Assembly: GCA_903843965.1 (NCBI GenBank)
Contig: CAIMRY010000005.1
Location: forward strand, 62,001-126,000
DNA: 64,000 nt
Reading direction: 5' to 3'
DNA from: an uncultured delta proteobacterium
Lineage (GTDB): Bacteria; Desulfobacterota; Desulfovibrionia; Desulfovibrionales; Desulfovibrionaceae
In this document: positions 1 to 64,000 of the stretch, piece by piece
Numbering within the stretch: the first letter of the stretch is position 1
Layout of the letters: every line of letters starts with the position of its first letter
Made by a program: the position numbers and the translations under genes
Notes under the pieces: generated by a model
What the model was told of the DNA's origin: nothing
What the model saw: only the letters and a program-made list of their open reading frames with translations
The model's database searches: none

Positions 1-382
1 GCTCGGCCACGGCGATGGCGTCGAAGATCAGGGCGATCTCGGTCAGGCCTTCCGCGCGGGCGGTGGCCGCGAACTCGGGGTACATGCTGGTCTGCTCGTG
101 GTTTTCCCCGCCGGCCGAGGCCTTCAGGTTCTCCAACGTGCTGCCGATGGTGCCGGCCGGGAACGAGGCCGTGATCTCGACCTCGCCGCCCTCAAGGAGC
201 TTGAACAGGCGCTTGGCGTGCTCCTTCTCCTGGCTGGCGGTTTCCTCGAACACGGCGGCGACCTGGACAAAACCTTCTTTTTTGGCTGCGGCGGCAAAGT
301 AGGTGTAGCGGTTGCGCGCCTGGGATTCCCCGGCAAAGGCGGTCAGAATATTTTTCTCGGTGCGCGTTCCACGGATGCTCAT
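1..382 (-). CDS. rbr: Rubrerythrin, N-terminal part (cut by window edge)
   Basis: Rubrerythrin is a cytoplasmic di-iron peroxidase that removes hydrogen peroxide in anaerobes. The visible 127 residues are the ferritin-like domain. Ligand candidates line up with the family: E19 in GESQARNRY, E52 and H55 in the EKEH helix, and E93 and E96 in GGENHEQTS. The rest of the bundle and the C-terminal rubredoxin-like FeCys4 domain lie beyond the left edge and are not seen. The ATG at 382 follows a good AGGAGAG site. The gene lies 110 bases downstream of perR in the same direction, the perR-rbr order known from Desulfovibrio, so peroxide-responsive control by PerR is likely (inference). Confidence 0.95.
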   Translation of the reverse strand, partial: MSIRGTRTEKNILTAFAGESQARNRYTYFAAAAKKEGFVQVAAVFEETASQEKEHAKRLFKLLEGGEVEITASFPAGTIGSTLENLKASAGGENHEQTSMYPEFAATARAEGLTEIALIFDAIAVAE

Positions 383-492
383 TTCGACTCTCCTGTTCTG
401 TGCTGCCCGGTCATTCCGGTGGTGACCACGATTGAATCCTTAACACATTGTGGTGAGAGCGCCAGTGGAATCGCGACGGAAAATGGCCTCCG

Positions 493-897
493 TCAAAAAT
501 TCATCCCGGCGCACGTTGGGCAGACGCCAACGAACTCCACATCGCACCGAAGACGCACATAGCCCATGGACTGCTCCACAGGAAGCTCCGGCAGGGCACA
601 GGGCCCTTCCAGGTCCTCCACCCGGCCGCAGCTCGAGCAGCGCAGATGCGGGTGGGCAGCCGGGTTGCCGTCGAAACGCTTCTGCGTTCCGGCGCCGCCC
701 AGGCGCAACACCACGCCCTTGTTGCTCAGGAAGTCAAGGTTGCGGTAGACCGTGCCCAGACTGATCCGGGGCAGGATCTTGCGGACCATGTCATAGACTT
801 CGTCCGCCGTCGGGTGGGACGTCACCTTGCGCAGCTCTTCCAGGATCGTTTCACGCTGGCGGGACAGGCGAGCCCCCTTGTTGTCTTCGATCTTCAT
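493..897 (-). CDS. perR: Fur-family peroxide regulator PerR
   Basis: A 134-residue metal-dependent repressor of the Fur superfamily. An N-terminal winged helix (about residues 8-80, with ISLGTVYRNLDFL as recognition helix) is followed by a dimerisation domain. Structural zinc cysteines are C87/C90 (CSSC) and C126/C129 (CPTC). Regulatory metal ligands in PerR-like positions are H28, D76, H82, H84 and D95. I chose the ATG at 897 because a GAGAGG site precedes it; a TTG at 933 would add 12 residues without a ribosome site and would run through the promoter. It is called PerR rather than Fur because rubrerythrin follows it. A matching operator overlaps its own promoter, which suggests autoregulation. 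Confidence 0.88.
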   Translation of the reverse strand: MKIEDNKGARLSRQRETILEELRKVTSHPTADEVYDMVRKILPRISLGTVYRNLDFLSNKGVVLRLGGAGTQKRFDGNPAAHPHLRCSSCGRVEDLEGPCALPELPVEQSMGYVRLRCDVEFVGVCPTCAGMNF

Positions 898-914
898 ATG
901 GTGCCTCTCATTTC

Positions 915-929
915 TGATAATTATTCCTA
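915..929. promoter_or_regulatory. Candidate PerR/Fur-type operator upstream of perR
   Basis: Read on the minus strand the 15-mer TAGGAATAATTATCA matches the Bacillus PerR box TTATAATnATTATAA at 10 of 14 defined positions. It overlaps the -10 region of the predicted perR promoter, where binding would block polymerase. The match to a box defined in another phylum is established knowledge; binding by this PerR is inference. Confidence 0.5.
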
Positions 930-952
930 ACAACGCAAGGCGTGCCTGTCAA
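924..952 (-). promoter_or_regulatory. Promoter of perR-rbr
   Basis: On the minus strand a perfect -35 TTGACA (952-947) is followed after 17 bases by TAGGAA (929-924), a weak -10. It lies about 30 bases before the perR ATG. The perfect -35 makes a promoter likely; the exact -10 is less sure, since AT-rich sequence continues downstream. Confidence 0.55.
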
Positions 953-1045
953 CATGCAGAGTGTTTTTTATATCCAAAGTTGCCCAAATTGCCAACACAG
1001 GCAATTCGAGGCTATGTGATATCAGGGATTGTGATGTGGCTGAAG

Positions 1046-1074
1046 ACGCGGCCCCCCAGGCAGGAGGGCCGCGT
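1046..1074 (-). terminator. Hairpin downstream of the PilZ gene
   Basis: A perfect 9-base-pair inverted repeat (ACGCGGCCC / GGGCCGCGT) with an 11-base loop starts 4 bases after the PilZ stop codon. The downstream side reads only TCTTC, so the U-tract is poor and termination efficiency is uncertain. Confidence 0.5.
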
Positions 1075-1078
1075 GCTT

Positions 1079-1405
1079 CTAGCCGATGAGTTGCTGGAGT
1101 TTCGTGAGCGGCAGGTCAAGGGGCGTGTCGAACTGAACGCCGATTTCCTGGCCGGAGCGCCAGCGGATTTGTACGGAAAGGTTCTGCAGAAGCCCTTCGT
1201 CCTTGACGCCCTGAACGGACAAGACCAGGTTGTCTGCAAGCTTTGGTATGCTGCCCCGCACCTTGAGGCGTGCGCCCCCCGAACTCAAGTCCACCAGATC
1301 CAGATGGATTTGTTCCTGCCCGTGCATGATGGTGCACACCGTGTCGACGCCGTAGGCGCAGAGCTGAACACGGACACATTTTCGTCTATCCTCATGAGTT
1401 TCCAT
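1079..1405 (-). CDS. Single-domain PilZ protein (c-di-GMP receptor)
   Basis: A 108-residue stand-alone PilZ domain. Both c-di-GMP signatures are present: RxxxR at residues 8-12 (RKCVR) and DxSxxG at 39-44 (DLSSGG). Such proteins sit in the cytoplasm and pass the second-messenger signal to motility, secretion or polysaccharide targets; the target here cannot be read from the sequence. The ATG at 1405 follows AGGAA. The gene lies 38 bases downstream of the haem chemoreceptor, so both may be transcribed together. The window encodes two GGDEF proteins that could make its ligand. Confidence 0.85.
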   Translation of the reverse strand: METHEDRRKCVRVQLCAYGVDTVCTIMHGQEQIHLDLVDLSSGGARLKVRGSIPKLADNLVLSVQGVKDEGLLQNLSVQIRWRSGQEIGVQFDTPLDLPLTKLQQLIG

Positions 1406-1443
1406 AGGATTCCTCCAAGCCCAGTACGTAGCTTGGCGGCATT

Positions 1444-3471
1444 CTACTCCTCTGAACGGAATTTTTCAACCAGCTTGGCCAAATCCCGCGACATCTCCGC
1501 AACCTCGCGGATGCGGTCATTGGCGCTCTGGATGTCCTGGGACATCTGGCCGGACAGACTGTTTATCTCACTGACATTGCTGTTGATCTCTTCGCTTGTG
1601 GCGGACTGCTGCTCTGCGGCGGTGGCGATGGAGCGCACCATGTCGGCGATATGGTCGGAGGCTTCGACAATCTCTTTCAGCACGCCGCCCGCGCCGCCCG
1701 CAAGCTTGGTGGTCTTGTCCACGCGCTCCTTGGCCGTGTTCATCTCGCGCACGGCGTCATCGGTGCTCTTCTGGATGTGCTTGATGGCCGACTCGACCTC
1801 CTTGGTGGCGGTCATGGTCTTTTCGGCCAGCTTGCGCACCTCGTCGGCCACCACGGCGAAGCCGCGCCCGGCGTCGCCCGCTCTGGCGGCCTCGATGGCG
1901 GCGTTCAGCGCCAAGAGGTTGGTCTGGTCGGCGATGTCGTTGATGACGCCCATGACCTGGCCGATATCCTTGGCGCTGAGCGAGAGCTGGCCCAGGGCCT
2001 GGGACAGGCTCTCCGCCGTGTCGGCCACCTGCTGGATCTCGGTCAGGGTGCTCTGGACCATGGTGCCGCCCTCACGGGCCACGCTGTTGGCCTTGCCCGA
2101 GGCCTCGGAGGTTTCGCCGGCGTTCTTGGCCACCTCAAGCACGGTGGAGTTCATCTCCTCCATGGCCGTGGCCATCTGGGTGGTGCGGTCCGCAGCGGAG
2201 TCCATGCCCTTGGTCAGGTCCTCCATCTGCCCGCTGATGGTCTGGGAGGCCGGCTCCAGCCTCAACGCCACCTCGGTCACCTCATTGGCCACGTTGAGCA
2301 GGTTCTGGCGGTGCGCGTCGATGCGCTTGCGGGCCTGCTCTTCCTGGGTCAGGTCCACCAGAACGCAGACCACGCCCACCAGGCCACCTTGGGCGTCCTT
2401 GAGGGGCGAGGCCTCGGCGTAGAGGGGGAAGCTCACGCCGTCGGAGCGGGTGTAGGAGAGCTTTCCGCTGGCTGCCGCGCCGGTGTTGAGCACCTTGGTG
2501 GCGAGGGAGTCGCGGCCCGGATCGTTGTAAAAGACCATGCTCACGGACTGGCCGAGGGTTTCGCTGTCCGGCCGGCCCAAAATGGCCCGCATGGGGGAGT
2601 TGACGTAGCTCAAGTTGCCCTGCTTGTCGGCCACGTACATGGGCACGATGATGCCGTCGAGCAGGCCTTTGCTGTATTCCAGCTGGTCCTTGATGCGCCC
2701 GACCATGACGCCCAGATGCTCGGCCAGACGCGCCAGGCGGTCCTGCCCGACCACATGGAACTTGGCGTTCAGGTCGCCCTGCAGCACCATGTCCGCGCTC
2801 TGCTCAATGGAGGTGATGCGCTTGATCACGACGCGCTTGAAGAAGCTGAACAGGACGATGCTCAGGGCCAGCATGCCGCCCAGGGACAACAGCGCGGTCA
2901 TGACCTGGGTCAGGCGCAGGGAGCTGAACTGCTCGGTCAGGTTCTGGCGCATGATCATGGCGCCCAGGATGGGCCTGCTCTTGCCGTGGCAGTGGTAGCA
3001 CTCCGGCTCGTTGGCGATGGTTTTCACTTCGGTGTAAAAGTTGGTGCCGGCCATGTTCATGACATCGCCGCCCTCGAATTTCTCCTTCAGGCTGCGGGCC
3101 ACCATTTCGTTGCATTCCGCGTGGGCCAGCACGTCCTTGGCGTCCTTGCGCTCGGTGTCGCTCTGCGAGGCGTAGGTGATGTTCCCGGCATAGTCCACCA
3201 TGTAGACTTCGATAGTCTTGTGCTGCTTGCCGATGTCGGCGAAGCGGGCCCTGGTGGCCTTGTTGTCGCCCAGACGCATGGGCTCCTCCACTGCCATGGC
3301 GATCATCTGCGAGGAGCGCAGGGCATTGGCCTTGACCTCGGTGAGCATGGTCTTCTTCTGCCAGAAGGAGGTGGCCAAAAACAGGCACAGGAACACCACG
3401 CCGGAGACGGCGCAGGTGAGCACGAGGATGCGGAAGGTCAGGGAGGTGTTGAAGCGTTCGGTGAGTTTCAT
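1444..3471 (-). CDS. Haem-c containing methyl-accepting chemotaxis protein (DcrA-like)
   Basis: A 675-residue membrane chemoreceptor. One transmembrane helix lies at about 13-36 and a second at about 190-212, bracketing a periplasmic sensor with a single c-type haem motif, CYHCH at 158-162. Then come a HAMP region (about 213-265), a PAS domain (about 270-390) and the cytoplasmic signalling domain, whose hairpin tip contains [19 protein letters not shown]. Known DcrA of Desulfovibrio vulgaris is a haem-c chemoreceptor for oxygen and redox, so the same role is likely. It follows a tetrahaem cytochrome after 9 bases, suggesting that the cytochrome feeds or tunes the sensor (inference). Confidence 0.88.
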
Positions 3472-3480
3472 GCATGCCTC

Positions 3481-3963
3481 CTAGTGGGCTCCGCCATAGA
3501 GCATGGGCTTGAAGCGGAAGTTGGAGACCCGCTCGGAGTTGTGGCACTTTTCGCATTCCTTGACGTTCATGCGGCCCTTGCCCTTGATGAGATCCTTCTT
3601 TCCGCCGGCGTCCACGTGGGCCGAGCCCGGACCATGGCAGACCTCGCAGCCGGCGTGGCCCAGGTCCGGGGTCTTCTCGAAACTCACGAAGCCGCCCGGC
3701 TGGCCGTAGCCGGTGGTGTGGCAGGCATAGCACTCCTTGAGTTCCTCGGGCGTAAGCTTCTTGGCCATGACCTTGATGCTGCGGTCGGAGTGCGCCTTCT
3801 TGGCGAACTTGGAGAAATTCGTGTATTCCTTGTCGTGGCAGCCCGAGCAGGTAACGGTGCCGACGTAGGAGCTGGCGGCCTGGGCAGGCCCTGGCAGGAA
3901 GGATGCTCCGACCAACAATACTGCTGCAGTAAAAATAGAAATGAGTATCATTGTCCCTTTCAC
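3481..3963 (-). CDS. Periplasmic tetrahaem cytochrome c, chemoreceptor partner
   Basis: A 160-residue exported cytochrome with four CxxCH haem sites at C39 (CSGCH), C78 (CYACH), C106 (CEVCH) and C137 (CEKCH). A signal peptide ends near AQAA at about residue 30. The spacing resembles the cytochrome c554/multihaem family rather than class III cytochrome c3, which shows CX4CH and FNHS features absent here. I prefer the GTG at 3963, six bases after AGGAGG; a TTG at 3966 and an ATG at 3948 fit worse. The gene is the first of an operon with the haem chemoreceptor, from a clear promoter 63 bases upstream. Electron transfer or redox presentation to the receptor is an inference. Confidence 0.85.
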   Translation of the reverse strand: MKGTMILISIFTAAVLLVGASFLPGPAQAASSYVGTVTCSGCHDKEYTNFSKFAKKAHSDRSIKVMAKKLTPEELKECYACHTTGYGQPGGFVSFEKTPDLGHAGCEVCHGPGSAHVDAGGKKDLIKGKGRMNVKECEKCHNSERVSNFRFKPMLYGGAH

Positions 3964-4025
3964 CAAGCACCTCCTCGGGTCCGCAATTCTGTTACGTAAT
4001 ACGTCGTTTTAGGCTTCTTCTTTCC

Positions 4026-4054
4026 AGTCTACACAACCAGTGCAATTTTGTAAA
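4026..4054 (-). promoter_or_regulatory. Promoter of the cytochrome/chemoreceptor operon
   Basis: On the minus strand TTTACA (4054-4049), a 17-base spacer and TAGACT (4031-4026) fit a sigma-70 promoter. Between it and the start codon lies the near-palindrome ACGTATTACGT (4004-3994), which could be an operator. The purL terminator lies just upstream, so the operon probably starts here. Confidence 0.6.
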
Positions 4055-4069
4055 CGCTTGCAAAAGCAT

Positions 4070-4097
4070 GCGGCAGCCATGTCGCCATGACTGCCGC
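4070..4097 (-). terminator. Intrinsic terminator of the purL transcription unit
   Basis: A 12-base-pair stem with one G-U pair closes a GCGA tetraloop 38 bases after the purL stop codon. The strand then reads ATGCTTTTGC, giving a short T-run. This is a convincing end for the long unit that begins near 12.8 kb. Confidence 0.75.
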
Positions 4098-4135
4098 TTC
4101 TTCATCGGACAATTGCACAGGAACTTGAGGGGAAA

Positions 4136-7100
4136 TCACCAATCAAGCGGGGCCTTGAAGGCCTGGGCCAGGGTCTGCACCGGGGCGCAGAGCAGGTTCG
4201 ATGCGCCCACGGCCACGGTCAACGCCGCGCCGCCCACCACGCCGATTCTGGCGCAGTGCTGCCCGGCGAACAGGGCCTCGAAGACGGCCTGCTTGTCCGG
4301 GGCCACGCTGACCACAAAACGGCTGGTCGACTCGCTGTAGAGCACCTCCAGCGCGCCGGAGCAGCCGCACTGTGGCACCTCCGCGAGGTCGACCTCCGCG
4401 CCCAGCCGCCCGCCGATGCACATCTCGGCCAGGGCCACTGCCAGGCCGCCGTCGGAGCAGTCGTGGCAGGCGTTGACGAGCCCCTGCTGCGTGGCCTCAA
4501 AATAGGCCAGGTAGCGTTCGCGCGCGCTCACCAGGTCCACCTGGGGCACCCCCCCGCGCGAAACGCCAAGCTCGCTTGAGAGCTCCGAGCCGCCCAGCTC
4601 CGCCCTGGTCAGGCCCAGGACGTACACCAGGTCGCCTGCGGCCTTGAAGTCCGAGGTCACGGCGAGGCGCACGTCCGGCATCTTGGCGACCACGGAGTAG
4701 AGCACCGTGGGCGGGATGGAGATCTTGACCCCGCCGCCCTTGTAGTCGTTCTTCATGCTGTCCTTGCCGGACACGCACGGCACGCCGAAGCCCCGGCAGA
4801 AGTGGTCCAGGGCCTCGTTGGCGCGCACCAGCTGGGCCAGCTTGTACTCGCCGTCGGGCGTGGTCTCGCTTTTCACCGGGTCGCACCAGCAAAAGTTGTC
4901 CGTGCCGGCCATGAAGCGCAAATCGCCGCCCACGGCCACAGCCCCGCGCACGGCCTCGTCAATGGCCGCGGCCATCATCCAGTAGGTGTCCAGGTCGCTG
5001 TACTTGGGGCAGATGCCGTGGGACAGGACCAAGCCCTCGTCGGAGGCGAAGTCCGGCCGGATCACCGCCGCGTCCGACGGGCCGTCGCGCTTCACGCCGC
5101 ATAGCGGCTTGACGATGCTCTTGCCCTGGACCTCGTGGTCGTACTGGCGGATGACGTATTCCTTGCTGCAGATGTTCAGCCGCGAGAGCATGCGGCAGAG
5201 CAGCGCCTCGTGGTCCACGTCCATGGGCAGCGGGTCCGTGGGGATGCGGGGAAGCTCCCAGCGGGCGGCCAGCTCCATCTGCGGCAGGCCCTCGTGCAAA
5301 AAGTGCATGGACAGGTGCGTCACGCATTTGTCCGCGTAGCGCACCAGGAAGGTTCCGGAAGCGGTGTAGGTTCCAAGGGCCGTGGACTCCACGTCCATCT
5401 CTTCGGACAGGGCCAGAAAGGCCGCCAGCTTGTCCGGCGGCACGGCGCAGGTCATGCGCTCCTGGGCCTCGGAGATGAGGATCTCCCAGGGCTTCAGCCC
5501 GTCGTACTTGAGCGGGGCCTTGGAGAGGTCAAGATCGCAGCCGCCGCTGTCCTGGGCCATCTCGCCCACGGATGACGACAGGCCGCCTGCGCCGTTGTCG
5601 GTGATGGCGTTGTACAGGCCCAGGTCCCGGGCGCGCATGAGGAAATCGTACATCTTGCGCTGGGTGATGGGGTCGCCGATCTGCACGGCCGTGGCGGGCG
5701 AGCCCTCGTGCAGCTCCTCGGACGAGAAGGTCGCGCCGTGGATGCCGTCCTTGCCGATGCGTCCGCCGCTCATGACGATGACATCGCCGGACAGGGCGCA
5801 TTTCTCGTGGCTCAGGCGCCCGGCCACGCGCACCGGCATGGTGCCCACGGTGCCGCAATAGACCAGGGGCTTGCCCAGATAGCGCTCGTCGAACACGATG
5901 GAGCCGTTGACCGTGGGGATGCCGCTTTTGTTGCCGCCGTGCTCCACGCCCTCGCGCACGCCTTCCAGCACGCGCCTGGGGTGCAGCAGCCGGGGCGGCA
6001 GCTCGCCCTCGAAAAACGGCGAGGCGAAGCAGAACACATCGGTGTTGCACAACAGGTTCGCCCCCAGGCCCGTGCCCATGGGGTCGCGGTTGACGCCGAC
6101 GATGCCCGTGAGCGCGCCGCCGTACGGGTCCAGCGCGGAGGGCGAGTTGTGCGTCTCGACCTTGATGCAGACGTTCATGTTCTCGTTGAAGCGGATGACG
6201 CCCGCGTTGTCCTTGAACACGGACAGGCAGAAGTCGTCTGTGCCCTTGGCCTGGCGGATGGCCTGGGTGCTGCCCTTGATGCAGGTCTTGTACAGGCCGT
6301 CGATGCTGCGCCTGACCCCATGTTCGGCGTCCTGGTAGTCGATTTTGGCGGTGAAGATCTTGTGCTTGCAGTGCTCGCTCCAGGTCTGGGCCAGCACTTC
6401 GACCTCGGCGTCGGTGGGGTTGTCCACCAAGGCGGGGGCAAGGCCTGCGGCCTTTCTCGCGCTGCGGGTGGCCGGGTCCTTGAAGTAGTCCACGATGGTG
6501 CGCATCTCGCTTAAGGACAGAGCCAGGGTGTTGGCGCGGCTGAAGGCCACCAGCTCGTCGTCGGTCATGCTGGTCAGCGGAATCACCGCCACCTCGTCGC
6601 TGGCCTGGCCGGTGACGCGCGCGGCGCGCGGCTCAAAGCCGGGCTTCTCGATCCAGGCGGCGGCGGACTTGATCTCGAAGCGCTGGATGAGCTCATTGGC
6701 CAGGAGGTCGCGGGCGATGCGCAGCACGGTCTTTTCGTCCAGCCCCGTGCCGCTGCGGGCGCGCAGCAGGTACTGCACGCTGGTGTACACGGCCAGGCCC
6801 GGAGCGGCTTTCGGCAGTCCCAGCACCAGGGCGATGGTCTCGCGCGCGGTGCGGGCCTCGTTGTCGGTCACGCCGGGGCGGAAGCCCACCTCCAGCGCCC
6901 AGTCGAAGTCTCCGGGCAGGGCCAGGGCCAGCGGCGTCAGCGACACCTGGTGCAGCACAGGGTCGTGCAGGGCCCCGGCGTCGAGCACGGCCCGGGCCTG
7001 GCCCTGGTCGATGCCCTCCACCGTGTACACGCGGACAATGCCCACACCCTCAAGGTCCAGGCCGAGTTCGCTCTTGATCTTGCGAGCCACGCGGCTGCCC

Positions 7101-7150
7101 ACCACATCGCGCACATGGGGCTTCAGGCCCACCTCGAAACGCAAAAGCAT
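4136..7150 (-). CDS. purL: Phosphoribosylformylglycinamidine synthase, PurS-PurL fusion
   Basis: Catalyses the ATP- and ammonia-dependent conversion of FGAR to FGAM in purine synthesis. The 1004-residue protein starts with a PurS-like segment (about 1-80: MLLRFEVGLKPHVRD...), followed by a linker and the two AIR-synthase type halves of PurL, with EVLAQTWSEHCKHK, KVETHNSPSALDP and GAGGLSS as typical motifs. The C-terminal class-I glutaminase domain of the E. coli enzyme is absent, so a separate PurQ must supply ammonia; it is not in this window. The ATG at 7150 has AAGGAGT at good spacing, better than a GTG at 7159. It is the last gene of its unit, 61 bases after the HDOD-GGDEF gene. Confidence 0.93.
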   Translation of the reverse strand: MLLRFEVGLKPHVRDVVGSRVARKIKSELGLDLEGVGIVRVYTVEGIDQGQARAVLDAGALHDPVLHQVSLTPLALALPGDFDWALEVGFRPGVTDNEARTARETIALVLGLPKAAPGLAVYTSVQYLLRARSGTGLDEKTVLRIARDLLANELIQRFEIKSAAAWIEKPGFEPRAARVTGQASDEVAVIPLTSMTDDELVAFSRANTLALSLSEMRTIVDYFKDPATRSARKAAGLAPALVDNPTDAEVEVLAQTWSEHCKHKIFTAKIDYQDAEHGVRRSIDGLYKTCIKGSTQAIRQAKGTDDFCLSVFKDNAGVIRFNENMNVCIKVETHNSPSALDPYGGALTGIVGVNRDPMGTGLGANLLCNTDVFCFASPFFEGELPPRLLHPRRVLEGVREGVEHGGNKSGIPTVNGSIVFDERYLGKPLVYCGTVGTMPVRVAGRLSHEKCALSGDVIVMSGGRIGKDGIHGATFSSEELHEGSPATAVQIGDPITQRKMYDFLMRARDLGLYNAITDNGAGGLSSSVGEMAQDSGGCDLDLSKAPLKYDGLKPWEILISEAQERMTCAVPPDKLAAFLALSEEMDVESTALGTYTASGTFLVRYADKCVTHLSMHFLHEGLPQMELAARWELPRIPTDPLPMDVDHEALLCRMLSRLNICSKEYVIRQYDHEVQGKSIVKPLCGVKRDGPSDAAVIRPDFASDEGLVLSHGICPKYSDLDTYWMMAAAIDEAVRGAVAVGGDLRFMAGTDNFCWCDPVKSETTPDGEYKLAQLVRANEALDHFCRGFGVPCVSGKDSMKNDYKGGGVKISIPPTVLYSVVAKMPDVRLAVTSDFKAAGDLVYVLGLTRAELGGSELSSELGVSRGGVPQVDLVSARERYLAYFEATQQGLVNACHDCSDGGLAVALAEMCIGGRLGAEVDLAEVPQCGCSGALEVLYSESTSRFVVSVAPDKQAVFEALFAGQHCARIGVVGGAALTVAVGASNLLCAPVQTLAQAFKAPLDW

Positions 7151-7211
7151 AGGATGCACTCCTTCAAATATCCGGCCCGTCGTGCTTGAGCGTGGCCGTT
7201 GGTCCCCGGGC

Positions 7212-9707
7212 TCAGCCCTCGGAAAGGGTGTCGCCCCCGGCGGTCTTTGATGTGTAGGCCAGGTTGTCCACGCGCCCCAGCAGGGTCTCCGGGGTGTCGT
7301 CCGCCCGCAGCATGGACGCGCCCGCGCTGATGGTCACAAGGCCCTTGAACAACTCGCGCACGTCGGTCAGCATGCGCTGGCCGATGGCCCGCAGGCGCTC
7401 CTGGTCGACCTCGGTGACGATGACCACGAACTCGTCCCCGCCGTAGCGGCAGGGATAGTCCATGCCCTGGCGCACCTGTCGCAGGAGCATGGCCCCCACG
7501 CCCCGGAGCACGGCGTCGCCTGCCAGGTGGCCCTGAGTGTCGTTGACGGCCTTGAATTTGTCCAGGTCGAAGAAGACCATGCCCAGCCCCCGCCCGGTGC
7601 GGCGGCAGCGGTTCACCTCGCGCTCGAGCGTGGTGTGGAACTGGTAGTGGTTGAACAGGCCCGTGAGCCCGTCGAACAGGGCGCGCACCTTGAGCTTGGC
7701 CTCCAGGCGGCGGATCTGGGTCAGGTCGCGCCCGACCACCAGGTACTCCCGCGCGGTTCCCGGCTTGCCCGTGAGTGGGGCCACGGACAGCTCATAGGGC
7801 AGCTGCGAGCCGCCCTGGGTGGTCAGCAGGGCTTCCACCGGTGCAGGCTGGTCCACGGCGAAAAGCTCCGGCCCCCAGACTCCCGCGTAGGACTTCTGCG
7901 GGGTGAAGGTGCTGAAGAACTCCCGCCCGGTGAGCCCCAGCTCCTGGCGCGAGCAGAAGTCCACCACGCCCTTGGCCGTGACGGTGAGCACCAGCTCCTG
8001 CATGGAGCCCACGAGGCGCTCCAGAAAATTCTTGCGGCGCAGGGTCTGCACCTCGACCTCGGAGAGCTCGCGCAGGTCCTCCAGCAGGAGCAGCACGCCC
8101 TGGCCCTTGGCCTCGGCGCTGCGATGGGCCGAGAGGTACACGCAGCCGTCCACGCTGCGCCCGCCGCTGCCCTGCTCCACAAAGTAGACGATCTTGCCGA
8201 AGCTCACGCGGGAGGTGTCGGTCAAAAAGGCCTCGACCTCGGCCACGGTTTCGGCGGCGAGCCTGCGGCGCAATATCTCCGCCAGGGCCTGCCCGCGCGG
8301 CGCGGCGTCCAGGCCCAGATACTCGCCCATGAGCTTGTTGGCCTCCACCACAACCCCGGCCCCGTCGATGCGGGCCACGCCGATGGGTATCTTGTCAAAG
8401 GCCAGGGCCTTCTCCTCCAGCACGGCCTGCCGGGCGCAGTAGTATTCGTAGCCCTGGCTGAAAAACCGCAGGTACAGGCTCAAATTGTCCAGCTCGTCCT
8501 GAGGCAGGTTGGCCTCGCCCAGGCGCAATTCGCCCAGGCGCTTGCCCGAGCTGGTCAGCTCCAGGCCGGGGCGCTTGATGCGCCAGGGCAGGCGGCCCTC
8601 TGTGGGCGGGACCTCGGACTGCTCCAGCAGGCCGCCCGGAGTCAGGTGGAACAGGCTGTAGGTGCTGCCGTGGGGCGTGCGCAGGGCCAGGTCCCAGGAC
8701 TTCACGTCCCAGTTGAGCTTGATGTGCTTGCCCAGGGCGCGCGCCACGGAAAGCCGCCCGCCCTCGGCGGTCAAAAGGTCCATGCTGAGGAAGCAGTACC
8801 CCTGCATGACCTTGACGGAATGGCGGTAGTAGGCCCGGCCCTGGTCGCCCTCGCCGATGCCCAGGGAGTCCAGCATGGAGCGGAACTTTTCCAGGCACTC
8901 GCTGCGCAGGCCGTCCACCTCGCGTTCGCTCATGCCCAGCACGCCGCGCAGCAGCACCTCGAACTGGACCACGCTGAACGGACCCGAGGCGTGCCCCAGC
9001 TCCATCTCCGACCACTGGGTGGCCAGGATCACGGCCTGGGTCAGGGGGCTCTGCTCGGACAGGGTGTCCAGCGCGTGGTGAGCGCGGATGCTCTCGCACA
9101 TGTCCGTGGGAATGCCCCAGCGGGTGAGCAGCATTTGCGACAGGGCGCCGTGCTGCATGCCCCAGTGCTCCTCCTCGTACGCCAGCTGGTCCTTGTCCAG
9201 CACGGTGATGCGGTCGCGCTGGTCCGGGTCGGGCAAAAGCTCCTTGGCCGCGCAGCGCAGAAAGAGCAGGCTGACGTCCTTCAACAGCGCGCAGAGGTAG
9301 GCCTGATCAGCCTGGCGCGGGCAGAGCCGCGCGGCCAGGAGCTCGGCGGCGATGGCCGACCAGATGATCAGCCGCCAGTCGGGAAAGAAATCGTACTCGC
9401 AGTCCGGAAAGCCCTGCTCCAGATCCTTTTGCAGGCTCATGGCCACGGCCACCTTGAGCAGTTCGCGGCTGCCCAGCACCGACACCGCGCGGTTCAAGTC
9501 CGTGACCTTCTGGGGCAGGCCGTAAAAGGCGGAATTGACGAGATTGAGGACGGTGGTGGCCAGCGCGGGGTCCAGGCGGATGATCTCGGCCATGACGCCG
9601 AAGTCGGGCTCGGGCTTGACGGCCTCCTGCATCAGCCGCAGCATCACCGGGGAGAGGGAGATCTTCTGGAGCAGATGCGGCGAGTTGAGCAGCAGATTTT
9701 CGGCCAT
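7212..9707 (-). CDS. HDOD-PAS-GGDEF signalling protein
   Basis: About 831 residues. The N-terminus is an HDOD domain (about 5-270), with LLNSPHLLQKISLSP and typical MAEIIRLDPALATTVLNLVN. A middle region contains two PAS-like segments (about 420-660), and a GGDEF domain ends the protein. The active loop is intact (RYGGDEF), so c-di-GMP synthesis is plausible. The inhibitory RxxD site is not: the expected position reads QGMD. I chose the ATG at 9707; a GTG at 9722 that overlaps the preceding stop codon is possible. It lies between a polyprenyl synthase and purL, with no obvious metabolic tie to either. Other proteins of this layout couple HDOD sensing to motility or stress, so function stays open. 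Confidence 0.85.
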   Translation of the reverse strand: MAENLLLNSPHLLQKISLSPVMLRLMQEAVKPEPDFGVMAEIIRLDPALATTVLNLVNSAFYGLPQKVTDLNRAVSVLGSRELLKVAVAMSLQKDLEQGFPDCEYDFFPDWRLIIWSAIAAELLAARLCPRQADQAYLCALLKDVSLLFLRCAAKELLPDPDQRDRITVLDKDQLAYEEEHWGMQHGALSQMLLTRWGIPTDMCESIRAHHALDTLSEQSPLTQAVILATQWSEMELGHASGPFSVVQFEVLLRGVLGMSEREVDGLRSECLEKFRSMLDSLGIGEGDQGRAYYRHSVKVMQGYCFLSMDLLTAEGGRLSVARALGKHIKLNWDVKSWDLALRTPHGSTYSLFHLTPGGLLEQSEVPPTEGRLPWRIKRPGLELTSSGKRLGELRLGEANLPQDELDNLSLYLRFFSQGYEYYCARQAVLEEKALAFDKIPIGVARIDGAGVVVEANKLMGEYLGLDAAPRGQALAEILRRRLAAETVAEVEAFLTDTSRVSFGKIVYFVEQGSGGRSVDGCVYLSAHRSAEAKGQGVLLLLEDLRELSEVEVQTLRRKNFLERLVGSMQELVLTVTAKGVVDFCSRQELGLTGREFFSTFTPQKSYAGVWGPELFAVDQPAPVEALLTTQGGSQLPYELSVAPLTGKPGTAREYLVVGRDLTQIRRLEAKLKVRALFDGLTGLFNHYQFHTTLEREVNRCRRTGRGLGMVFFDLDKFKAVNDTQGHLAGDAVLRGVGAMLLRQVRQGMDYPCRYGGDEFVVIVTEVDQERLRAIGQRMLTDVRELFKGLVTISAGASMLRADDTPETLLGRVDNLAYTSKTAGGDTLSEG

Positions 9708-9718
9708 CGGCCCCCCGG

Positions 9719-10720
9719 TCACTTGCGCCTGGTCAGGACATACTCCGCAGCCTGGGCCAGGACCTCACGCTCCGGGGAGACGGGCAATGCCTCCAGATGC
9801 TTCACTGCGTCGGCGATGTAGCCTGCGGCGGCCGCGCGCGTCTTCTCGGCCAGACCCTTTTCCCGCACATCACGGACTATGCCTTCGGCCTGCTCCACGG
9901 TCAACCGTTTTTCCCGGAGCGCGCCCAAGAGCTCCCCGGCCTCGGCCTGGGCCAGACCCTCCAGGTGCAGGATCAGCGGCAGGGTCATCTTGCCCTCGCG
10001 CAGGTCGCCCCCGGCAGGCTTGCCCATCTCGTCCTCGCTCACGGTGTAGTCCAGGGCGTCGTCCACCAGTTGGAAGGCGATGCCCAGGTTCAACCCATAC
10101 TCCCCGGCCAGATCCTCCAGGCCGCGCTCCGGGCTGACCAGGGCCGCGCCGCAGCGGCAGGCGGTCTCGATGAGCCGCGCGGTCTTGCCGATGATGATGT
10201 CCATGTACGCCCCCCGGTCCGCCGTGGGGTTTCTGGTGTGGGCCAGCTCGCGTATCTCGCCGTCGGCCGTGGCCATGATGCCCCGGGCCAGCAGCGCGTT
10301 CAGGCGCGGGATGTCGTAGTCCGCGCCGAGCTTGTTGGCCAGGGCCAGCAGCACGTCTCCGGCGAGGATGGCCTCGGTGGTGCCGAAGCACACATGGGCC
10401 GAGGACCTGCCCCGGCGCGTCACGGCCTCGTCCAGCACGTCGTCGTGCAGCAGCGTGGCCGTGTGCAGCATCTCCAGCGCGCAGGCGATGGCCGTGACGT
10501 CGGCCTTCTGGCGGCCCAGGGCGCGGGCGAAGAGGATGGTCAGCATGGGCCGGATGCGCTTGCCGCCGGAGAACAGCACGTGGCGGGCCACCTCGCGCAC
10601 CAGTCCGTCGAGCTTGTCCGCCTCGGCGGTCAGGAAGGCGTCGATGCCGGGCATCTCCCGCATGAAATAGGCCTGTAGTTCGTTCATCGCTTTTGTCCGC
10701 TCGTCCAGTGGTTGTGTCAT
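9719..10720 (-). CDS. Long-chain polyprenyl diphosphate synthase (menaquinone side chain)
   Basis: A 333-residue trans-prenyltransferase that condenses isopentenyl diphosphate onto an allylic primer. The first aspartate-rich motif reads LLHDDVLDEAVTRRGR and the second QLVDDALDY; GGKRIRP near the N-terminus is also typical. Members with this pattern make the C30-C50 tail of quinones (IspB/HepT/SdsA); chain length cannot be read from sequence alone. The gene follows the futalosine hydrolase gene directly (stop and ATG one base apart), so a role in menaquinone synthesis is likely. A second ATG at 10687 would also give a family-like N-terminus (MNELQAYF). Confidence 0.9.
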   Translation of the reverse strand: MTQPLDERTKAMNELQAYFMREMPGIDAFLTAEADKLDGLVREVARHVLFSGGKRIRPMLTILFARALGRQKADVTAIACALEMLHTATLLHDDVLDEAVTRRGRSSAHVCFGTTEAILAGDVLLALANKLGADYDIPRLNALLARGIMATADGEIRELAHTRNPTADRGAYMDIIIGKTARLIETACRCGAALVSPERGLEDLAGEYGLNLGIAFQLVDDALDYTVSEDEMGKPAGGDLREGKMTLPLILHLEGLAQAEAGELLGALREKRLTVEQAEGIVRDVREKGLAEKTRAAAAGYIADAVKHLEALPVSPEREVLAQAAEYVLTRRK

Positions 10721-10721
10721 G

Positions 10722-11498
10722 TCAATTCCCTGGGCTGGCGTTGCCGGGTATGGTCAAAAGCCGCTCTGCGGCCAGGCCCAGGGCCGCAAGCGCGCCCGGC
10801 AGGTCCCAGGACAGGGGCGGCCGCGCGCCCACGGCGTTGCACACGGCGCGCAGTTCGACAAAAGCCAAACCGGCCAGGGCGCAGCCATAGGCCAGGGCAA
10901 AGCCCTCCATGTTCTCCAGGCCCGGCTGGTGGCGCTCGCGCAAGAGCTCCGCGCGCTCCGCGTCAGCCGTGACGCCGCTCACGGTCAGGCTCCTGGCCGT
11001 GGCCCAGGGGCCGGGGCACAGCCCCAGCCGCTCCAGGGCGGCGGCGGCGTTCCAGGTCACGCGGTCCCACACGTCCTGCCCGCCGGTGGAGCCCCCATCG
11101 GGAACGCCCGCCGGACCTCCCCCGGAGCCGGAAACACGCCCCAGGGCAAAACCCAGGCCAGCGGCGTCGGCCGAGCACCAGCCCGTGGCCAGCAGGCCGT
11201 ATTCCGGCCAGATCTCCTTGTCCACCAGGCGCACGCAGCCCAGGGGATGGACGCCGAGGTCAAAGCTTCCGGCCACGCCCAGGCAGACCACGCCATCCAC
11301 GTCGCCCCGAGCCAGGGCCGCGCCCAGAGCCAGGCTGGCGTTGATGACGCCGAGCCCGGTGACGCAGCACAGCACCGCGCGGCCATGGGCCGACACGGGA
11401 AAGACGGCCCCCTGCCCCTGCCCCATCAACTGACCGTCGCGCACATCCAGGGCGGCGGAAAGCTCAAGGGCGGTGGAGGCCAGGACAAGCAGCTGCAT
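10722..11498 (-). CDS. mqnB: Futalosine hydrolase MqnB
   Basis: A 258-residue nucleoside-phosphorylase-fold enzyme that splits futalosine to hypoxanthine and dehypoxanthine futalosine in the alternative menaquinone pathway. Family marks are GLGVINASLALGAAL, GVAGSFD and LENMEGFALAYGCA near the C-terminus, followed by ELRAVCNAVG. The ATG at 11498 lies 7 bases past the stop of the nucleotide-sugar dehydrogenase; longer readings upstream are only frame extensions. Together with the polyprenyl synthase downstream and ubiE nearby it makes a menaquinone-oriented cluster. An adenosine-homocysteine nucleosidase is the main alternative; the menaquinone neighbours favour MqnB. Confidence 0.8.
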   Translation of the reverse strand: MQLLVLASTALELSAALDVRDGQLMGQGQGAVFPVSAHGRAVLCCVTGLGVINASLALGAALARGDVDGVVCLGVAGSFDLGVHPLGCVRLVDKEIWPEYGLLATGWCSADAAGLGFALGRVSGSGGGPAGVPDGGSTGGQDVWDRVTWNAAAALERLGLCPGPWATARSLTVSGVTADAERAELLRERHQPGLENMEGFALAYGCALAGLAFVELRAVCNAVGARPPLSWDLPGALAALGLAAERLLTIPGNASPGN

Positions 11499-11505
11499 GG
11501 CGGGC

Positions 11506-12819
<1,314 letters not shown>

Positions 12820-12897
12820 CCAATCCCTCAAGGGTTTATGCCGGTCCGGCGGCCCCGCCTGTGGACAACCCGCGCCGGCGCGGATACAAGGGGCCGC

Positions 12898-13098
12898 ATG
12901 GAACTCAACTGGCAGCTTTTCTTCATCGCCCTGGGCCTGGCCTTCCTTCTGGAGGGTCTGCCCTATTTCATCCTGGCCGAGCGCATGCCGGCCATCCTCT
13001 TGACCCTGGCCAGCCGCCCGCCGCGCGCCCTGCGCATCCTGGGCCTGACGTCCATGATCCTGGGCGTGCTGCTGGTGGCCCTGGGCCGGTCCTTCTAG
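12898..13098 (+). CDS. DUF2065 small inner-membrane protein (YjeT-like)
   Basis: A 66-residue protein with two hydrophobic helices (about 6-24 and 44-62). The loop contains the typical LEGLPYFILAERM and the second helix the LRILGLTSMILGVLLV pattern of DUF2065. Family members are small inner-membrane proteins of unknown function, often next to FtsH-regulator or menaquinone genes. The ATG at 12898 gives the family-like start MELNWQLF, although I see no strong ribosome site. The gene stands alone between two minus-strand units. Confidence 0.8.
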   Translation: MELNWQLFFIALGLAFLLEGLPYFILAERMPAILLTLASRPPRALRILGLTSMILGVLLVALGRSF

Positions 13099-13141
13099 AC
13101 AGGTCCGTCTCAAAACACCGGGGCTTTTCTGGGCCGAACCC

Positions 13142-13180
13142 CTTGGCCTGACCTCTTGGCCTGACCTCTGGGCCTGACTT
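13142..13180. repeat. Tandem repeat, 3 x 13 bases
   Basis: Three direct copies of a 13-mer: CTTGGCCTGACCT twice exactly, then CTGGGCCTGACTT. It lies in the 115-base gap between the convergent DUF2065 and ubiE genes. Thirteen is not a multiple of three and no gene spans it. Confidence 0.85.
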
Positions 13181-13213
13181 CTGCAAACTGCACACCCTAC
13201 CGGAGAGGGCCTT

Positions 13214-14050
13214 TTAGACCGCTTCCGGGCCCGGCGGCAAGGGGCTTGCCGAGTCTGACGCGCCCGCCTTTTCCGCCACATGCAGGTACACGATGCCGGA
13301 GAGCATGGCAACGTGAAACACGCGCGCGTACCCGGCGTCCAGAAGCTCCCGGGCCAGCTGCCGCTCGTCCGGGAACTCGCGGATGGTCTCGGCCAGGTAG
13401 CGGTAGGCCGCGCGGTCGCCGGAAATCAGCTTGCCGAGCCCCGGCAGCACCTTGTCCAGGTAGAAGTTGTACAGCCCGCCCCAGACCTTGCGCCGACCGG
13501 TGCCAAACTCCAGGATGCAGAAGCGCCCGCCGGGCTTGAGCGCCCGGAGCACCTCCCGGTGCGCGGCCAGGCGCGGGCGGATGTTGCGGATGCCGAAGGC
13601 GATGGTGGCGGCGCTCACGCTTTCGTCCGGCAGGGGCAGCTGGCGGCCGTCGCCCTGCACGGGCAGGATGCGCCGCTCAAGCCCGCCGGTGAGCTTGCGC
13701 TGGCCGCGCTCCAGCATGGGCAGGGTGAAGTCCACGGCGGCCACGCGCACCCCCGGATACTGGCGGCACAAGGCCACGGACACGTCCAGCGTGCCTGCGG
13801 CCAGGTCCAGCGCCAGGCCGTCCGGCTCGGGCCGGGCCGCGCGGGCCAGCCGCCAGCGCCAGTAGATGTCCAGGCCGAGGCTTAAGGTATGGTTGAGAAA
13901 GTCGTACCACCCGGCGATGCGGCCGAACATGGCCGCCACCTGGCGTCCGTGGAGGACATCGCGCTGGTCCTTCTCGTTCATCTGGTCCTTCTCGTTCATC
14001 TTGTCCGGCTGGCCATGCGGGTCCATATGCGGGGCAGGGGAACGCTGCAT
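13214..14050 (-). CDS. ubiE: Demethylmenaquinone methyltransferase (UbiE/MenG)
   Basis: SAM-dependent C-methylation of demethylmenaquinone, the last step of menaquinone synthesis. The protein of up to 278 residues carries AAMFGRIAGWYDFLNHTLSLG, the SAM motif LDLAAGTLDVS (usually GTGD; here GTLD) and FGIRNIRP, all family marks. The C-terminus has a 20-residue Pro-rich extension. The N-terminus holds a perfect 18-base duplication (13964-13999) encoding MNEKDQ twice, so several ATGs are possible starts; the family domain begins near residue 33. The first ATG lies 3 bases after the stop of the small upstream gene. It probably acts with mqnB and the polyprenyl synthase located 2 kb away. Confidence 0.92.
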   Translation of the reverse strand: MQRSPAPHMDPHGQPDKMNEKDQMNEKDQRDVLHGRQVAAMFGRIAGWYDFLNHTLSLGLDIYWRWRLARAARPEPDGLALDLAAGTLDVSVALCRQYPGVRVAAVDFTLPMLERGQRKLTGGLERRILPVQGDGRQLPLPDESVSAATIAFGIRNIRPRLAAHREVLRALKPGGRFCILEFGTGRRKVWGGLYNFYLDKVLPGLGKLISGDRAAYRYLAETIREFPDERQLARELLDAGYARVFHVAMLSGIVYLHVAEKAGASDSASPLPPGPEAV

Positions 14051-14053
14051 GCG

Positions 14054-14257
14054 CTACTCGGCCTTGTCCTTCTTCTTGGTTGCCTTGGCCGGGCTGCCTG
14101 CGGGACTGGCCGAAACTCCGCCCACGGTGGACAGGATCTCGGTGTAGATCTCGGCAAAGTGCTCGGCAAAGTTGGCCGGGGAGATGCGGCCCACCTCAAT
14201 GAACTTGACCACGATCTCCTTGGCCACCTGCAGGGCCTGCTTCTCCAGCGATTCCAT
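14054..14257 (-). CDS. Small conserved-looking hypothetical protein, 67 residues
   Basis: A mostly helical protein beginning MESLEKQALQVAKEIVVKF, with a Lys-rich tail (KATKKKDKAE). It starts at an ATG preceded by AGGGG and ends 3 bases before ubiE, so the two are one unit. I do not recognise a family with certainty. The first 45 residues loosely resemble the N-terminal helices of MucR/Ros-type regulators, but no zinc finger follows. Codon use matches its neighbours. Confidence 0.65.
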   Translation of the reverse strand: MESLEKQALQVAKEIVVKFIEVGRISPANFAEHFAEIYTEILSTVGGVSASPAGSPAKATKKKDKAE

Positions 14258-14906
14258 GTCCGTATACCCCTGTGTTCCAGGCCCTGCGGCCCGGCTTCAT
14301 GACCGGAAAACCCGCCCGGTGGGAAATGGCCGTGACCGCAACACGCGGGGACCCCGGGCGGGAAAAGGGAAAAAACCGGCAAGGCCCCTCCCCCTTTGTT
14401 TCGCAGTTTCCTAGCACGCGCCCCCCGGCCTCGTCGAGTCCGGCGCGGGGCGGAAATGTCCGCTGGTGCGCCCCCTGCCCCAAATTCAGCCCGGACCTGG
14501 CCGTGGGGCTCCCGCCTTCAGGCGCGGGACGCGCCCGGACCGGCCCGGCTGCCCCGGGGACACGCGGGGCGCGGCAGCGCATGTCGGCGGAAAGGTCATC
14601 CGGCTCCAGCTTCGCAGGGTGATCGCCGAGGAGCGCTGCACGCCGCAGCCCGGCACAGCGCGTGGACGATATGAGCAAAGCCAACGACAGGCGCAAGGCC
14701 AACGCCATGAGCACGATCGACGATCTGCGCATGGTCAACGGCCTGCAGACTTCAGCGGCCTGTGGACCGCAACGTGTCGACCGGCGCTGAGGCTGCTGGC
14801 CCGGCGGCGCGGCGCGGCGGGCAAGGGCGGGCTCTGCAAACCGCTTGCGCGCGCCCCCGGCCGCCCTCCGCAAAAGCGGCGATATTTCGGCCGCTCCACA
14901 GCCACG
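14258..14906. other. 650-base gap without a convincing gene
   Basis: No reading frame here has both a ribosome site and a plausible protein. The best candidate is a 39-codon plus-strand frame at 14671-14790 (MSKANDRRKANAMSTIDDLR...), which has a less biased composition than the surrounding sequence but only a weak GGACGAT in front. The promoter for the small gene plus ubiE must lie in the left part. GC-rich palindromic patches are frequent. I found no tRNA, tmRNA, RNase P or SRP RNA signature. Confidence 0.5.
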
Positions 14907-14936
14907 GAAAAGGCCGCCTCCCTTGAGGAAGCGGCC
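14907..14936 (-). terminator. Intrinsic terminator after the acidic coiled-coil gene
   Basis: A 10-base-pair stem (GGAAGCGGCC with GGCCGCCTCC, one G-T pair) and a 5-base loop are followed on the minus strand by TTTTC. It lies 25 bases past the stop codon at 14962. Confidence 0.7.
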
Positions 14937-14961
14937 CGTGTGCTGTTCGGCTGCGCTGGCG

Positions 14962-16494
14962 CTAGTCGTCGTGCATGCTCGCGGCCAGGGCGGCGATCTC
15001 CTCGCGGATGACGCGGGCGGCCTCGCGCGGGACGGCGCGCTCGATCTCGGTGCGCACCTCGCGGTTGATCTGGATCTGGCGGTCCTCCACCAGGGCCAGG
15101 CGCTCCTTGAACTCGTTTTCGGCCTTGTCGCTGGCCTTGGCGCGCTGGCGCAGGGTTTCCTCCAGCTGGGCTCGCAGTTCGGCCAGTTCGCGCCGCAGGG
15201 AGTGGGCTTCCGACTGGGACAACTGCAGATGCTGCTCCATGGCGCTGATGGCGCGGTCCTTCTCGGCCAGCTGGCCTTCCAGGCGCACCACGGCCACGCT
15301 GCCGCCCATGACCTGGGTGGACAGGGCCGCCAGCCTCTCCTGCAAGGCCTGAAGATCCCCGGCCGGGACAGAGGCCACTGGACCGGACCGGGCCTGCCTG
15401 GCGGCGGCAGCACCAAGGGCCGCCGCACCGGCTGCGGCCACGCCAATGCTCACGTCGCCGAGGCTGACGCCGTTCAGCAGCCCGCCCTTGCGCTCGGGTT
15501 CCGGCGCGCCGGGCCCGTCAACGATCTGGTCCAGCAGATCAGAAGCGGCCAGGGATTTCTCGGCGGCGGGCACTTCGGCCGGGGACCCAAGGCCCTCCAT
15601 CATTCCGCCTTCCATCAGGCCACCCTCCATCAGGCCGCTGATGTCCAGGTCGTCGGCGTCGAGGAACTGTCCAGCGCCCTTGCCCGGCCCGTCCAGGCCC
15701 TCGTCCGACAGGGCCAAAGGCTCCGGGTCGGCCAAGGTCATGGGCTCTGGATCAGAAAGATCAGGCAGGGAAAAATCCAGGTCGAGCACTTCCGCCGCTG
15801 GGGCCGCCGGGGACGCGGCTTTTGGAGCGCGCGCCGGGGGCACGTTCAAGGTGTCCAGCTGGCCGCTCATGTCGGTGTCGTCATGAGGACGCTCGTCCTG
15901 CTTGGGCGCATGCGCTTTGGCCTCGCCCAGGCCGGAGATCAGCTCGTCCAGGCCTGCGGTGTCGATGCCGCCATCCTTGCCGCCCGGAGCATCGCTCGGC
16001 AGGGTGAGGTCCAGGTCCGTGTCTGCGGTGAAGAAGCCGAGGTCGAGCACCTCGTCGTTCCCGTCCCCGTCGGCGGCGGGTGCGGCAGCGGCTGCGGGCG
16101 CGGCGAACGCGCCGAGGTCCAGGATGTCGTCGCCCTGGGCCGGGGCAGCGGGCGCGGCAAAGGCGCCGAGGTCCAGGATGTCGTCGTCCTGGGCCGGGGC
16201 AGCGGGCGCGGCAAAGGCGCCAAGGTCGAGGATGTCGTCGTCCTGGGCCGGGGCTGACGCGGAAGGCGGCGCAGGCTCGGACACCAGATCATCAAGCGAG
16301 AGGATGTCCTCTCCGGCATCAGCGCCGGAAGCAGGGGACTTGACCTCGGGTTCGGTCAGGTCCTCGGCGAAAAGGGCCTCCAGCTCCTTTTCGAAATCGC
16401 TCTCAGGAGTCTGCGCCTTGGCCTTCTTGGGCTCAAGGTCCAGTCCAGCCAGATCGAGGATGTCGGCGTCAGGAGAGGGGGGACTCGGCGTCAT
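14962..16494 (-). CDS. Acidic repeat and coiled-coil protein with DILDLG motifs
   Basis: I do not recognise this 510-residue protein. Residues 1 to about 330 are acidic, low-complexity and rich in Pro/Ala. They carry the short motif (D/E)(I/V)LDL about nine times, including three near-identical 18-residue units with core DDILDLGAFAAPA. A small-residue segment (about 335-370, with GVAAAGAAALGAAAA) could contact membrane. Residues about 380-510 form a long charged coiled coil ending REEIAALAASMHDD. This layout suggests a scaffold: a disordered multivalent arm plus an oligomerisation domain. The ATG at 16494 follows GGAGGAGGAG; an in-frame GTG 15 bases upstream is less likely. It lies just downstream of cytochrome c3 but past that gene's terminator. 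Confidence 0.75.
   Translation of the reverse strand: MTPSPPSPDADILDLAGLDLEPKKAKAQTPESDFEKELEALFAEDLTEPEVKSPASGADAGEDILSLDDLVSEPAPPSASAPAQDDDILDLGAFAAPAAPAQDDDILDLGAFAAPAAPAQGDDILDLGAFAAPAAAAAPAADGDGNDEVLDLGFFTADTDLDLTLPSDAPGGKDGGIDTAGLDELISGLGEAKAHAPKQDERPHDDTDMSGQLDTLNVPPARAPKAASPAAPAAEVLDLDFSLPDLSDPEPMTLADPEPLALSDEGLDGPGKGAGQFLDADDLDISGLMEGGLMEGGMMEGLGSPAEVPAAEKSLAASDLLDQIVDGPGAPEPERKGGLLNGVSLGDVSIGVAAAGAAALGAAAARQARSGPVASVPAGDLQALQERLAALSTQVMGGSVAVVRLEGQLAEKDRAISAMEQHLQLSQSEAHSLRRELAELRAQLEETLRQRAKASDKAENEFKERLALVEDRQIQINREVRTEIERAVPREAARVIREEIAALAASMHDD
16081..16242. repeat. In-frame tandem repeat, 3 x 54 bases, in the acidic protein
   Basis: Three consecutive 54-base units, the two at 16135-16242 differing by only a few bases and the one at 16081 more diverged. 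Each encodes 18 residues with core DILDLGAFAAPA. The reading frame is kept throughout. Confidence 0.85.
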
Positions 16495-16520
16495 TGTCTC
16501 CTCCTCCACAGGGAAACGTT

Positions 16521-16548
16521 AAAAAAGGGGGCCGCTTGCGCAGCCCCC
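16521..16548 (-). terminator. Intrinsic terminator of cytochrome c3
   Basis: A 9-base-pair stem (GGGGGCTGC with GCGGCCCCC, one U-G pair) closes a GCAA tetraloop and is followed by six T on the minus strand. It starts 20 bases after the cyc stop codon. This is a textbook terminator, so cyc is probably made mainly as a single-gene message. Confidence 0.9.
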
Positions 16549-16567
16549 AAAGTGAGCAAGATCGTGT

Positions 16568-16960
16568 CTAGCCCTTCACGTGGCACTTGGGGCAAGCGGA
16601 GGGAGCGTTGGGGCTCTTGTCCTTCACGGCCTTGTGGCAGCCCAGGCAGCTCTTGGCGGCGGGGCCGTGGAAAGCGGCGTAGAAGGAATCCTTGCCGGTC
16701 TTCGCAGCGTAGTCGGCGTGGCAACCCTTGCTGTCACACTTGACGAACTCGGTGTTGCCGACCTTCTTGTGGTGGCAGTCAACACACTTGGCGCTGGCAT
16801 GCTTGCTGTGGTTGAACTTCACCACAGGCTGCTTGGCGCCGGCGGGCGCCTTCATGGCCAAGCCATCGGCCGGGGCCTTGGGGGCGGCGGCATACAGGGG
16901 CAGCGCCAGGGCCAGGCCCAGGGCGACAACCATCAGGGTCATAAAGAGAGAACGTTTCAT
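16568..16960 (-). CDS. cyc: Tetrahaem cytochrome c3 (class III)
   Basis: The main periplasmic electron carrier of Desulfovibrio, accepting electrons from periplasmic hydrogenases. The 130-residue precursor has a signal peptide (MKRSLFMTLMVVALGLALAL, cut near residue 24-26). The mature start APKAPADGL, the axial-ligand motif FNHSKH and four haem sites at C59 (CVDCHH), C75 (CX4CH, CDSKGCH), C105 (CLGCH) and C123 (CPKCH) are seen. The last site is CX2CH, whereas classic type I proteins use CX4CH there, a small deviation. The ATG at 16960 follows GGAGGATTGAGGAG. A perfect palindrome sits just ahead of that ribosome site. The hydrogenase operon at 61-64 kb encodes its likely electron donor. Confidence 0.95.
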   Translation of the reverse strand: MKRSLFMTLMVVALGLALALPLYAAAPKAPADGLAMKAPAGAKQPVVKFNHSKHASAKCVDCHHKKVGNTEFVKCDSKGCHADYAAKTGKDSFYAAFHGPAAKSCLGCHKAVKDKSPNAPSACPKCHVKG

Positions 16961-16976
16961 GCTCCTCAATCCTCCT

Positions 16977-16990
16977 TTCACGTACGTGAA
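16977..16990. promoter_or_regulatory. Perfect 14-base palindrome in the cytochrome c3 leader
   Basis: TTCACGTACGTGAA reads the same on both strands and lies just upstream of the cyc ribosome site. It could be an operator for a dimeric regulator or, in RNA, a 6-base-pair hairpin controlling access to the ribosome site. No regulator with this site is known to me. Confidence 0.5.
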
Positions 16991-17062
16991 CACTCCATTA
17001 TCCTCTGCCTATCAATGTGGCGCCCCCTCGTGAGGGGGGACCAATCCGAGACGAACAATAGA

Positions 17063-17092
17063 CAATTACTCCCAAATGGCGCTTCCTGGCAA
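17063..17092 (-). promoter_or_regulatory. Possible cytochrome c3 promoter
   Basis: TTGCCA (17092-17087), an 18-base spacer and TAATTG (17068-17063) on the minus strand give a moderate sigma-70 match about 100 bases before the cyc ATG. A CCCCCTC...GAGGGGG hairpin (17023-17038) lies in the predicted leader. Confidence 0.35.
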
Positions 17093-17122
17093 GTGAGACG
17101 GCACACTTTTCCGGGATTTTTT

Positions 17123-17917
17123 TCACGAGCCCACAGGGGCCTGCTCCCCGGAAAGCCCATATTTTCCGGCATAGCCGCGCGGGGTGAGCATGCGCTGCCC
17201 ACGCGCCGCGTCAACGAGCCTGGTCGCGCTGTTGCCCACGATGAGAATGCTCTGCATGTCCACAGCCTCCGGGTCCAGGGCGTCCAGGCTGGTCGCCAGG
17301 ACCTCCTGGCCAGGCCGGAAGGCGTGCCGCACCAGCCCCACGGGCGTGGTTCCCGGCCGGTGCGCGGCGATGGCCGCCAGGGCCCTGGGCAGATGCTCCC
17401 TGCGCCGCGTGGAGCGCGGGTTGTAGAACACGATGACGAAGTCGGCCCCGGCTGCGGCGCTAACCCGGCGCAGAATGACCTCCCAGGGCGTAAGCAGGTC
17501 GCTGAGGCTGATCACGGCGAAGTCGTGCATGAGCGGTGCGCCCAGAAGCGCCGCAGCCGCGCACAGGGCCGGAATGCCCGGCACCACCTCCACGTCGAGC
17601 TCCCGCGCAAGCGCGCGCGCCTCCACCAGTTCCAGCACCAGCCCGGCCATGGCGTACACGCCCGCGTCCCCGCTGCTGACCACCACGGTCTCCACCCCGG
17701 AGCGCGCCAGGTCGATGGCCGCATTGCAGCGCTCCACCTCGCCGGTCATGCCCGTGGACACAACCTGGCGTCCGGTCAGGATGTCCGGCTCCACCAGCTC
17801 GATGTAGCCCTTGTAGCCCACGATGGCCTGCGCGCGCAAAAGCGCCGCCCTGGCCATGGGGGGCAAAAGGGCCGCGTCGCCCGGGCCGAGCCCGACCACA
17901 GTGATCCGTCCGCTCAA
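17123..17917 (-). CDS. cbiH: Precorrin-3B / cobalt-factor III C17-methyltransferase (CbiH/CobJ)
   Basis: SAM-dependent C17 methylation with ring contraction in corrin synthesis. The 264-residue tetrapyrrole methylase shows VVGLGPGD near the N-terminus, VVVSSGDAGVYAMAGL, VVPGIPALCAAAALLGAPL and DFVIVFYNPRS. The reading starts at a TTG (17917) that overlaps the cbiG stop codon and has GGGAG seven bases upstream; no ATG fits better. It is the last gene of the minus-strand corrin unit. As CbiK is present elsewhere in the window, the early-cobalt (anaerobic) route applies, so CbiH is the better name than CobJ. Confidence 0.93.
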   Translation of the reverse strand: MSGRITVVGLGPGDAALLPPMARAALLRAQAIVGYKGYIELVEPDILTGRQVVSTGMTGEVERCNAAIDLARSGVETVVVSSGDAGVYAMAGLVLELVEARALARELDVEVVPGIPALCAAAALLGAPLMHDFAVISLSDLLTPWEVILRRVSAAAGADFVIVFYNPRSTRRREHLPRALAAIAAHRPGTTPVGLVRHAFRPGQEVLATSLDALDPEAVDMQSILIVGNSATRLVDAARGQRMLTPRGYAGKYGLSGEQAPVGS

Positions 17918-19023
17918 TGCATGCTCCCTTGCGCCCGGAGCGCCACCGCGCAGGTGACGCGCCCGGTCTTGGATTTGGGCGAGACCAGCTCCCCGCCGCC
18001 CGCAAGCAGCAGGGCCGCAGCCTCGCTCACGCTGCCCGTGCCGGTGCGGCGCTTGACCGTCTCGGACTGCCCGGCGGACGCAACCGCCGCCAGGGCCTCT
18101 GGTTCATAATATACAACTTCCGGGCCAAGGGCCGCAGCGGCGGCGCAAAGGCCCGGATCATCGCGCTTTATGCTCGCGGTGCCCACGGCGGCCACGCTCT
18201 GCGGGCACAGGCCCTGCTGCGCAAACACGGTCGCAATATGCGCAAGGATTTCCATTTCCGGCACATTTTTGCGGCTGCCCAGGCCCAGGCAGAGGCAGCG
18301 CGGGTACACCCGGAAGGTGGCCGCGAACTGCCCGCCGGTCCGTCCCCCAGTTGGCCCCCCTGCCTTCCAGTGACACCAGACCCCCGGCGCGCCGGGGTCC
18401 CAGTCCGCAGGCGCTGTGGCGACAAAGAGCCCGCCGCAGTCATCCCCGTCCAAGAGCCGCCCCTCGGGATCGAACACCTGCACCGGACGGCCTTCGAGCA
18501 GGGCCACGCTCACGGCCTTGGCCGCAGGCAGGTTGTCCATGGCCATGCCGCGCGCGCGGGCCAGCTCGTCCACGGCTGGCACACCCGAGACGTCCGTGCC
18601 CGTGGTGATGACCGCGACAGCCCCGGTGAGTTCCGCCAATTCACGGGCCAGGGCGTTGGCCCCGCCAAGGTGCCCGGACACGAGGCTGACGGCGAAGCGC
18701 GCGGCCTGGTCCAGCACGGCCACGGCCGGGTCCTGGGCCTTGCCTCGCAGGTGCGGGGCGATGGCGCGCACGGCGATGCCCGCCGCGCCGATGAACACGT
18801 GGCGCGGGTAGCGGGCGAAAGTTTCGGCCATCAGATCATGGATGCTGGAGAACGGGAGCGCGTCCTGCCCGGCCAGGCGCTCCGGAGCATACACGTCCGC
18901 CGGGAGGCGTGCGGCGATGCGCCGGGCCAGGGTCAGGCCCTGGGCGCTCAGGGCATACAGGGCCGTGTTCACGCGTTGCACGCCTGTGGCGTGCTCATGG
19001 ACTTGTCGGCCCATGGCGCTCAC
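17914..19023 (-). CDS. cbiG: Cobalt-precorrin-5A hydrolase (CbiG)
   Basis: Opens the delta-lactone of cobalt-precorrin-5A and releases acetaldehyde in the anaerobic corrin pathway. The 369-residue protein has the typical ADVYAPERLAG N-terminal part, GAAGIAVRAIAPHL and the family signature SGHLGGANALARELA, then the C-terminal CobE-like domain (CLGLGSRKN, SVAAVGTASIKRDDPGL). A GTG at 19023 overlaps the cbiET stop by four bases (GTGA), indicating translational coupling; an ATG lies 9 bases further in. A low-complexity GGPTGGRTGGQ linker separates the two halves. Confidence 0.93.
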   Translation of the reverse strand: MSAMGRQVHEHATGVQRVNTALYALSAQGLTLARRIAARLPADVYAPERLAGQDALPFSSIHDLMAETFARYPRHVFIGAAGIAVRAIAPHLRGKAQDPAVAVLDQAARFAVSLVSGHLGGANALARELAELTGAVAVITTGTDVSGVPAVDELARARGMAMDNLPAAKAVSVALLEGRPVQVFDPEGRLLDGDDCGGLFVATAPADWDPGAPGVWCHWKAGGPTGGRTGGQFAATFRVYPRCLCLGLGSRKNVPEMEILAHIATVFAQQGLCPQSVAAVGTASIKRDDPGLCAAAAALGPEVVYYEPEALAAVASAGQSETVKRRTGTGSVSEAAALLLAGGGELVSPKSKTGRVTCAVALRAQGSMH

Positions 19024-20252
19024 GCCTTGTCGGCCCAGATGATGAACACCGGATTCTGGGCGCGCAGGCGCAGGTCCCCGGCCAAGCGGTCGGCTGTGGC
19101 GGCCTGGATCTGGGTGATGCCGAACTCCCAGTTCATGGTCTGGAAATAGTCCTTCACGCGCATCAGCGTGTCGAGCAGGATGGCGTGCACCACCAGCCGC
19201 CCACCGGGCTTGAGCCGCAGGCAGGCGTGGGACAGGGCGCGGGTGTCGCGTCCCAGGCCGCCGCCGATGAACACGCGGTCCGGGTCGGGCAGGGCGGTCA
19301 GGCAGTCGGGCATCTCGCCGGCCACGGTCTCCACCAGCCAGGCCCCGATGCGCCGCACGTTCTCGCGGATCATGGCCGCGCGCCTGTTCTCGCGCTCCAC
19401 GGCGAAGATGCGCCCCTCATGCGCCAGGTGCGAGGCCTCGATGGCCACGGAGCCGCAGCCCGCGCCCAGGTCCCAGACCACGGAGTCGGGCATGACCCCG
19501 AGCATGGCCAGGCCCACCGCCCGCGCGGCCTGCTTGGTGATCAGCCCCTTCTCGTGCAGGTAGTAGTGGTCCGGAATGCCCAGCATGAGCGGAATCTCCG
19601 GGGGCGCGGTGCGCTCCACCAGCACCAGGTTCAGGTCGGCGAAGGGCAGGTCCCAGGCCTCCTCCAGGCGCATGCGCCGGGCGGTCTCGTTCTCCGCGCC
19701 GAGGTTCTCCAGCACGATGAGCTGGGCGTCGACCACGCCGCGCTCCAGCAAGGCCTGGGCGATGACGGCGGGCGAGTTCTGCTGGTCCGTGAACACGGCC
19801 AGGCGCTCGAAGCGGGCCAGGGCGGCGAAGAGCGGGGTGAAGTCGCTGCGGCCATGCAGGGAGACCACGCGCACCTCGTGCCAGGGCAAGCCCACGCGGG
19901 CGGCGGCCAGCTGCAGGGTGCACAGGTTGGGGTGCACCTGCACGCGCTCCGCCCCCAGGTGCTCGATGAGCCTTTTGCCCAGGCCGAAGAACAGCGGGTC
20001 GCCATCGGCCAAAACCACCACGGCCTTGCCCGCGTCCAGCTCGCGCTCGATGTCCTCCATGATGGGCGCCAGGGAGCCCACCACGGGGATGGTCTTCTCC
20101 GGGCGGCAGATGGCGGGCGCGGCTTCGAGCAGCCTGCGGCCGCCGACCAGCACCTGGGCGCGCTCAAGGATGTCGTCCACGCCGGGCGGCGGGGTCAGGG
20201 CTCCGGGCCGCAGGCCGATCACCTGCACGGGATTCTGGCGTTTTTCGAACAT
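19020..20252 (-). CDS. cbiET: Cobalt-precorrin-7 C5-methyltransferase / precorrin-8 C15-methylase, CbiE-CbiT fusion
   Basis: Methylates C5 and C15 and decarboxylates the ring-C acetate chain of the corrin intermediate. The 410-residue fusion has an N-terminal tetrapyrrole methylase half (VIGLRPGALTPP, VVVLADGDPLFFGLGKRL) and a C-terminal Rossmann methyltransferase half (DLGAGCGSVAIEASHLA, RVFIGGGLG). It matches CobL of the aerobic pathway in architecture. Its end overlaps cbiG by four bases and its ATG starts 9 bases after cbiD. In other bacteria CbiE and CbiT can be separate proteins. Confidence 0.93.
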   Translation of the reverse strand: MFEKRQNPVQVIGLRPGALTPPPGVDDILERAQVLVGGRRLLEAAPAICRPEKTIPVVGSLAPIMEDIERELDAGKAVVVLADGDPLFFGLGKRLIEHLGAERVQVHPNLCTLQLAAARVGLPWHEVRVVSLHGRSDFTPLFAALARFERLAVFTDQQNSPAVIAQALLERGVVDAQLIVLENLGAENETARRMRLEEAWDLPFADLNLVLVERTAPPEIPLMLGIPDHYYLHEKGLITKQAARAVGLAMLGVMPDSVVWDLGAGCGSVAIEASHLAHEGRIFAVERENRRAAMIRENVRRIGAWLVETVAGEMPDCLTALPDPDRVFIGGGLGRDTRALSHACLRLKPGGRLVVHAILLDTLMRVKDYFQTMNWEFGITQIQAATADRLAGDLRLRAQNPVFIIWADKA

Positions 20253-20261
20253 GGGTTCCCC

Positions 20262-21563
20262 TTAGCGCGAACCCGCGCCCGGGTGAAGGGGGTCGGCGGG
20301 GGCAAAAATGGACTGCGTCGCCGGGTCGGCATAAAGGCAGGCCCCGGCCAGATCAAAGACCACGTAGCGCACAGCGACCGCAGGCCCGGCAAAGCCCTGG
20401 GCCGCTGCGCGCGCGCGCGCCACCAACAGTTCGACGAGCCTGCGGCCCGCTGTTTCGTCCGCCCCGTCTGCATGCCCGTCGCCGCCCCTGCCCGTCCGGT
20501 CCGGGGCCAAAACCAGGGCCAGGGCCTGGACAGCGGTGTTGGCGCAGGCCACGGCGGCGATTGTCGCCTCGTCCGCCCCGGCCTGCCGCGCCCAGTCGGC
20601 CAACAGGACAAAGTCGAGTTCGGCGGCCTTGGCGTGGGTGTTGGCAAAGCCTTGGGCCTGCTTGACCAGCTTGCCGGGGAACACGGCCCAGACCACGTCG
20701 GTGAAGCCGCGCGCAGCAGCCGCCTGCAGGGCGTGGGCAAAGAAGTCCGCCGCCTGGATCAGGCAGACCTCGGGCACAGCAGGGTAACGCTCCTTCAACA
20801 GGCGCTCGCTGCGGCGGCCCGTGGTCAGCACCACACTGGCGTTCCCGGCGGCCCGGGCCACGTCCAGGCCCGCGTCGATGCATTTGGCCCAGGCCTCGTG
20901 GCTGTAGGGCCGCACAATGCCGCCCGTGCCCAGGATGGAGATGCCGCCGGTGATGCCCAGGCGCGGATTGAGCGTGTGCCGGGCGATGGCCTCGCCGTCC
21001 GGCGCCTCGATGACCACCAGCGCGATGCCTTTAAAGTACGGGGGGAGCACCTCCAGAATGCTCTGCCGGATCTGCGCCTCCGGGCCGGGGTTGATGGCCG
21101 CGCCGCCCACGGCCACGGGCAGGCCGGGCAGGGTCACGCGGCCCACGCCCACCCCGCCGCCGATGAGCACGTGCGGACCGACCCCGGAAAAGGCCGGGTC
21201 AAGGGTCACGTGGGCCTCGATGCGCGCGCCGTGGGTGGCGTCCGGGTCGTCGCCCGCGTCCTTGATGACCGTGGCGCGCACGCCAAGCTCGTCATCGCGG
21301 ACACAGGCGATGGGAATGGTCAGCCGCCCTGAGTCGGACGGATGCGGGGGCGGCAGGGGAATGTCCACGCTCTGCGGAACCTCGCCGGTGAGGGCGAACA
21401 GCGTGGCCGCCCGCGCCGCAGCAGCCGCCGCCGAGCCCGTGGTGAACCCCTCGCGGAGGTGACCCTCGCGGAGGTGACCCTCGCGGAGATGGCCCTCACG
21501 GAGGTGGCCCTCTCCCGGCTTGGCGTCCGGCGATGACGTGTTGCGGCTCATGCGCTGGCTCAT
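20262..21563 (-). CDS. cbiD: Cobalt-precorrin-5B C1-methyltransferase (CbiD), with N-terminal repeat
   Basis: SAM-dependent C1 methylation in the anaerobic corrin route. The family normally begins close to LRxGFTTGxxAAAAA; here GFTTGSAAAAAARAA is preceded by four copies of the pentapeptide GHLRE, from a 15-base tandem repeat. Later family motifs include DPDATHGARIEAHV, IGGGVGVGRVTLPGLPVAVGGAAINPGP, GGISILGTGGIVRPYS and VLTTGRRSE. The ATG at 21563 overlaps the preceding SDR stop (ATGA); an ATG at 21551 is equally possible. The C-terminus has a Gly/Asp-rich insert (about GRGGDGHADGADE) and a tail of about 20 residues. Corrin genes cbiET, cbiG and cbiH follow. Confidence 0.93.
   Translation of the reverse strand: MSQRMSRNTSSPDAKPGEGHLREGHLREGHLREGHLREGFTTGSAAAAAARAATLFALTGEVPQSVDIPLPPPHPSDSGRLTIPIACVRDDELGVRATVIKDAGDDPDATHGARIEAHVTLDPAFSGVGPHVLIGGGVGVGRVTLPGLPVAVGGAAINPGPEAQIRQSILEVLPPYFKGIALVVIEAPDGEAIARHTLNPRLGITGGISILGTGGIVRPYSHEAWAKCIDAGLDVARAAGNASVVLTTGRRSERLLKERYPAVPEVCLIQAADFFAHALQAAAARGFTDVVWAVFPGKLVKQAQGFANTHAKAAELDFVLLADWARQAGADEATIAAVACANTAVQALALVLAPDRTGRGGDGHADGADETAGRRLVELLVARARAAAQGFAGPAVAVRYVVFDLAGACLYADPATQSIFAPADPLHPGAGSR
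21448..21507. repeat. In-frame tandem repeat, 4 x 15 bases, at the cbiD N-terminus
   Basis: Four direct 15-mers, the first two identical (CCCTCGCGGAGGTGA on the plus strand), encode GHLRE repeated on the minus strand. The repeat duplicates the LREG that normally precedes FTTG in CbiD. Confidence 0.9.
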
Positions 21564-23128
21564 GCGCTGGGCCTTTGGGCCAGGGCTCTCGGCCCTGCGG
21601 CCAGGGCTCTCGGCCCTGCGGCCAGGCGCGCCCCGGCGGCCTGGGCGATGTTGCGCAGCATGGCCGGAAAAAGCAGGCCGTGGGCCGGCCACATGGCCCA
21701 CCAGTAGGCCAGGCCCCACAAGCCGCGCGGCTGGAAGCTGGTCAGCAGCAGCAGCTCCGTGCCGCCCTCCACAGGCTCCAGGCGCAGCTCCAGGGTGGCG
21801 GCGCCCGGCAGCTTCATTTCCGCCAGCAGCAGCAGGCGGCGGCCCGGCTCCACGGCCAGCGCCCGCCAGAAGTCCACGGTGTCGCCCTCGACCAGATGCT
21901 CGGCGTTGCGGCGGCCACGGCTGTGTCCCGGCCCGCCCAGCAGCTTGTCCGCAAGGCCGCGCACGCGCCAGAGCAGGTTACCCGCGTACCACCCCGTGTC
22001 CCCGCCGATGCGCTGCACGGTCTCCCAGACCTGCGCCGGGCTGGCGGCCAGGGTGGCGGCGTAGTCGGCGCGGAACACGTGGCCGCCCGCAAAGCTCGCG
22101 TCCCCGGCCCTGGTCCATTCCGCCGGGCAGGCCGCAGCCTGGCCCAGCTCCGGCGGGGCGCAGGGCGCTCCGGCGTCGAAGCAGCAGGTGGCGGCCCCGC
22201 CCTGGCGCATCTCGGCCAGGGCGGCGGCGATGGCCTCTTCGCAGGACAGAAGCCTTTGCGGCGCAAGATCCAGGATGCGCCGGTCGTGGCACACGACCTC
22301 GTTTTTCAGGCCCAGGATGAGCGGGCGCACCAGGTGCGCGGGCACGGGCGCGACCAGGTTGACCCAGAAGGCGGAAAGCCCCGGCGACAAGAACGGCACA
22401 GGGAGGATCAGCGGCGGGCGTATCCTGGCCGCGCGGGCGTATATGTGGAACAGCTCCTCGTAGGTGATGACGTCCGGCCCGCCGATGTCCAGGGTCAAGC
22501 CCGTTGTGGCCGGGTTGTCCAGGCAGCCCGTGAGGTAGCCCAGCACGTTGCTGATGGCGATGGGCTGGCAGCGCGTGCGCACCCAGAGCGGGGTGATCAT
22601 GACCGGCAGGCGCTCCACCAGGGCGCGGATGATCTCAAAGGACGCGCTGCCCGAGCCAAGGATCACGGCGGCGCGCAGCACGGTGGCGGGCACGGGCCCC
22701 TCGCTGAAGATGCGCCCGACCTCGGTGCGCGAGCGCAGGTGCTCGGACAGGCCAGGAGCGCCCGTCACGCCATCAGCGCCCAGGCCGCTCAGATAGATGA
22801 TGCGGCCCACCCCGGCCTCGGCAGCGGCCTGGCTCATGTTGGCGGCGGCCTGGCGGTCGGCCTGGGCGAAGTCTCCGCCCGCGCCCATGGAATGCACCAG
22901 ATAGAAGGCCGTGGAACAGCCCTGCATGGCCGCCGCCAGGCTGGCTCTGTCCGCGACATCGGCCTGGTGGATGCGCAGGTTCGGGTGCGCGCCCCAGGGC
23001 CGGGCCAGCAGCTTGCGCGGGCTGCGCACCGCCGCGTGGACCACGTGGCCCCGCGCGAGCAAAAGCGGCGTGAGCCGCCCGCCCACGTAGCCGGTGGCCC
23101 CGGCCACGAACACGGCGTCGTGCGCCAC
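21560..23128 (-). CDS. NAD(P)-binding SDR / DUF2867 fusion protein
   Basis: A 522-residue two-domain protein. The N-terminal atypical SDR domain (about 1-290) starts with VFVAGATGYVGGRL, the dinucleotide motif, and includes YLSGLGADG and TYEELFHIYA. The C-terminal DUF2867 domain (about 340-500) has DYAATLAASPAQVWETVQRIGG and DTVDFWRALAVEPGRRLLLLAEMKLPG. Similar fusions exist in many bacteria without a proven reaction. The C-terminus repeats AGPRALA twice from a 21-base duplication (21580-21621). The GTG at 23128 follows AAGGA. It lies between a lipoprotein gene and cbiD and overlaps cbiD by four bases, but I know of no corrin step needing it. Confidence 0.85.
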   Translation of the reverse strand: MAHDAVFVAGATGYVGGRLTPLLLARGHVVHAAVRSPRKLLARPWGAHPNLRIHQADVADRASLAAAMQGCSTAFYLVHSMGAGGDFAQADRQAAANMSQAAAEAGVGRIIYLSGLGADGVTGAPGLSEHLRSRTEVGRIFSEGPVPATVLRAAVILGSGSASFEIIRALVERLPVMITPLWVRTRCQPIAISNVLGYLTGCLDNPATTGLTLDIGGPDVITYEELFHIYARAARIRPPLILPVPFLSPGLSAFWVNLVAPVPAHLVRPLILGLKNEVVCHDRRILDLAPQRLLSCEEAIAAALAEMRQGGAATCCFDAGAPCAPPELGQAAACPAEWTRAGDASFAGGHVFRADYAATLAASPAQVWETVQRIGGDTGWYAGNLLWRVRGLADKLLGGPGHSRGRRNAEHLVEGDTVDFWRALAVEPGRRLLLLAEMKLPGAATLELRLEPVEGGTELLLLTSFQPRGLWGLAYWWAMWPAHGLLFPAMLRNIAQAAGARLAAGPRALAAGPRALAQRPSA

Positions 23129-23131
23129 GGG

Positions 23132-23413
23132 CTAGTCCCTGTCCTTGGGCACCCAGCCCAGACGCTTCAGGCAGTCGGCCATGTCCGCCTCACGGGCTGC
23201 GCCCTGGGGCTGGCTTCCGATCTTGTCCTCGCAGAACTTGGAGTCGCTCTCAAAAAGCAGGTCTTCCTTGCGCGGGTTGGGCTCCCTGGGATGGGTCCAG
23301 GCCTTGGACTTGGGCAGGCAGCCGCCCAGGCTCAAGGCCAGCAGGAAAAGGGCGCACAGGGCAAGACAAAAACGGACGGCACGCTGGCGTGCGGGGCGGG
23401 ACATCAGGGGCAT
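23132..23413 (-). CDS. Small lipoprotein with duplicated start region
   Basis: A 93-residue predicted lipoprotein: signal helix FCLALCALFLLALSLGGC with lipobox LGGC, then a short hydrophilic domain with two further cysteines (FCEDK and DMADCLKRLGWVPKD). I do not recognise the family. The ribosome site and start codon are present twice in a perfect 21-base direct repeat, so translation could begin at 23413 or 23434; the longer form only adds MPLTGGS. The gene ends 3 bases before the SDR gene. Confidence 0.7.
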   Translation of the reverse strand: MPLMSRPARQRAVRFCLALCALFLLALSLGGCLPKSKAWTHPREPNPRKEDLLFESDSKFCEDKIGSQPQGAAREADMADCLKRLGWVPKDRD

Positions 23414-23445
23414 ACTTCCTCCGGTCAGGGGCATACTTCCTCCGG
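23404..23445. repeat. Perfect 2 x 21-base duplication carrying ribosome site and ATG
   Basis: Two identical 21-mers in direct contact. On the minus strand each contains GGAGGAAGT followed by ATG, so the lipoprotein gene has two complete, in-frame translation starts seven codons apart. Confidence 0.9.
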
Positions 23446-23468
23446 GTTGATGGCGGCGACGACAGGCG

Positions 23469-24032
23469 TCAGGGCAGGGCAAGCTCCGCAGCCGGGGCCA
23501 CCTGGGCGAAGACCGCGCCCAGGGCGGCCAGATAAGCGGTCTGGACATCGGCGGCGGCCACGGTGCGGCCCGCAAAGGACAGGTCGCGGGTGGCGCAGGC
23601 GTCTGCCGCCAGGCGCACGGAAAACCCCAGGTCAAAGGCCGCGCGCACGGTGGTGTCCACGCACATGTGGGTCATCATGCCGCACACGGTGAGCCGCTGG
23701 GCCGAGAGCCCGCGCAGAAGCTCCAGCAGGTTCGTCTCGCGGAAGGAGCTGGGGAAATGCTTGAGCACCACGGACTCGCCCGGCAGCGGGGACACGCAGG
23801 GGTGGATGGCCGCGCCGCTGGTTCCGGGCAAAAAGAAGGTCGCGCCGGGCCGCAGGTTCTCGTGGCGCACGTGGATGACCGGCAGCCCGGCCGCACGCTG
23901 CCGCGACAGAAGGCCCTGGGCCACCTGCCCGGCCTCGTGCGCGCCCGCAAGCTCCATGGTCCCGCCGGGGAAGTAGTCGTTCTGGATGTCGATGATGACG
24001 AGCACGTCAGAAATACCGGGTGTGTTGGGCAT
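23469..24032 (-). CDS. Isochorismatase-like cysteine hydrolase
   Basis: A 187-residue hydrolase of the isochorismatase fold. The catalytic triad is visible as D15 (IIDIQNDYF), K91 (LKHFPSSF) and C124 (MMTHMCVDTT), with a cis-peptide region before the cysteine. Family members hydrolyse nicotinamide, carbamoyl groups, ureidoacrylate or isochorismate; the GGMMTHMCVDTTVRAAFD pattern is common to the broad cysteine-hydrolase subgroup, so the substrate is open. The ATG at 24032 has GGAG at good spacing. It may be the first gene of the unit leading into the corrin genes, 55 bases ahead of the lipoprotein. Confidence 0.85.
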   Translation of the reverse strand: MPNTPGISDVLVIIDIQNDYFPGGTMELAGAHEAGQVAQGLLSRQRAAGLPVIHVRHENLRPGATFFLPGTSGAAIHPCVSPLPGESVVLKHFPSSFRETNLLELLRGLSAQRLTVCGMMTHMCVDTTVRAAFDLGFSVRLAADACATRDLSFAGRTVAAADVQTAYLAALGAVFAQVAPAAELALP

Positions 24033-24208
24033 GGCCTTGCTCCGCAAGCTGGCGTCGCGGCCTGTTGCGGCCCGCGCGGACGGACCCTAGCAGAAATTCG
24101 CGGAGCCGCCAACAGCCGCATGGCCCGGGGGCGGCGACCGGTCCTCCATTGCGCCCCCGCCCCTGGCAAGGTATACGTTGTGGGTCGAGACGAATCAGGA
24201 CGCGGTGG

Positions 24209-24355
24209 TCAGGCCAGGATGCGCCGGTACACGGAGCGCTCGTAGGCCACGCACAGGCGGCGGGCGGCGGCCTCGGTCAGTCCGGCCTGTTGCAGCCGAC
24301 AGTACAGGTGCAGGGGGTTGAGCAGGTGTTGCAGCTGGTGGCGCAGGTTTTTCAT
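24209..24355 (-). CDS. Small basic protein, 48 residues
   Basis: A short gene with a strong GGAGGGGG ribosome site five bases or so before ATG. The product (MKNLRHQLQHLLNPLHLYCR..., ending YERSVYRRILA) is basic, rich in Leu, His and Arg, and predicted helical. The amphipathic N-terminal helix with four histidines stands out. I do not recognise a family. It is divergent from the cbiR-like gene, with 53 bases between the start codons. Confidence 0.65.
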   Translation of the reverse strand: MKNLRHQLQHLLNPLHLYCRLQQAGLTEAAARRLCVAYERSVYRRILA

Positions 24356-24408
24356 GGAGTCCCCCTCCTTGCCGGGGAGCCTCTTCTGTCATAGGAGTAG
24401 CAAGAGCC

Positions 24409-25359
24409 ATGCCCGCAGTGAAAAACCCAGCAAATCCCACGGGGCCAGTTTCCAGGCCGGTTTCCAGGCCAGTTTCCAGGCCAGTCCCCGGTGCAGAAAC
24501 GGGCCGACTGAGCCCCGCCGAGGCGGACGTTGAACCCCTGATCCTGGATGTCCGCCAGGCCCCGGATGCCCGCCAGGCTCTGGATGCCCGCCAGGCCTTT
24601 GACAGCGCGGCCCCGCCGCCCTGGAGCCTGGCCGCGCCCTCCTGCGTGCTCCCGGCGGGCGTGGCCCAAAATTGCGCAGCCCTGGCCCGCCACTTCCCGG
24701 AGCTGGGACTGTGCTTTTTCGAGACCGAGGCCTGCCTGGCCTACACCGAGGCCGACCTGCCCCCGGACTTAAGCGCCCTGCCCGTGCGCTGGCACGTGCA
24801 CCTGCCGCTCGACCTGCCCTGGGACCAGGGGCCCCTTGCCGTGGCCGGGGTCATCCTGGCCCTGGCGGAAAAGGTTGCCGGTCTGGCGCCCTGGGCGTAT
24901 GTCTTGCATCCCCCGCAGGAGGCCGAAGCGCTACGCGAGGTGGCCCTGGCCCTGGCCGAGGGCGGCCTGGCGCCTGAGTCGCTGCTGGTGGAGAACATCC
25001 AGGGCCGCGACCTGGAGGCCATGTGGCCGGTGGTGCGCGAGCTCGGCCTGGGCGTGTGCCTGGACCTGGGGCACATGCTGGAGCGCGGCCAGCAAAGCTT
25101 TCTGGACCTGCCGGAGCTGTGGGCGCACACGCGCATGCTGCACTTGAACGCCCCGGACCCGGCCAAATCGGGCCGCCACGCCGCGCTGGATCAGCTGGAC
25201 GCCGCCGGACAGGCGCTGCTGGGGCGGATGCTCAAGGCCTTCGCCCCAGGCGGCAGCGTGGTGCTGGAGCTGTTCAGCCCGGGCGAACTGTTCGACTCGC
25301 TGCGCTTTGTCTCCGGCTTCTGGGCCGGACTCTGCGCGCGCACAAAGGAGACTGCGTGA
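24409..25359 (+). CDS. cbiR: CbiR-like cobamide-remodelling phosphodiesterase (TIM barrel)
   Basis: A 316-residue protein of the AP-endonuclease-2/sugar-phosphate-isomerase barrel superfamily. Barrel motifs with metal-ligand candidates are WHVHLPLDLPW, YVLHPP, LLVENIQG, VCLDLGHML, MLHLNAPDP and VVLELFS. CbiR enzymes of this superfamily cut the nucleotide loop of cobamides so that the lower base can be replaced. The assignment rests on fold-type motifs plus the next gene, cobU, which overlaps by GTGA. The first 70 residues are a repeat-rich extension (VSRP units from 12-base repeats and DARQA units from 18-base repeats) that does not belong to the fold. Another sugar isomerase is the alternative. 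Confidence 0.75.
   Translation: MPAVKNPANPTGPVSRPVSRPVSRPVPGAETGRLSPAEADVEPLILDVRQAPDARQALDARQAFDSAAPPPWSLAAPSCVLPAGVAQNCAALARHFPELGLCFFETEACLAYTEADLPPDLSALPVRWHVHLPLDLPWDQGPLAVAGVILALAEKVAGLAPWAYVLHPPQEAEALREVALALAEGGLAPESLLVENIQGRDLEAMWPVVRELGLGVCLDLGHMLERGQQSFLDLPELWAHTRMLHLNAPDPAKSGRHAALDQLDAAGQALLGRMLKAFAPGGSVVLELFSPGELFDSLRFVSGFWAGLCARTKETA
24445..24597. repeat. Two in-frame tandem repeats at the cbiR N-terminus (4 x 12 and 3 x 18 bases)
   Basis: Four 12-mers at 24445-24492 (CCAGTTTCCAGG and variants) encode PVSR-type units. Three 18-mers at 24544-24597 encode LDVRQA, PDARQA and LDARQA. Both keep the frame and lie before the catalytic barrel. Confidence 0.88.
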
Positions 25360-25889
25360 TCACCTTCGTCATCGGCGGCAACAAGTCCGGCAAGTCCGAC
25401 TTCGCCATGAACATGCTGGAGCGGGTGGATGGGCCCAAACTGTTTTTGGCCACAGGCCAGGCCAAGGACATGAGCTTCCGCAAACAGATCGCCCGGCACC
25501 GCGACCGCCGCGACCCGGCCCTGCCCGTGGTGGAGGTCGGCTGGGACTTGCCACGCGCCCTGCTGGAGGCTAAGAAGGGGCATGCTGCGGTGCTTGTGGA
25601 CAGCCTGGATTTCTGGCTGTACCTGTGCATGCAGGAGCAGCGCGAGGCCGACCTGACCCAGGCATTGCTCGATATCCTGGCGTCCTGGTCGGGCCCGGAG
25701 CTCATCCTGGTGTCCTGCGAGATCGGCTTTTCCCCCCTGCCGGGGTCGAGCGAGGCCAGAACGTTTTTGAAGAAGCTCGGCCGGTTGAACCAGGCCGTGG
25801 CGGCCCTGGCCCACGAGGCGCACCTTGTGGTGGCGGGCCTGCCCCTGGCGCTGAAAAAGGCGGAACATGGCGATCCCGAAACTGATTGA
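25356..25889 (+). CDS. cobU: Adenosylcobinamide kinase / guanylyltransferase (CobU)
   Basis: Phosphorylates adenosylcobinamide and transfers GMP to it, activating the corrinoid for attachment of the lower base. The 177-residue protein begins MITFVIGGNKSGKSDFA with the P-loop at 7-14. H48 in ARHRDRR corresponds to the histidine that becomes guanylylated in Salmonella CobU. VDSLDFWLYLCM and ILVSCEIGFSPLP are also typical. The GTG start has AGGAG five bases upstream and overlaps the previous stop by four bases. Its 3' end overlaps the DHH gene by 23 bases. With the cbiR-like gene it forms a salvage/remodelling pair. Confidence 0.93.
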   Translation: MITFVIGGNKSGKSDFAMNMLERVDGPKLFLATGQAKDMSFRKQIARHRDRRDPALPVVEVGWDLPRALLEAKKGHAAVLVDSLDFWLYLCMQEQREADLTQALLDILASWSGPELILVSCEIGFSPLPGSSEARTFLKKLGRLNQAVAALAHEAHLVVAGLPLALKKAEHGDPETD

Positions 25890-26862
25890 CGAGAAGGTCC
25901 AGACCCTGCTCTCGCTCCTGAACAAGGACCAGCGCTGGCTCATCGTCATCAACGCCGACCCGGACTCCATGGGCTCGGCCCTGGCGCTCAAGGCCATCCT
26001 CTCGCGCAAGGTCCTGGACATCGGCATCGGCCACGTCAACGAGATCAACCGCCCGGACAACCTGGCCATGATCCGCTATCTGCGCGTGCCCACCCGGCGG
26101 CTCATCCCGAACTTGATCGCCCAGTACGACCGCTTCGCCCTGGTGGACTCCCAGCCGCACCACCACCCGGAACTGGAAAAGCTCACCTACTCCATCGTCA
26201 TCGACCACCACCCGCTCTTGCCGGACAAGCCCGTGCATGCGCCCCTGACCGACATCCGGCCCAAGTACGGCTCCACCTGCACCATGCTCACCGAATACCT
26301 GCAACGCTTGCAGATCCGCCCGGCCAAGCTCTTGGCCACGGCCCTGGTCTACGGCATCAAGTCCGACACCCAGAGTTTCCAGCGCAAGTTCATCGACGCG
26401 GACATCAACGCCTTCAAGCACCTTTCCAAATACGCCGACCACGCGCTCATCACGCGCATTGTGCGTAGCGAATACCACCTGGAGTGGATGCGCTACTTCT
26501 CGCGCGCGTTCTACAACCTGCGGCGCATCGGCTCCGGGCTCACCGCGCACCTGGGCAAGGTGCAGAGCCCGGACATCCTGGTGGTCGTGGCCGACTTCTT
26601 CATGCGCGTGCACTCCATCTCCTGGGACGCGGTCAGCGGCGTGTTCGGCGACAAGCTCGTGGTCATCTTCCGGGGCGACGGCATGCGCAAGGACATGGGC
26701 AAGTTCGCGGCCTCGCACTTCGGCGACATCGGCTCTGCGGGCGGGCACAAGGGCGTGGCCCGGGCCGAGGTGCCCATGGAGGCCCTGGACGGCAAGGACC
26801 CGGAGATGTTCGTGCTCAAAAAGCTCACGCGCGGGAAAACCGCCAACATCCAGCGGATCTGA
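25867..26862 (+). CDS. DHH-family phosphoesterase (NrnA-like)
   Basis: A 331-residue DHH/DHHA1 phosphoesterase. Motif I reads INADPDSMGSALAL (the more usual form is H-N-P-D-x-D-S-x-G-S; the first His is replaced). Motif II is LVDSQPHHH, motif III VIDHHPL, and the DHHA1 domain has the substrate loop SAGGHKGVARAEV. Relatives degrade nano-RNA or pAp, or act as single-strand exonucleases; the compact size and GGHKG point to the NrnA type. The variant motif I means metal binding should be checked. It overlaps cobU and is followed by polA after 5 bases. Confidence 0.85.
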   Translation: MAIPKLIDEKVQTLLSLLNKDQRWLIVINADPDSMGSALALKAILSRKVLDIGIGHVNEINRPDNLAMIRYLRVPTRRLIPNLIAQYDRFALVDSQPHHHPELEKLTYSIVIDHHPLLPDKPVHAPLTDIRPKYGSTCTMLTEYLQRLQIRPAKLLATALVYGIKSDTQSFQRKFIDADINAFKHLSKYADHALITRIVRSEYHLEWMRYFSRAFYNLRRIGSGLTAHLGKVQSPDILVVVADFFMRVHSISWDAVSGVFGDKLVVIFRGDGMRKDMGKFAASHFGDIGSAGGHKGVARAEVPMEALDGKDPEMFVLKKLTRGKTANIQRI

Positions 26863-26867
26863 CGCCC

Positions 26868-29801
26868 ATGTCGCTCAAGCACCGCCTGAACCTCGACGAC
26901 CGCGACCCGCTCTTCCTCGTCGACGGCACCAGCTTTCTCTACCGGGGCTTTTACGCCTTCCCGGACCTGAAGCGCTCCGACGGCATGCCCACGGGCGCCA
27001 TCTACATCGTGCTGCGCATCCTGCTGCGCATCTTGAAGGACGAACGGCCCAGGCACCTGGGCTTCTTCATGGACGGACGGGGCCCGACCTTCCGCAACGC
27101 CCTGTACGAGCCGTACAAGGCCCAGCGCCCCAGGATGCCCGAGGACCTGGCCGCCCAGATCGAGCCCCTGCGCGAGGCCATCCGCCTGCTGGGCCTCTCG
27201 CTCACGGTCAGCGACGGGGTCGAGGCCGACGACTGCATCGCCTCCCTCGCCGCCGCGCACCACGAGACGCGGCCGGTGATCATCGTGGCCTCGGACAAGG
27301 ACCTGAAACAGTGCCTGACCGACAACGTCTACATGTGGGACCCGGCGGGCAAGAACGAGAAGGTCGGCGGCATCAAGGAATTCGTGGCCGAGAACGGCAT
27401 CGCGCCCAGCCAGTGGCCGGACCTGCAGGCGCTGATGGGCGACAGCTCGGACAACATCCCCGGCCTGCCCGGCGTGGGACCGAAAACGGCCATCAAGATC
27501 ATCCAGGAGTTCCCCACCCTGGAGGCCGTGCGCGACGCCTATCTCGCAGGAGGGGACAAGCTGCCTGAGTCCTTCCGCAAGAAGCTCGACGGCCATGTGG
27601 ACGACATCTTTCTGTACCGCGAGCTGACCCGGCTCAAGGTGGACTGCTGCCCGGACCTGGACCTGGAGACCCTGGCCGTGCGCCCGCCGGACATGGAGCG
27701 CCTGGCCGAGTTCCTGCGGACCTTTGAATTCAAGAGCCTGCTGCGCGAGATTCCCCAGCCGCCCCGGCCAAAAACTCAGGCCGAGGCCGCCGCTGCCGCG
27801 TATTCCGGCCCGGCCCCCTGGGAGAACGGGGCCTTCCATGTGGGGCCGGATGCGCCCAGGCCAGCGCCCGCAGCCGCCGCGCCTGCTTCTGCCGCCACCA
27901 ACGCCGCGAAACGCCCGGCTTCCGCTACGTCCGCCCAATTCTCCCTGTTCGGCCCGGCCACCGGCAGCGGCCCGGACGCCGCGCCCCAGCTCTTGCCCCG
28001 GCCCGCCAGCGACCTGCCCCTGCGCACCGTTGCCGCTGCCTCGGCCCTGCCCCAGGTGGCCGGAAGGGCCGTCGGCCTTGTGCCGCCGGAAACAGCAGGC
28101 CAGCCTTTCCGGTTGGCGCTTGATCCGGTGGACGATCCGGTGGACGATCCGATGGGCAGCGGCGAAGCCGTCGAGATCGCCTACACCGGACCGGAGGAAG
28201 CGCTGGCTGCGCACCTGGCCGGGGCCGCGAAGATCGCCGCGCCGAGCCTGCAGGAGCTGCTGCGCCGCAGCCCGGCCTGGGGCCTGCCCGCGCTGGCCCT
28301 GTGGTTCGACCTGGGCCTGGCCGCCTACCTGCTCCGGCCCGAGGACCGCAACTACTCCTTCGAGCGCCTGCGCCTGTCCTTGTATGCGCCCCAGGGCCTG
28401 GACGCCGACGGCCTGGACGCCGATGGCATGGGGGATGGCGGCCTGCCCGATTCCGACGCGCCCGCGCCCGCGCCCATGCCGGAAAACACACACAGCAGCC
28501 CCGCGCCGCACCCGGACGCCCGCGCCCTGGCCGCCCTGGCGCTGATGCGCTCCCTGGACAAGCGCCTGAAGAACGCCGGGCTGGCCGAGCTCATGCGCGA
28601 CCTGGAGCTGCCGCTCATCCCGGTGTTGGCGGACATGGAGCGCCGGGGCGTGAAGATCGATTTCGCGGCCTTCAAGAGCTTCCTGGCCGAGGTCAGCCAG
28701 CAGATCGAGCACCACGGCGCGCGCGTGCAGGAGCTGGCGGGCGGTCCGGTCAACGTGCGCTCCAGCCAGCAGCTGGCCGAGGTGCTGTTCAAGAAACTGG
28801 GCCTCAAGCCCGCAGGCAAAACGCCCGGCGGGGCCCTGTCCACCGGCAGCGACGCCCTGGAGCGCCTGGCCGGACAGCACCCGATCATCGAGGAGATATT
28901 GGCCTTCCGCGTGGCCGAAAAGCTGCGCAGCACGTACCTGGAGCCCATGCCGCGCCTGGCCGACGCCGAAGGCCGCCTGCACACGCGCTTCAACCAGCTG
29001 GCCACGGCCACGGGCAGGCTCTCCAGCTCCGGCCCGAACCTCCAGAACATCCCCATCCGGGGGCCCCAGGGCGCGCGCATGCGGGCCTGCTTCATCGCCG
29101 CGCCGGGCAAGCTGCTTGTGGGCGCGGACTACTCCCAGGTGGAGCTGCGCGTGCTGGCGCATTTTTCCCAGGACCCGGCGCTCATCGACGCCTTCCAAAA
29201 GGACCAGGACATCCACGGCCGCACCGCAGCCCTGCTCTTTGACAAGGACGCGGGCGAGATCAGCCCGGACGAGCGGCGCGGGGCCAAGACCATCAACTTC
29301 GGGCTGATCTACGGCATGGGCCCGCAGAAGCTGGCGCGCGAGCTTTCCATCAGCGTGAACCAGGCCAAGGAGTTCATCGCCCGCTACTTTGAAAAGCTCG
29401 GGGCCTTGAAGGCCTTCTACGAAGAACTGGTGGAGGACGCCATGCTGCGCGGCTTTGTGACCACCCTGGCCGGTCGGCGCAGACTTTTGCCGGAGCTGCA
29501 CTCGCGCAACCAGCAGGCCCAGGCCCAGGCCCGCAGGCAGGCCGTGAACACGGTGATCCAGGGCAGCGCGGCAGACATCATCAAGCTGGCAATGCTGCGC
29601 GTGCACGCCGACCAGCGCCTGGCGGACCTCGACGCCCGGCTCATCCTCCAGGTGCACGACGAACTGCTGCTGGAGGCCCCGGAGGCCGCAGCACAGGAGG
29701 CCGCGCAGATCCTGGGCAAGCTCATGCAGGAGGTGACCACCCTGCTGGTGCCGCTCAAGGTGGACCTGGGCACGGGCCGGACTTGGGCAGAGGCGCACTG
29801 A
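26868..29801 (+). CDS. polA: DNA polymerase I
   Basis: Repair and Okazaki-fragment polymerase, 977 residues. The N-terminal 5'-nuclease/FEN domain (about 10-290) is intact (FLVDGTSFLYRGFYAF, VEADDCIASLA, GDSSDNIPGLPGVGPKTA). The middle 3'-5' exonuclease-like domain (about 430-590) lacks a recognisable DxE motif and contains low-complexity inserts, including a 3 x 12-base repeat at 28122-28157 giving DPVDDPVDDPMG, so proofreading is probably absent. The family A polymerase domain is intact: ATGRLSSSGPNLQNIPIR, GADYSQVELRVLAHFS, RRGAKTINFGLIYGM and VHDELLLEAP. Weak GGAT site; the start follows the DHH stop by 5 bases. Confidence 0.96.
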   Translation: MSLKHRLNLDDRDPLFLVDGTSFLYRGFYAFPDLKRSDGMPTGAIYIVLRILLRILKDERPRHLGFFMDGRGPTFRNALYEPYKAQRPRMPEDLAAQIEPLREAIRLLGLSLTVSDGVEADDCIASLAAAHHETRPVIIVASDKDLKQCLTDNVYMWDPAGKNEKVGGIKEFVAENGIAPSQWPDLQALMGDSSDNIPGLPGVGPKTAIKIIQEFPTLEAVRDAYLAGGDKLPESFRKKLDGHVDDIFLYRELTRLKVDCCPDLDLETLAVRPPDMERLAEFLRTFEFKSLLREIPQPPRPKTQAEAAAAAYSGPAPWENGAFHVGPDAPRPAPAAAAPASAATNAAKRPASATSAQFSLFGPATGSGPDAAPQLLPRPASDLPLRTVAAASALPQVAGRAVGLVPPETAGQPFRLALDPVDDPVDDPMGSGEAVEIAYTGPEEALAAHLAGAAKIAAPSLQELLRRSPAWGLPALALWFDLGLAAYLLRPEDRNYSFERLRLSLYAPQGLDADGLDADGMGDGGLPDSDAPAPAPMPENTHSSPAPHPDARALAALALMRSLDKRLKNAGLAELMRDLELPLIPVLADMERRGVKIDFAAFKSFLAEVSQQIEHHGARVQELAGGPVNVRSSQQLAEVLFKKLGLKPAGKTPGGALSTGSDALERLAGQHPIIEEILAFRVAEKLRSTYLEPMPRLADAEGRLHTRFNQLATATGRLSSSGPNLQNIPIRGPQGARMRACFIAAPGKLLVGADYSQVELRVLAHFSQDPALIDAFQKDQDIHGRTAALLFDKDAGEISPDERRGAKTINFGLIYGMGPQKLARELSISVNQAKEFIARYFEKLGALKAFYEELVEDAMLRGFVTTLAGRRRLLPELHSRNQQAQAQARRQAVNTVIQGSAADIIKLAMLRVHADQRLADLDARLILQVHDELLLEAPEAAAQEAAQILGKLMQEVTTLLVPLKVDLGTGRTWAEAH

Positions 29802-29849
29802 GGTGCGCGGCCAGACCCGCACCGGGGTGCGCTGCCAGACTCGCACCGG
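29802..29849. repeat. Tandem repeat, 2 x 24 bases, each unit a hairpin
   Basis: Two 24-mers directly after the polA stop codon, differing at two bases, followed by a degenerate third. Each unit starts GGTGCG and contains CGCACC, so each can fold into a 6-base-pair stem. There is no T-run, so this is not a standard terminator. Confidence 0.8.
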
Positions 29850-29942
29850 GGCGAACCGCTTGACGCGCACAGCCAGACCTGCACCACCGGCCCGCCACAA
29901 AGCCCTTTCGGCCCGGGCGCATCTGCGCTAGGGAGAGGGTCC

Positions 29943-30839
29943 ATGCAGTCCCCCCACACCACCATCCCGAACACGGCCGCCCCGCACACCGCCATCCTGC
30001 TTGCAGCCTTCGGCTCGCGCCTGCCCGACGCCTCCCAGGCCCTGGAGCGCATGCGCGAGCGCACCAGCGCCCTGTACCCGGACTTTCGCGTGGAGACGGC
30101 CCTGACCTCGGGCACGGTGCGCCGCCACAAGGGCGCGCAAAGCCGCCACAGCCGCTCGCCGGAGGACATCCTGAAGGCCCTGCGCCGGGAGGGCGTCACG
30201 CGCCTGGCCGTGCAGTCCCTGCACGTCATCCCCGGCGACGAGTACCGGGGCCTGGAGCGCCTGGTGGAGAGCCTGCGCGGTGGGCCTGGGCGTCCCGGCG
30301 GGTTTGAGCGCATCGAGCTGGGCCGCCCGCTTTTGGGCAACCGCGAGGACATCCGCCGCGTGGCCCAGACCATCCTGACCGTGCTGCCGCCGGAGCGGGC
30401 CCCGGACGAGGCCGTGCTGCTCATGGGCCACGGCACGCGCGGCAAGGCCAACGGGGTGTATCTTGATCTGGCCGACGAGCTGCGCGCCCTGGACCCCCTT
30501 GTGCTCATCGGCGCGCTGGAGGCCGAGCCCGGCCTGGCGGCCAAGGTCGACGAACTGCGCGGGCTGGGCGCCCGGCGGGTGCATCTGATGCCGCTGCTGT
30601 TCGCGCGCGGGGTCCACGCCGTGTGCGACATGGCGGGCGGCCTGGCGGATGAAATGACGGGCGACATGGCCGGGAAGGCCAGGAACTCCTGGCAGGCCGG
30701 GCTGACCCGGGCGGGCTTCTCCTGCGCCGCCCACGTCAAGGGCGCGGGCGAGCACCAGGCCCTGGCCGGAATCTGGCTGGACCACCTGCGCGAGGCCGTG
30801 GAGCGGCTGAACGGGGCCGCGCCCCAACCAGTCGCCTGA
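29943..30839 (+). CDS. cbiK: Sirohydrochlorin cobaltochelatase (CbiK)
   Basis: Inserts cobalt into sirohydrochlorin at the start of the anaerobic B12 route. The 298-residue class II chelatase has SLHVIPGDEY, the metal-binding histidine H163 in LLMGHGT, acidic residues in IGALEAEPG and the second histidine H225 in LMPLLFARGVHA. No signal peptide is present, so this is the cytoplasmic type rather than the periplasmic haem-binding CbiK also known in Desulfovibrio. The ATG follows GGGAGAGGG. It is separated from polA by 141 bases and probably has its own promoter. It complements the corrin genes on the other strand at 17-21.6 kb. Confidence 0.92.
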   Translation: MQSPHTTIPNTAAPHTAILLAAFGSRLPDASQALERMRERTSALYPDFRVETALTSGTVRRHKGAQSRHSRSPEDILKALRREGVTRLAVQSLHVIPGDEYRGLERLVESLRGGPGRPGGFERIELGRPLLGNREDIRRVAQTILTVLPPERAPDEAVLLMGHGTRGKANGVYLDLADELRALDPLVLIGALEAEPGLAAKVDELRGLGARRVHLMPLLFARGVHAVCDMAGGLADEMTGDMAGKARNSWQAGLTRAGFSCAAHVKGAGEHQALAGIWLDHLREAVERLNGAAPQPVA

Positions 30840-30869
30840 ACCCACGGAATTCCAGCCCGATACGCCAGT

Positions 30870-30960
30870 CTGCGACGCCGACCTGAAACGCCGACCTGAA
30901 ACGCCGGCCTGAAACGCCGGCCCAAAACGTCAGGTCAAAACGTCGGGCCGAAACAGGCCC
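30870..30960. repeat. Tandem repeat, 7 x 13 bases
   Basis: Seven consecutive 13-mers (CTGAAACGCCGAC and variants; the last three drift to CAAAACGTCGGG-like forms) fill the gap between cbiK and the response regulator. No spacer separates the units and no gene spans them. Confidence 0.9.
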
Positions 30961-31042
30961 AGCCCCCTCGACGAACGTCCAATGATCTGGCATGCTGGCG
31001 CGAGCAAGATTCTTTGACCGCAACCCCAAGCAAGGAGCGGAC

Positions 31043-31432
31043 ATGGGCGAAGAAATCAAGGTGCTCGTGGTCGACGACGAAGAGCGCTTCCGCAACACCC
31101 TGGGCAAACTTCTGACCTCCCACGGCATGACCGTGACCATCGCCGAAAGCGGGGCCGCGGCCCTGGACATCCTGCGTCGCGAGCCCCACGACATCGTGCT
31201 CCTGGACGTGAAGATGCCGGGCCTAAGCGGCCAGCAGACCCTGCCGGAAATCAAGAAGATCGACCCGGACATCGAGGTCATCATCCTCACCGGCCACGCC
31301 TCGGTGGACATCGCCGCCGAGATGATGACCCACGGCGGCTCGGACTACCTGCTCAAGCCCTATCCCATGGACGAACTGCTCGGCATCATCCACATCGCCT
31401 TTGACCGCCGCAAGACGGCAAAAGGGCAGTAA
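31043..31432 (+). CDS. Single-domain response regulator
   Basis: A 129-residue receiver domain with no output domain. Acidic pocket residues lie in VLVVDDEE, the phospho-acceptor Asp in VLLDVKMPG, the conserved Thr in VIILTGHAS and Lys in YLLKPYPMDE. The ATG has AAGGAG at good spacing. No histidine kinase is adjacent, so its partner is unknown; the large hybrid kinase at 52-57 kb has its own receiver. It is followed after 8 bases by the FAH-family gene. Stand-alone receivers act as phospho-shuttles or CheY-like effectors. Confidence 0.9.
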   Translation: MGEEIKVLVVDDEERFRNTLGKLLTSHGMTVTIAESGAAALDILRREPHDIVLLDVKMPGLSGQQTLPEIKKIDPDIEVIILTGHASVDIAAEMMTHGGSDYLLKPYPMDELLGIIHIAFDRRKTAKGQ

Positions 31433-31440
31433 GGCCGCGC

Positions 31441-32217
31441 ATGCGCATCATCCGCGTCCGCCACAAGGGCCAGGCCTTCTACGCCTCCATCGTCAGCCCG
31501 GACAGCGTGCGCCCGCTGAACCGCGAGAACGGCCAGGACGAGGAGATACCCCTGGCCGAGTTGGAGCTCTTGTCGCTCATCCGGCCGACCAAGATCGTCT
31601 GCGTGGGCCTGAACTACCTGGACCACGCCCGCGAGCTGGGCTTGGCCGCCCCGCCGGAGCCCATCCTCTTCCTCAAGCCGCCCTCCTCGCTCATCGGCGC
31701 GGGCGAAACCATCGTGCTGCCCGGCTGCTCCATGCAGGTGGACTATGAGGCCGAGCTGGCCCTGGTCATGGGCCGCACCGCGCGCTTTGTCAGCGAGGCC
31801 GACGCCCCCCGCCACATCTTCGGCTACACCTGCGCCAACGACGTGACCGCCCGGGACCTGCAGAGAAAGGACGGGCAGTGGACCCGCTCCAAGAGCTTCG
31901 ACACCTTCTGCCCGGTGGGCCCGTGGATCGAGACCGATCCCGGCGACCTGAACAGCCTGACCCTGCGCACCATGGTCAACGGCGAGCTGCGCCAGGAGGG
32001 CAGCACGGCGAACATGATCTTCCCGCCGCACCTGCTGGTGAGCTACATCTCGCGCATCATGACCCTGCTCCCCGGCGACCTGGTCCTGACCGGCACTCCG
32101 GCGGGCATCGGCCCCATCAAGGCCGGGGACGAGGTCAGCGTGGAGATCGAGCGCGTGGGCTATCTGCTCAACCCGGTCGTCGACGAAGGCCTGGGCGAAT
32201 CCACGGCCATGCAGTAG
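31441..32217 (+). CDS. Fumarylacetoacetate hydrolase family protein
   Basis: A 258-residue enzyme of the FAH/HpcE fold. It shows [28 protein letters not shown], metal-binding [13 protein letters not shown] and [14 protein letters not shown], ending with the [22 protein letters not shown] signature. Members act as oxaloacetate or acylpyruvate hydrolases/decarboxylases or on aromatic-ring cleavage products; substrate cannot be chosen from sequence. No aromatic degradation genes are nearby, which favours a housekeeping acylpyruvase-like role (inference). Confidence 0.88.
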
Positions 32218-32392
32218 CTTCCCGCCGCCGACCGCAGCCCCAGTCGCCTGGATATTTTCCGCTTGCCAAGCGCGCGTGCCTGGCGTAAAAGCACACGTTT
32301 CACAAATCACACGCCCTGGCCACATACTGGGTGCCCCGGATGTTCCGGGGAATGGCCAAGCGCCAGGGCGGAGGAAAAACCCAGGAGGATCC

Positions 32393-33169
32393 ATGGCTTA
32401 CGTTACCATGAAGCAGATGCTGGAGACCGGCGTCCACTTCGGCCACCAGACCCGTCGTTGGAATCCCAAGATGCGCACCTTTATTTTCGGCGCGCGCAAC
32501 GGAATCCACATCATCGACCTGCAGCAGACCGTGAAGCTGTTCCAGAAGGCCCACGACTTCATCGTCGAGACCGTGGCCACCGGCGGCAAGGTGCTCTTCA
32601 TCGGCACCAAGCGCCAGGCCCAGGAGGCCATCAAGGCCGAGGTGGAGCGTTGCGGCATGCACGCCGTGACCCAGCGCTGGATGGGCGGCACGCTGACCAA
32701 CTTCCAGACCATCAAGAAGAGCATTGAGCGCCTGAAGAGCCTGGAAACCATGTTCGCCGACGGCACCATCAACAAGTTCCCCAAGAAGGAAATCGTGCAG
32801 ATGGGCCGCGAGGTGGTCAAGCTGAACGACGCCCTGGGCGGCATCAAAGACCTGAACGAGTCCCCGCGCGCGGCCTTCATCATCGACCCCAACCGCGAGC
32901 ACATCGCGGTCAAGGAATGCCGCAAGCTCGGCATCCCGGTCGTGGCCGTGGTCGACACCAACTGCGACCCGGACCTCATCGACTACGTCATTCCCGGCAA
33001 TGATGACGCCATCCGCGCCATCAAGCTGTTCGCCACGCACATCGCCGACGCCTGCATCGAGGGCGCGGCCGTGCTGAAGGAAAACGCCCCCGGCGGCGCC
33101 AAGAACGCCCCCGGCAAGGACGAAGCACCCGAAGCCGCCGAAAAGGCCGCCGAAGGCGGAGAGGAGTAA
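32393..33169 (+). CDS. rpsB: 30S ribosomal protein S2
   Basis: A 258-residue S2 protein. Family marks are [57 protein letters not shown] and [25 protein letters not shown]. The C-terminus has a 20-residue acidic Ala/Glu tail. The ATG follows AGGAGGATCC. It starts the conserved rpsB-tsf-pyrH-frr-uppS order. Confidence 0.98.
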
Positions 33170-33172
33170 GCC

Positions 33173-33796
33173 ATGGCTGAGATCAGCGCCAATGCGGTGA
33201 AGGTCCTGCGCGAAAAAACCGGCGTGGGCATGATGGATTGCAAGAAGGCCCTTGTGGAGTGCGCGGGCAACGAAGAAAAGGCCATCGCCTACCTGCGCGA
33301 GAAGGGCCTGGCCAAGGCCGCCAAGAAGGCCGGCCGCGCCACCAGCCAGGGCCTCATCGGCTCTTACATCCACAACAACGGCAAGATCGGCGTCATGGTC
33401 GAGCTCAAGTGCGAGACCGACTTTGTGGCCAAGAGCGACAAGTTCAAGGAGTTCGCCAAGGACCTGGCCATGCAGATCGCTGCGGCCAGCCCGGTGTGCG
33501 TCAGCCCCGAGCAGGTTCCGGCCGACCTGTTGGCCAAGGAGCGCGAGATCTTCAAGCACCAGGCCATGCAGGAAGGCAAGCCCGAAGCCATCGCCGAAAA
33601 GATCGTCGACGGCCGCGTCAAGAAATTCTACTCCGAGGTCTGCCTGCTGGAGCAGCCGTTCATCAAGGACGACAAGAAGACCATCAAGGAGCTCTTGAAC
33701 GAGCTCATCGGCGTGCTCGGGGAAAACATGCAAATAGGGCGCTTTACGCGCATGGTCCTGGGCGAGGACGCCGAGGCGGATGCAACAGAGGAATAG
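33173..33796 (+). CDS. tsf: Elongation factor Ts
   Basis: Nucleotide-exchange factor for EF-Tu. At 207 residues it is the short form, with the UBA-like N-terminus (VKVLREKTGVGMMDCKKAL), TDFVAKSDKF and a C-terminal domain but without the long coiled-coil insert of E. coli EF-Ts (283 residues). The ATG lies 3 bases after rpsB. A terminator follows 9 bases past the stop codon. Confidence 0.98.
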   Translation: MAEISANAVKVLREKTGVGMMDCKKALVECAGNEEKAIAYLREKGLAKAAKKAGRATSQGLIGSYIHNNGKIGVMVELKCETDFVAKSDKFKEFAKDLAMQIAAASPVCVSPEQVPADLLAKEREIFKHQAMQEGKPEAIAEKIVDGRVKKFYSEVCLLEQPFIKDDKKTIKELLNELIGVLGENMQIGRFTRMVLGEDAEADATEE

Positions 33797-33805
33797 GAAA
33801 TCTGG

Positions 33806-33831
33806 AACGGGCCGCAAGGCCCGTTTCTTTT
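33806..33831 (+). terminator. Intrinsic terminator between tsf and pyrH
   Basis: An 8-base-pair stem (AACGGGCC/GGCCCGTT) with a GCAA tetraloop is followed by TCTTTT. It should end most rpsB-tsf transcripts; pyrH starts 47 bases further on, so some readthrough or an internal promoter is expected. Confidence 0.85.
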
Positions 33832-33878
33832 AACACCGCCCAGGGTCGCATCAACACCGGAAAAGGCCAGGAGTGAAC

Positions 33879-34601
33879 ATGGAAAAGCTGCGCTACTCAC
33901 GGGTGCTGCTCAAGCTCAGCGGCGAGGCCCTGGCAGGGGAGCAGAAATTCGGCATCGAGCCCAAGGCCAGCGGCATCTTCTGCGGCGAGATAGCCGCCGT
34001 GGCCAGCATGGGCGTGCAGGTGGCGCTGGTCATCGGCGGGGGCAACATCTTCCGGGGCATGGCCGCCAGCGAGCAGGGCATGGACCGCGCCCAGGCCGAC
34101 TACATGGGCATGCTGGCCACGGTCATGAACGCGCTGGCCGTGCAGGACGCCCTTGAGAAGCTCGGCTGCGACACACGGGTCATGACCGCCATCGCCATGA
34201 CCGAGGTGGCCGAGCCCTATATCCGCCGCCGGGCCGAGAGGCACCTGGAGCGCGGCCGCGTGGTCATCTGCGCCGCAGGCACGGGCAACCCCTATTTCAC
34301 CACCGACACGGCAGCCGCCCTGCGCGCCTCGGAACTCAAGTGCGAGGCCATCCTCAAGGCCACCAAGGTCGACGGCGTGTACGACAAGGACCCCCGCAAG
34401 CATGCGGACGCGGTGCGCTACAAGACCGTGACCTACATGGAGACCCTGGAGAAGCGCCTGGGCGTGATGGACGCCACGGCCATCTCGCTGGCGCGTGACA
34501 ACCGCCTGCCGATCATAGTATTCAACCTGTTCGAGCAGGGGAACATCCGCCGCGTTATCCGGGGCGAAACCGTCGGAACCATCGTCGAGGGAGGAAACTG
34601 A
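33879..34601 (+). CDS. pyrH: UMP kinase
   Basis: Phosphorylates UMP to UDP. The 240-residue protein of the amino-acid-kinase family has [45 protein letters not shown] and [20 protein letters not shown] precedes the ATG at 33879; a GTG two codons upstream is less likely. The gene is followed by frr after one base. Confidence 0.97.
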
Positions 34602-34602
34602 T

Positions 34603-35157
34603 ATGCATGCTGTGATCGAAGATGGAAAAAAACGCATGGACGGCGCTCTGGCGAGCCTGGTCAAGGAATTTTCGCGCCTGCGCACGGGCCGGGCCTCGGT
34701 GTCCTTGATCGAGCCCATCATGGCCGACTACTACGGCACGCCCACGCCCATCAGCCAGATCGCCTCGCTCTCCGTGCCCGACGCGCGCACCATCACCATC
34801 CAGCCCTGGGACAAGCAGGCCTTCGGCGCGGTGGAAAAGGCCATCCTGAAGTCCGACCTGGGCTTGAACCCCGTCAACGACGGCAAGATGATCCGCATCA
34901 GCATGCCGCCCTTGACCGAGGACCGCCGCAAGGACCTGGTCAAGGTGGCCAAGAAGTTCACCGAGGAGGCCAAGGTGGCCGTGCGCAACGTGCGCCGCGA
35001 CCTGAACGAGCTGCTGAAGAAGCTCCACAAGGACAAGGACATCAACGAGGACGAGCAGCACCGGCTCACTGACGACGTGCAGAAGCTCACCGACGAGACC
35101 ATCAAGAAGTGCGACGAGATCTTCACGGGCAAGGAAAAGGAAATCCTGGAGCTGTGA
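34603..35157 (+). CDS. frr: Ribosome recycling factor
   Basis: Splits post-termination ribosomes with EF-G. The 184-residue protein shows [71 protein letters not shown] and [18 protein letters not shown], all standard. The ATG follows GGAGGAAACTGAT and overlaps closely with the pyrH stop. Confidence 0.98.
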
Positions 35158-35161
35158 GCTG

Positions 35162-35899
35162 ATGCCAGGATCATCGTTGCTTGAGCCTTCCGGCGCGCCC
35201 GCGCACGTCGCCATCATCATGGACGGCAACGGCCGCTGGGCCACGGCCCGTGGACTGCCCCGCAGCGAGGGCCACCGCGCAGGCACCCGCGCGGCCAAGG
35301 CCGTCGTCACCCGCTGCCGCGAGCTCGGGGTGCGCCACCTGACCTTGTACACCTTCTCGCGCGAGAACTGGTCGCGCCCAAAGGACGAGGTCGGCCTGCT
35401 CTTCGACCTGCTGGTGGACTACCTGAGGGGCGAGCTGGCGAACCTGCTGGAGCAGGACATCCGGCTGAAGGTCCTGGGCGAGATGGACGGCCTGCCGTTC
35501 ATCGCCCGCCAGGCGCTCGGCCACGTTATGGCAAAAACCACCGCCTGCGCAACCATGACCCTGAACCTGGCGCTGAACTATTCCGGGCGCGAGGAGATCC
35601 TGCGCGCGGCCCGCGCCCTCTCGGCCAAGGGCGTGGCGGGCGAGGACTTAAGCGAGGAGGCCTTTGCCGCAGAGCTGTACACCGCAGGCCAGCCCGACCC
35701 GGACCTGATCATCCGCACCAGCGGGGAGCTCCGGCTGTCCAACTACCTGCTGTTCCAGGCCGCCTACAGCGAATTCTACTTCACCGACACCCTCTGGCCG
35801 GACTTCGGGCCGGAGGAGCTGGAGCAGGCCCTGGCCGACTACCAGGGCCGCCAGCGGCGCTTCGGCAAGACCGGCCAGCAGCTGGAGCCCGCCACCTAG
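35162..35899 (+). CDS. uppS: Undecaprenyl diphosphate synthase (isoprenyl transferase)
   Basis: Cis-prenyltransferase that makes the lipid carrier for peptidoglycan and O-antigen synthesis. The 245-residue protein has the catalytic HVAIIMDGNGRWATARG with its Asp, the SEGHRAGTRA motif, LTLYTFSRENWSRP and the C-terminal PDLIIRTSGELRLSNYLLFQ...SEFYFTDTLWPDF. The ATG is 4 bases after frr. Neighbours cdsA and dxr, common in this order elsewhere, are not present. Confidence 0.97.
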   Translation: MPGSSLLEPSGAPAHVAIIMDGNGRWATARGLPRSEGHRAGTRAAKAVVTRCRELGVRHLTLYTFSRENWSRPKDEVGLLFDLLVDYLRGELANLLEQDIRLKVLGEMDGLPFIARQALGHVMAKTTACATMTLNLALNYSGREEILRAARALSAKGVAGEDLSEEAFAAELYTAGQPDPDLIIRTSGELRLSNYLLFQAAYSEFYFTDTLWPDFGPEELEQALADYQGRQRRFGKTGQQLEPAT

Positions 35900-35999
35900 C
35901 CCAGGCGCTGCAAGGGTGTCGCCCGGTGGACGTTCATGCGGCTGCGGACGTTGACGTACAGTCCGCAGATGCGCTGGACGCAGACCCAGGACGGCGGAG

Positions 36000-36074
36000 G
36001 ACATTGGCGCGATGGACATTGGCGCGATGGACATTGGCGCGATGGACGTTGAGCGGGTGGACGTTGAGCGGAGA
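36000..36074. repeat. Tandem repeat, 5 x 15 bases
   Basis: Three identical 15-mers (GACATTGGCGCGATG), then two related ones (GACGTTGAGCGGGTG and GACGTTGAGCGGAGA) and a partial sixth. The block ends about 20 bases before the start codon of the exported hydrolase, next to its ribosome site. Confidence 0.92.
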
Positions 36075-36094
36075 AAGTTGACGCGGAGGCCCCC

Positions 36095-38020
36095 ATGCAG
36101 AGCCTGCTGACGCCGGGCCGCACGCCGCCCGGCCCGGCCCGTTGCCTGGCCCTGGGCCTGCTCTGCGCACTCGTGCTGCTCCTGCACGCGACACAGGCCA
36201 TGGCTGGCGGCCACGCCGAGGCGCCCATGATCCACCAGACCGACATCCCCATGCCCATGCGCGACGGCGTGCTCCTGCGCGCGGACATCTGGCGTCCTGC
36301 CGGGCCTGGCCCGTTCCCGGCGCTCATCTGCCGCACACCCTACGGCAAGGACACGGACCGCGACGAGCTGCGCTTTGCCCGCAGCGCGGTTGCGCGCGGC
36401 TATGCCGTGGTCATCCAGGACGTGCGCGGCCGCTTCGCCTCCGGCGGCGAGTTCGAGCCGCACAGAAACGAGGGCCGCGACGGGTACGACAGCATCGAAT
36501 GGCTGGCGGCCCAGCCCTGGTGCGATGGCCGCGTGGGCGCCTTCGGCCTGTCCTATCCCGGTTCGGCCCAGTGGCTGGCCGCCCTGGAGCAGCCGCCGCA
36601 CCTTTTGGCCATGGCCCCGGCCATGACCTACGCAAGCCTGCGCCAGTCCATCTACCCCGGCGGGGTCATGGACATGGACTGGACGCGCTGGGCCCTGGTC
36701 TCCATGGCCCCGGACCTGCGCGTGCGCAAGCACCTGCCCGGCCCCAAGACCGGCCACGAGGCCTGGCTCGACTGGAAGCGGCGCGGGCCGGAATACTTCG
36801 AGGGCCACCTGCCCCTGCATACCCAGCCGGACCTGACCAGCTCCCCGGGCGCGCCGGGCTTCTACGCCACCTGGCTGCGCCACCCCTACGCCGACCACTG
36901 GTGGGACTACGCCGACCTGGCCGGGCGCTACGACCGCGTGCACGCGGCGGTGCTCAATCTTTCGGGCTGGCACGACGACGCCTTCAGCACCCACGGCGCG
37001 GTGGACAACTTCGTGGGCCTGATGCAGGCGCGCACGGGCCAGCACAGCGGCAGCGAACCGCGCAACATGCTCGTGCTCGGCCCCTGGACCCACGGCATCA
37101 AGGCCATCACCGGCGAACGGGACTACGGCACGCGCGAGTTCGACACCGCGGCGCACCTGGACTACGACGCGCTGGTGCTGGACTTCATGGACCTGCACGT
37201 GCGCGGCCTGCGCAACCGCCTGGCCGGATCCAAGCCCGTGCGCTACTTCATCATGGGCGACAACCAGTGGCGCGAGGAGGATTCCTGGCCGCCAGCCGGA
37301 ACCAGGGCCTACGCCGTCAACCTGGGGCCGCGGCGCCAACCGTCTGAACTGCGCCGCGCCCCCAACCGCCTGAGCCACGCCGCGCCGCTGCCCGGCCCCT
37401 CGTCCAGCAGCTTCGTGGCCGACCCGCAAAAGCCCGTGCGCGCCATCCCCGGCTCCGACGTGGGGCCCATCGACCAGCGCGAACTGACCCCCCACGGCGA
37501 CCTGCTGCTTTTTGAAACCCGCCCCCTCAAGCGCGACACCACCGTGGCCGGGCACATCCGCGCGGAGATCTACGTCTCCACCGACGCCCCGGACCTGGAC
37601 CTGTACGTCAAGCTGCTGGACGTGGCGGCGGACGGCACCACCTACAGCCTCATGAGCACCGGGTCCGAGGTGCTGCGCGCCAGCCTGCGCGGGCCGGGCC
37701 GCGCCAAGCGCCTGCTGGAGCCGGACCAGGTGTACCGCCTGGACGTGAACACCCTGCTCACGGCCAACACCTTCCACACGGGCGACCGCATCCGCGTGGT
37801 CCTGTGCGCCAGCTGGTACCCGGGCATGGCGCGCAACCTCCAGACCGGCGAAAGCGAACTCGTGTCCGCAGTCACCCGCCCGGCGCGGATCACCGTGCAC
37901 CACGACGCCGAGCACCCCAGCAGGCTCATCCTGCCCGTGCTGCCCAGGCCGGAGCAAGCAGGCCAGAAGGCTGCGGACGCCGTGACGCCCCTCCCCGCTC
38001 CAGGCGCAAGCCCGCCCTGA
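36095..38020 (+). CDS. Exported CocE/NonD-type alpha/beta hydrolase (S15-like)
   Basis: A 641-residue secreted or periplasmic hydrolase. A signal peptide (about 1-37, cut near AMAGG) precedes the X-Pro-dipeptidyl-peptidase/CocE fold. Catalytic residues: nucleophile S153 (GLSYPGS), D294 (GWHDD) and H333 (WTHG). A C-terminal jelly-roll domain (about 400-610: RAEIYVSTDAPDLDLYVKLLDV) is typical. Family members hydrolyse esters or N-terminal dipeptides; cephalosporin acylase and cocaine esterase are relatives. The substrate is unknown. GGAGG precedes the ATG. It stands alone after a 15-base tandem repeat. Confidence 0.88.
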   Translation: MQSLLTPGRTPPGPARCLALGLLCALVLLLHATQAMAGGHAEAPMIHQTDIPMPMRDGVLLRADIWRPAGPGPFPALICRTPYGKDTDRDELRFARSAVARGYAVVIQDVRGRFASGGEFEPHRNEGRDGYDSIEWLAAQPWCDGRVGAFGLSYPGSAQWLAALEQPPHLLAMAPAMTYASLRQSIYPGGVMDMDWTRWALVSMAPDLRVRKHLPGPKTGHEAWLDWKRRGPEYFEGHLPLHTQPDLTSSPGAPGFYATWLRHPYADHWWDYADLAGRYDRVHAAVLNLSGWHDDAFSTHGAVDNFVGLMQARTGQHSGSEPRNMLVLGPWTHGIKAITGERDYGTREFDTAAHLDYDALVLDFMDLHVRGLRNRLAGSKPVRYFIMGDNQWREEDSWPPAGTRAYAVNLGPRRQPSELRRAPNRLSHAAPLPGPSSSSFVADPQKPVRAIPGSDVGPIDQRELTPHGDLLLFETRPLKRDTTVAGHIRAEIYVSTDAPDLDLYVKLLDVAADGTTYSLMSTGSEVLRASLRGPGRAKRLLEPDQVYRLDVNTLLTANTFHTGDRIRVVLCASWYPGMARNLQTGESELVSAVTRPARITVHHDAEHPSRLILPVLPRPEQAGQKAADAVTPLPAPGASPP

Positions 38021-38183
38021 GCGCGCGCGCCTTCCCGCCCCCCGGATTCATTCCCCATTCGGAAAATTCGTGTTGCAATTATAGTTCGATTGCTATATCC
38101 TGGCTTCACACGTACGCCACTGGGTGCGCCGTGCGGATAGCCCGCCATTCCGGCGCGAACCACACCCCCTGGAGGAGGAAGCC

Positions 38184-38957
38184 ATGACCCGCTGGATGCC
38201 GCTCTTGCTGGCTCTGCTCATGCTGCCCGGTTGCGCCGCAACGCAGGTCGCCATTGAGAAGAAGGACCTCAAGGTCGATACGCTCATGTCGCAGAGCGTC
38301 TTCCTGAATATCGAAGCCCCGGTGGCGCGCAGCATCTTCATGGATGTCAAGAACACGTCCGACAAGGAGCTCGACCTGGCGGCGAAGCTTTCGGACAAGC
38401 TGCGCGGCAAGGGCTACACCATGGCGACCTCGACCAAGGACGCCGGGTACATCCTCCAGGTCAACGTCCTGCAGGTGGGCGAGGCCAACCCCTCGGCCCT
38501 CAGGGAATCGGTCTATGGCGGCTTCGGCAGCACCGCCGGGGTCGCTGTCGGGGGCGCGGTCGCGGGCGGGGTCGCGGGCGGCGGCAAGAGCCGGTCGACC
38601 AACATGCTCATGGGCGGTCTGCTGGGCGCAACCATCGACATGGTCTCCGGCTCCATGGTCAAGGATGTCACCTTTTCGATCCTGACGGATGTCCAGATCA
38701 CCGAGAAGCTGCCGCAGGGGCCGGAAGAACAGCCGCAGGCCGCCCCAGGCTACGACAACGACAAGGGCAAGGGCAACGACAAGGGCAAGGCCAGGGCCAG
38801 GGTGGCCGCAGCCGCGCAGCCCGCGCCCAGGGAGCCCATCCGCAAGCTGCACCAGACGCGCATCGCCTCCTACGCCAACCAAGTCAACCTGAAGTTCGAC
38901 GAGGCCGCCTTGTCCGTGCAGGAGGGCATCACCAAGTCCATCTCCAACATCTTCTAG
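38184..38957 (+). CDS. TraT-family outer-membrane lipoprotein
   Basis: A 257-residue lipoprotein (signal LLLALLMLPGC) that matches TraT, known from F-type plasmids as surface-exclusion and complement-resistance protein. Shared stretches are DLKVDTLMSQSVFLNIEAP, IFMDVKNTSDKE, LRGKGYTM, the Gly/Ala-rich membrane segment (AGVAVGGAVAGGVAGG), ILTDVQITEK and the C-terminal HQTRIASYANQVNLKFDEA...ITKSISNIF. A low-complexity insert of about 45 residues before the C-terminal part contains a 2 x 18-base repeat (NDKGKGNDKGKA). GGAGGAGGA precedes the ATG at 38184. No conjugation genes are nearby, so the gene is chromosomal and its role here is unknown. Confidence 0.88.
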   Translation: MTRWMPLLLALLMLPGCAATQVAIEKKDLKVDTLMSQSVFLNIEAPVARSIFMDVKNTSDKELDLAAKLSDKLRGKGYTMATSTKDAGYILQVNVLQVGEANPSALRESVYGGFGSTAGVAVGGAVAGGVAGGGKSRSTNMLMGGLLGATIDMVSGSMVKDVTFSILTDVQITEKLPQGPEEQPQAAPGYDNDKGKGNDKGKARARVAAAAQPAPREPIRKLHQTRIASYANQVNLKFDEAALSVQEGITKSISNIF

Positions 38958-39469
38958 CCGGGGGGAATCAGCCCTGGCTTTGCCCGGCTCGCCCTGGATC
39001 GGGACTGTTCGGGACGGTTCGAGCTGGTTCGGCCCGCTTCGGCCAGGAAGGACAGTCGGCGCCACACACAAACCAAAGGCCTGCCATTGCGACACGTGGC
39101 AGGCCTTTTCCTTGCCCGCTCGCAGCGCAAAAGGCCCAGCGCCCGGCGCGCATCCCCTGCGCGTCACCACCACGCCACGCACCACCACACAACGCCACGC
39201 GACGCCACGCAACGCAAAGCCGCGCGGGCCGACAACGCGGCCCGGCCAGGCCGCAGCCGCCGTGCGGGCCCATGGCCTCGCACACGCCGGACAGCCGGGG
39301 CAGGCCGAGACCCGGTCCTGAAACACTGCTGCGCAGCGTGGTCGGCGCCCGGCGGACAGCCGTTGCATCCGGGGCTTGCGCCGCGCCGCCAGGATTCTCT
39401 TTCGTGAAGCGTCTTGGCCTTGCCTTCCGGGCGAATCCGTGTTTGCGTGCGGAAAATACCGGAGGTCCC
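38958..39469. other. 512-base intergenic region with short repeats
   Basis: No plausible gene. It holds the traT terminator (39075-39113), a run of GGTTCG-like 10-11-base direct repeats at about 38998-39045, and a low-complexity stretch built on ACGCCACGC at about 39153-39225. The promoter of the DUF2059 pair should lie near the right end, but I see no clear match to consensus. Confidence 0.6.
39075..39113 (+). terminator. Intrinsic terminator downstream of the TraT-type gene
   Basis: A perfect 12-base-pair stem (AAAGGCCTGCCA with TGGCAGGCCTTT) and a 10-base loop, followed by TCCTT. The stem itself ends in a T-run, so it is a convincing terminator 118 bases past the stop codon. Confidence 0.85.
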
Positions 39470-39976
39470 ATGCGCCGCATCCTCATCACCCTAATTTTGT
39501 GCCTGTGCCTGGCCGCACCGGCCCTGGCCGCCACCCCGACAACGCCCAAGGACGCGCCCCGCGAGCAGGACGTGCTGACCTACATCGACCTGTTCGGCTA
39601 CCGCGAGATGATGGAGATCTCCGTGGACCACCAGCTGGCGGCCATTGTGGAGTTCATCCGCACCCAGCGCGAGGATGTGCCGCAGAACTCCCTTGAGGTC
39701 ATCCAGCAGGAGCTGCACAAGGAGCTTGGGGACGCCACCGAACGCTCGCTGCACGAAATGGCGGCGGTGTTCCAGCGCCACCTGACCCAGGCCGACGTGG
39801 ACTACCTCATCAGCGTGGGGCGCGACCCGCGCATGCAGAAGGTGGTCAAGCTGCAGCCGACCCTGGCCGTGGAGCTGGAGAAGGTGGGCGAGACCCTGGC
39901 CGACGACGTATACCGCCGGGCCGCGCCGCGCATCGAGCAGCGCCTGAAGATGCTGGAGAGCGGGGAGAAGATCTAA
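39470..39976 (+). CDS. Exported DUF2059-like protein, first of a pair
   Basis: A 168-residue protein with a signal peptide (MRRILITLILCLCLAAPALAA) and an all-helical mature part (YREMMEISVDHQLAAIVEF..., HEMAAVFQRHLTQADVDYLISVGRDP). The C-terminal part resembles DUF2059, where a helix pair follows the pattern hLTxxDhxxhhxFYxTP; here the FYxTP element is altered to SVGRDP. GGAGGT precedes the ATG. The next gene is a clearer DUF2059 protein, so both are probably paralogues. Function unknown; location periplasmic. Confidence 0.75.
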   Translation: MRRILITLILCLCLAAPALAATPTTPKDAPREQDVLTYIDLFGYREMMEISVDHQLAAIVEFIRTQREDVPQNSLEVIQQELHKELGDATERSLHEMAAVFQRHLTQADVDYLISVGRDPRMQKVVKLQPTLAVELEKVGETLADDVYRRAAPRIEQRLKMLESGEKI

Positions 39977-40028
39977 GCGACAGCGTTTGCCCCAGACGCG
40001 CCGGACACCAAATCATGCAGGTGAACTC

Positions 40029-40541
40029 ATGCTGAAGCGACTCGCCCTTGCGGCCATTCTTTGCGGCCTGCTCTGCCAGCCAGCCCTGGCCGATGACCTC
40101 ACCCCGGCCAAGCGCGCCGACATCAATCGTCTCATGGAGACGACTGGCAGCGCGAGCCTGGGAATGCAGCTAGCCGAGGCCTTTTCCACGAACGCCATCA
40201 AAATGATCAAGGCCAACCAGCCGCTTGTCTCGGACAGCACGCTGAACGTGCTGCACAAGGAAATCATGGGTTTCATGGCCGAGAAGATATCTGCGCCTGG
40301 CGGGATCATGGGCATGATAGTGACCATCTACGCCAAGCACCTGACCCATCAGGACATCCGTGACATCCTCACTTTCTACGAAACGCCTGTGGGCAAGAAA
40401 ACCATCCGGATAATGCCACAGATCATGCAAGAGACCATGCAAGCGAGCGAAAAGCTGGGGGAGTCCTTCGGCCCGGAACTCGATCAACGCATTCGCGCAG
40501 CCCTGAAGCGCGAGGGAGTGCAGCTCAAGGGCGGCCAATAG
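40029..40541 (+). CDS. Exported DUF2059 protein, second of a pair
   Basis: A 170-residue exported protein: signal peptide MLKRLALAAILCGLLCQPALA, then helices ending in the DUF2059 signature IYAKHLTHQDIRDILTFYETPVGKKTI. Family function is unknown. AGGTGA precedes the ATG. It follows the first DUF2059-like gene by 52 bases and ends only 11 bases before the convergent radC stop, with no terminator visible between them. Confidence 0.85.
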   Translation: MLKRLALAAILCGLLCQPALADDLTPAKRADINRLMETTGSASLGMQLAEAFSTNAIKMIKANQPLVSDSTLNVLHKEIMGFMAEKISAPGGIMGMIVTIYAKHLTHQDIRDILTFYETPVGKKTIRIMPQIMQETMQASEKLGESFGPELDQRIRAALKREGVQLKGGQ

Positions 40542-40552
40542 GGACACGAAAG

Positions 40553-41296
40553 CTACAAGAACCCGGCGTCCTGAAAGCTGAAGTGCGCGCCCTCGGTGAC
40601 CACCAGGTGGTCCAGCACGCGCAGGCCGAGTTCCTGCGCCGAGCGGTTGATGCGCCGGGTCAGGTCCAGGTCGGCCTGTGAGGGCTTGGGGTCGCCACCG
40701 GGATGGTTGTGCGCCAGGATGAGCCCGGAGGCCGAGTGCTTGAGCGCCAGGGCCAGCACCTCGCGCGGGTACACCGTGGTCTGGTCCACCGTGCCCCGGC
40801 CCACGCGCTCCCAGGCCATGAGCCGGTTCTTGTTGTCCACCAGGGCCACCCAGAATTCCTCCACCTTGAGATGCCCGATGCGCGCGCGCGCGGCCTCGGC
40901 CACCACCTCCGGCCCGGAAAAGACCTGCCTCTCCCGCACCGGCGCTTCACTGATCCGGGCAAAGACCTCGCGCAAGAGCGCCCAGTGCCCGCACAGAGCC
41001 TCGCCAAATCCGCTCACGGATTGCAGCTCCTCGGGCGCGGCCTGGATGACCCCGCGCAGGGAGCCGAAGCGCGTGACCAGCTCCTTGGCCAGGGGCTTGG
41101 TGTCGCGCCGGGGCAGCACCTGCCCCAACAACAGCTCCAGCAGTTCGTAGTCGGCCAGGGCCTTGGGCTCGGCCAGCAGCTTCTCGCGCAGGCGCTGGCG
41201 GTGCCCCAGGTAGTGCGGCGGCGGGCTTTCGGCGGCCTTGGCCGCAGCGCCGGGCGCGGGCTTGCCGGACTTGCCGGACTTGTTGGCCGGGCTCAT
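40553..41296 (-). CDS. radC: RadC/JAB-domain protein
   Basis: A 247-residue RadC family protein: helix-hairpin-helix-like N-terminal part (ADYELLELLLGQVLPRRDTKPLAKELV) and a C-terminal JAB/MPN domain with the metal signature HNHPGGDPKPSQAD. The first 25 residues are a low-complexity extension (SGKSGKPAPGAAAKAAE) with a 9-base repeat in the DNA. It was once linked to DNA repair, but its role is not settled. It overlaps holA by four bases (ATGA) and is the last gene of the ribBA-holA unit. Confidence 0.92.
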   Translation of the reverse strand: MSPANKSGKSGKPAPGAAAKAAESPPPHYLGHRQRLREKLLAEPKALADYELLELLLGQVLPRRDTKPLAKELVTRFGSLRGVIQAAPEELQSVSGFGEALCGHWALLREVFARISEAPVRERQVFSGPEVVAEAARARIGHLKVEEFWVALVDNKNRLMAWERVGRGTVDQTTVYPREVLALALKHSASGLILAHNHPGGDPKPSQADLDLTRRINRSAQELGLRVLDHLVVTEGAHFSFQDAGFL

Positions 41297-42489
41297 GCGG
41301 GCCTGCCCAGGCTGGTGCGCGGTGCGGCGTTGTGTGCGGAATTGGGCGCGGGAGTGCGCGTCGAATTCGGTGTGGAGCTGTCCGCCCTGCCCTGCCCACC
41401 CTTGCCCATGAGCTCGGCCAGGTCGGCCACGTAGCTCTCCAGGGCGTCGTCGGGCCGCCTGGCGCCGCCGATGACCGCCAGGTTGGCGTCCAGCGTCAAC
41501 TCGATGATCCGCGCGATGCCCGCCAGGCCCAGGCGCTGGGCCAGCTTCTGCATGGCGGGCTTGTCGCTGGGGCGCATGCGCACTTTGGCCGCCTCGCCCT
41601 GGCCCAGCATCCACAGCTGGCGCGCCTGCCAGGCCACGTAGCCCAGGAGCTGGAACAGAATCTTGTCGCCCGAGGGTCGCAAATGGTCGTCCAGCACACG
41701 CGCCCAGACCTCGCGCGCGGCCTGGGGGTTCCTGGCCGATTCCGAGAGCGCCTTCATGAAGTCGAAGAACTCCATGTCGCCGTGGGGGGCGATGAGCGCG
41801 GCCAGGTCCGGGGTGATCACGAGCCCGCCGCTGCCGACCTTCCCATCTGCTTCGGCCCCAGCTGCATCGGTCCCAGCTGCAACGGCGGCGGCCCCGGCTG
41901 CCAGCTCGATCTTGTCCAGCTCCAGGCCCGCAGCCAGGCCGTCGTGCGGCAGGGCGGCAGCCAGGGCCTGGCGGGCCGCCGGGTCCAGGGTCAGGCCGCG
42001 CTCGGCTGCCCAGGCGTCGAGGAATTTCGGCAGGGAGGCCTCGGTCAGCCCCGGGGACTGCCAGACCCACTTGTTCTGCTCCGCCGCCTGCCAAAAGGCG
42101 CGCCGGGGCAAAAAATTCGGCACCGCGGGCTTGCCCTCCTTCCACGCGCCCTCCAGGCAGAACACAGGCAGCACGGTGCTGGCCGTGTTCTTCAGGCCCT
42201 CGCCCAGGCGGTCCCAGACCTCGGCCTTGAGGGCCTCGGCCCGGCGCAGCAGCAGCACCGTGGGCGTGGAGAAGAGGTTCTGGGTGGTCAGCTCGCTCCA
42301 GTAGGCCGGGGGAAAGGGCTCCTCGTCGCCCCAGAAGACCTTGCGGGCGACCCCGACGGTCGGGCCCAGGCCCCCGGCCAAGACCGCCGCCTGCCGCCGG
42401 AGCAGCTCGGCATCCGGGCAGACGAGGAAGCGATAGCCGCGACGGGCCGATATCGGGTGTGCCGGGGGTCGGGCCGATGATTGGAGCAT
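41293..42489 (-). CDS. holA: DNA polymerase III delta subunit
   Basis: Clamp-loader delta subunit, 398 residues. N-terminal part (YRFLVCPDAELLRRQAAVLAGG, TTQNLFSTPTVLLLRRAEAL) and the central helical bundle (AALPHDGLAAGLELDKIELAAG; LGYVAWQARQLWMLGQGEAAKV; LIELTLDANLAVIGGARRPDDALESYVADL) fit HolA. An Ala-rich insert (about 210-235) and a Ser/Thr/Pro/Asn-rich tail of about 35 residues are unusual. I chose the ATG at 42489, 11 bases after the lptE stop. The order leuS-lptE-holA is common in proteobacteria. Confidence 0.88.
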   Translation of the reverse strand: MLQSSARPPAHPISARRGYRFLVCPDAELLRRQAAVLAGGLGPTVGVARKVFWGDEEPFPPAYWSELTTQNLFSTPTVLLLRRAEALKAEVWDRLGEGLKNTASTVLPVFCLEGAWKEGKPAVPNFLPRRAFWQAAEQNKWVWQSPGLTEASLPKFLDAWAAERGLTLDPAARQALAAALPHDGLAAGLELDKIELAAGAAAVAAGTDAAGAEADGKVGSGGLVITPDLAALIAPHGDMEFFDFMKALSESARNPQAAREVWARVLDDHLRPSGDKILFQLLGYVAWQARQLWMLGQGEAAKVRMRPSDKPAMQKLAQRLGLAGIARIIELTLDANLAVIGGARRPDDALESYVADLAELMGKGGQGRADSSTPNSTRTPAPNSAHNAAPRTSLGRPA

Positions 42490-42500
42490 GGGACGCGCCC

Positions 42501-43034
42501 CTAGTAGTTCTCGGTCAGGCGGTCGGCCATGCGGCGCACGGCCAGGTCCGTAATGCGCAGGTCTGCGCCCTCGGAGTCGCCAGGAAAGAACGATTCGCTC
42601 TGGTTCTGCTCGCCGGAATCCCACAGGATTGCGCCGTCGCTGGCGCGGTGCACCCGGAAGACCAGGGTCAGCCCGGTGGAGAGCTTCAGGGACTGGTCCT
42701 GCTGGCCGGCCACGGCGGTGGAGCGCGTGAATTTCTTGATGATCACCGTGAGCAGGGACGTGGCCTTGTCCTTGTCCGCCCAGGTGACGAACCTGCGGCG
42801 GGTGAACTCGTCGCGGATCAGCGAACGCAGGCGGGGTTCAAGCCAGGGCTCGATGGTGGGGTTTTCCACGCGCGCTATGGCCATGGTGCGGAAGGCCGGG
42901 TCCAAGCGCGAGATCGCGCCCGGATCAGGGCCCAGGACCGTGCCCTGGCCGGTGAAGGAATACCCGCAGGCGCACAGGGACCAGGCGCTCGCCAAAAGCA
43001 GAGTCAGGCCAAGAAGCCGCTTCAACCCGCGCAT
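42501..43034 (-). CDS. lptE: LPS-assembly lipoprotein LptE
   Basis: Plug partner of LptD for lipopolysaccharide insertion in the outer membrane. The 177-residue lipoprotein has the signal LLGLTLLLASAWSLCAC with lipobox LCAC, then GYSFTGQ, which is the typical LptE start of the mature protein, IARVENPTIEPWLEPRL and the C-terminal ITDLAVRRMADRLTENY. It lies between leuS and holA as in many proteobacteria, which supports the call since LptE diverges quickly. Confidence 0.88.
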   Translation of the reverse strand: MRGLKRLLGLTLLLASAWSLCACGYSFTGQGTVLGPDPGAISRLDPAFRTMAIARVENPTIEPWLEPRLRSLIRDEFTRRRFVTWADKDKATSLLTVIIKKFTRSTAVAGQQDQSLKLSTGLTLVFRVHRASDGAILWDSGEQNQSESFFPGDSEGADLRITDLAVRRMADRLTENY

Positions 43035-43055
43035 GTCACCCCTCCCTGTCGAATT

Positions 43056-45653
<2,598 letters not shown>

Positions 45654-45715
45654 CTGCCCCCCCTGGGAAAAGGCGGCTCTTTCGCCGCCGTGGTCTTCAT
45701 GTCAGTGGACTGGTC

Positions 45716-46294
45716 CTATTTTTCGCCCGTGGTCTGGGCGTCCGCCTTGCCGGTCTTCGTGCCGGTCTTCATGTCGGGCTTCATGCCGGTCTTGGCGTCG
45801 ATTTTCTTGTCGATCTTCTTGTCGATCTTTTTCTCGATGCCGAAGCGGCCCTCGTCCACGGCCCTAGCCACGGCGTCCAGGATGCCGTTGACAAAGGAGC
45901 GCGAGTTCTCGTCGCCAAAGCTCTTGGCCAGCTCGATGGCCTCGTTGATGGCCACCTTGAGCGGGATGTCGGAGCGGTGCAGGATCTCGAAGAGCGAGAG
46001 CCGGAGGATGGCCAGCTCGACCTTGCCGATGCGCCCGATCTTCCAGTGGTCCGAATGCTTGCCGATGACCTTGTCGATCTCGGCCAGGTTGTCCGTCACG
46101 CCCTGCACCAGCTGCGAGGCGAAGGTCTTGGCGTCCTCCAGCTCGCACTCCTCCACTGCGGGGTTGCGCCGGAAGGCGAGACGGACCTCCGCCTCCCCCT
46201 CCTGGGGAACAAAACCCAAACCAAAGAGGACCTGGAAGGCCAGGGTGCGGCCCTGCCTGCGCGAGCCCTTGCGCTTGTCCGGAGCTGCTGTCAC
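45716..46294 (-). CDS. nusB: Transcription antitermination factor NusB with repetitive C-terminal tail
   Basis: NusB joins NusE (S10) in antitermination of rRNA operons. The helical core (RRQGRTLAFQVLFGLGF..., KVELAILRLSLFEILHRSDIPLKVAINEAIELAKSFGDENSRSFVNGILDAV) is normal for the family. A tail of about 40 residues follows, built on repeated four-residue units (KKID three times, then TGMK/PDMK/TGTK), produced by a 7 x 12-base repeat. I prefer the GTG at 46294, six bases after GGAG; a GTG at 46309 directly after the ribH stop has no ribosome site. The tail is basic and probably disordered. Confidence 0.92.
   Translation of the reverse strand: MTAAPDKRKGSRRQGRTLAFQVLFGLGFVPQEGEAEVRLAFRRNPAVEECELEDAKTFASQLVQGVTDNLAEIDKVIGKHSDHWKIGRIGKVELAILRLSLFEILHRSDIPLKVAINEAIELAKSFGDENSRSFVNGILDAVARAVDEGRFGIEKKIDKKIDKKIDAKTGMKPDMKTGTKTGKADAQTTGEK
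45749..45832. repeat. In-frame tandem repeat, 7 x 12 bases, in the nusB tail
   Basis: Seven direct 12-mers fall into two related types, GCCGGTCTTCAT-like and GTCGATCTTCTT-like (plus strand). They encode TGTK/TGMK and KKID units on the minus strand and sit entirely behind the conserved NusB fold. Confidence 0.9.
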
Positions 46295-46309
46295 CAATGA
46301 CTCCGGCAC

Positions 46310-46780
46310 CTAGAGCTGGGCCAAAACGCGGGCGGTCTCAAGCATGGCCATGGCGGCGTCCACGCCCTTGTTGCCGGCCTTGCTGCCCGCGCGCTCGATG
46401 GCCTGCTCCAGGTTGTCCGTGGTCAAAACGCCGAAGCCCAGCGGAATGCCGTGCTCCATGCTGACCTGGGCCAGACCCTTGGCGCACTCATTGGCCACAA
46501 AGTCGAAATGCGGGGTGGCCCCACGGATCACTGCGCCCACGCAGACGATGCCGTCGAACTTTTTCGAGGCGGCCAGCTTCTGGGCCACCAGCGGCATCTC
46601 AAAAGCGCCGGGAATGCGCACCAGGGTCAGGTCCTCGCGGCTGGCGCCGTGCCGGGTCAGCGCATCGACCGCGCCGCCCACCAGCCTGTCCACGATGAAG
46701 TCGTTGAAGCGGCTGGCCACGATGGCCACCTTCAGTCCCTTGGCGTCCAGCTGTCCTTCGATGGTCTTGATATGGGCCAT
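46310..46780 (-). CDS. ribH: 6,7-dimethyl-8-ribityllumazine synthase
   Basis: Penultimate step of riboflavin synthesis. The 156-residue protein shows [63 protein letters not shown] with the catalytic His, and [24 protein letters not shown]. It follows ribBA by 49 bases and precedes nusB directly, a common arrangement. ribD and ribE are not in this window. Confidence 0.98.
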
Positions 46781-46829
46781 GTGCGTCCTCCGGTCGGGTA
46801 GCGTCGTTTTGTGCCTACGGGGCTTGCCG

Positions 46830-48047
<1,218 letters not shown>

Positions 48048-48215
48048 GGGTGAACCTCACTCGTAAAGCCGTGGGGGCAAGCTCCCGCCAGGCCGGATTT
48101 TCAAACATCAGAACCAATCCGTTTATCCCAAAACCATGCGGCGGGGAAAGCTGTTTTTTTATCCCTTAAAAATCGATTGGTTATGCCTTGACAGGCGAGA
48201 GGAAGGATTGCGGCT

Positions 48216-49961
48216 TCAGGCGGGGTTGTTCTCGCGGTCGTTTTCCCCGTCCACCTCGACGCAGTTGCGGCCGCTGTTCTTGGCCCGGTACAGGGCCTGG
48301 TCCGCGCGCTCCACCAGCGACTTCACGCTGTCGCCCCGGGTGAACTCCGCCACGCCGAAGCTGGAGGTGACCCGCCCGACCAGGGGGAAGTCCGTGGTGG
48401 TGAATTCCGTGCGCAGCCGTTCGGCCAGGGCCGCCACCACCGTCAGCTCCGTTTCCGGGCAGACCAGCAGGAATTCCTCGCCGCCGTAGCGACCGGCCAC
48501 GTCGGTCTCGCGCGCGGTGCGCGTCAGGAGCCCGGCGATGGCGATGAGCACGCTGTCGCCCACCTGGTGCCCGAACTTGTCGTTGACGTCCTTGAAGTGG
48601 TCGATGTCGAGCAGGATGACGGAGAAAGGCTTGCCGTAGCGCCGGGCGCGCAGCACCTCGGTCTGCAGCGCCTCCTCCAGCCTGCGGCGGTTGGCCAGGC
48701 CGGTCAGGCGGTCGGTGCGGGTCAGAACCTCCAGGGCCTGGTTCTTCTCGTCCAGCTCGCGCACGGCCTGCTCCAGCTTGTCGTTGGTGGCGGCCAGCTC
48801 CTCGGTGCGCTGGGCGACCTTGGACTCCAGGTTGGCCACCAGGTCCTGCATGCGCGCCACCATGTCCCTGAAGGTGGCGGCCAGAACGCCGATCTCGTCG
48901 CCGGCGGTGGTCTGGGGCCGGACCTCCAGGGCGTCTGCGCGCAGCTGTGCGGCGGCCTGGGTCAGGGCCACGATCTTGCGGGTCACCGTGGCGTGGATCA
49001 AAAGCGCCACCACCAGGGCAAAGCCCAGGCCCGTCAGGGCGGTGGCCACGATGGTCACGCTGGCCACGCGGCTGACCCCGGTGATGCGGCCCCTGGCCCG
49101 GTCCACCTCGATGGCGGCCAGGGCCTTGAGGTCGCGGGAGATGGGGTCCACGGCCAGGGCCTGCAAGGCGAAATCGTTGAACAGGCCGCGAATCTTCACG
49201 TCCACGTCCGGGATGCGCCTGGCCACGGCCAAATACTCGCCCAGCAGCCTGCGGGCGTCCTCCCGGCGCGCGGGGGTCAGCCCCGGGGCGGTTCCCAGGG
49301 CCTGGTCCAGGTTGAAGCCCACGTTCAGGGCCGTCTGCATGTGCGGCCGCTGCCGGGTGATGAGGTATTCGTGGGCGTGCCGACCCATCTCCAGAAAGAG
49401 CAGGGAGACCCCGGTGGACCCGCGCAGCCTGTCGCCCAGGCGGTCATCCAGGCGCTCCAACTGGGCCAGCAGGCCGCTTTCCGGCGCGGCCATGACGGTC
49501 ACCTGGGTCACGATCTCCTCAAAGATGTCCCCGAAGCGCTGGGCCGAGGACAGGTACAGGGCGATGTCCTTGTTGCGCTCGCGCAGGGTCACGCTGACGT
49601 TGGAGGCCTCCACGATCTGGCCCAGGTCCTCGCTCAAGGCCACCACCCGGGCGATGACCGCCTTGGCGGGCAGGAAGTACTGCTCGTGCGCCTTGGCAAA
49701 GCCGATCTCGGGATACCTGAGGAAGAAGTCGCGGTGCAGGCGGCGGGCCTTTTCCAGCTCGCCGTCCATCTCAAAGACCCGCTGGCGTATCTCCACGCTG
49801 GCCAGGATCGCGGACTCGGCCTGCAGGACCACCCGCAGGGCGCCGTAGCCCACCAGCGCCTCCAGCGCCAGCAGGCCGAACAGCAGCGAAAAGGCGCAGC
49901 CGAACTTGACGCTGATGCTCAGGTTGCGCCAACGGCGCGAAATAGCGTCCAGACCCTTCAT
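48216..49961 (-). CDS. Membrane diguanylate cyclase with periplasmic helical sensor
   Basis: A 581-residue GGDEF protein. A transmembrane helix at about 22-43, a long helical periplasmic domain (about 45-300), a second transmembrane helix (about 305-328), HAMP (about 328-380), a coiled coil and a GGDEF domain with intact RYGGEEF. The inhibitory RxxD site is present (RETD, five residues before GGEEF), so product inhibition is expected. The ATG at 49961 overlaps the stop codon of the binding-protein gene (ATGA). That coupling suggests that the binding lipoprotein presents a ligand to this sensor (inference). Output would reach PilZ-type receptors. Confidence 0.9.
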   Translation of the reverse strand: MKGLDAISRRWRNLSISVKFGCAFSLLFGLLALEALVGYGALRVVLQAESAILASVEIRQRVFEMDGELEKARRLHRDFFLRYPEIGFAKAHEQYFLPAKAVIARVVALSEDLGQIVEASNVSVTLRERNKDIALYLSSAQRFGDIFEEIVTQVTVMAAPESGLLAQLERLDDRLGDRLRGSTGVSLLFLEMGRHAHEYLITRQRPHMQTALNVGFNLDQALGTAPGLTPARREDARRLLGEYLAVARRIPDVDVKIRGLFNDFALQALAVDPISRDLKALAAIEVDRARGRITGVSRVASVTIVATALTGLGFALVVALLIHATVTRKIVALTQAAAQLRADALEVRPQTTAGDEIGVLAATFRDMVARMQDLVANLESKVAQRTEELAATNDKLEQAVRELDEKNQALEVLTRTDRLTGLANRRRLEEALQTEVLRARRYGKPFSVILLDIDHFKDVNDKFGHQVGDSVLIAIAGLLTRTARETDVAGRYGGEEFLLVCPETELTVVAALAERLRTEFTTTDFPLVGRVTSSFGVAEFTRGDSVKSLVERADQALYRAKNSGRNCVEVDGENDRENNPA

Positions 49962-51214
49962 TGTCCCGGCGCGTAGGTGAAGACCACATTGCCCTTGAGC
50001 CCCTCGACCCCGCTGGCGGGATCGGTCAGCTTGAGGACATTGAAGCTCTGGGCCGCGCAATCGCCGAACTCGTTGCAGGTGAGCTGGCCGGACAGCCCGG
50101 CATGGCCGGAGGTGGCGTACAGGGCGTCGCGCAGGGCCTGGCGACCGATGTGCAGGCGGCCGTCCCGGCCCTGCACCGCCGCCTTTTCGATGGCCGCAAG
50201 CAGGATGTTCGCGGCGTCAAAGGCGCTGATGTAGTAGATGGTCGGTGCGGGCATATTGTAGCGGGCCCTGTACTCGGCGGCCAGCTTTTCCAGTCCGGGC
50301 GTCATCTTCGGCGGGGTGGGCCCCACGAAGTACATGCCTATGGCCGCCTTCTGCACGGCCTGGATGAAGCTGTCCTCGATGAGCGAGCCGTCGCTCATGA
50401 GCACGGTCTTGGCCAGGGGAGACATCTTCCTGGCCTGGAGCAGCACGTGGTTGCCCTCGGGCTGGAAAAGCGGGAAGAACACCAACTGGGCCCTGGCGTT
50501 GACCACGCTGGTCAGCACCGGCTCCATGTCCGTGTCGTTCTTGTTCACCGTGGCGTCGAGCACGATCTGGCCGCCGAGCTTCTCGAACTCCTGGCGGAAG
50601 CCGTCGGTGAGGCCCCGGGTGTAGATATCGCCGTCGTTGATGGTGGCGGCCTTGCGGATGCCCAGCTTCTCGAAGGCGAAGCGCGCTGCGGCCGGGCCGG
50701 AGGACTCCTCGTTGGGCGCGGTGCGCAGGTACCCGGCAGCCCACTTGGGCGCACGCTTGCCGCCGATGGAGGTGAGGAACGGGGCGGAGTTGTTGCCGGA
50801 GATCATGGACAGCCCGGCCTTGCTCATGACCTCGGCCGCAGTGGCGGCGTCGCCGGAGCAGGTGGTGCCGAAGATGGCCAGCACCTTGGGGTCGGCCACG
50901 AGCCGCAGGGCCGCATTGGCGCCGCCCTCGGGGTTGCAGCCGGTGTCTTCGCTCAAGAGCTGCACCGCATGGCCCAGGACCTTGTTGCCGCGTCTGGCCA
51001 GGGCCAGCTCCAGGCCGCGCACCTGCTCCCGGCCCAGGGCGGCCACCTTGCCGGTGAGGGCCTGGACAACGCCAAGCTTCAGGGGCTCATCCGGCCCGAT
51101 GTCCACGCAGCCGAGCTTGTCGGTGCAGGGCTCCGGCGCGGGCGCGCAGGTGCACAGCAAAAACAGCGCGGCGAACATCACGGACAACTGGGCGGAAAAA
51201 ACGGCTCGCCTCAT
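49958..51214 (-). CDS. Periplasmic amino-acid-type binding lipoprotein
   Basis: A 418-residue substrate-binding protein of the branched-chain amino-acid (LivJ, type I) family. Signal MRRAVFSAQLSVMFAALFLLCTC with lipobox LCTC, then LKLGVVQALTGKVAALGREQVRGLELAL, the classic N-terminal pattern, VLAIFGTTCSGDAATAAEVMSKAGLSMISGN and AFDAANILLAAIEKAA. No permease or ATPase genes are adjacent. The only partner is the diguanylate cyclase, whose ATG overlaps its stop, so this is probably a sensor component rather than a transporter part. The ATG at 51214 lies about 25 bases after a predicted transcription start. Confidence 0.9.
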   Translation of the reverse strand: MRRAVFSAQLSVMFAALFLLCTCAPAPEPCTDKLGCVDIGPDEPLKLGVVQALTGKVAALGREQVRGLELALARRGNKVLGHAVQLLSEDTGCNPEGGANAALRLVADPKVLAIFGTTCSGDAATAAEVMSKAGLSMISGNNSAPFLTSIGGKRAPKWAAGYLRTAPNEESSGPAAARFAFEKLGIRKAATINDGDIYTRGLTDGFRQEFEKLGGQIVLDATVNKNDTDMEPVLTSVVNARAQLVFFPLFQPEGNHVLLQARKMSPLAKTVLMSDGSLIEDSFIQAVQKAAIGMYFVGPTPPKMTPGLEKLAAEYRARYNMPAPTIYYISAFDAANILLAAIEKAAVQGRDGRLHIGRQALRDALYATSGHAGLSGQLTCNEFGDCAAQSFNVLKLTDPASGVEGLKGNVVFTYAPGQ

Positions 51215-51244
51215 TGGACACCTCCACTGCTCATTGGCCCCAAT

Positions 51245-51273
51245 GTATTACACTTGGGGTCCCATCACGTAAA
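51245..51273 (-). promoter_or_regulatory. Promoter of the binding-protein / cyclase operon
   Basis: On the minus strand TTTACG (51273-51268), a 17-base spacer and TAATAC (51250-51245). A transcript would start near 51238, 24 bases before the ATG. Confidence 0.55.
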
Positions 51274-51593
51274 CCCCTCCGCCAAGATTTCCGACAAAAA
51301 GTGCAACAAACAGCGTCCGCCAGCAATCGGATGCCGCCTGCACGCGGCAAAATGACCGCAACCTTTGTGGATTGCAACCCCGTTCTTGCGCTGCCAAGGG
51401 GAAAGAGTCGAACCGCCGCCGCCCTGCACAGGCCGAAACGCTTGCCACGACAATATCCAGCCCGTACAATACACAATCACGAATACGCGCAAGGCGTCAA
51501 GACTGGCCTTCAAGGCGACCCTTCAGGACGCCGCCACCAACCGCACACTGTTCGCTGCAATCCCGGCAGGACCGGCCAAAGCCAGGCCCCAGA

Positions 51594-51653
51594 GCCAGGC
51601 TGCCCAGATCCAGGATGTTCAGATCCGGGCTGCCCAGACTCAGGATGCCAGCA
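51594..51653. repeat. Tandem repeat, 4 x 15 bases
   Basis: Four direct 15-mers (GCCAGGCTGCCCAGA, TCCAGGATGTTCAGA, TCCGGGCTGCCCAGA, CTCAGGATGCCAGCA), with traces of a fifth upstream. It ends 40 bases before the predicted -35 of the hybrid-kinase promoter. Confidence 0.8.
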
Positions 51654-51693
51654 TGGACCATGTGCAAATCCACGCACAATTTGAAGCCTGCGC

Positions 51694-51723
51694 TTTACAT
51701 GAATTGCGTGCTTGGTGTATAAC
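51694..51723 (+). promoter_or_regulatory. Promoter of the hybrid kinase gene
   Basis: TTTACA (51694-51699), an 18-base spacer and TATAAC (51718-51723): five of six matches in each box. The leader would be about 160 bases long. Confidence 0.6.
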
Positions 51724-51887
51724 TTAGTGAAATTAAATATCACCGACGTGTTGCCGTGGCGCATTAAGATTATCACTCAGAAAACAGCATGTTGGGCCGA
51801 CGGGCAGCCAGTCAGGCCAACGGAGCGCACGGCTTCCCGGCGCCATGGCTCCGCCGCAGGAAGACCTAGCCCTGGGGAAAACACAGC

Positions 51888-54800
51888 ATGAGCAAGCAAA
51901 AGGAACCGAAGCCCTCCCCCGGCAAGCCAACGGAAGCGGGCGCCCCAAAGCCCCATGCCCCGCTGCCCTTCCCTGTGGTCGCCCTTGGGGCCTCGGCCGG
52001 GGGCATCGAGTCCCTGCGCACCCTGCTGCACCATCTCAAGCAGACGCCGCAGGCCGCGATCGTGGTCATCACCCACCTGCCCCAGGACAAGAAGAGCCGC
52101 ATGGCCGAAGTCCTCTCCAGCTTCACCACCCTCGCTGTGCGCGAGGTGGAGGAGATCACCCTGCTGGAGTCCGGCGTGGTGTACACCGCGCCCGCAGGCC
52201 ATGACCTGCTCATCGAGGGCGGGGTGCTGCGGCTGGTGGCGCCCGGGCACGACCTGTCCTACAGGATCATCGACCGCTTCCTGGACAGCCTGGCCTGGGA
52301 CCAGGGCCCCAACGCCGTGTGCGTCATCCTCTCCGGCTCCGGCTCGGACGGGGCCAACGGCGCCGTGCATGTGGCCAAGGCCGGAGGCCTGGTGCTGGTG
52401 CAGGACCCGGACACCGCCGTGCAGCCCGGCATGCCCAACAGCGTCCTGGAGTCCGGCGTGGCCGACGCCGTGCTCTCGCTGGAGGAACTGGGCGAAAAGC
52501 TGCCACAACTGGAGGCGGCCCACGGCCAGATCAAGCCCGGAAAGGCGCACCTGATCCAGAAGGTGCTGGAGCTGCTGCACCAGCAGACCGGCCAGGACCT
52601 CACGGGCTACCGGCCCAGCACCATCGCCCGGCGCATCAACAAGCGCAAGTTTCTGACCGGACACACGCGGCTGGACACCTACCTCAAGGAGTTGGAGGGC
52701 AACACCGAGGAGCAGCTGCTGCTCTTCAAGTCCCTGTTCATCGGGGTCACCTCGTTTTTCCGCGATGCGGACGCCTTTGCCCTGCTGCAGGACAAGGTCC
52801 TGCCCGACATCATGCGCGACCACGCCGCTGACGAGCCTGTCCGGGTCTGGGTTGCGGGCTGCTCCACGGGCGAGGAAGCCTACTCCATCGTCATGCTGTT
52901 GGACGAATACATGGACCGGGCGGGCCTGGCTTGCGGGGTCAAAATCTTCGCCACGGACATCGACCAGGAGGCGGTGGAGGCCGCGCGCAAGGGCGCCTAC
53001 CCGCCGCGCACGCTGCAATACATCTCCCCGGAGCGCCTGGAACGGCATTTCCGCTGCACCAGCCGCGAATGCACCATCCTGCCGCGCCTGCGCGAACGCA
53101 TCGTCTTCGTGCACCACAACCTGCTGCAAGACCCGCCGTTCCTGCACATGGACCTGGTGATCTGCCGCAACCTCTTGATCTACCTCACGCCGCCCTTGCA
53201 GGAAAAGGCGCTGGCGCTGCTCACCGCAGCCTTGAACCCCGGCGGGCACCTGTTTCTGGGCTCGGCCGAGAGCCTGAACCTGGCCGCCCTACAACTGGAG
53301 GCCATCGACAAGAAGTGGCGCATCTTCCGCAGCCCCGCAAACGCCGACAGGCCCGGGCTGCGCCGCCCCATGGCCCTGCGCAGGGCCCTGACCCTGCCCG
53401 AGCTGCCCGAGATGCCGAACCACCTGCAGGCCATCAAACCCACGGCCATGGCCGCCGAGGCCCTGCTGCGCCACTTCAGCCCTGCGGCCGTGCTGGTGAG
53501 CCCGGGATTCGAGGTCCTGCACCTGAGCGGCGACACCAGCCCGTATCTGTCCCTCAGCTCCGGCGAGCCCAGCCTGCAACTGCTCAAGCTGGTGCGCAAG
53601 GATCTGCGCCTGCACCTGCGCACCGCGCTGAAAAACGTGGACGCCTCGCGCCAGCCGAGCCTGACCCCCGGTGTGCGCCTGACCGGAGCGCCGCAGCGTC
53701 TTGTGGACCTCTGCGTGGACCCCGTGCAGGACGATGGCGGCCACCTCCTCGCCTTTCTGGTGGTGTTCAAGGACAGCACGCAGGCCCACGCCGAGACCTG
53801 CGGCGACGGGCCCGAGCATATGCCGGAAAGCAGCCTGGTGCTGCGCTACGAGGACGAACTGCAGCTGGCGCAAGGACAACTGCAGAAGGCCATTGAGGAA
53901 TACGAGCACCTGAACGAGGAGCTGCGGGCCTCCAACGAGGAGCTCACCAGCATGAACGAGGAGCTGCAGTCCTCCAACGAGGAGATGGACGCCTCGCGCG
54001 AGGAGCTGCAATCGCTCAACGAAGAGCTGACGGTGAAGGTGGCGGAGCTGGCCCAGGCCCACAGCTTTGTGGAGAACCTGCTGCGCAGCACCAACGTGCC
54101 CACCGTCTTTCTGGACAACAAGCTGCGCGTCATGCGCTCCACACCGCAGTCCACGGATATCTTCCACCTGGCCGTGTCGGACCAGGGGCGGCCCATCGTT
54201 GAGGTGAAGGCCCGGGTCCACGACGACTTTCTCCTGGCCGATGCGGAGCTGGCCCTGCGCGAACGCCGCGACAGCGAACGCGAGGTGGAGGACAGCGAGG
54301 GCCGCAGCTTCAGCAAACGCGTGTTCCCGTACCGCGGCATCCGCGGCGAGGTGGAGGGCGTGGTGCTGACCTACACCGAGATCACCAAGCTCAAGGCTGC
54401 GGAAGAGGTGCTGCGCCTGAACAACGAGGAGCTGGAGACCCTGGTGGCCGAGCGCACCATGCAGCTCGACCTGGCCCGCAAGGACTCCGAGCGCCGCGCC
54501 AGCGAGATGGAAGCCATCCTGGGGCAGACGCCCGCAGCGGTGTGGATCACCCGCGACACCGAGGCCCGCACCATCATCGGCAACCCTGCCAGCTACCGGC
54601 TGTTGCGCATGGATCCCGGCACCAATATCAGCAAGATCAATGAGGACGTGCCCTACACCCCCATGCACGACGGGCGCGAGCTGGCCCTGGACGAGCTGCC
54701 CATGCAGCGCGCGGCCCGGGGCGAACTCGTTGTGGGCCAGGAGGTCGACCTTGTCTTCGCCGATGGCCAGACCCGGACCATGGTGGGCAACGCCGCGCCC

Positions 54801-57506
54801 CTGCGCAACTTCCTGGGCGAGGTCTCCGGCGCGGTGGGCGCCTTCCTGGACATCACGGATTCCAAGCGCGCCAGCGAGCAGGCTCGGCACTGGCAGCACG
54901 TGTTCGAGCGGGCGGATTTCGGCCTGGCCATTTCCCGCGTGGCGGACAACACCCTCTTGTCCGTCAACCCCTCCTTTGCCCGGCAGCGTGGGTACGAGCC
55001 GGAGGAGCTCATCGGGCTGCCCGTGGCCACGGTCTACCCTGAACAGGCCCGGGCCGAGCTTGCCCGAACCGTCAAGGCCCTGGACGCCTCGGGGCACGGG
55101 GTGTTCGAGTCGGTACACAGGCGCAAGGACGGCAGCACCTTCCCGGTGCTGGTCGAGATCACCGTGCTCAAGGACGATGCCGGGCAGGCCCTGTCGCGCG
55201 TGGCCTACTGCCTGGACATCACGGAATCGAACCGCACACGCGAGCAGACCTCGCGCTGGCAGCGCGTGTTCGAGCAGGCGGATTTCGGCATGGCCATCTC
55301 CCGCGTGGCGGACAACACCCTCATCTCCGTCAACCCCGCCTTTGCCCGGCAGCGCGGGTACAAGCCGGAGGACCTGTTGGGCCTGCCTGTGGCCGAGCTC
55401 TTCCCGCCGGAGGAGCGCGCCAACCTGTTCTCGCGGCTGACCGTTCTGGAGGAGGCCGGGCACGGCACGTTTGAATCCGTGCACCAGCGCAAGAACGGCA
55501 GCACCTTCCCGGTGCTGCTGGACCTGACCGTGCTCAAGGACAACGAGGGTCGGCCTGTTTCGCGCGTGGCCTACGCCCTGGACATCAGCGTCCGCAAACG
55601 GGCCGAGGCCGACCTGCGCGAAAGCGAGAACAAGTTCCGCACCGTGGCCGACTACACCTTTGACTGGGAATACTGGCGCACGCCCGACGGCCAGATGGTC
55701 TGGGTCTCGCCCTCGTGCCTGCGGGTGACGGGCTACAGCGCCGAGGAGTTCCAGGCGGACGCAGGGCTCATCCTGCGACTCATCCACGCCGAGGACCTGG
55801 AAATGTACACGCAGCACCTGCAGGAGACCCGGAAAGGCCTCAACAGCACGGCCAGCCTGGACTTCCGCATCGTCCGCCGCGACGGCCAGGTGATTTGGAT
55901 CAGCCACCACTGCGTGGACCTGCGGGGACCGGACGGCATCTCCCTGGGACGGCGCATCAGCAACCGCGACATCACCGACCGCAAGCAGGCCGAACTGGAG
56001 GCCCAGAGCTGGGCCAAGTTCCCGGAGGAGAACCCCTCGCTTGTCATGCGCGTCGGGCCGGACATGGTCATCACCCACGTCAACAGGTCCAGCCAAGACT
56101 TCCAGGAAATGTTCGACGCGCACGTCGGCCAGGGCTTCCCCGCGTCCCTGGCGGGCTGCGTCGAGGCGGCCAGGCGCTCGGACGAGCCCATTCATTTCGA
56201 GGTCGGCCTGGGCGAACGGGTTCTGGACATGGCCTTCACCCCGGTGGCCGGGCAGAACTACGTCAATGTTTACGGTGAGGACATCACCGAGCGCAAGCAG
56301 GCCGAACTGGCCATCATCATGGCCAAGGACGCCGCCGAATCCGCCAACAAGGCCAAGAGCGAATTCTTGGCCAACATGAGCCATGAGATCCGCACCCCAC
56401 TCAACGGGGTGCTGGGCATGCTCCACCTGCTCAAGGAAGGGGCCACGCCCGAAGAGCAGGCGACGTACTCCAACATGGCCTACGACGCCGCAGGCAGGCT
56501 TTTGTCCCTGCTCAACGACATCCTGGACTTTTCGCGCATGGAGGCGGACCGCATCGCGCTTTCGAACAAGCCATTCACGCTGCAAGACATTTTCGACTCC
56601 GTGGTCAATGTTTTCAAGCTGGCCTGCCTGTCGAAGAACCTGGAACTGACGTGCAGCTTTGCGCCGGGCATGCCGCCAAGGCTCCTGGGCGACGAGGCCC
56701 GCGTGCGCCAAATCCTGTTCAACCTTGTGGGCAACTCCATCAAGTTCACGCGTGCCGGGTCCGTGCGCGTGGAGGCCTGGTCGCGGCCCTGCGGCACAGA
56801 CACGGCCAAGGTGCACCTTTACATCTGCGTCAGCGACACCGGCATCGGCATTCCAGACGACAAGCTGGACCACGTGTTCCAGCGCTTCACCCAGACCGAC
56901 GCCTCCTACACCCGCCAGTACGAAGGGGCCGGGCTTGGGCTGGCCATCGTCAAGCGCCTGATGCAGATCATGGGCGGAGACATCACCGTGGACAGCGTTC
57001 TTGGCCAGGGCACAGCGATCTACCTGCACTTGATTCTGGAACAAGCGCCGGGCGACAGCACCAGCGAGCGCCGGAACGCGCCCGCAGCCAGGGAGCAGAA
57101 CCAGCGCCTCAGCATCCTGGTTGCGGAGGATGAACACATCAGCCAGATGGCCATCCGGGTCATGCTCCAGCGCATGGGGCATGAGGTGCTCTGCGTGAGC
57201 AACGGCCAGGAGGCCTTGGACCTTGTGCGCCAGCGTTCCTTCGACTGCATCCTCATGGACATCCAGATGCCGGTGATGAACGGGGTGGAGGCGACCAAGC
57301 AGGTGCGGGCCCTTGCCGACCCCGGCCGGTCGGCGGTCTGGATCATTGCCCTCACGGCCTATGCCCTGGCCGGTGACAAGGAAAAGTTCCTGACGGCCGG
57401 GGTGGACGACTACGTGAGCAAGCCGGTTCAGGAAGAGCAGCTGAACGAGGCGCTGAAGCGGGTTGTGCTGCGCAGGCCCGGCCAAGGGCCCATGGACAGG
57501 CCGTAA
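51888..57506 (+). CDS. CheB-CheR-PAS-histidine kinase-receiver fusion, 1872 residues
   Basis: A single polypeptide with, in order: CheB methylesterase (about 28-215; triad S36 in GASAGG, H63 in ITHLPQ, D154 in GSGSDG); CheR methyltransferase (about 225-490; SAM motif [22 protein letters not shown]); a PAS-like segment; a long coiled coil (about 660-730) of repeated NEEL units; several PAS domains (about 735-1480), two of which are near-duplicates starting at about 1001 and 1122 ([20 protein letters not shown]); HisKA with phospho-acceptor in [11 protein letters not shown]; HATPase_c ([21 protein letters not shown]); and a receiver with Asp in [12 protein letters not shown]. All catalytic sites look intact. 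No transmembrane helix is seen, so it is cytoplasmic. GGGGA precedes the ATG. Input and output are unknown. Confidence 0.93.
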
Positions 57507-57649
57507 GGGACGAGGGGAGGGGGCAGGAGCAGCGGCGGCAGGCCGCAGCGGCTGCGATTGGCGCAGAGGCGTCGGCGCAGCACAGGCGTCGGCGTGGATT
57601 CACCCGGATGCGGGTGTTCCAGGGTTTTGGGCGGGACGCGGGCGGCAAC

Positions 57650-57690
57650 AAAAAAGGGCCCCGCTGCTAAAGCGGAGCCCCGTTCTTTTT
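57650..57690. terminator. Bidirectional terminator between hybrid kinase and tRNA-Leu
   Basis: A 9-base-pair stem (GGGCCCCGC with GCGGAGCCC, one G-U pair) and a 7-base loop. Six A on the left give a T6 run for the minus-strand tRNA, and GTTCTTTTT on the right serves the plus-strand kinase gene. Confidence 0.9.
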
Positions 57691-57776
57691 GGTGCCGAAG
57701 GGGAGACTCGAACTCCCATGGCCTTGCGACCACTAGACCCTGAACCTAGCGTGTCTACCAATTCCACCACTTCGGC
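57690..57776 (-). tRNA. tRNA-Leu (anticodon CAG)
   Basis: An 87-base tRNA read on the minus strand. The acceptor stem GCCGAAG pairs with CTTCGGC, the D-loop contains GGAATTGGTAGACACGC typical of leucine tRNAs, the anticodon loop carries CAG (GGTTCAGGGTC), a long variable arm follows (TGGTCGCAAGGCCA), and the T-loop reads GTTCGAGTC. Discriminator A and CCA are encoded. CUG is the preferred Leu codon in these GC-rich genes. Confidence 0.96.
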
Positions 57777-57912
57777 ATGCAGCGGTCAGCTAATGCTGTT
57801 CCGTTGTTGCGAGTGAAGCATTTAGCCGCATCGAGCAGCCTTGGCAAGGACTTTTTTCCCGTGGAGGGCAAATTTCCTGCCGGGCGCGGCGCGCCGGAAC
57901 GCCTCTTTGCTT

Positions 57913-59190
57913 CTATCTCTCGTCAATGGGCACGTAGTCGCGCCGGTCAAGCCCGACGTAGACCTGCCTGGGCCGATGGATCTTGGTCGTCTCCAGGTGC
58001 TCCTCGTACCAGTGGGCTATCCAACCGGGCATGCGCCCGATGGCGAACATCACCGGGAACATCTGCACCGGAATGTTCAGCGCGCGCAAGATGATGCCTG
58101 AGTAGAAGTCCACGTTGGGGTACAGCTTGCGCTGCACAAAGTACTCGTCGGCCAGGGCCAGCTGCTCCAGCTCCATGGCCAGGTCCATGATCTCGTCCAG
58201 CTTGCCCAGCTTCAGGAGCAGTTCGTGGGTCGCCTGCTTGAGGATCTTGGCGCGCGGGTCGAAATTCTTGTAGATGCGGTGGCCGAAGCCCATGAGCCGG
58301 AACTTCTTCTGCTTGACCATCTCCAGCACCTGGCGCGGGGAGTTCTGCCCGTCGCGGATCTGCTCCAGCATCTCCACCGCGCCCGCGTTGGCGCCGCCGT
58401 GCAGCCGCCCCCACAGCGCGCAGATGCCCGCAGAGACCGAGGCGAAGAGATTGGCCTGGGTGGAGCCCACCATGCGCACAGTAGAACAGGAGCAATTCTG
58501 CTCGTGGTCCGCGTGCAGCACCAAAAACAGGCTCAGGGCGCGCACGGCCTCGGGCGAGGGGTCACAGTGCTTGTGCGGGATGGAGAACATCATGTGCAAA
58601 AAGTTGCGGCAATAGGACAGGTCCGGGTTGGGGTACATGAACGGCAGGCCGCGGCTCTTGCGGTAGCTGAAGGCGGCGATGGTGCGCACCTTGCTGATGA
58701 TTTTCGAGGCCGCGAGGTAGAACTCGCCCCGGCTCTCGATCTCCAGCAGATCCGGGTGGTAGCAGCCGAGCGAGTTGATGATGGCCGAGAGCATGGCCAT
58801 GGGGTGGCCGTTGGGCGGAAAGCCCTCGAAATGGTGGCGCATGTCCTCGTGCAGCAGTTCCTCCGCGCAGAGCCCGGCGGAAAAGCGCGAAAGCTGCTCG
58901 CGGGTGGGCAGCTCGCCGAAGATGAGCAGCCAGGCGGTCTCGGTGAAGGAGCCGCGCTCGGCGATCTGTTCAATGGGATAGCCGCGGTAACGCAGGATGC
59001 CCTTTTCGCCGTCCACAAAGGTGATGGAGCTCTTGCACGGGCCGGTGTTCACGTAGCCGGGATCATAGGTGATGAACCCGGTGTCGGCCCGCAGCCGCGT
59101 GACGTCCAGGGCCTTTTCGCCCAGGGTGCCCTCGACGATGGGCAGCTCATAGGTCTTGCCGTCGATGATCAATTGCGCAGTCTTGGTCAT
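57913..59190 (-). CDS. gltA: Citrate synthase (si type)
   Basis: Condenses acetyl-CoA and oxaloacetate. The 425-residue hexameric-type enzyme has the catalytic residues in HADHEQNCS (first His region), GRLHGGANAGAVEML, FGHRIYKNFDPRAK (second His) and, near the C-terminus, FPVMFAIGRMPGWIAHW. The N-terminal 50 residues form the beta-domain of the NADH-sensitive type found in Gram-negative bacteria. The ATG at 59190 has only a weak AAGAGAG. Well-studied Desulfovibrio strains are known for a Re-type citrate synthase unrelated in sequence, so an si-type gene is of note. It is divergent from the Fe-S gene, sharing a 262-base control region. Confidence 0.95.
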   Translation of the reverse strand: MTKTAQLIIDGKTYELPIVEGTLGEKALDVTRLRADTGFITYDPGYVNTGPCKSSITFVDGEKGILRYRGYPIEQIAERGSFTETAWLLIFGELPTREQLSRFSAGLCAEELLHEDMRHHFEGFPPNGHPMAMLSAIINSLGCYHPDLLEIESRGEFYLAASKIISKVRTIAAFSYRKSRGLPFMYPNPDLSYCRNFLHMMFSIPHKHCDPSPEAVRALSLFLVLHADHEQNCSCSTVRMVGSTQANLFASVSAGICALWGRLHGGANAGAVEMLEQIRDGQNSPRQVLEMVKQKKFRLMGFGHRIYKNFDPRAKILKQATHELLLKLGKLDEIMDLAMELEQLALADEYFVQRKLYPNVDFYSGIILRALNIPVQMFPVMFAIGRMPGWIAHWYEEHLETTKIHRPRQVYVGLDRRDYVPIDER

Positions 59191-59328
59191 TGTCTGTACA
59201 CTCTCTTCAGTAGGCTGGGGCAGGGCGCCGACGATTCTTCGCCCCCCCTCTCCGGAGCAAACCCGGAAACTCAATGGCCCTCGTACCCGGATTCGTTGCC
59301 CTTGTCCAGCGCGCCCCCTTGAACCCGT

Positions 59329-59342
59329 TGACAATTATGTCA
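59329..59342. promoter_or_regulatory. Dyad TGACA-N4-TGTCA in the gltA / Fe-S control region
   Basis: TGACAATTATGTCA is an inverted repeat with 5-base arms around ATTA. It resembles sites of CRP/FNR-family regulators in size and symmetry but is not an exact match for FNR or CRP. It lies about 45 bases upstream of the predicted -35 of the Fe-S gene and 139 bases from the gltA ATG. Confidence 0.4.
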
Positions 59343-59386
59343 CATTCTGCCAGACACACTTCCGCAGCCCCACCATCCCCCGGATG

Positions 59387-59414
59387 TTGCGCTTTTCAAA
59401 AATCGTCTTATAGT
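59387..59414 (+). promoter_or_regulatory. Promoter of the Fe-S / cytochrome-b pair
   Basis: TTGCGC (59387-59392), a 16-base spacer and TATAGT (59409-59414), about 40 bases before the GTG start codon. A reasonable sigma-70 match. Confidence 0.5.
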
Positions 59415-59452
59415 TTGGGAGCGTAACAGCGCACCACCAATTGGGAGCACCT

Positions 59453-60505
59453 GTGAAGAAACATACGCCCTGCACCCCCAACCTCTCGCGCCGACGTTTT
59501 CTGGCCAGCCTCGGCCTTGGCGGGCTGGGACTCGTTTTGCCGAGCGCGTCCCACGCGGCCAAGTCGCTCGCGGACGAGGAGCTGGTGACCCTGCATGACC
59601 TCACCAAATGCGTGGGCTGCGGGGCCTGCGTGGACGCCTGCCGCGAGGCCAACGCCCACAAGTTCCCGGAGCCCGTCCGGCCCTTTCCGCCCATGTTCCC
59701 GGCCAGCGTCAAGGTCGAGGACTGGTCCACCAAGCGCCAGATAATCGACCGCCTGACGCCCTACAACTGGCTCTACATCCAGTCCGCCCACGGGCAGTTC
59801 CAGGGCCAGCGCTTCGACATCCACATCCCCCGGCGCTGCATGCACTGCCAGAACCCGCCCTGCGCCAACCTCTGCCCCTGGGGCGCGGCTGCGCGCGAGA
59901 AGAACGGCGTGGTGCGCATCGACCCCGAGATATGCCTGGGCGGGGCCAAGTGCAAGACCGTGTGCCCCTGGGCCATCCCCATGCGCCAAACCGGCGTGGG
60001 CCTGTACCTGAAGCTCATGCCCCGCTATGGCGGCAACGGCGTGATGTACAAGTGCGACCGCTGCTATGACCGCCTGGCCAAGGGCCAGAAACCGGCCTGC
60101 GTGGAGGCCTGCCCTTACGGCGTGCAGGAAATCGGCCCGCGTTCCGACATCGTGGCCAAGGCCCACGCCCTGGCCCGCAACATCGACGGCTACATTTACG
60201 GCGAGACCGAGAACGGCGGCACCAACTCGCTCTACGTCTCGCCCGTGCCCTTCGACATCCTCGACGCCGCCGTGACCGCCGGGCCGGGCAAGCCGGACCT
60301 GGCCAAGGCCCCGGACAAGATGGCCGACGAGACCCGCATGGCTTACGCCGCGCTGTTCGCGCCCGTGGCCGGCATCATCGCCGGGGCCCTGCGCCTGGGC
60401 TCGCGCCTGTCCGGCGGCGACGACGCCGACGAGACGGACGACACGCCCAAACGCCCGCCGGACGCGGGCACGCCAGACGACGAACACAAGGGGACCTGGT
60501 CATGA
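59453..60505 (+). CDS. Tat-exported four-cluster ferredoxin (HybA-like)
   Basis: A 350-residue periplasmic electron-transfer protein. A Tat signal is clear (SRRRFLASLG at residues 12-21). Four cysteine groups fit four [4Fe-4S] clusters: CVGCGACVDAC, CMHCQNPPCANLC, CLGGAKCKTVC and CDRCYDRLAKGQKPACVEAC. A hydrophobic stretch near the C-terminus (YAALFAPVAGIIAGALRLG) could be a membrane anchor, as in HybA of E. coli hydrogenase 2. The GTG at 59453 follows GGGAG. The next gene overlaps by ATGA and encodes a small membrane protein. No molybdenum or hydrogenase catalytic subunit is in this operon, so the pair may be a general periplasm-to-quinone link (inference). Confidence 0.88.
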   Translation: MKKHTPCTPNLSRRRFLASLGLGGLGLVLPSASHAAKSLADEELVTLHDLTKCVGCGACVDACREANAHKFPEPVRPFPPMFPASVKVEDWSTKRQIIDRLTPYNWLYIQSAHGQFQGQRFDIHIPRRCMHCQNPPCANLCPWGAAAREKNGVVRIDPEICLGGAKCKTVCPWAIPMRQTGVGLYLKLMPRYGGNGVMYKCDRCYDRLAKGQKPACVEACPYGVQEIGPRSDIVAKAHALARNIDGYIYGETENGGTNSLYVSPVPFDILDAAVTAGPGKPDLAKAPDKMADETRMAYAALFAPVAGIIAGALRLGSRLSGGDDADETDDTPKRPPDAGTPDDEHKGTWS

Positions 60506-60972
60506 GCCTGCCTGTTTCGCGCCGCATGTCCTGGGCCTACGTGCTGGTTTTGTCCCTGCTGGCCGTCACCGGCGCCATGCAGATGCCCATCGCCAGCCGC
60601 TACCGCATCGTGGCCGTGCCCGGCCTGGCCTGGCTGGGCGACTTCTGGCTCACGCACAGGCTGCACTACCTCGGGGCCATCGCTCTTTTGGCCCTGTGCA
60701 GCTACCTGACCACCCGCTGGCTGCTCGAATGGCGGCGCAGCTATGCCCTAACCGCCTTCGGCCTGGTCCGGGCCGGGCTGCTGGCCGGGATCATCGCCAC
60801 CGGGGCAGTGCGCGTGCTCAAAAACCTGCCGAACGTGTCCTTCGCCCCCGCGCCGACCATGCTCGTGGACTGGACGCACCTGGGCCTTGCCGTGCTGCTG
60901 GGCCTGCTGGCCCTGGTCAGACTGGTCCTGGCCAGGCTGGCGGTCAAGGCCAGCAGCTTCCGCCCGCGCTGA
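60502..60972 (+). CDS. Small four-helix membrane protein, cytochrome-b-like
   Basis: A 156-residue protein with four predicted transmembrane helices (about 10-28, 52-70, 84-103, 118-142). Histidines sit at helix edges in LTHRLHYLGAI and VDWTHLGLAVLL, spaced as expected for bis-His haem b ligation, and the size resembles DUF4405/cytochrome b561-type subunits. I do not recognise an exact family. It overlaps the Fe-S gene by four bases and is probably its membrane partner, exchanging electrons with menaquinone (inference). It ends 18 bases before a strong terminator. Confidence 0.75.
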   Translation: MSLPVSRRMSWAYVLVLSLLAVTGAMQMPIASRYRIVAVPGLAWLGDFWLTHRLHYLGAIALLALCSYLTTRWLLEWRRSYALTAFGLVRAGLLAGIIATGAVRVLKNLPNVSFAPAPTMLVDWTHLGLAVLLGLLALVRLVLARLAVKASSFRPR

Positions 60973-60990
60973 GGCCGGTCGAAAACGCCA

Positions 60991-61030
60991 AAGGGGCCAT
61001 GCCGAACATCTGCGGCATGGCCCCTTTTTT
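60991..61030 (+). terminator. Intrinsic terminator of the Fe-S / cytochrome-b operon
   Basis: A perfect 14-base-pair stem (AAGGGGCCATGCCG) with an 8-base loop, followed by T6 (partly in the stem). One of the strongest terminators of the window. Confidence 0.93.
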
Positions 61031-61054
61031 CGGGCGCTGATTCAGGCGTGGGGC

Positions 61055-61217
61055 TAGGGCCTGTTTCCAAAAGATGGATTTTGTCCCCTGGTGAGGAGAG
61101 AGACGATTTAGGGCCAGGGATAGTGCTCAGGCGGTACAGCCCTGGACCAAAACCGGCTCACGCCTGTAGACAGGCAAAGGCCCAGGGGGGAAAAGACACT
61201 TTGAGAGACAGGCCCTA
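61055..61217. mobile_element. 163-base MITE-like element with imperfect terminal inverted repeats
   Basis: The ends read TAGGGCCTGTTTCCAAAAG and, inverted, TAGGGCCTGTCTCTCAAAG, 15-16 of 19 bases alike. Inner parts (TTTTGTCCCCTGG at about 61079 and the complement of CCCAGGGGGGAAAAG near 61181) continue the symmetry. Both ends carry CTAG, which could be a target duplication (or TA plus repeat ends). There is no gene inside. The right end supplies the TAG stop of hypC. An IS-derived non-autonomous element is the most likely explanation; a chance inverted repeat acting as a transcription signal is the alternative. Confidence 0.5.
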
Positions 61218-61475
61218 GACCACGCAGTCCTGCACGATGCCCGCCTCTTCGGCGGCGGCCATGACGTCGCGCAGGACCTGGAGGGTCTCGCGCGCCTCCT
61301 CGGGGTGCAGCTTGCGGATGGCGAAGCCCGCGTGGATGATGAGGAAGTCGCCCAGGGCCACCTCTTCGTCCAGGATCATGAGCGAGGCGTGGACCGTGGT
61401 GTCGCCCTCGCCCACGCGGCAGGTGGCCACGTCGTCGGAAATTTCGATGATCTCAGCCGGGACTGCTAGGCACAT
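61215..61475 (-). CDS. hypC: Hydrogenase maturation chaperone HypC
   Basis: Chaperone that delivers the Fe(CN)2CO unit to the hydrogenase large subunit. The 86-residue protein starts with the diagnostic MCLAVP, whose Cys2 is essential, and shows GDFLIIHAGFAIRKL, also typical. The ATG at 61475 has AGGAGAGAG and overlaps the protease gene by 10 bases. It is the last gene of the hyn operon. The stop codon is formed by the first bases of the inverted-repeat element. Confidence 0.95.
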   Translation of the reverse strand: MCLAVPAEIIEISDDVATCRVGEGDTTVHASLMILDEEVALGDFLIIHAGFAIRKLHPEEARETLQVLRDVMAAAEEAGIVQDCVV

Positions 61476-61999
61476 GGTTCTCTCTCCTGTGTGATCGGGC
61501 TGGGATTGGCCTTGAGGCTGCACGAGCCCCCGGCCTTGACGACCTCTTCCAGCACAAAGCCCATAAGGGCCTCCTGGCGCCCCTTGGCGACCTCGGAGAT
61601 GCCCACGTTCAGGGTGTGGTAGTCAAAGGGCTCCATGCCGATGATCACGGCATCGGGCCTGGTGCCCACAATCTCGCACATGATGAGCGTGTCCACAAGG
61701 TCTGTCTGGTGCATGGAGTCCTTGAAGGCCAGGCTCTTGCGCAGGTCCTCCCCGGTGAGCCGGTAGATGCTGCCGGGCTCGCCGTCGCCCAGGACCGCAT
61801 CGACCACGATGAGCAGGTCGCAGCCCATGATCGGGTCCATGAGCCGGGTGCCCAGGGTGCCGCCGTCCATGACCGTGACGTTGTCGGACAGGTCGTACAG
61901 CCGCGCTATCTCGTCCGCCGCGCAGACGCCGATGCCCTCGTCGGTGAAGAGGATGTTGCCCACGCCAAGGACCAGGATGCGTTTGGGAGAATCGGTCAT
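61466..61999 (-). CDS. hynC: [NiFe] hydrogenase maturation protease (HyaD/HybD family)
   Basis: Endopeptidase that removes the C-terminal extension of the large subunit after nickel insertion. The 177-residue protein shows GVGNILFTDEGIGV at the N-terminus; nickel-sensing ligands correspond to E21, D67 and H97, the positions of E16, D62 and H93 in HybD. The gene follows the large subunit after an 81-base gap that contains a terminator-like hairpin, and it overlaps hypC. The name hynC follows usage in Desulfovibrio hyn operons. Confidence 0.93.
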   Translation of the reverse strand: MTDSPKRILVLGVGNILFTDEGIGVCAADEIARLYDLSDNVTVMDGGTLGTRLMDPIMGCDLLIVVDAVLGDGEPGSIYRLTGEDLRKSLAFKDSMHQTDLVDTLIMCEIVGTRPDAVIIGMEPFDYHTLNVGISEVAKGRQEALMGFVLEEVVKAGGSCSLKANPSPITQEREPCA

Positions 62000-62012
62000 G
62001 CGGCCTCTTTGC

Positions 62013-62060
62013 TAAAAAAAGTGAAAAGGGACGGGAACCCGGTTGCCCGGATTCCCGTCC
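62013..62060 (-). terminator. Strong hairpin with T-runs between hynA and the protease gene
   Basis: A 14-base-pair stem (one G-U pair) around a GCAA tetraloop begins 20 bases past the hynA stop and is followed on the minus strand by CTTTTCACTTTTTTT. It has all parts of an intrinsic terminator, yet the downstream genes lack an obvious promoter, so partial termination is likely. Confidence 0.85.
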
Positions 62061-62080
62061 TTACATGATGCGTCTACAGT

Positions 62081-63760
62081 TTACAACACCTTGAAGCTGG
62101 CGGTCTGGCCGGTCTTGGCGTCGAGCACGTGCACGCCGCAGGCGATGCAGGGGTCGAAGCTGTGGACCGTGCGCAGGATCTCAACCGGGCGGGCGGGATC
62201 GAAGATCGGGGTGCCCATGAGGGCTTCCTCGACCGGACCCAGCTTGCCATTGGCGCAGCGGGGGCCAAGGCTCCAGGTGGAGGGCACCACGAGCTGGAAG
62301 TTCTCGATCTTGCCCTTCTTGATCTTGATCCAGTGGGACAGAGCGCCGCGCGGGGCCTGCACAAAGCCGACGCCTTCGGCCTCGTTGGGCATCTTCCACG
62401 GGGTGTACAGCTCGGTGTCGCCACTCTTGACGTTGCCGACCAGGGCGTCGAGCCAGGTCTGCATCTGGTTGGCGATGACCAGGCACTCGATGCCGCGGGC
62501 AGCGGTGCGGCCCAGGGTCGAGAACAGGGCCTCGGGGCCCACGCCCAGGTACTTCAGGACCAGGGTGACAGCGTCGACCGTGGGCTTGTGGCCCTTGGCG
62601 AAGGCGACCAGAACGGTGGCCAGGGGGCCGGTTTCGCAGGCTTCGCCGTTGTAGCGGGGAGCCTTCATCCAGGAGTAGCGGTCCTTGTCCTCAAGCTTGG
62701 TGTACTTGGGCTCGGTGACGCCGTTGTACGGATGATGGGCCTTGTCGCCAACGTACCAGCTGTGCTTGACGTGCTCTTCGATCTTCTTCTGGTCCATGGC
62801 CTGGGGCTTGGCGATGTCGCGCTTCATGATCACGCCGGGGGCGAAGAAGCGGGAGTCATGGTTGTACTCGTCGGTGGGGAACTCGCCGAAGCTGATGAAG
62901 TTGCTGGTGCCGCCAATGCCGGCCCAGTCTTTGTAGAAGCTGGCCACGGCGAGCAGGTCCGGGATGTAGAAGTCGCGGATGAAGGCGATGACTTCGTCGG
63001 TCAGGGCCTTGTACTCGGCGATGCGGTCGGGCTTCAGGGCATCGTAGTTAGTCACGCCGCCGACGACGGTGAACTGGGTGTGCGGGTTCTTGGCGCCGAA
63101 GATCGCCATGGCGCGGGCGGCCTTGACCTGCATGTGCAGGGCGTCAAGGTAGTGCTTCACGGCCATGAGATCGGCCTCGGCGGGCAGGTAGTAGGCTTCG
63201 TTCTTCTTCTCGCCCAGGAAGTAGGCGTTGGTGAAGATGCCGAGCTTGCCGGAGTCGATCAGGGCCTTGACCTTGGTCTGCACGGCCTTGAACTGGTCCG
63301 CGGTCTCTTTGCGGTTGGCGTTCAGGCTGTTGGACAGCGCGGCGGTCTTGGCGGGGTCGGCCTGCAGGGCGTTGGCCACGTTGACCCAGTCAAGGGCGTG
63401 CAGGTGATAGAAGTGCACGATGTGGTCGTGCAGGTACTGCGAACCCATGACCAGGTTGCGCATGATGGTGGCGTTCTTCGGGATCTTCACCTTGACGGCG
63501 TTGTCGACCGCACGGGTGGAGCACAGGGCGTGCACGTAGGTGCAGACGCCGCAGGCGCGCTGGGTGAAGTGCTGGGCATCGCGGGGGTCGCGGCCCTTCA
63601 GGATGATTTCCAGGCCGCGGAACAGCTGGGAGCTGCTGCGGACATCGACGATTTTGCCGTTCTCGACGGTGGCGTCGATGCGCAGGTGGCCTTCAATACG
63701 AGTGACCGGGTCGACGACGACCGGGCCGGAGAAGTTGCTCTGGGGCGTTTTGGGCGCCAT
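62081..63760 (-). CDS. hynA: Periplasmic [NiFe] hydrogenase large subunit
   Basis: Carries the Ni-Fe active site for reversible H2 oxidation. The 559-residue precursor has the L1 motif RIEGHLR...RACGVCTYVHA with nickel ligands C70 and C73 and the L2 motif DPCIACGVH with C538 and C541. C538 is cysteine, so this is a [NiFe], not a [NiFeSe], enzyme. The 15 residues after H544 (VLDAKTGQTASFKVL) are the extension removed on maturation. AGGAGG precedes the ATG. The protein has no signal peptide of its own and is exported with the small subunit. Confidence 0.98.
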   Translation of the reverse strand: MAPKTPQSNFSGPVVVDPVTRIEGHLRIDATVENGKIVDVRSSSQLFRGLEIILKGRDPRDAQHFTQRACGVCTYVHALCSTRAVDNAVKVKIPKNATIMRNLVMGSQYLHDHIVHFYHLHALDWVNVANALQADPAKTAALSNSLNANRKETADQFKAVQTKVKALIDSGKLGIFTNAYFLGEKKNEAYYLPAEADLMAVKHYLDALHMQVKAARAMAIFGAKNPHTQFTVVGGVTNYDALKPDRIAEYKALTDEVIAFIRDFYIPDLLAVASFYKDWAGIGGTSNFISFGEFPTDEYNHDSRFFAPGVIMKRDIAKPQAMDQKKIEEHVKHSWYVGDKAHHPYNGVTEPKYTKLEDKDRYSWMKAPRYNGEACETGPLATVLVAFAKGHKPTVDAVTLVLKYLGVGPEALFSTLGRTAARGIECLVIANQMQTWLDALVGNVKSGDTELYTPWKMPNEAEGVGFVQAPRGALSHWIKIKKGKIENFQLVVPSTWSLGPRCANGKLGPVEEALMGTPIFDPARPVEILRTVHSFDPCIACGVHVLDAKTGQTASFKVL

Positions 63761-63827
63761 ATCTAGATCCTCCTTAAATGATTAGGTGCAGCGAGAGGCT
63801 GACAATTCCAAGAAATAACGAGTGAGC

Positions 63828-64000
63828 CTATTTTTCCATCTCGTAGAACGGGCTCATCTTATCCCAGAAATTGGGCTCGCTGCAGCCGATGCAGGGGTGA
63901 CCAGCCTGAACAGGCCAGTTCACGCCGACGCCCTTGTCCAGGGGGTTGAACTTCTTGGTCGGGCAGTTGTTGTAGGTGGAGGGACCCTTGCAGCCGAGCT
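63828..64000 (-). CDS. hynB: Periplasmic [NiFe] hydrogenase small subunit, C-terminal part
   Basis: Only the last 56 residues are inside the window: [19 protein letters not shown]..., [22 protein letters not shown] and a short MEK end. The cysteines belong to the medial [3Fe-4S] and distal/proximal [4Fe-4S] clusters of the small subunit, which pass electrons to cytochrome c3. The N-terminal Tat signal and the proximal cluster lie beyond the right edge. The large subunit gene starts 67 bases downstream. Confidence 0.95.

Follow-up and report, generated by a model that had tools for sequence, protein, structure and literature searches.

A tail-anchored ferredoxin and a compact cytochrome b encoded side by side in Humidesulfovibrio: probably the ferredoxin-cytochrome half of the Ohc operon, kept alone

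The two overlapping genes described here lie in a 64,000-nucleotide stretch of DNA from an uncultured, sulfate-reducing member of the Desulfovibrionaceae (the whole of which we term 'the window') and encode a ferredoxin (FER) and a small membrane protein (CYB). In our view they probably constitute a conserved beta/gamma electron-transfer module that corresponds to the ferredoxin-cytochrome half of the Ohc operon and has been kept alone in this genus (Humidesulfovibrio, as judged by the nearest named contigs). The two products would act as a beta-type and a gamma-type subunit, comparable to FdnH (Fe-S) and FdnI (cytochrome) of formate dehydrogenase-N, with no catalytic subunit beside them. The pair recurs across the phylum, far more than chance could explain.

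The gene pair and its locus

The features of the locus are as follows (positions are those of the window).

57913-59190, minus strand: citrate synthase, divergent neighbor, kept beside the pair in several genera
59328-59342, no strand assigned: palindrome TTGACA-N4-TGTCA between citrate synthase and FER, candidate regulator site
59387-59414, plus strand: candidate housekeeping-type promoter TTGCGC-N16-TATAGT, 5' of FER, from an alignment of nine loci of the genus
59453-60505, plus strand: FER (350 residues), predicted Tat-exported, tail-anchored four-motif ferredoxin, an HmcB/HybA/FdnH-like beta subunit that takes the OhcB position in relatives
59453-59560, plus strand: Tat signal peptide of FER (NLSRRRFLASLG...), with SRRRF motif
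60341-60397, plus strand: predicted C-terminal membrane tail of FER (residues 297-315, AYAALFAPVAGIIAGALRL), at the hydropathy maximum
60502-60972, plus strand: CYB (156 residues), compact four-helix, predicted one-haem FdnI-type cytochrome b, from alignment to FdnI-type homologues
60664-60666, plus strand: codon of CYB His55, equivalent to FdnI His57, predicted proximal haem ligand, invariant in 70/70 compact and 8/8 long homologues
60877-60879, plus strand: codon of CYB His126, equivalent to FdnI His155, predicted proximal haem ligand, equally invariant (70/70 and 8/8)
60990-61030, no strand assigned: terminator hairpin between the pair and hyn, with a 15 bp stem, a T run and, on the opposite side, an A run
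61215-61478 and 61466-61999: HypC and hydrogenase maturation protease, respectively, both convergent to the pair
62081-63760, minus strand: large subunit of a periplasmic [NiFe] hydrogenase, convergent to the pair and its neighbor in this genus only

An earlier note on this DNA had described a Tat-exported four-cluster ferredoxin overlapping a 156-residue four-helix protein, and both reading frames are present as described. A GGGAG ribosome site precedes the GTG start codon of FER at 59453, and the stop codon of FER is TGA (60503-60505); the ATG codon of CYB at 60502 overlaps that stop (ATGA), and CYB runs to 60972.

In the window's genus, the pair is located between the divergent citrate synthase gene and the convergent hyn genes. 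No hyn gene adjoins the pair outside of the genus in the loci read; of the two neighbors, citrate synthase is retained more widely. The TTG(C/T)...TTATA positions of the candidate promoter are conserved in the genus; it is not among the hits of a strict sigma-70 scan. The palindrome occurs in eight of nine loci of the genus with one variable base, and is the sole site of its kind in the window (0.3 expected). The hairpin between the pair and hyn has a predicted RNA fold of -36.4 kcal/mol (z of -5.25), and was not reported by a simple terminator scan.

The ferredoxin

Most relatives of FER carry a Tat motif at the place of SRRRF, and nearly all unfused relatives have a C-terminal tail at the place where FER has its own. 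(That tail was absent from the earlier description.) The protein contains fifteen cluster cysteines (C53/56/59/63, C129/132/137/141, C161/167/171 and C201/204/216/220), all of which are invariant among 45 relatives. The claim of 'four clusters' thus holds in that four motifs are present, with the amendment that one of the clusters has only three cysteine ligands. That third motif reads C-x2-G-x2-C-x3-C, with Gly164 replacing the expected fourth cysteine in 44 of the 45 relatives. In alignments to PDB chains, the equivalent position is a cysteine in FdnH (1kqf_B), a histidine in the beta subunit of ethylbenzene dehydrogenase (2ivf_B) and an alanine in 4ydd_B. Similar cysteine substitutions in NarH and ethylbenzene dehydrogenase accompany a [3Fe-4S] cluster located nearest the membrane haem, and by analogy the motif III cluster of FER is likely to be of the [3Fe-4S] type.

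The PDB relatives of FER are 2ivf_B, 1kqf_B and 2vpw_B, and its closest curated models are those for HmcB (of the Hmc complex) and HybA (of hydrogenase 2), which are likewise Tat-exported and tail-anchored. However, FER scores far below the cut-offs of both (134 bits against 420 for HmcB, NF045715; 132.6 bits against 263 for HybA, PRK10882), and its partner is a cytochrome b rather than a cofactor-free subunit of the HybB/NrfD type. The window has no hybB beside FER and its hyn genes are convergent, so FER does not qualify as the HybA of a hydrogenase 2; nor do hmcACDEF accompany it in an operon, the neighbors of the pair being citrate synthase and hyn. An AlphaFold model of FER, computed with few close relatives as input, was unusable (pLDDT 32).

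The cytochrome

CYB is predicted to contain four helices (residues 7-34, 46-80, 85-108 and 124-152). Neither the protein nor its profile produced a usable match in Pfam, NCBIfam or the PDB, and CYB itself was not matched by PF01292 or TIGR01583 (formate dehydrogenase gamma). Its AlphaFold model (mean pLDDT 67, again with few close relatives as input) is of low confidence and gave no significant Foldseek match. The assignment comes instead through longer homologues (from about 220 residues) that are encoded beside the same type of ferredoxin in deeper branches of the phylum. These long forms match PF01292 with 63-71 bits and TIGR01583 below its cut-off, can be aligned over their full length to FdnI of E. 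coli (1kqf_C; the phmmer match is weak, at E = 0.039), and have all four FdnI haem histidines (H18, H57, H155 and H169). The automatic alignment of 70 compact and eight long forms has gaps in the His169 column for six of the eight long ones; in a smaller alignment, their second TM4 histidine follows the first by 14 residues, as it does in FdnI. Judged through these homologues, CYB is a shortened FdnI-type subunit.

Only two of the four histidines remain in CYB. All 70 compact forms retain the equivalents of His57 and His155 and have lost the TM1 histidine, and only one of the 70 has a histidine 9-22 residues past that of TM4. Two further parts are missing from the compact forms, namely the C-terminal tail and the loop on the cytoplasmic side that connects helices 2 and 3. 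CYB has three histidines in total, of which H55 and H126 are present in 45 of 45 relatives and H52 is variable (35 of 45). Most of the invariant residues (G24, P29, R33, Y34, W44, H55, G101, N108 and H126) fall in the predicted periplasmic half of the protein. In the structure of formate dehydrogenase-N, the ligands of the periplasm-proximal haem are His57 and His155, and those of the haem close to the cytoplasmic menaquinone site are His18 and His169. The earlier suggestion of histidines placed for haem b accordingly fits H55 and H126 and one predicted, periplasm-near haem; the ligands of a second haem are lost. Because the compact cytochrome lacks the ligands of the distal haem as well as the parts of the protein from which the menaquinone site is built, an FdnI-style site is absent according to the alignments, and the previously proposed link to menaquinone is not supported. 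Another quinone site may be present on the periplasmic side of CYB.

The pair as a whole resembles FdnH/FdnI in combining a four-motif, C-tailed Fe-S protein with a four-helix cytochrome b that keeps the periplasm-proximal haem ligands. It differs from FdnH/FdnI in the lack of a catalytic subunit, in the three-cysteine cluster motif of FER, and in the absence from CYB of the TM1 histidine, the second TM4 histidine, the cytoplasmic loop and the C-terminal tail.

Distribution and conservation of the pair

The search for the gene pair in other genomes that the earlier note had called for indicated that the pair is conserved. CYB is present in 113 of 199 Desulfovibrionaceae and, as found with a profile built from 33 relatives, in 186 of 348 genomes of the class and 83 of 395 of the phylum, with FER adjoining CYB in nearly every neighborhood read; the reading as a two-gene Fe-S and cytochrome b module that lacks a catalytic subunit is supported. 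Fusions of FER to CYB exist at seven loci (L045, L056, L063, L064, L069, L160 and L161), for which the tree requires at least two changes, and support a joint function of the two proteins. In a tree of 78 ferredoxins, those with long partners form one clade (support 100/97) and those of the window's genus form a separate clade (100/100), while ferredoxins with compact or fused partners make up the rest (90/82), except for two divergent paralogues.

Pairwise dN/dS values within the genus range from 0.22 to 0.48 for FER and from 0.32 to 0.69 for CYB. Of the 15 genomes of the genus in the family sample, 13 retain the pair; the two with no match are incomplete, at 73 and 86%. That retention, with dN/dS values of 0.22-0.69, makes it unlikely that the pair is a relic.

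Pairs of this kind are not new. A 2024 survey of tail-anchored Tat proteins (Gallego-Parrilla et al., PMC10924467) described a two-gene module consisting of a tail-anchored Fe-S protein and an FdnI-related cytochrome b, present in many bacteria with no fixed neighborhood, apparently stand-alone and of unknown role; novelty of the minimal pair as such is not supported. The pair in the window shares with that module a ferredoxin with a Tat signal and a C-terminal helix, an adjacent cytochrome b (FdnI-related indirectly, via the long homologues) and the lack of a catalytic subunit. It differs in that its cytochrome is compact, with one predicted haem site rather than two, and in that its clade is tied to Ohc. 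The one-haem variant and its Ohc link appear to be new here; we found no description of the compact form in our incomplete coverage of the literature, which is weak evidence of absence.

Association with the octahaem cytochrome (Ohc) operon

In many relatives, FER and CYB are located directly 5' of ohcA and ohcC, with a divergent sigma-54 activator. The order FER-CYB-ohcA-ohcC with that activator occurs at 11 loci (L046, L054, L056, L064, L067, L068, L072, L073, L075, L076 and L126), three of which (L046, L054 and L126) display the full arrangement of citrate synthase, activator, FER, CYB, ohcA and ohcC. OhcA of these relatives corresponds to TIGR04315 (588 bits against a cut-off of 375) and OhcC to PF01292, and sigma-54 sites are found 5' of FER in most activator-bearing loci. 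The organization matches that of D. vulgaris ohcBAC (DVU3143-DVU3145) with its divergent activator DVU3142 (PMC4641369); a four-gene set has also been listed as 'OhcABB2C' (PMC6491731), and the Ohc complex of D. gigas has been proposed to feed the quinone pool (PMC4287179). The tentative identification of FER as the OhcB equivalent rests on this operon match and on homology to the ferredoxins of ohc operons.

Among the 113 Desulfovibrionaceae with CYB, OhcA is adjacent in 32 and encoded elsewhere in the genome in 25; the remaining 56 have no strong match to it. A strong OhcA match is present in 62 of the 199 genomes and occurs without CYB in only five; the co-occurrence has a Fisher p value of 1.6e-12, uncorrected for relatedness. 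The possibility that the pair is a fragment of a larger operon known in relatives, which the earlier note had named as damaging to its own proposal, thus largely applies. Since 56 of the 113 genomes have no OhcA, the pair may also serve a purpose other than Ohc. In other families, FER-CYB adjoins or lies near ohcA-ohcC at five loci (L152, L155, L174, L175 and L191), with the direct order FER-CYB-ohcA-ohcC at L174 and L191, and on that basis the association is probably old.

The window's locus, unlike these, has no ohcA, ohcC or sigma-54 promoter: citrate synthase stands in the place of a DVU3142-type divergent activator, and no convincing sigma-54 (-24/-12) site was found 5' of FER at this locus or in the genus. 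Searches of the window's own genome found no match to OhcA and no PF01292 protein, hence no OhcC.

Many genomes (loci L108-L119) carry ohcA-ohcC as a two-gene unit apart from FER-CYB, a sign that Ohc may be made up of two units that can exist apart, FER-CYB and OhcA-OhcC. In one genus, the pair is followed not by OhcA and OhcC but by a 720-residue protein in which a heptahaem cytochrome c is fused to a PF01292 cytochrome b (L061, 5334-7496, minus strand; L062, 5830-7992, minus strand). In several OhcA genes, a TGA codon in frame takes the place of a conserved cysteine codon (NNF[C/U]) and probably encodes selenocysteine (L055, 5969-7600, minus strand; L067, 6178-7707, minus strand; L119, 7879-9567, minus strand; L121, 7657-9390, plus strand); the octahaem OhcA family has been listed as a selenoprotein by genome annotation (PMC13188914).

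Proposed function and alternatives

The explanation that we favor is that the window's genus lost ohcA and ohcC, together with the neighboring sigma-54 activator and the corresponding promoter, while FER-CYB remained; we infer loss here rather than a separate gain. FER would fold with its clusters in the cytoplasm, be exported by the Tat pathway and be held at the membrane by its C-terminal helix. CYB would form the membrane part, with a single haem b near the periplasmic face bound by His55 and His126. The most likely electron route would connect a soluble periplasmic carrier (type I cytochrome c3 or similar) with the cluster chain of FER, from which the three-cysteine cluster nearest the membrane would pass electrons to the CYB haem, and from there to menaquinone or a partner membrane protein on the periplasmic side of the membrane. 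We advance more tentatively, as possible rather than probable, the further idea that CYB is a one-haem gamma subunit working with a four-cluster ferredoxin as a self-contained module, which exchanges electrons with menaquinone or a partner at the periplasmic face without electrons crossing the membrane. If true, the pair would be a non-electrogenic counterpart of FdnH-FdnI, and few periplasmic redox units of Fe-S protein and cytochrome b would be smaller.

A different direction of flow would make the pair a reverse or quinone-free module, in which electrons supplied by a membrane partner would reach a reductase in the periplasm (OhcA-type or other); in this genus the recipient would be an unlinked partner. 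The operon company of the pair is in keeping with it, comprising a multihaem cytochrome and a PF01292 cytochrome b (either OhcA and OhcC, or the heptahaem-b561 fusion of L061 and L062), as is the membership of OhcA, several examples of which contain the in-frame TGA, in the tetrathionate reductase family. However, with neither OhcA nor any PF01292 protein found, the usual Ohc partner is missing from the window's genome, and we consider this reading unlikely. The proposal that the pair is a compact link from the neighboring periplasmic HynAB hydrogenase to menaquinone seems to us distinctly improbable. It draws on the conservation of hyn as a neighbor in the window's genus, on the predicted anchoring of FER as an Fe-S protein on the periplasmic side of the membrane, and on the precedent of other Desulfovibrio complexes, which deliver to menaquinone the electrons gained from H2 oxidation in the periplasm (PMC8076601, PMC4287179). 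Yet that adjacency is confined to the genus in the loci read, the hyn genes are convergent and separated from the pair by a strong terminator, the genome encodes Qrc (QrcC, above cut-off), and CYB has neither a distal haem nor a quinone site of the FdnI type; with nothing but position in its favor, a hydrogenase link is not supported.

The absence of the activator, sigma-54 site, ohcA and ohcC from the genus locus could also mark the pair as a decaying, functionless remnant of a lost Ohc operon. We judge this very improbable, given the retention of the pair in the genus described above (the two exceptions being incomplete genomes), the preservation of all cluster cysteines and haem histidines with dN/dS below 1, and the new promoter-like element conserved in the genus.

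Sulfate reducers contain many redox modules with unclear wiring, and FER-CYB is present in about half of the sampled Desulfovibrionaceae, with a membrane subunit for which we found no family model. The compact CYB offers a clear test case of whether such a cytochrome b fold can work on the proximal haem alone, and raises the question of where its quinone or partner site lies. A two-unit Ohc, as suggested above, changes how that complex should be drawn.

Divergent copies and partners

A divergent second copy of FER-CYB is present at two loci (L070, 7212-8704, plus strand, where FER is about 42% identical; L164, 6936-8434, plus strand), in each case 3' of a gene for a multi-helix membrane protein and a gene of approximately 330 residues. 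At a further locus (L183, 3172-4182, plus strand), the long cytochrome b partner carries a C-terminal heavy-metal-associated (CopZ-like) domain.
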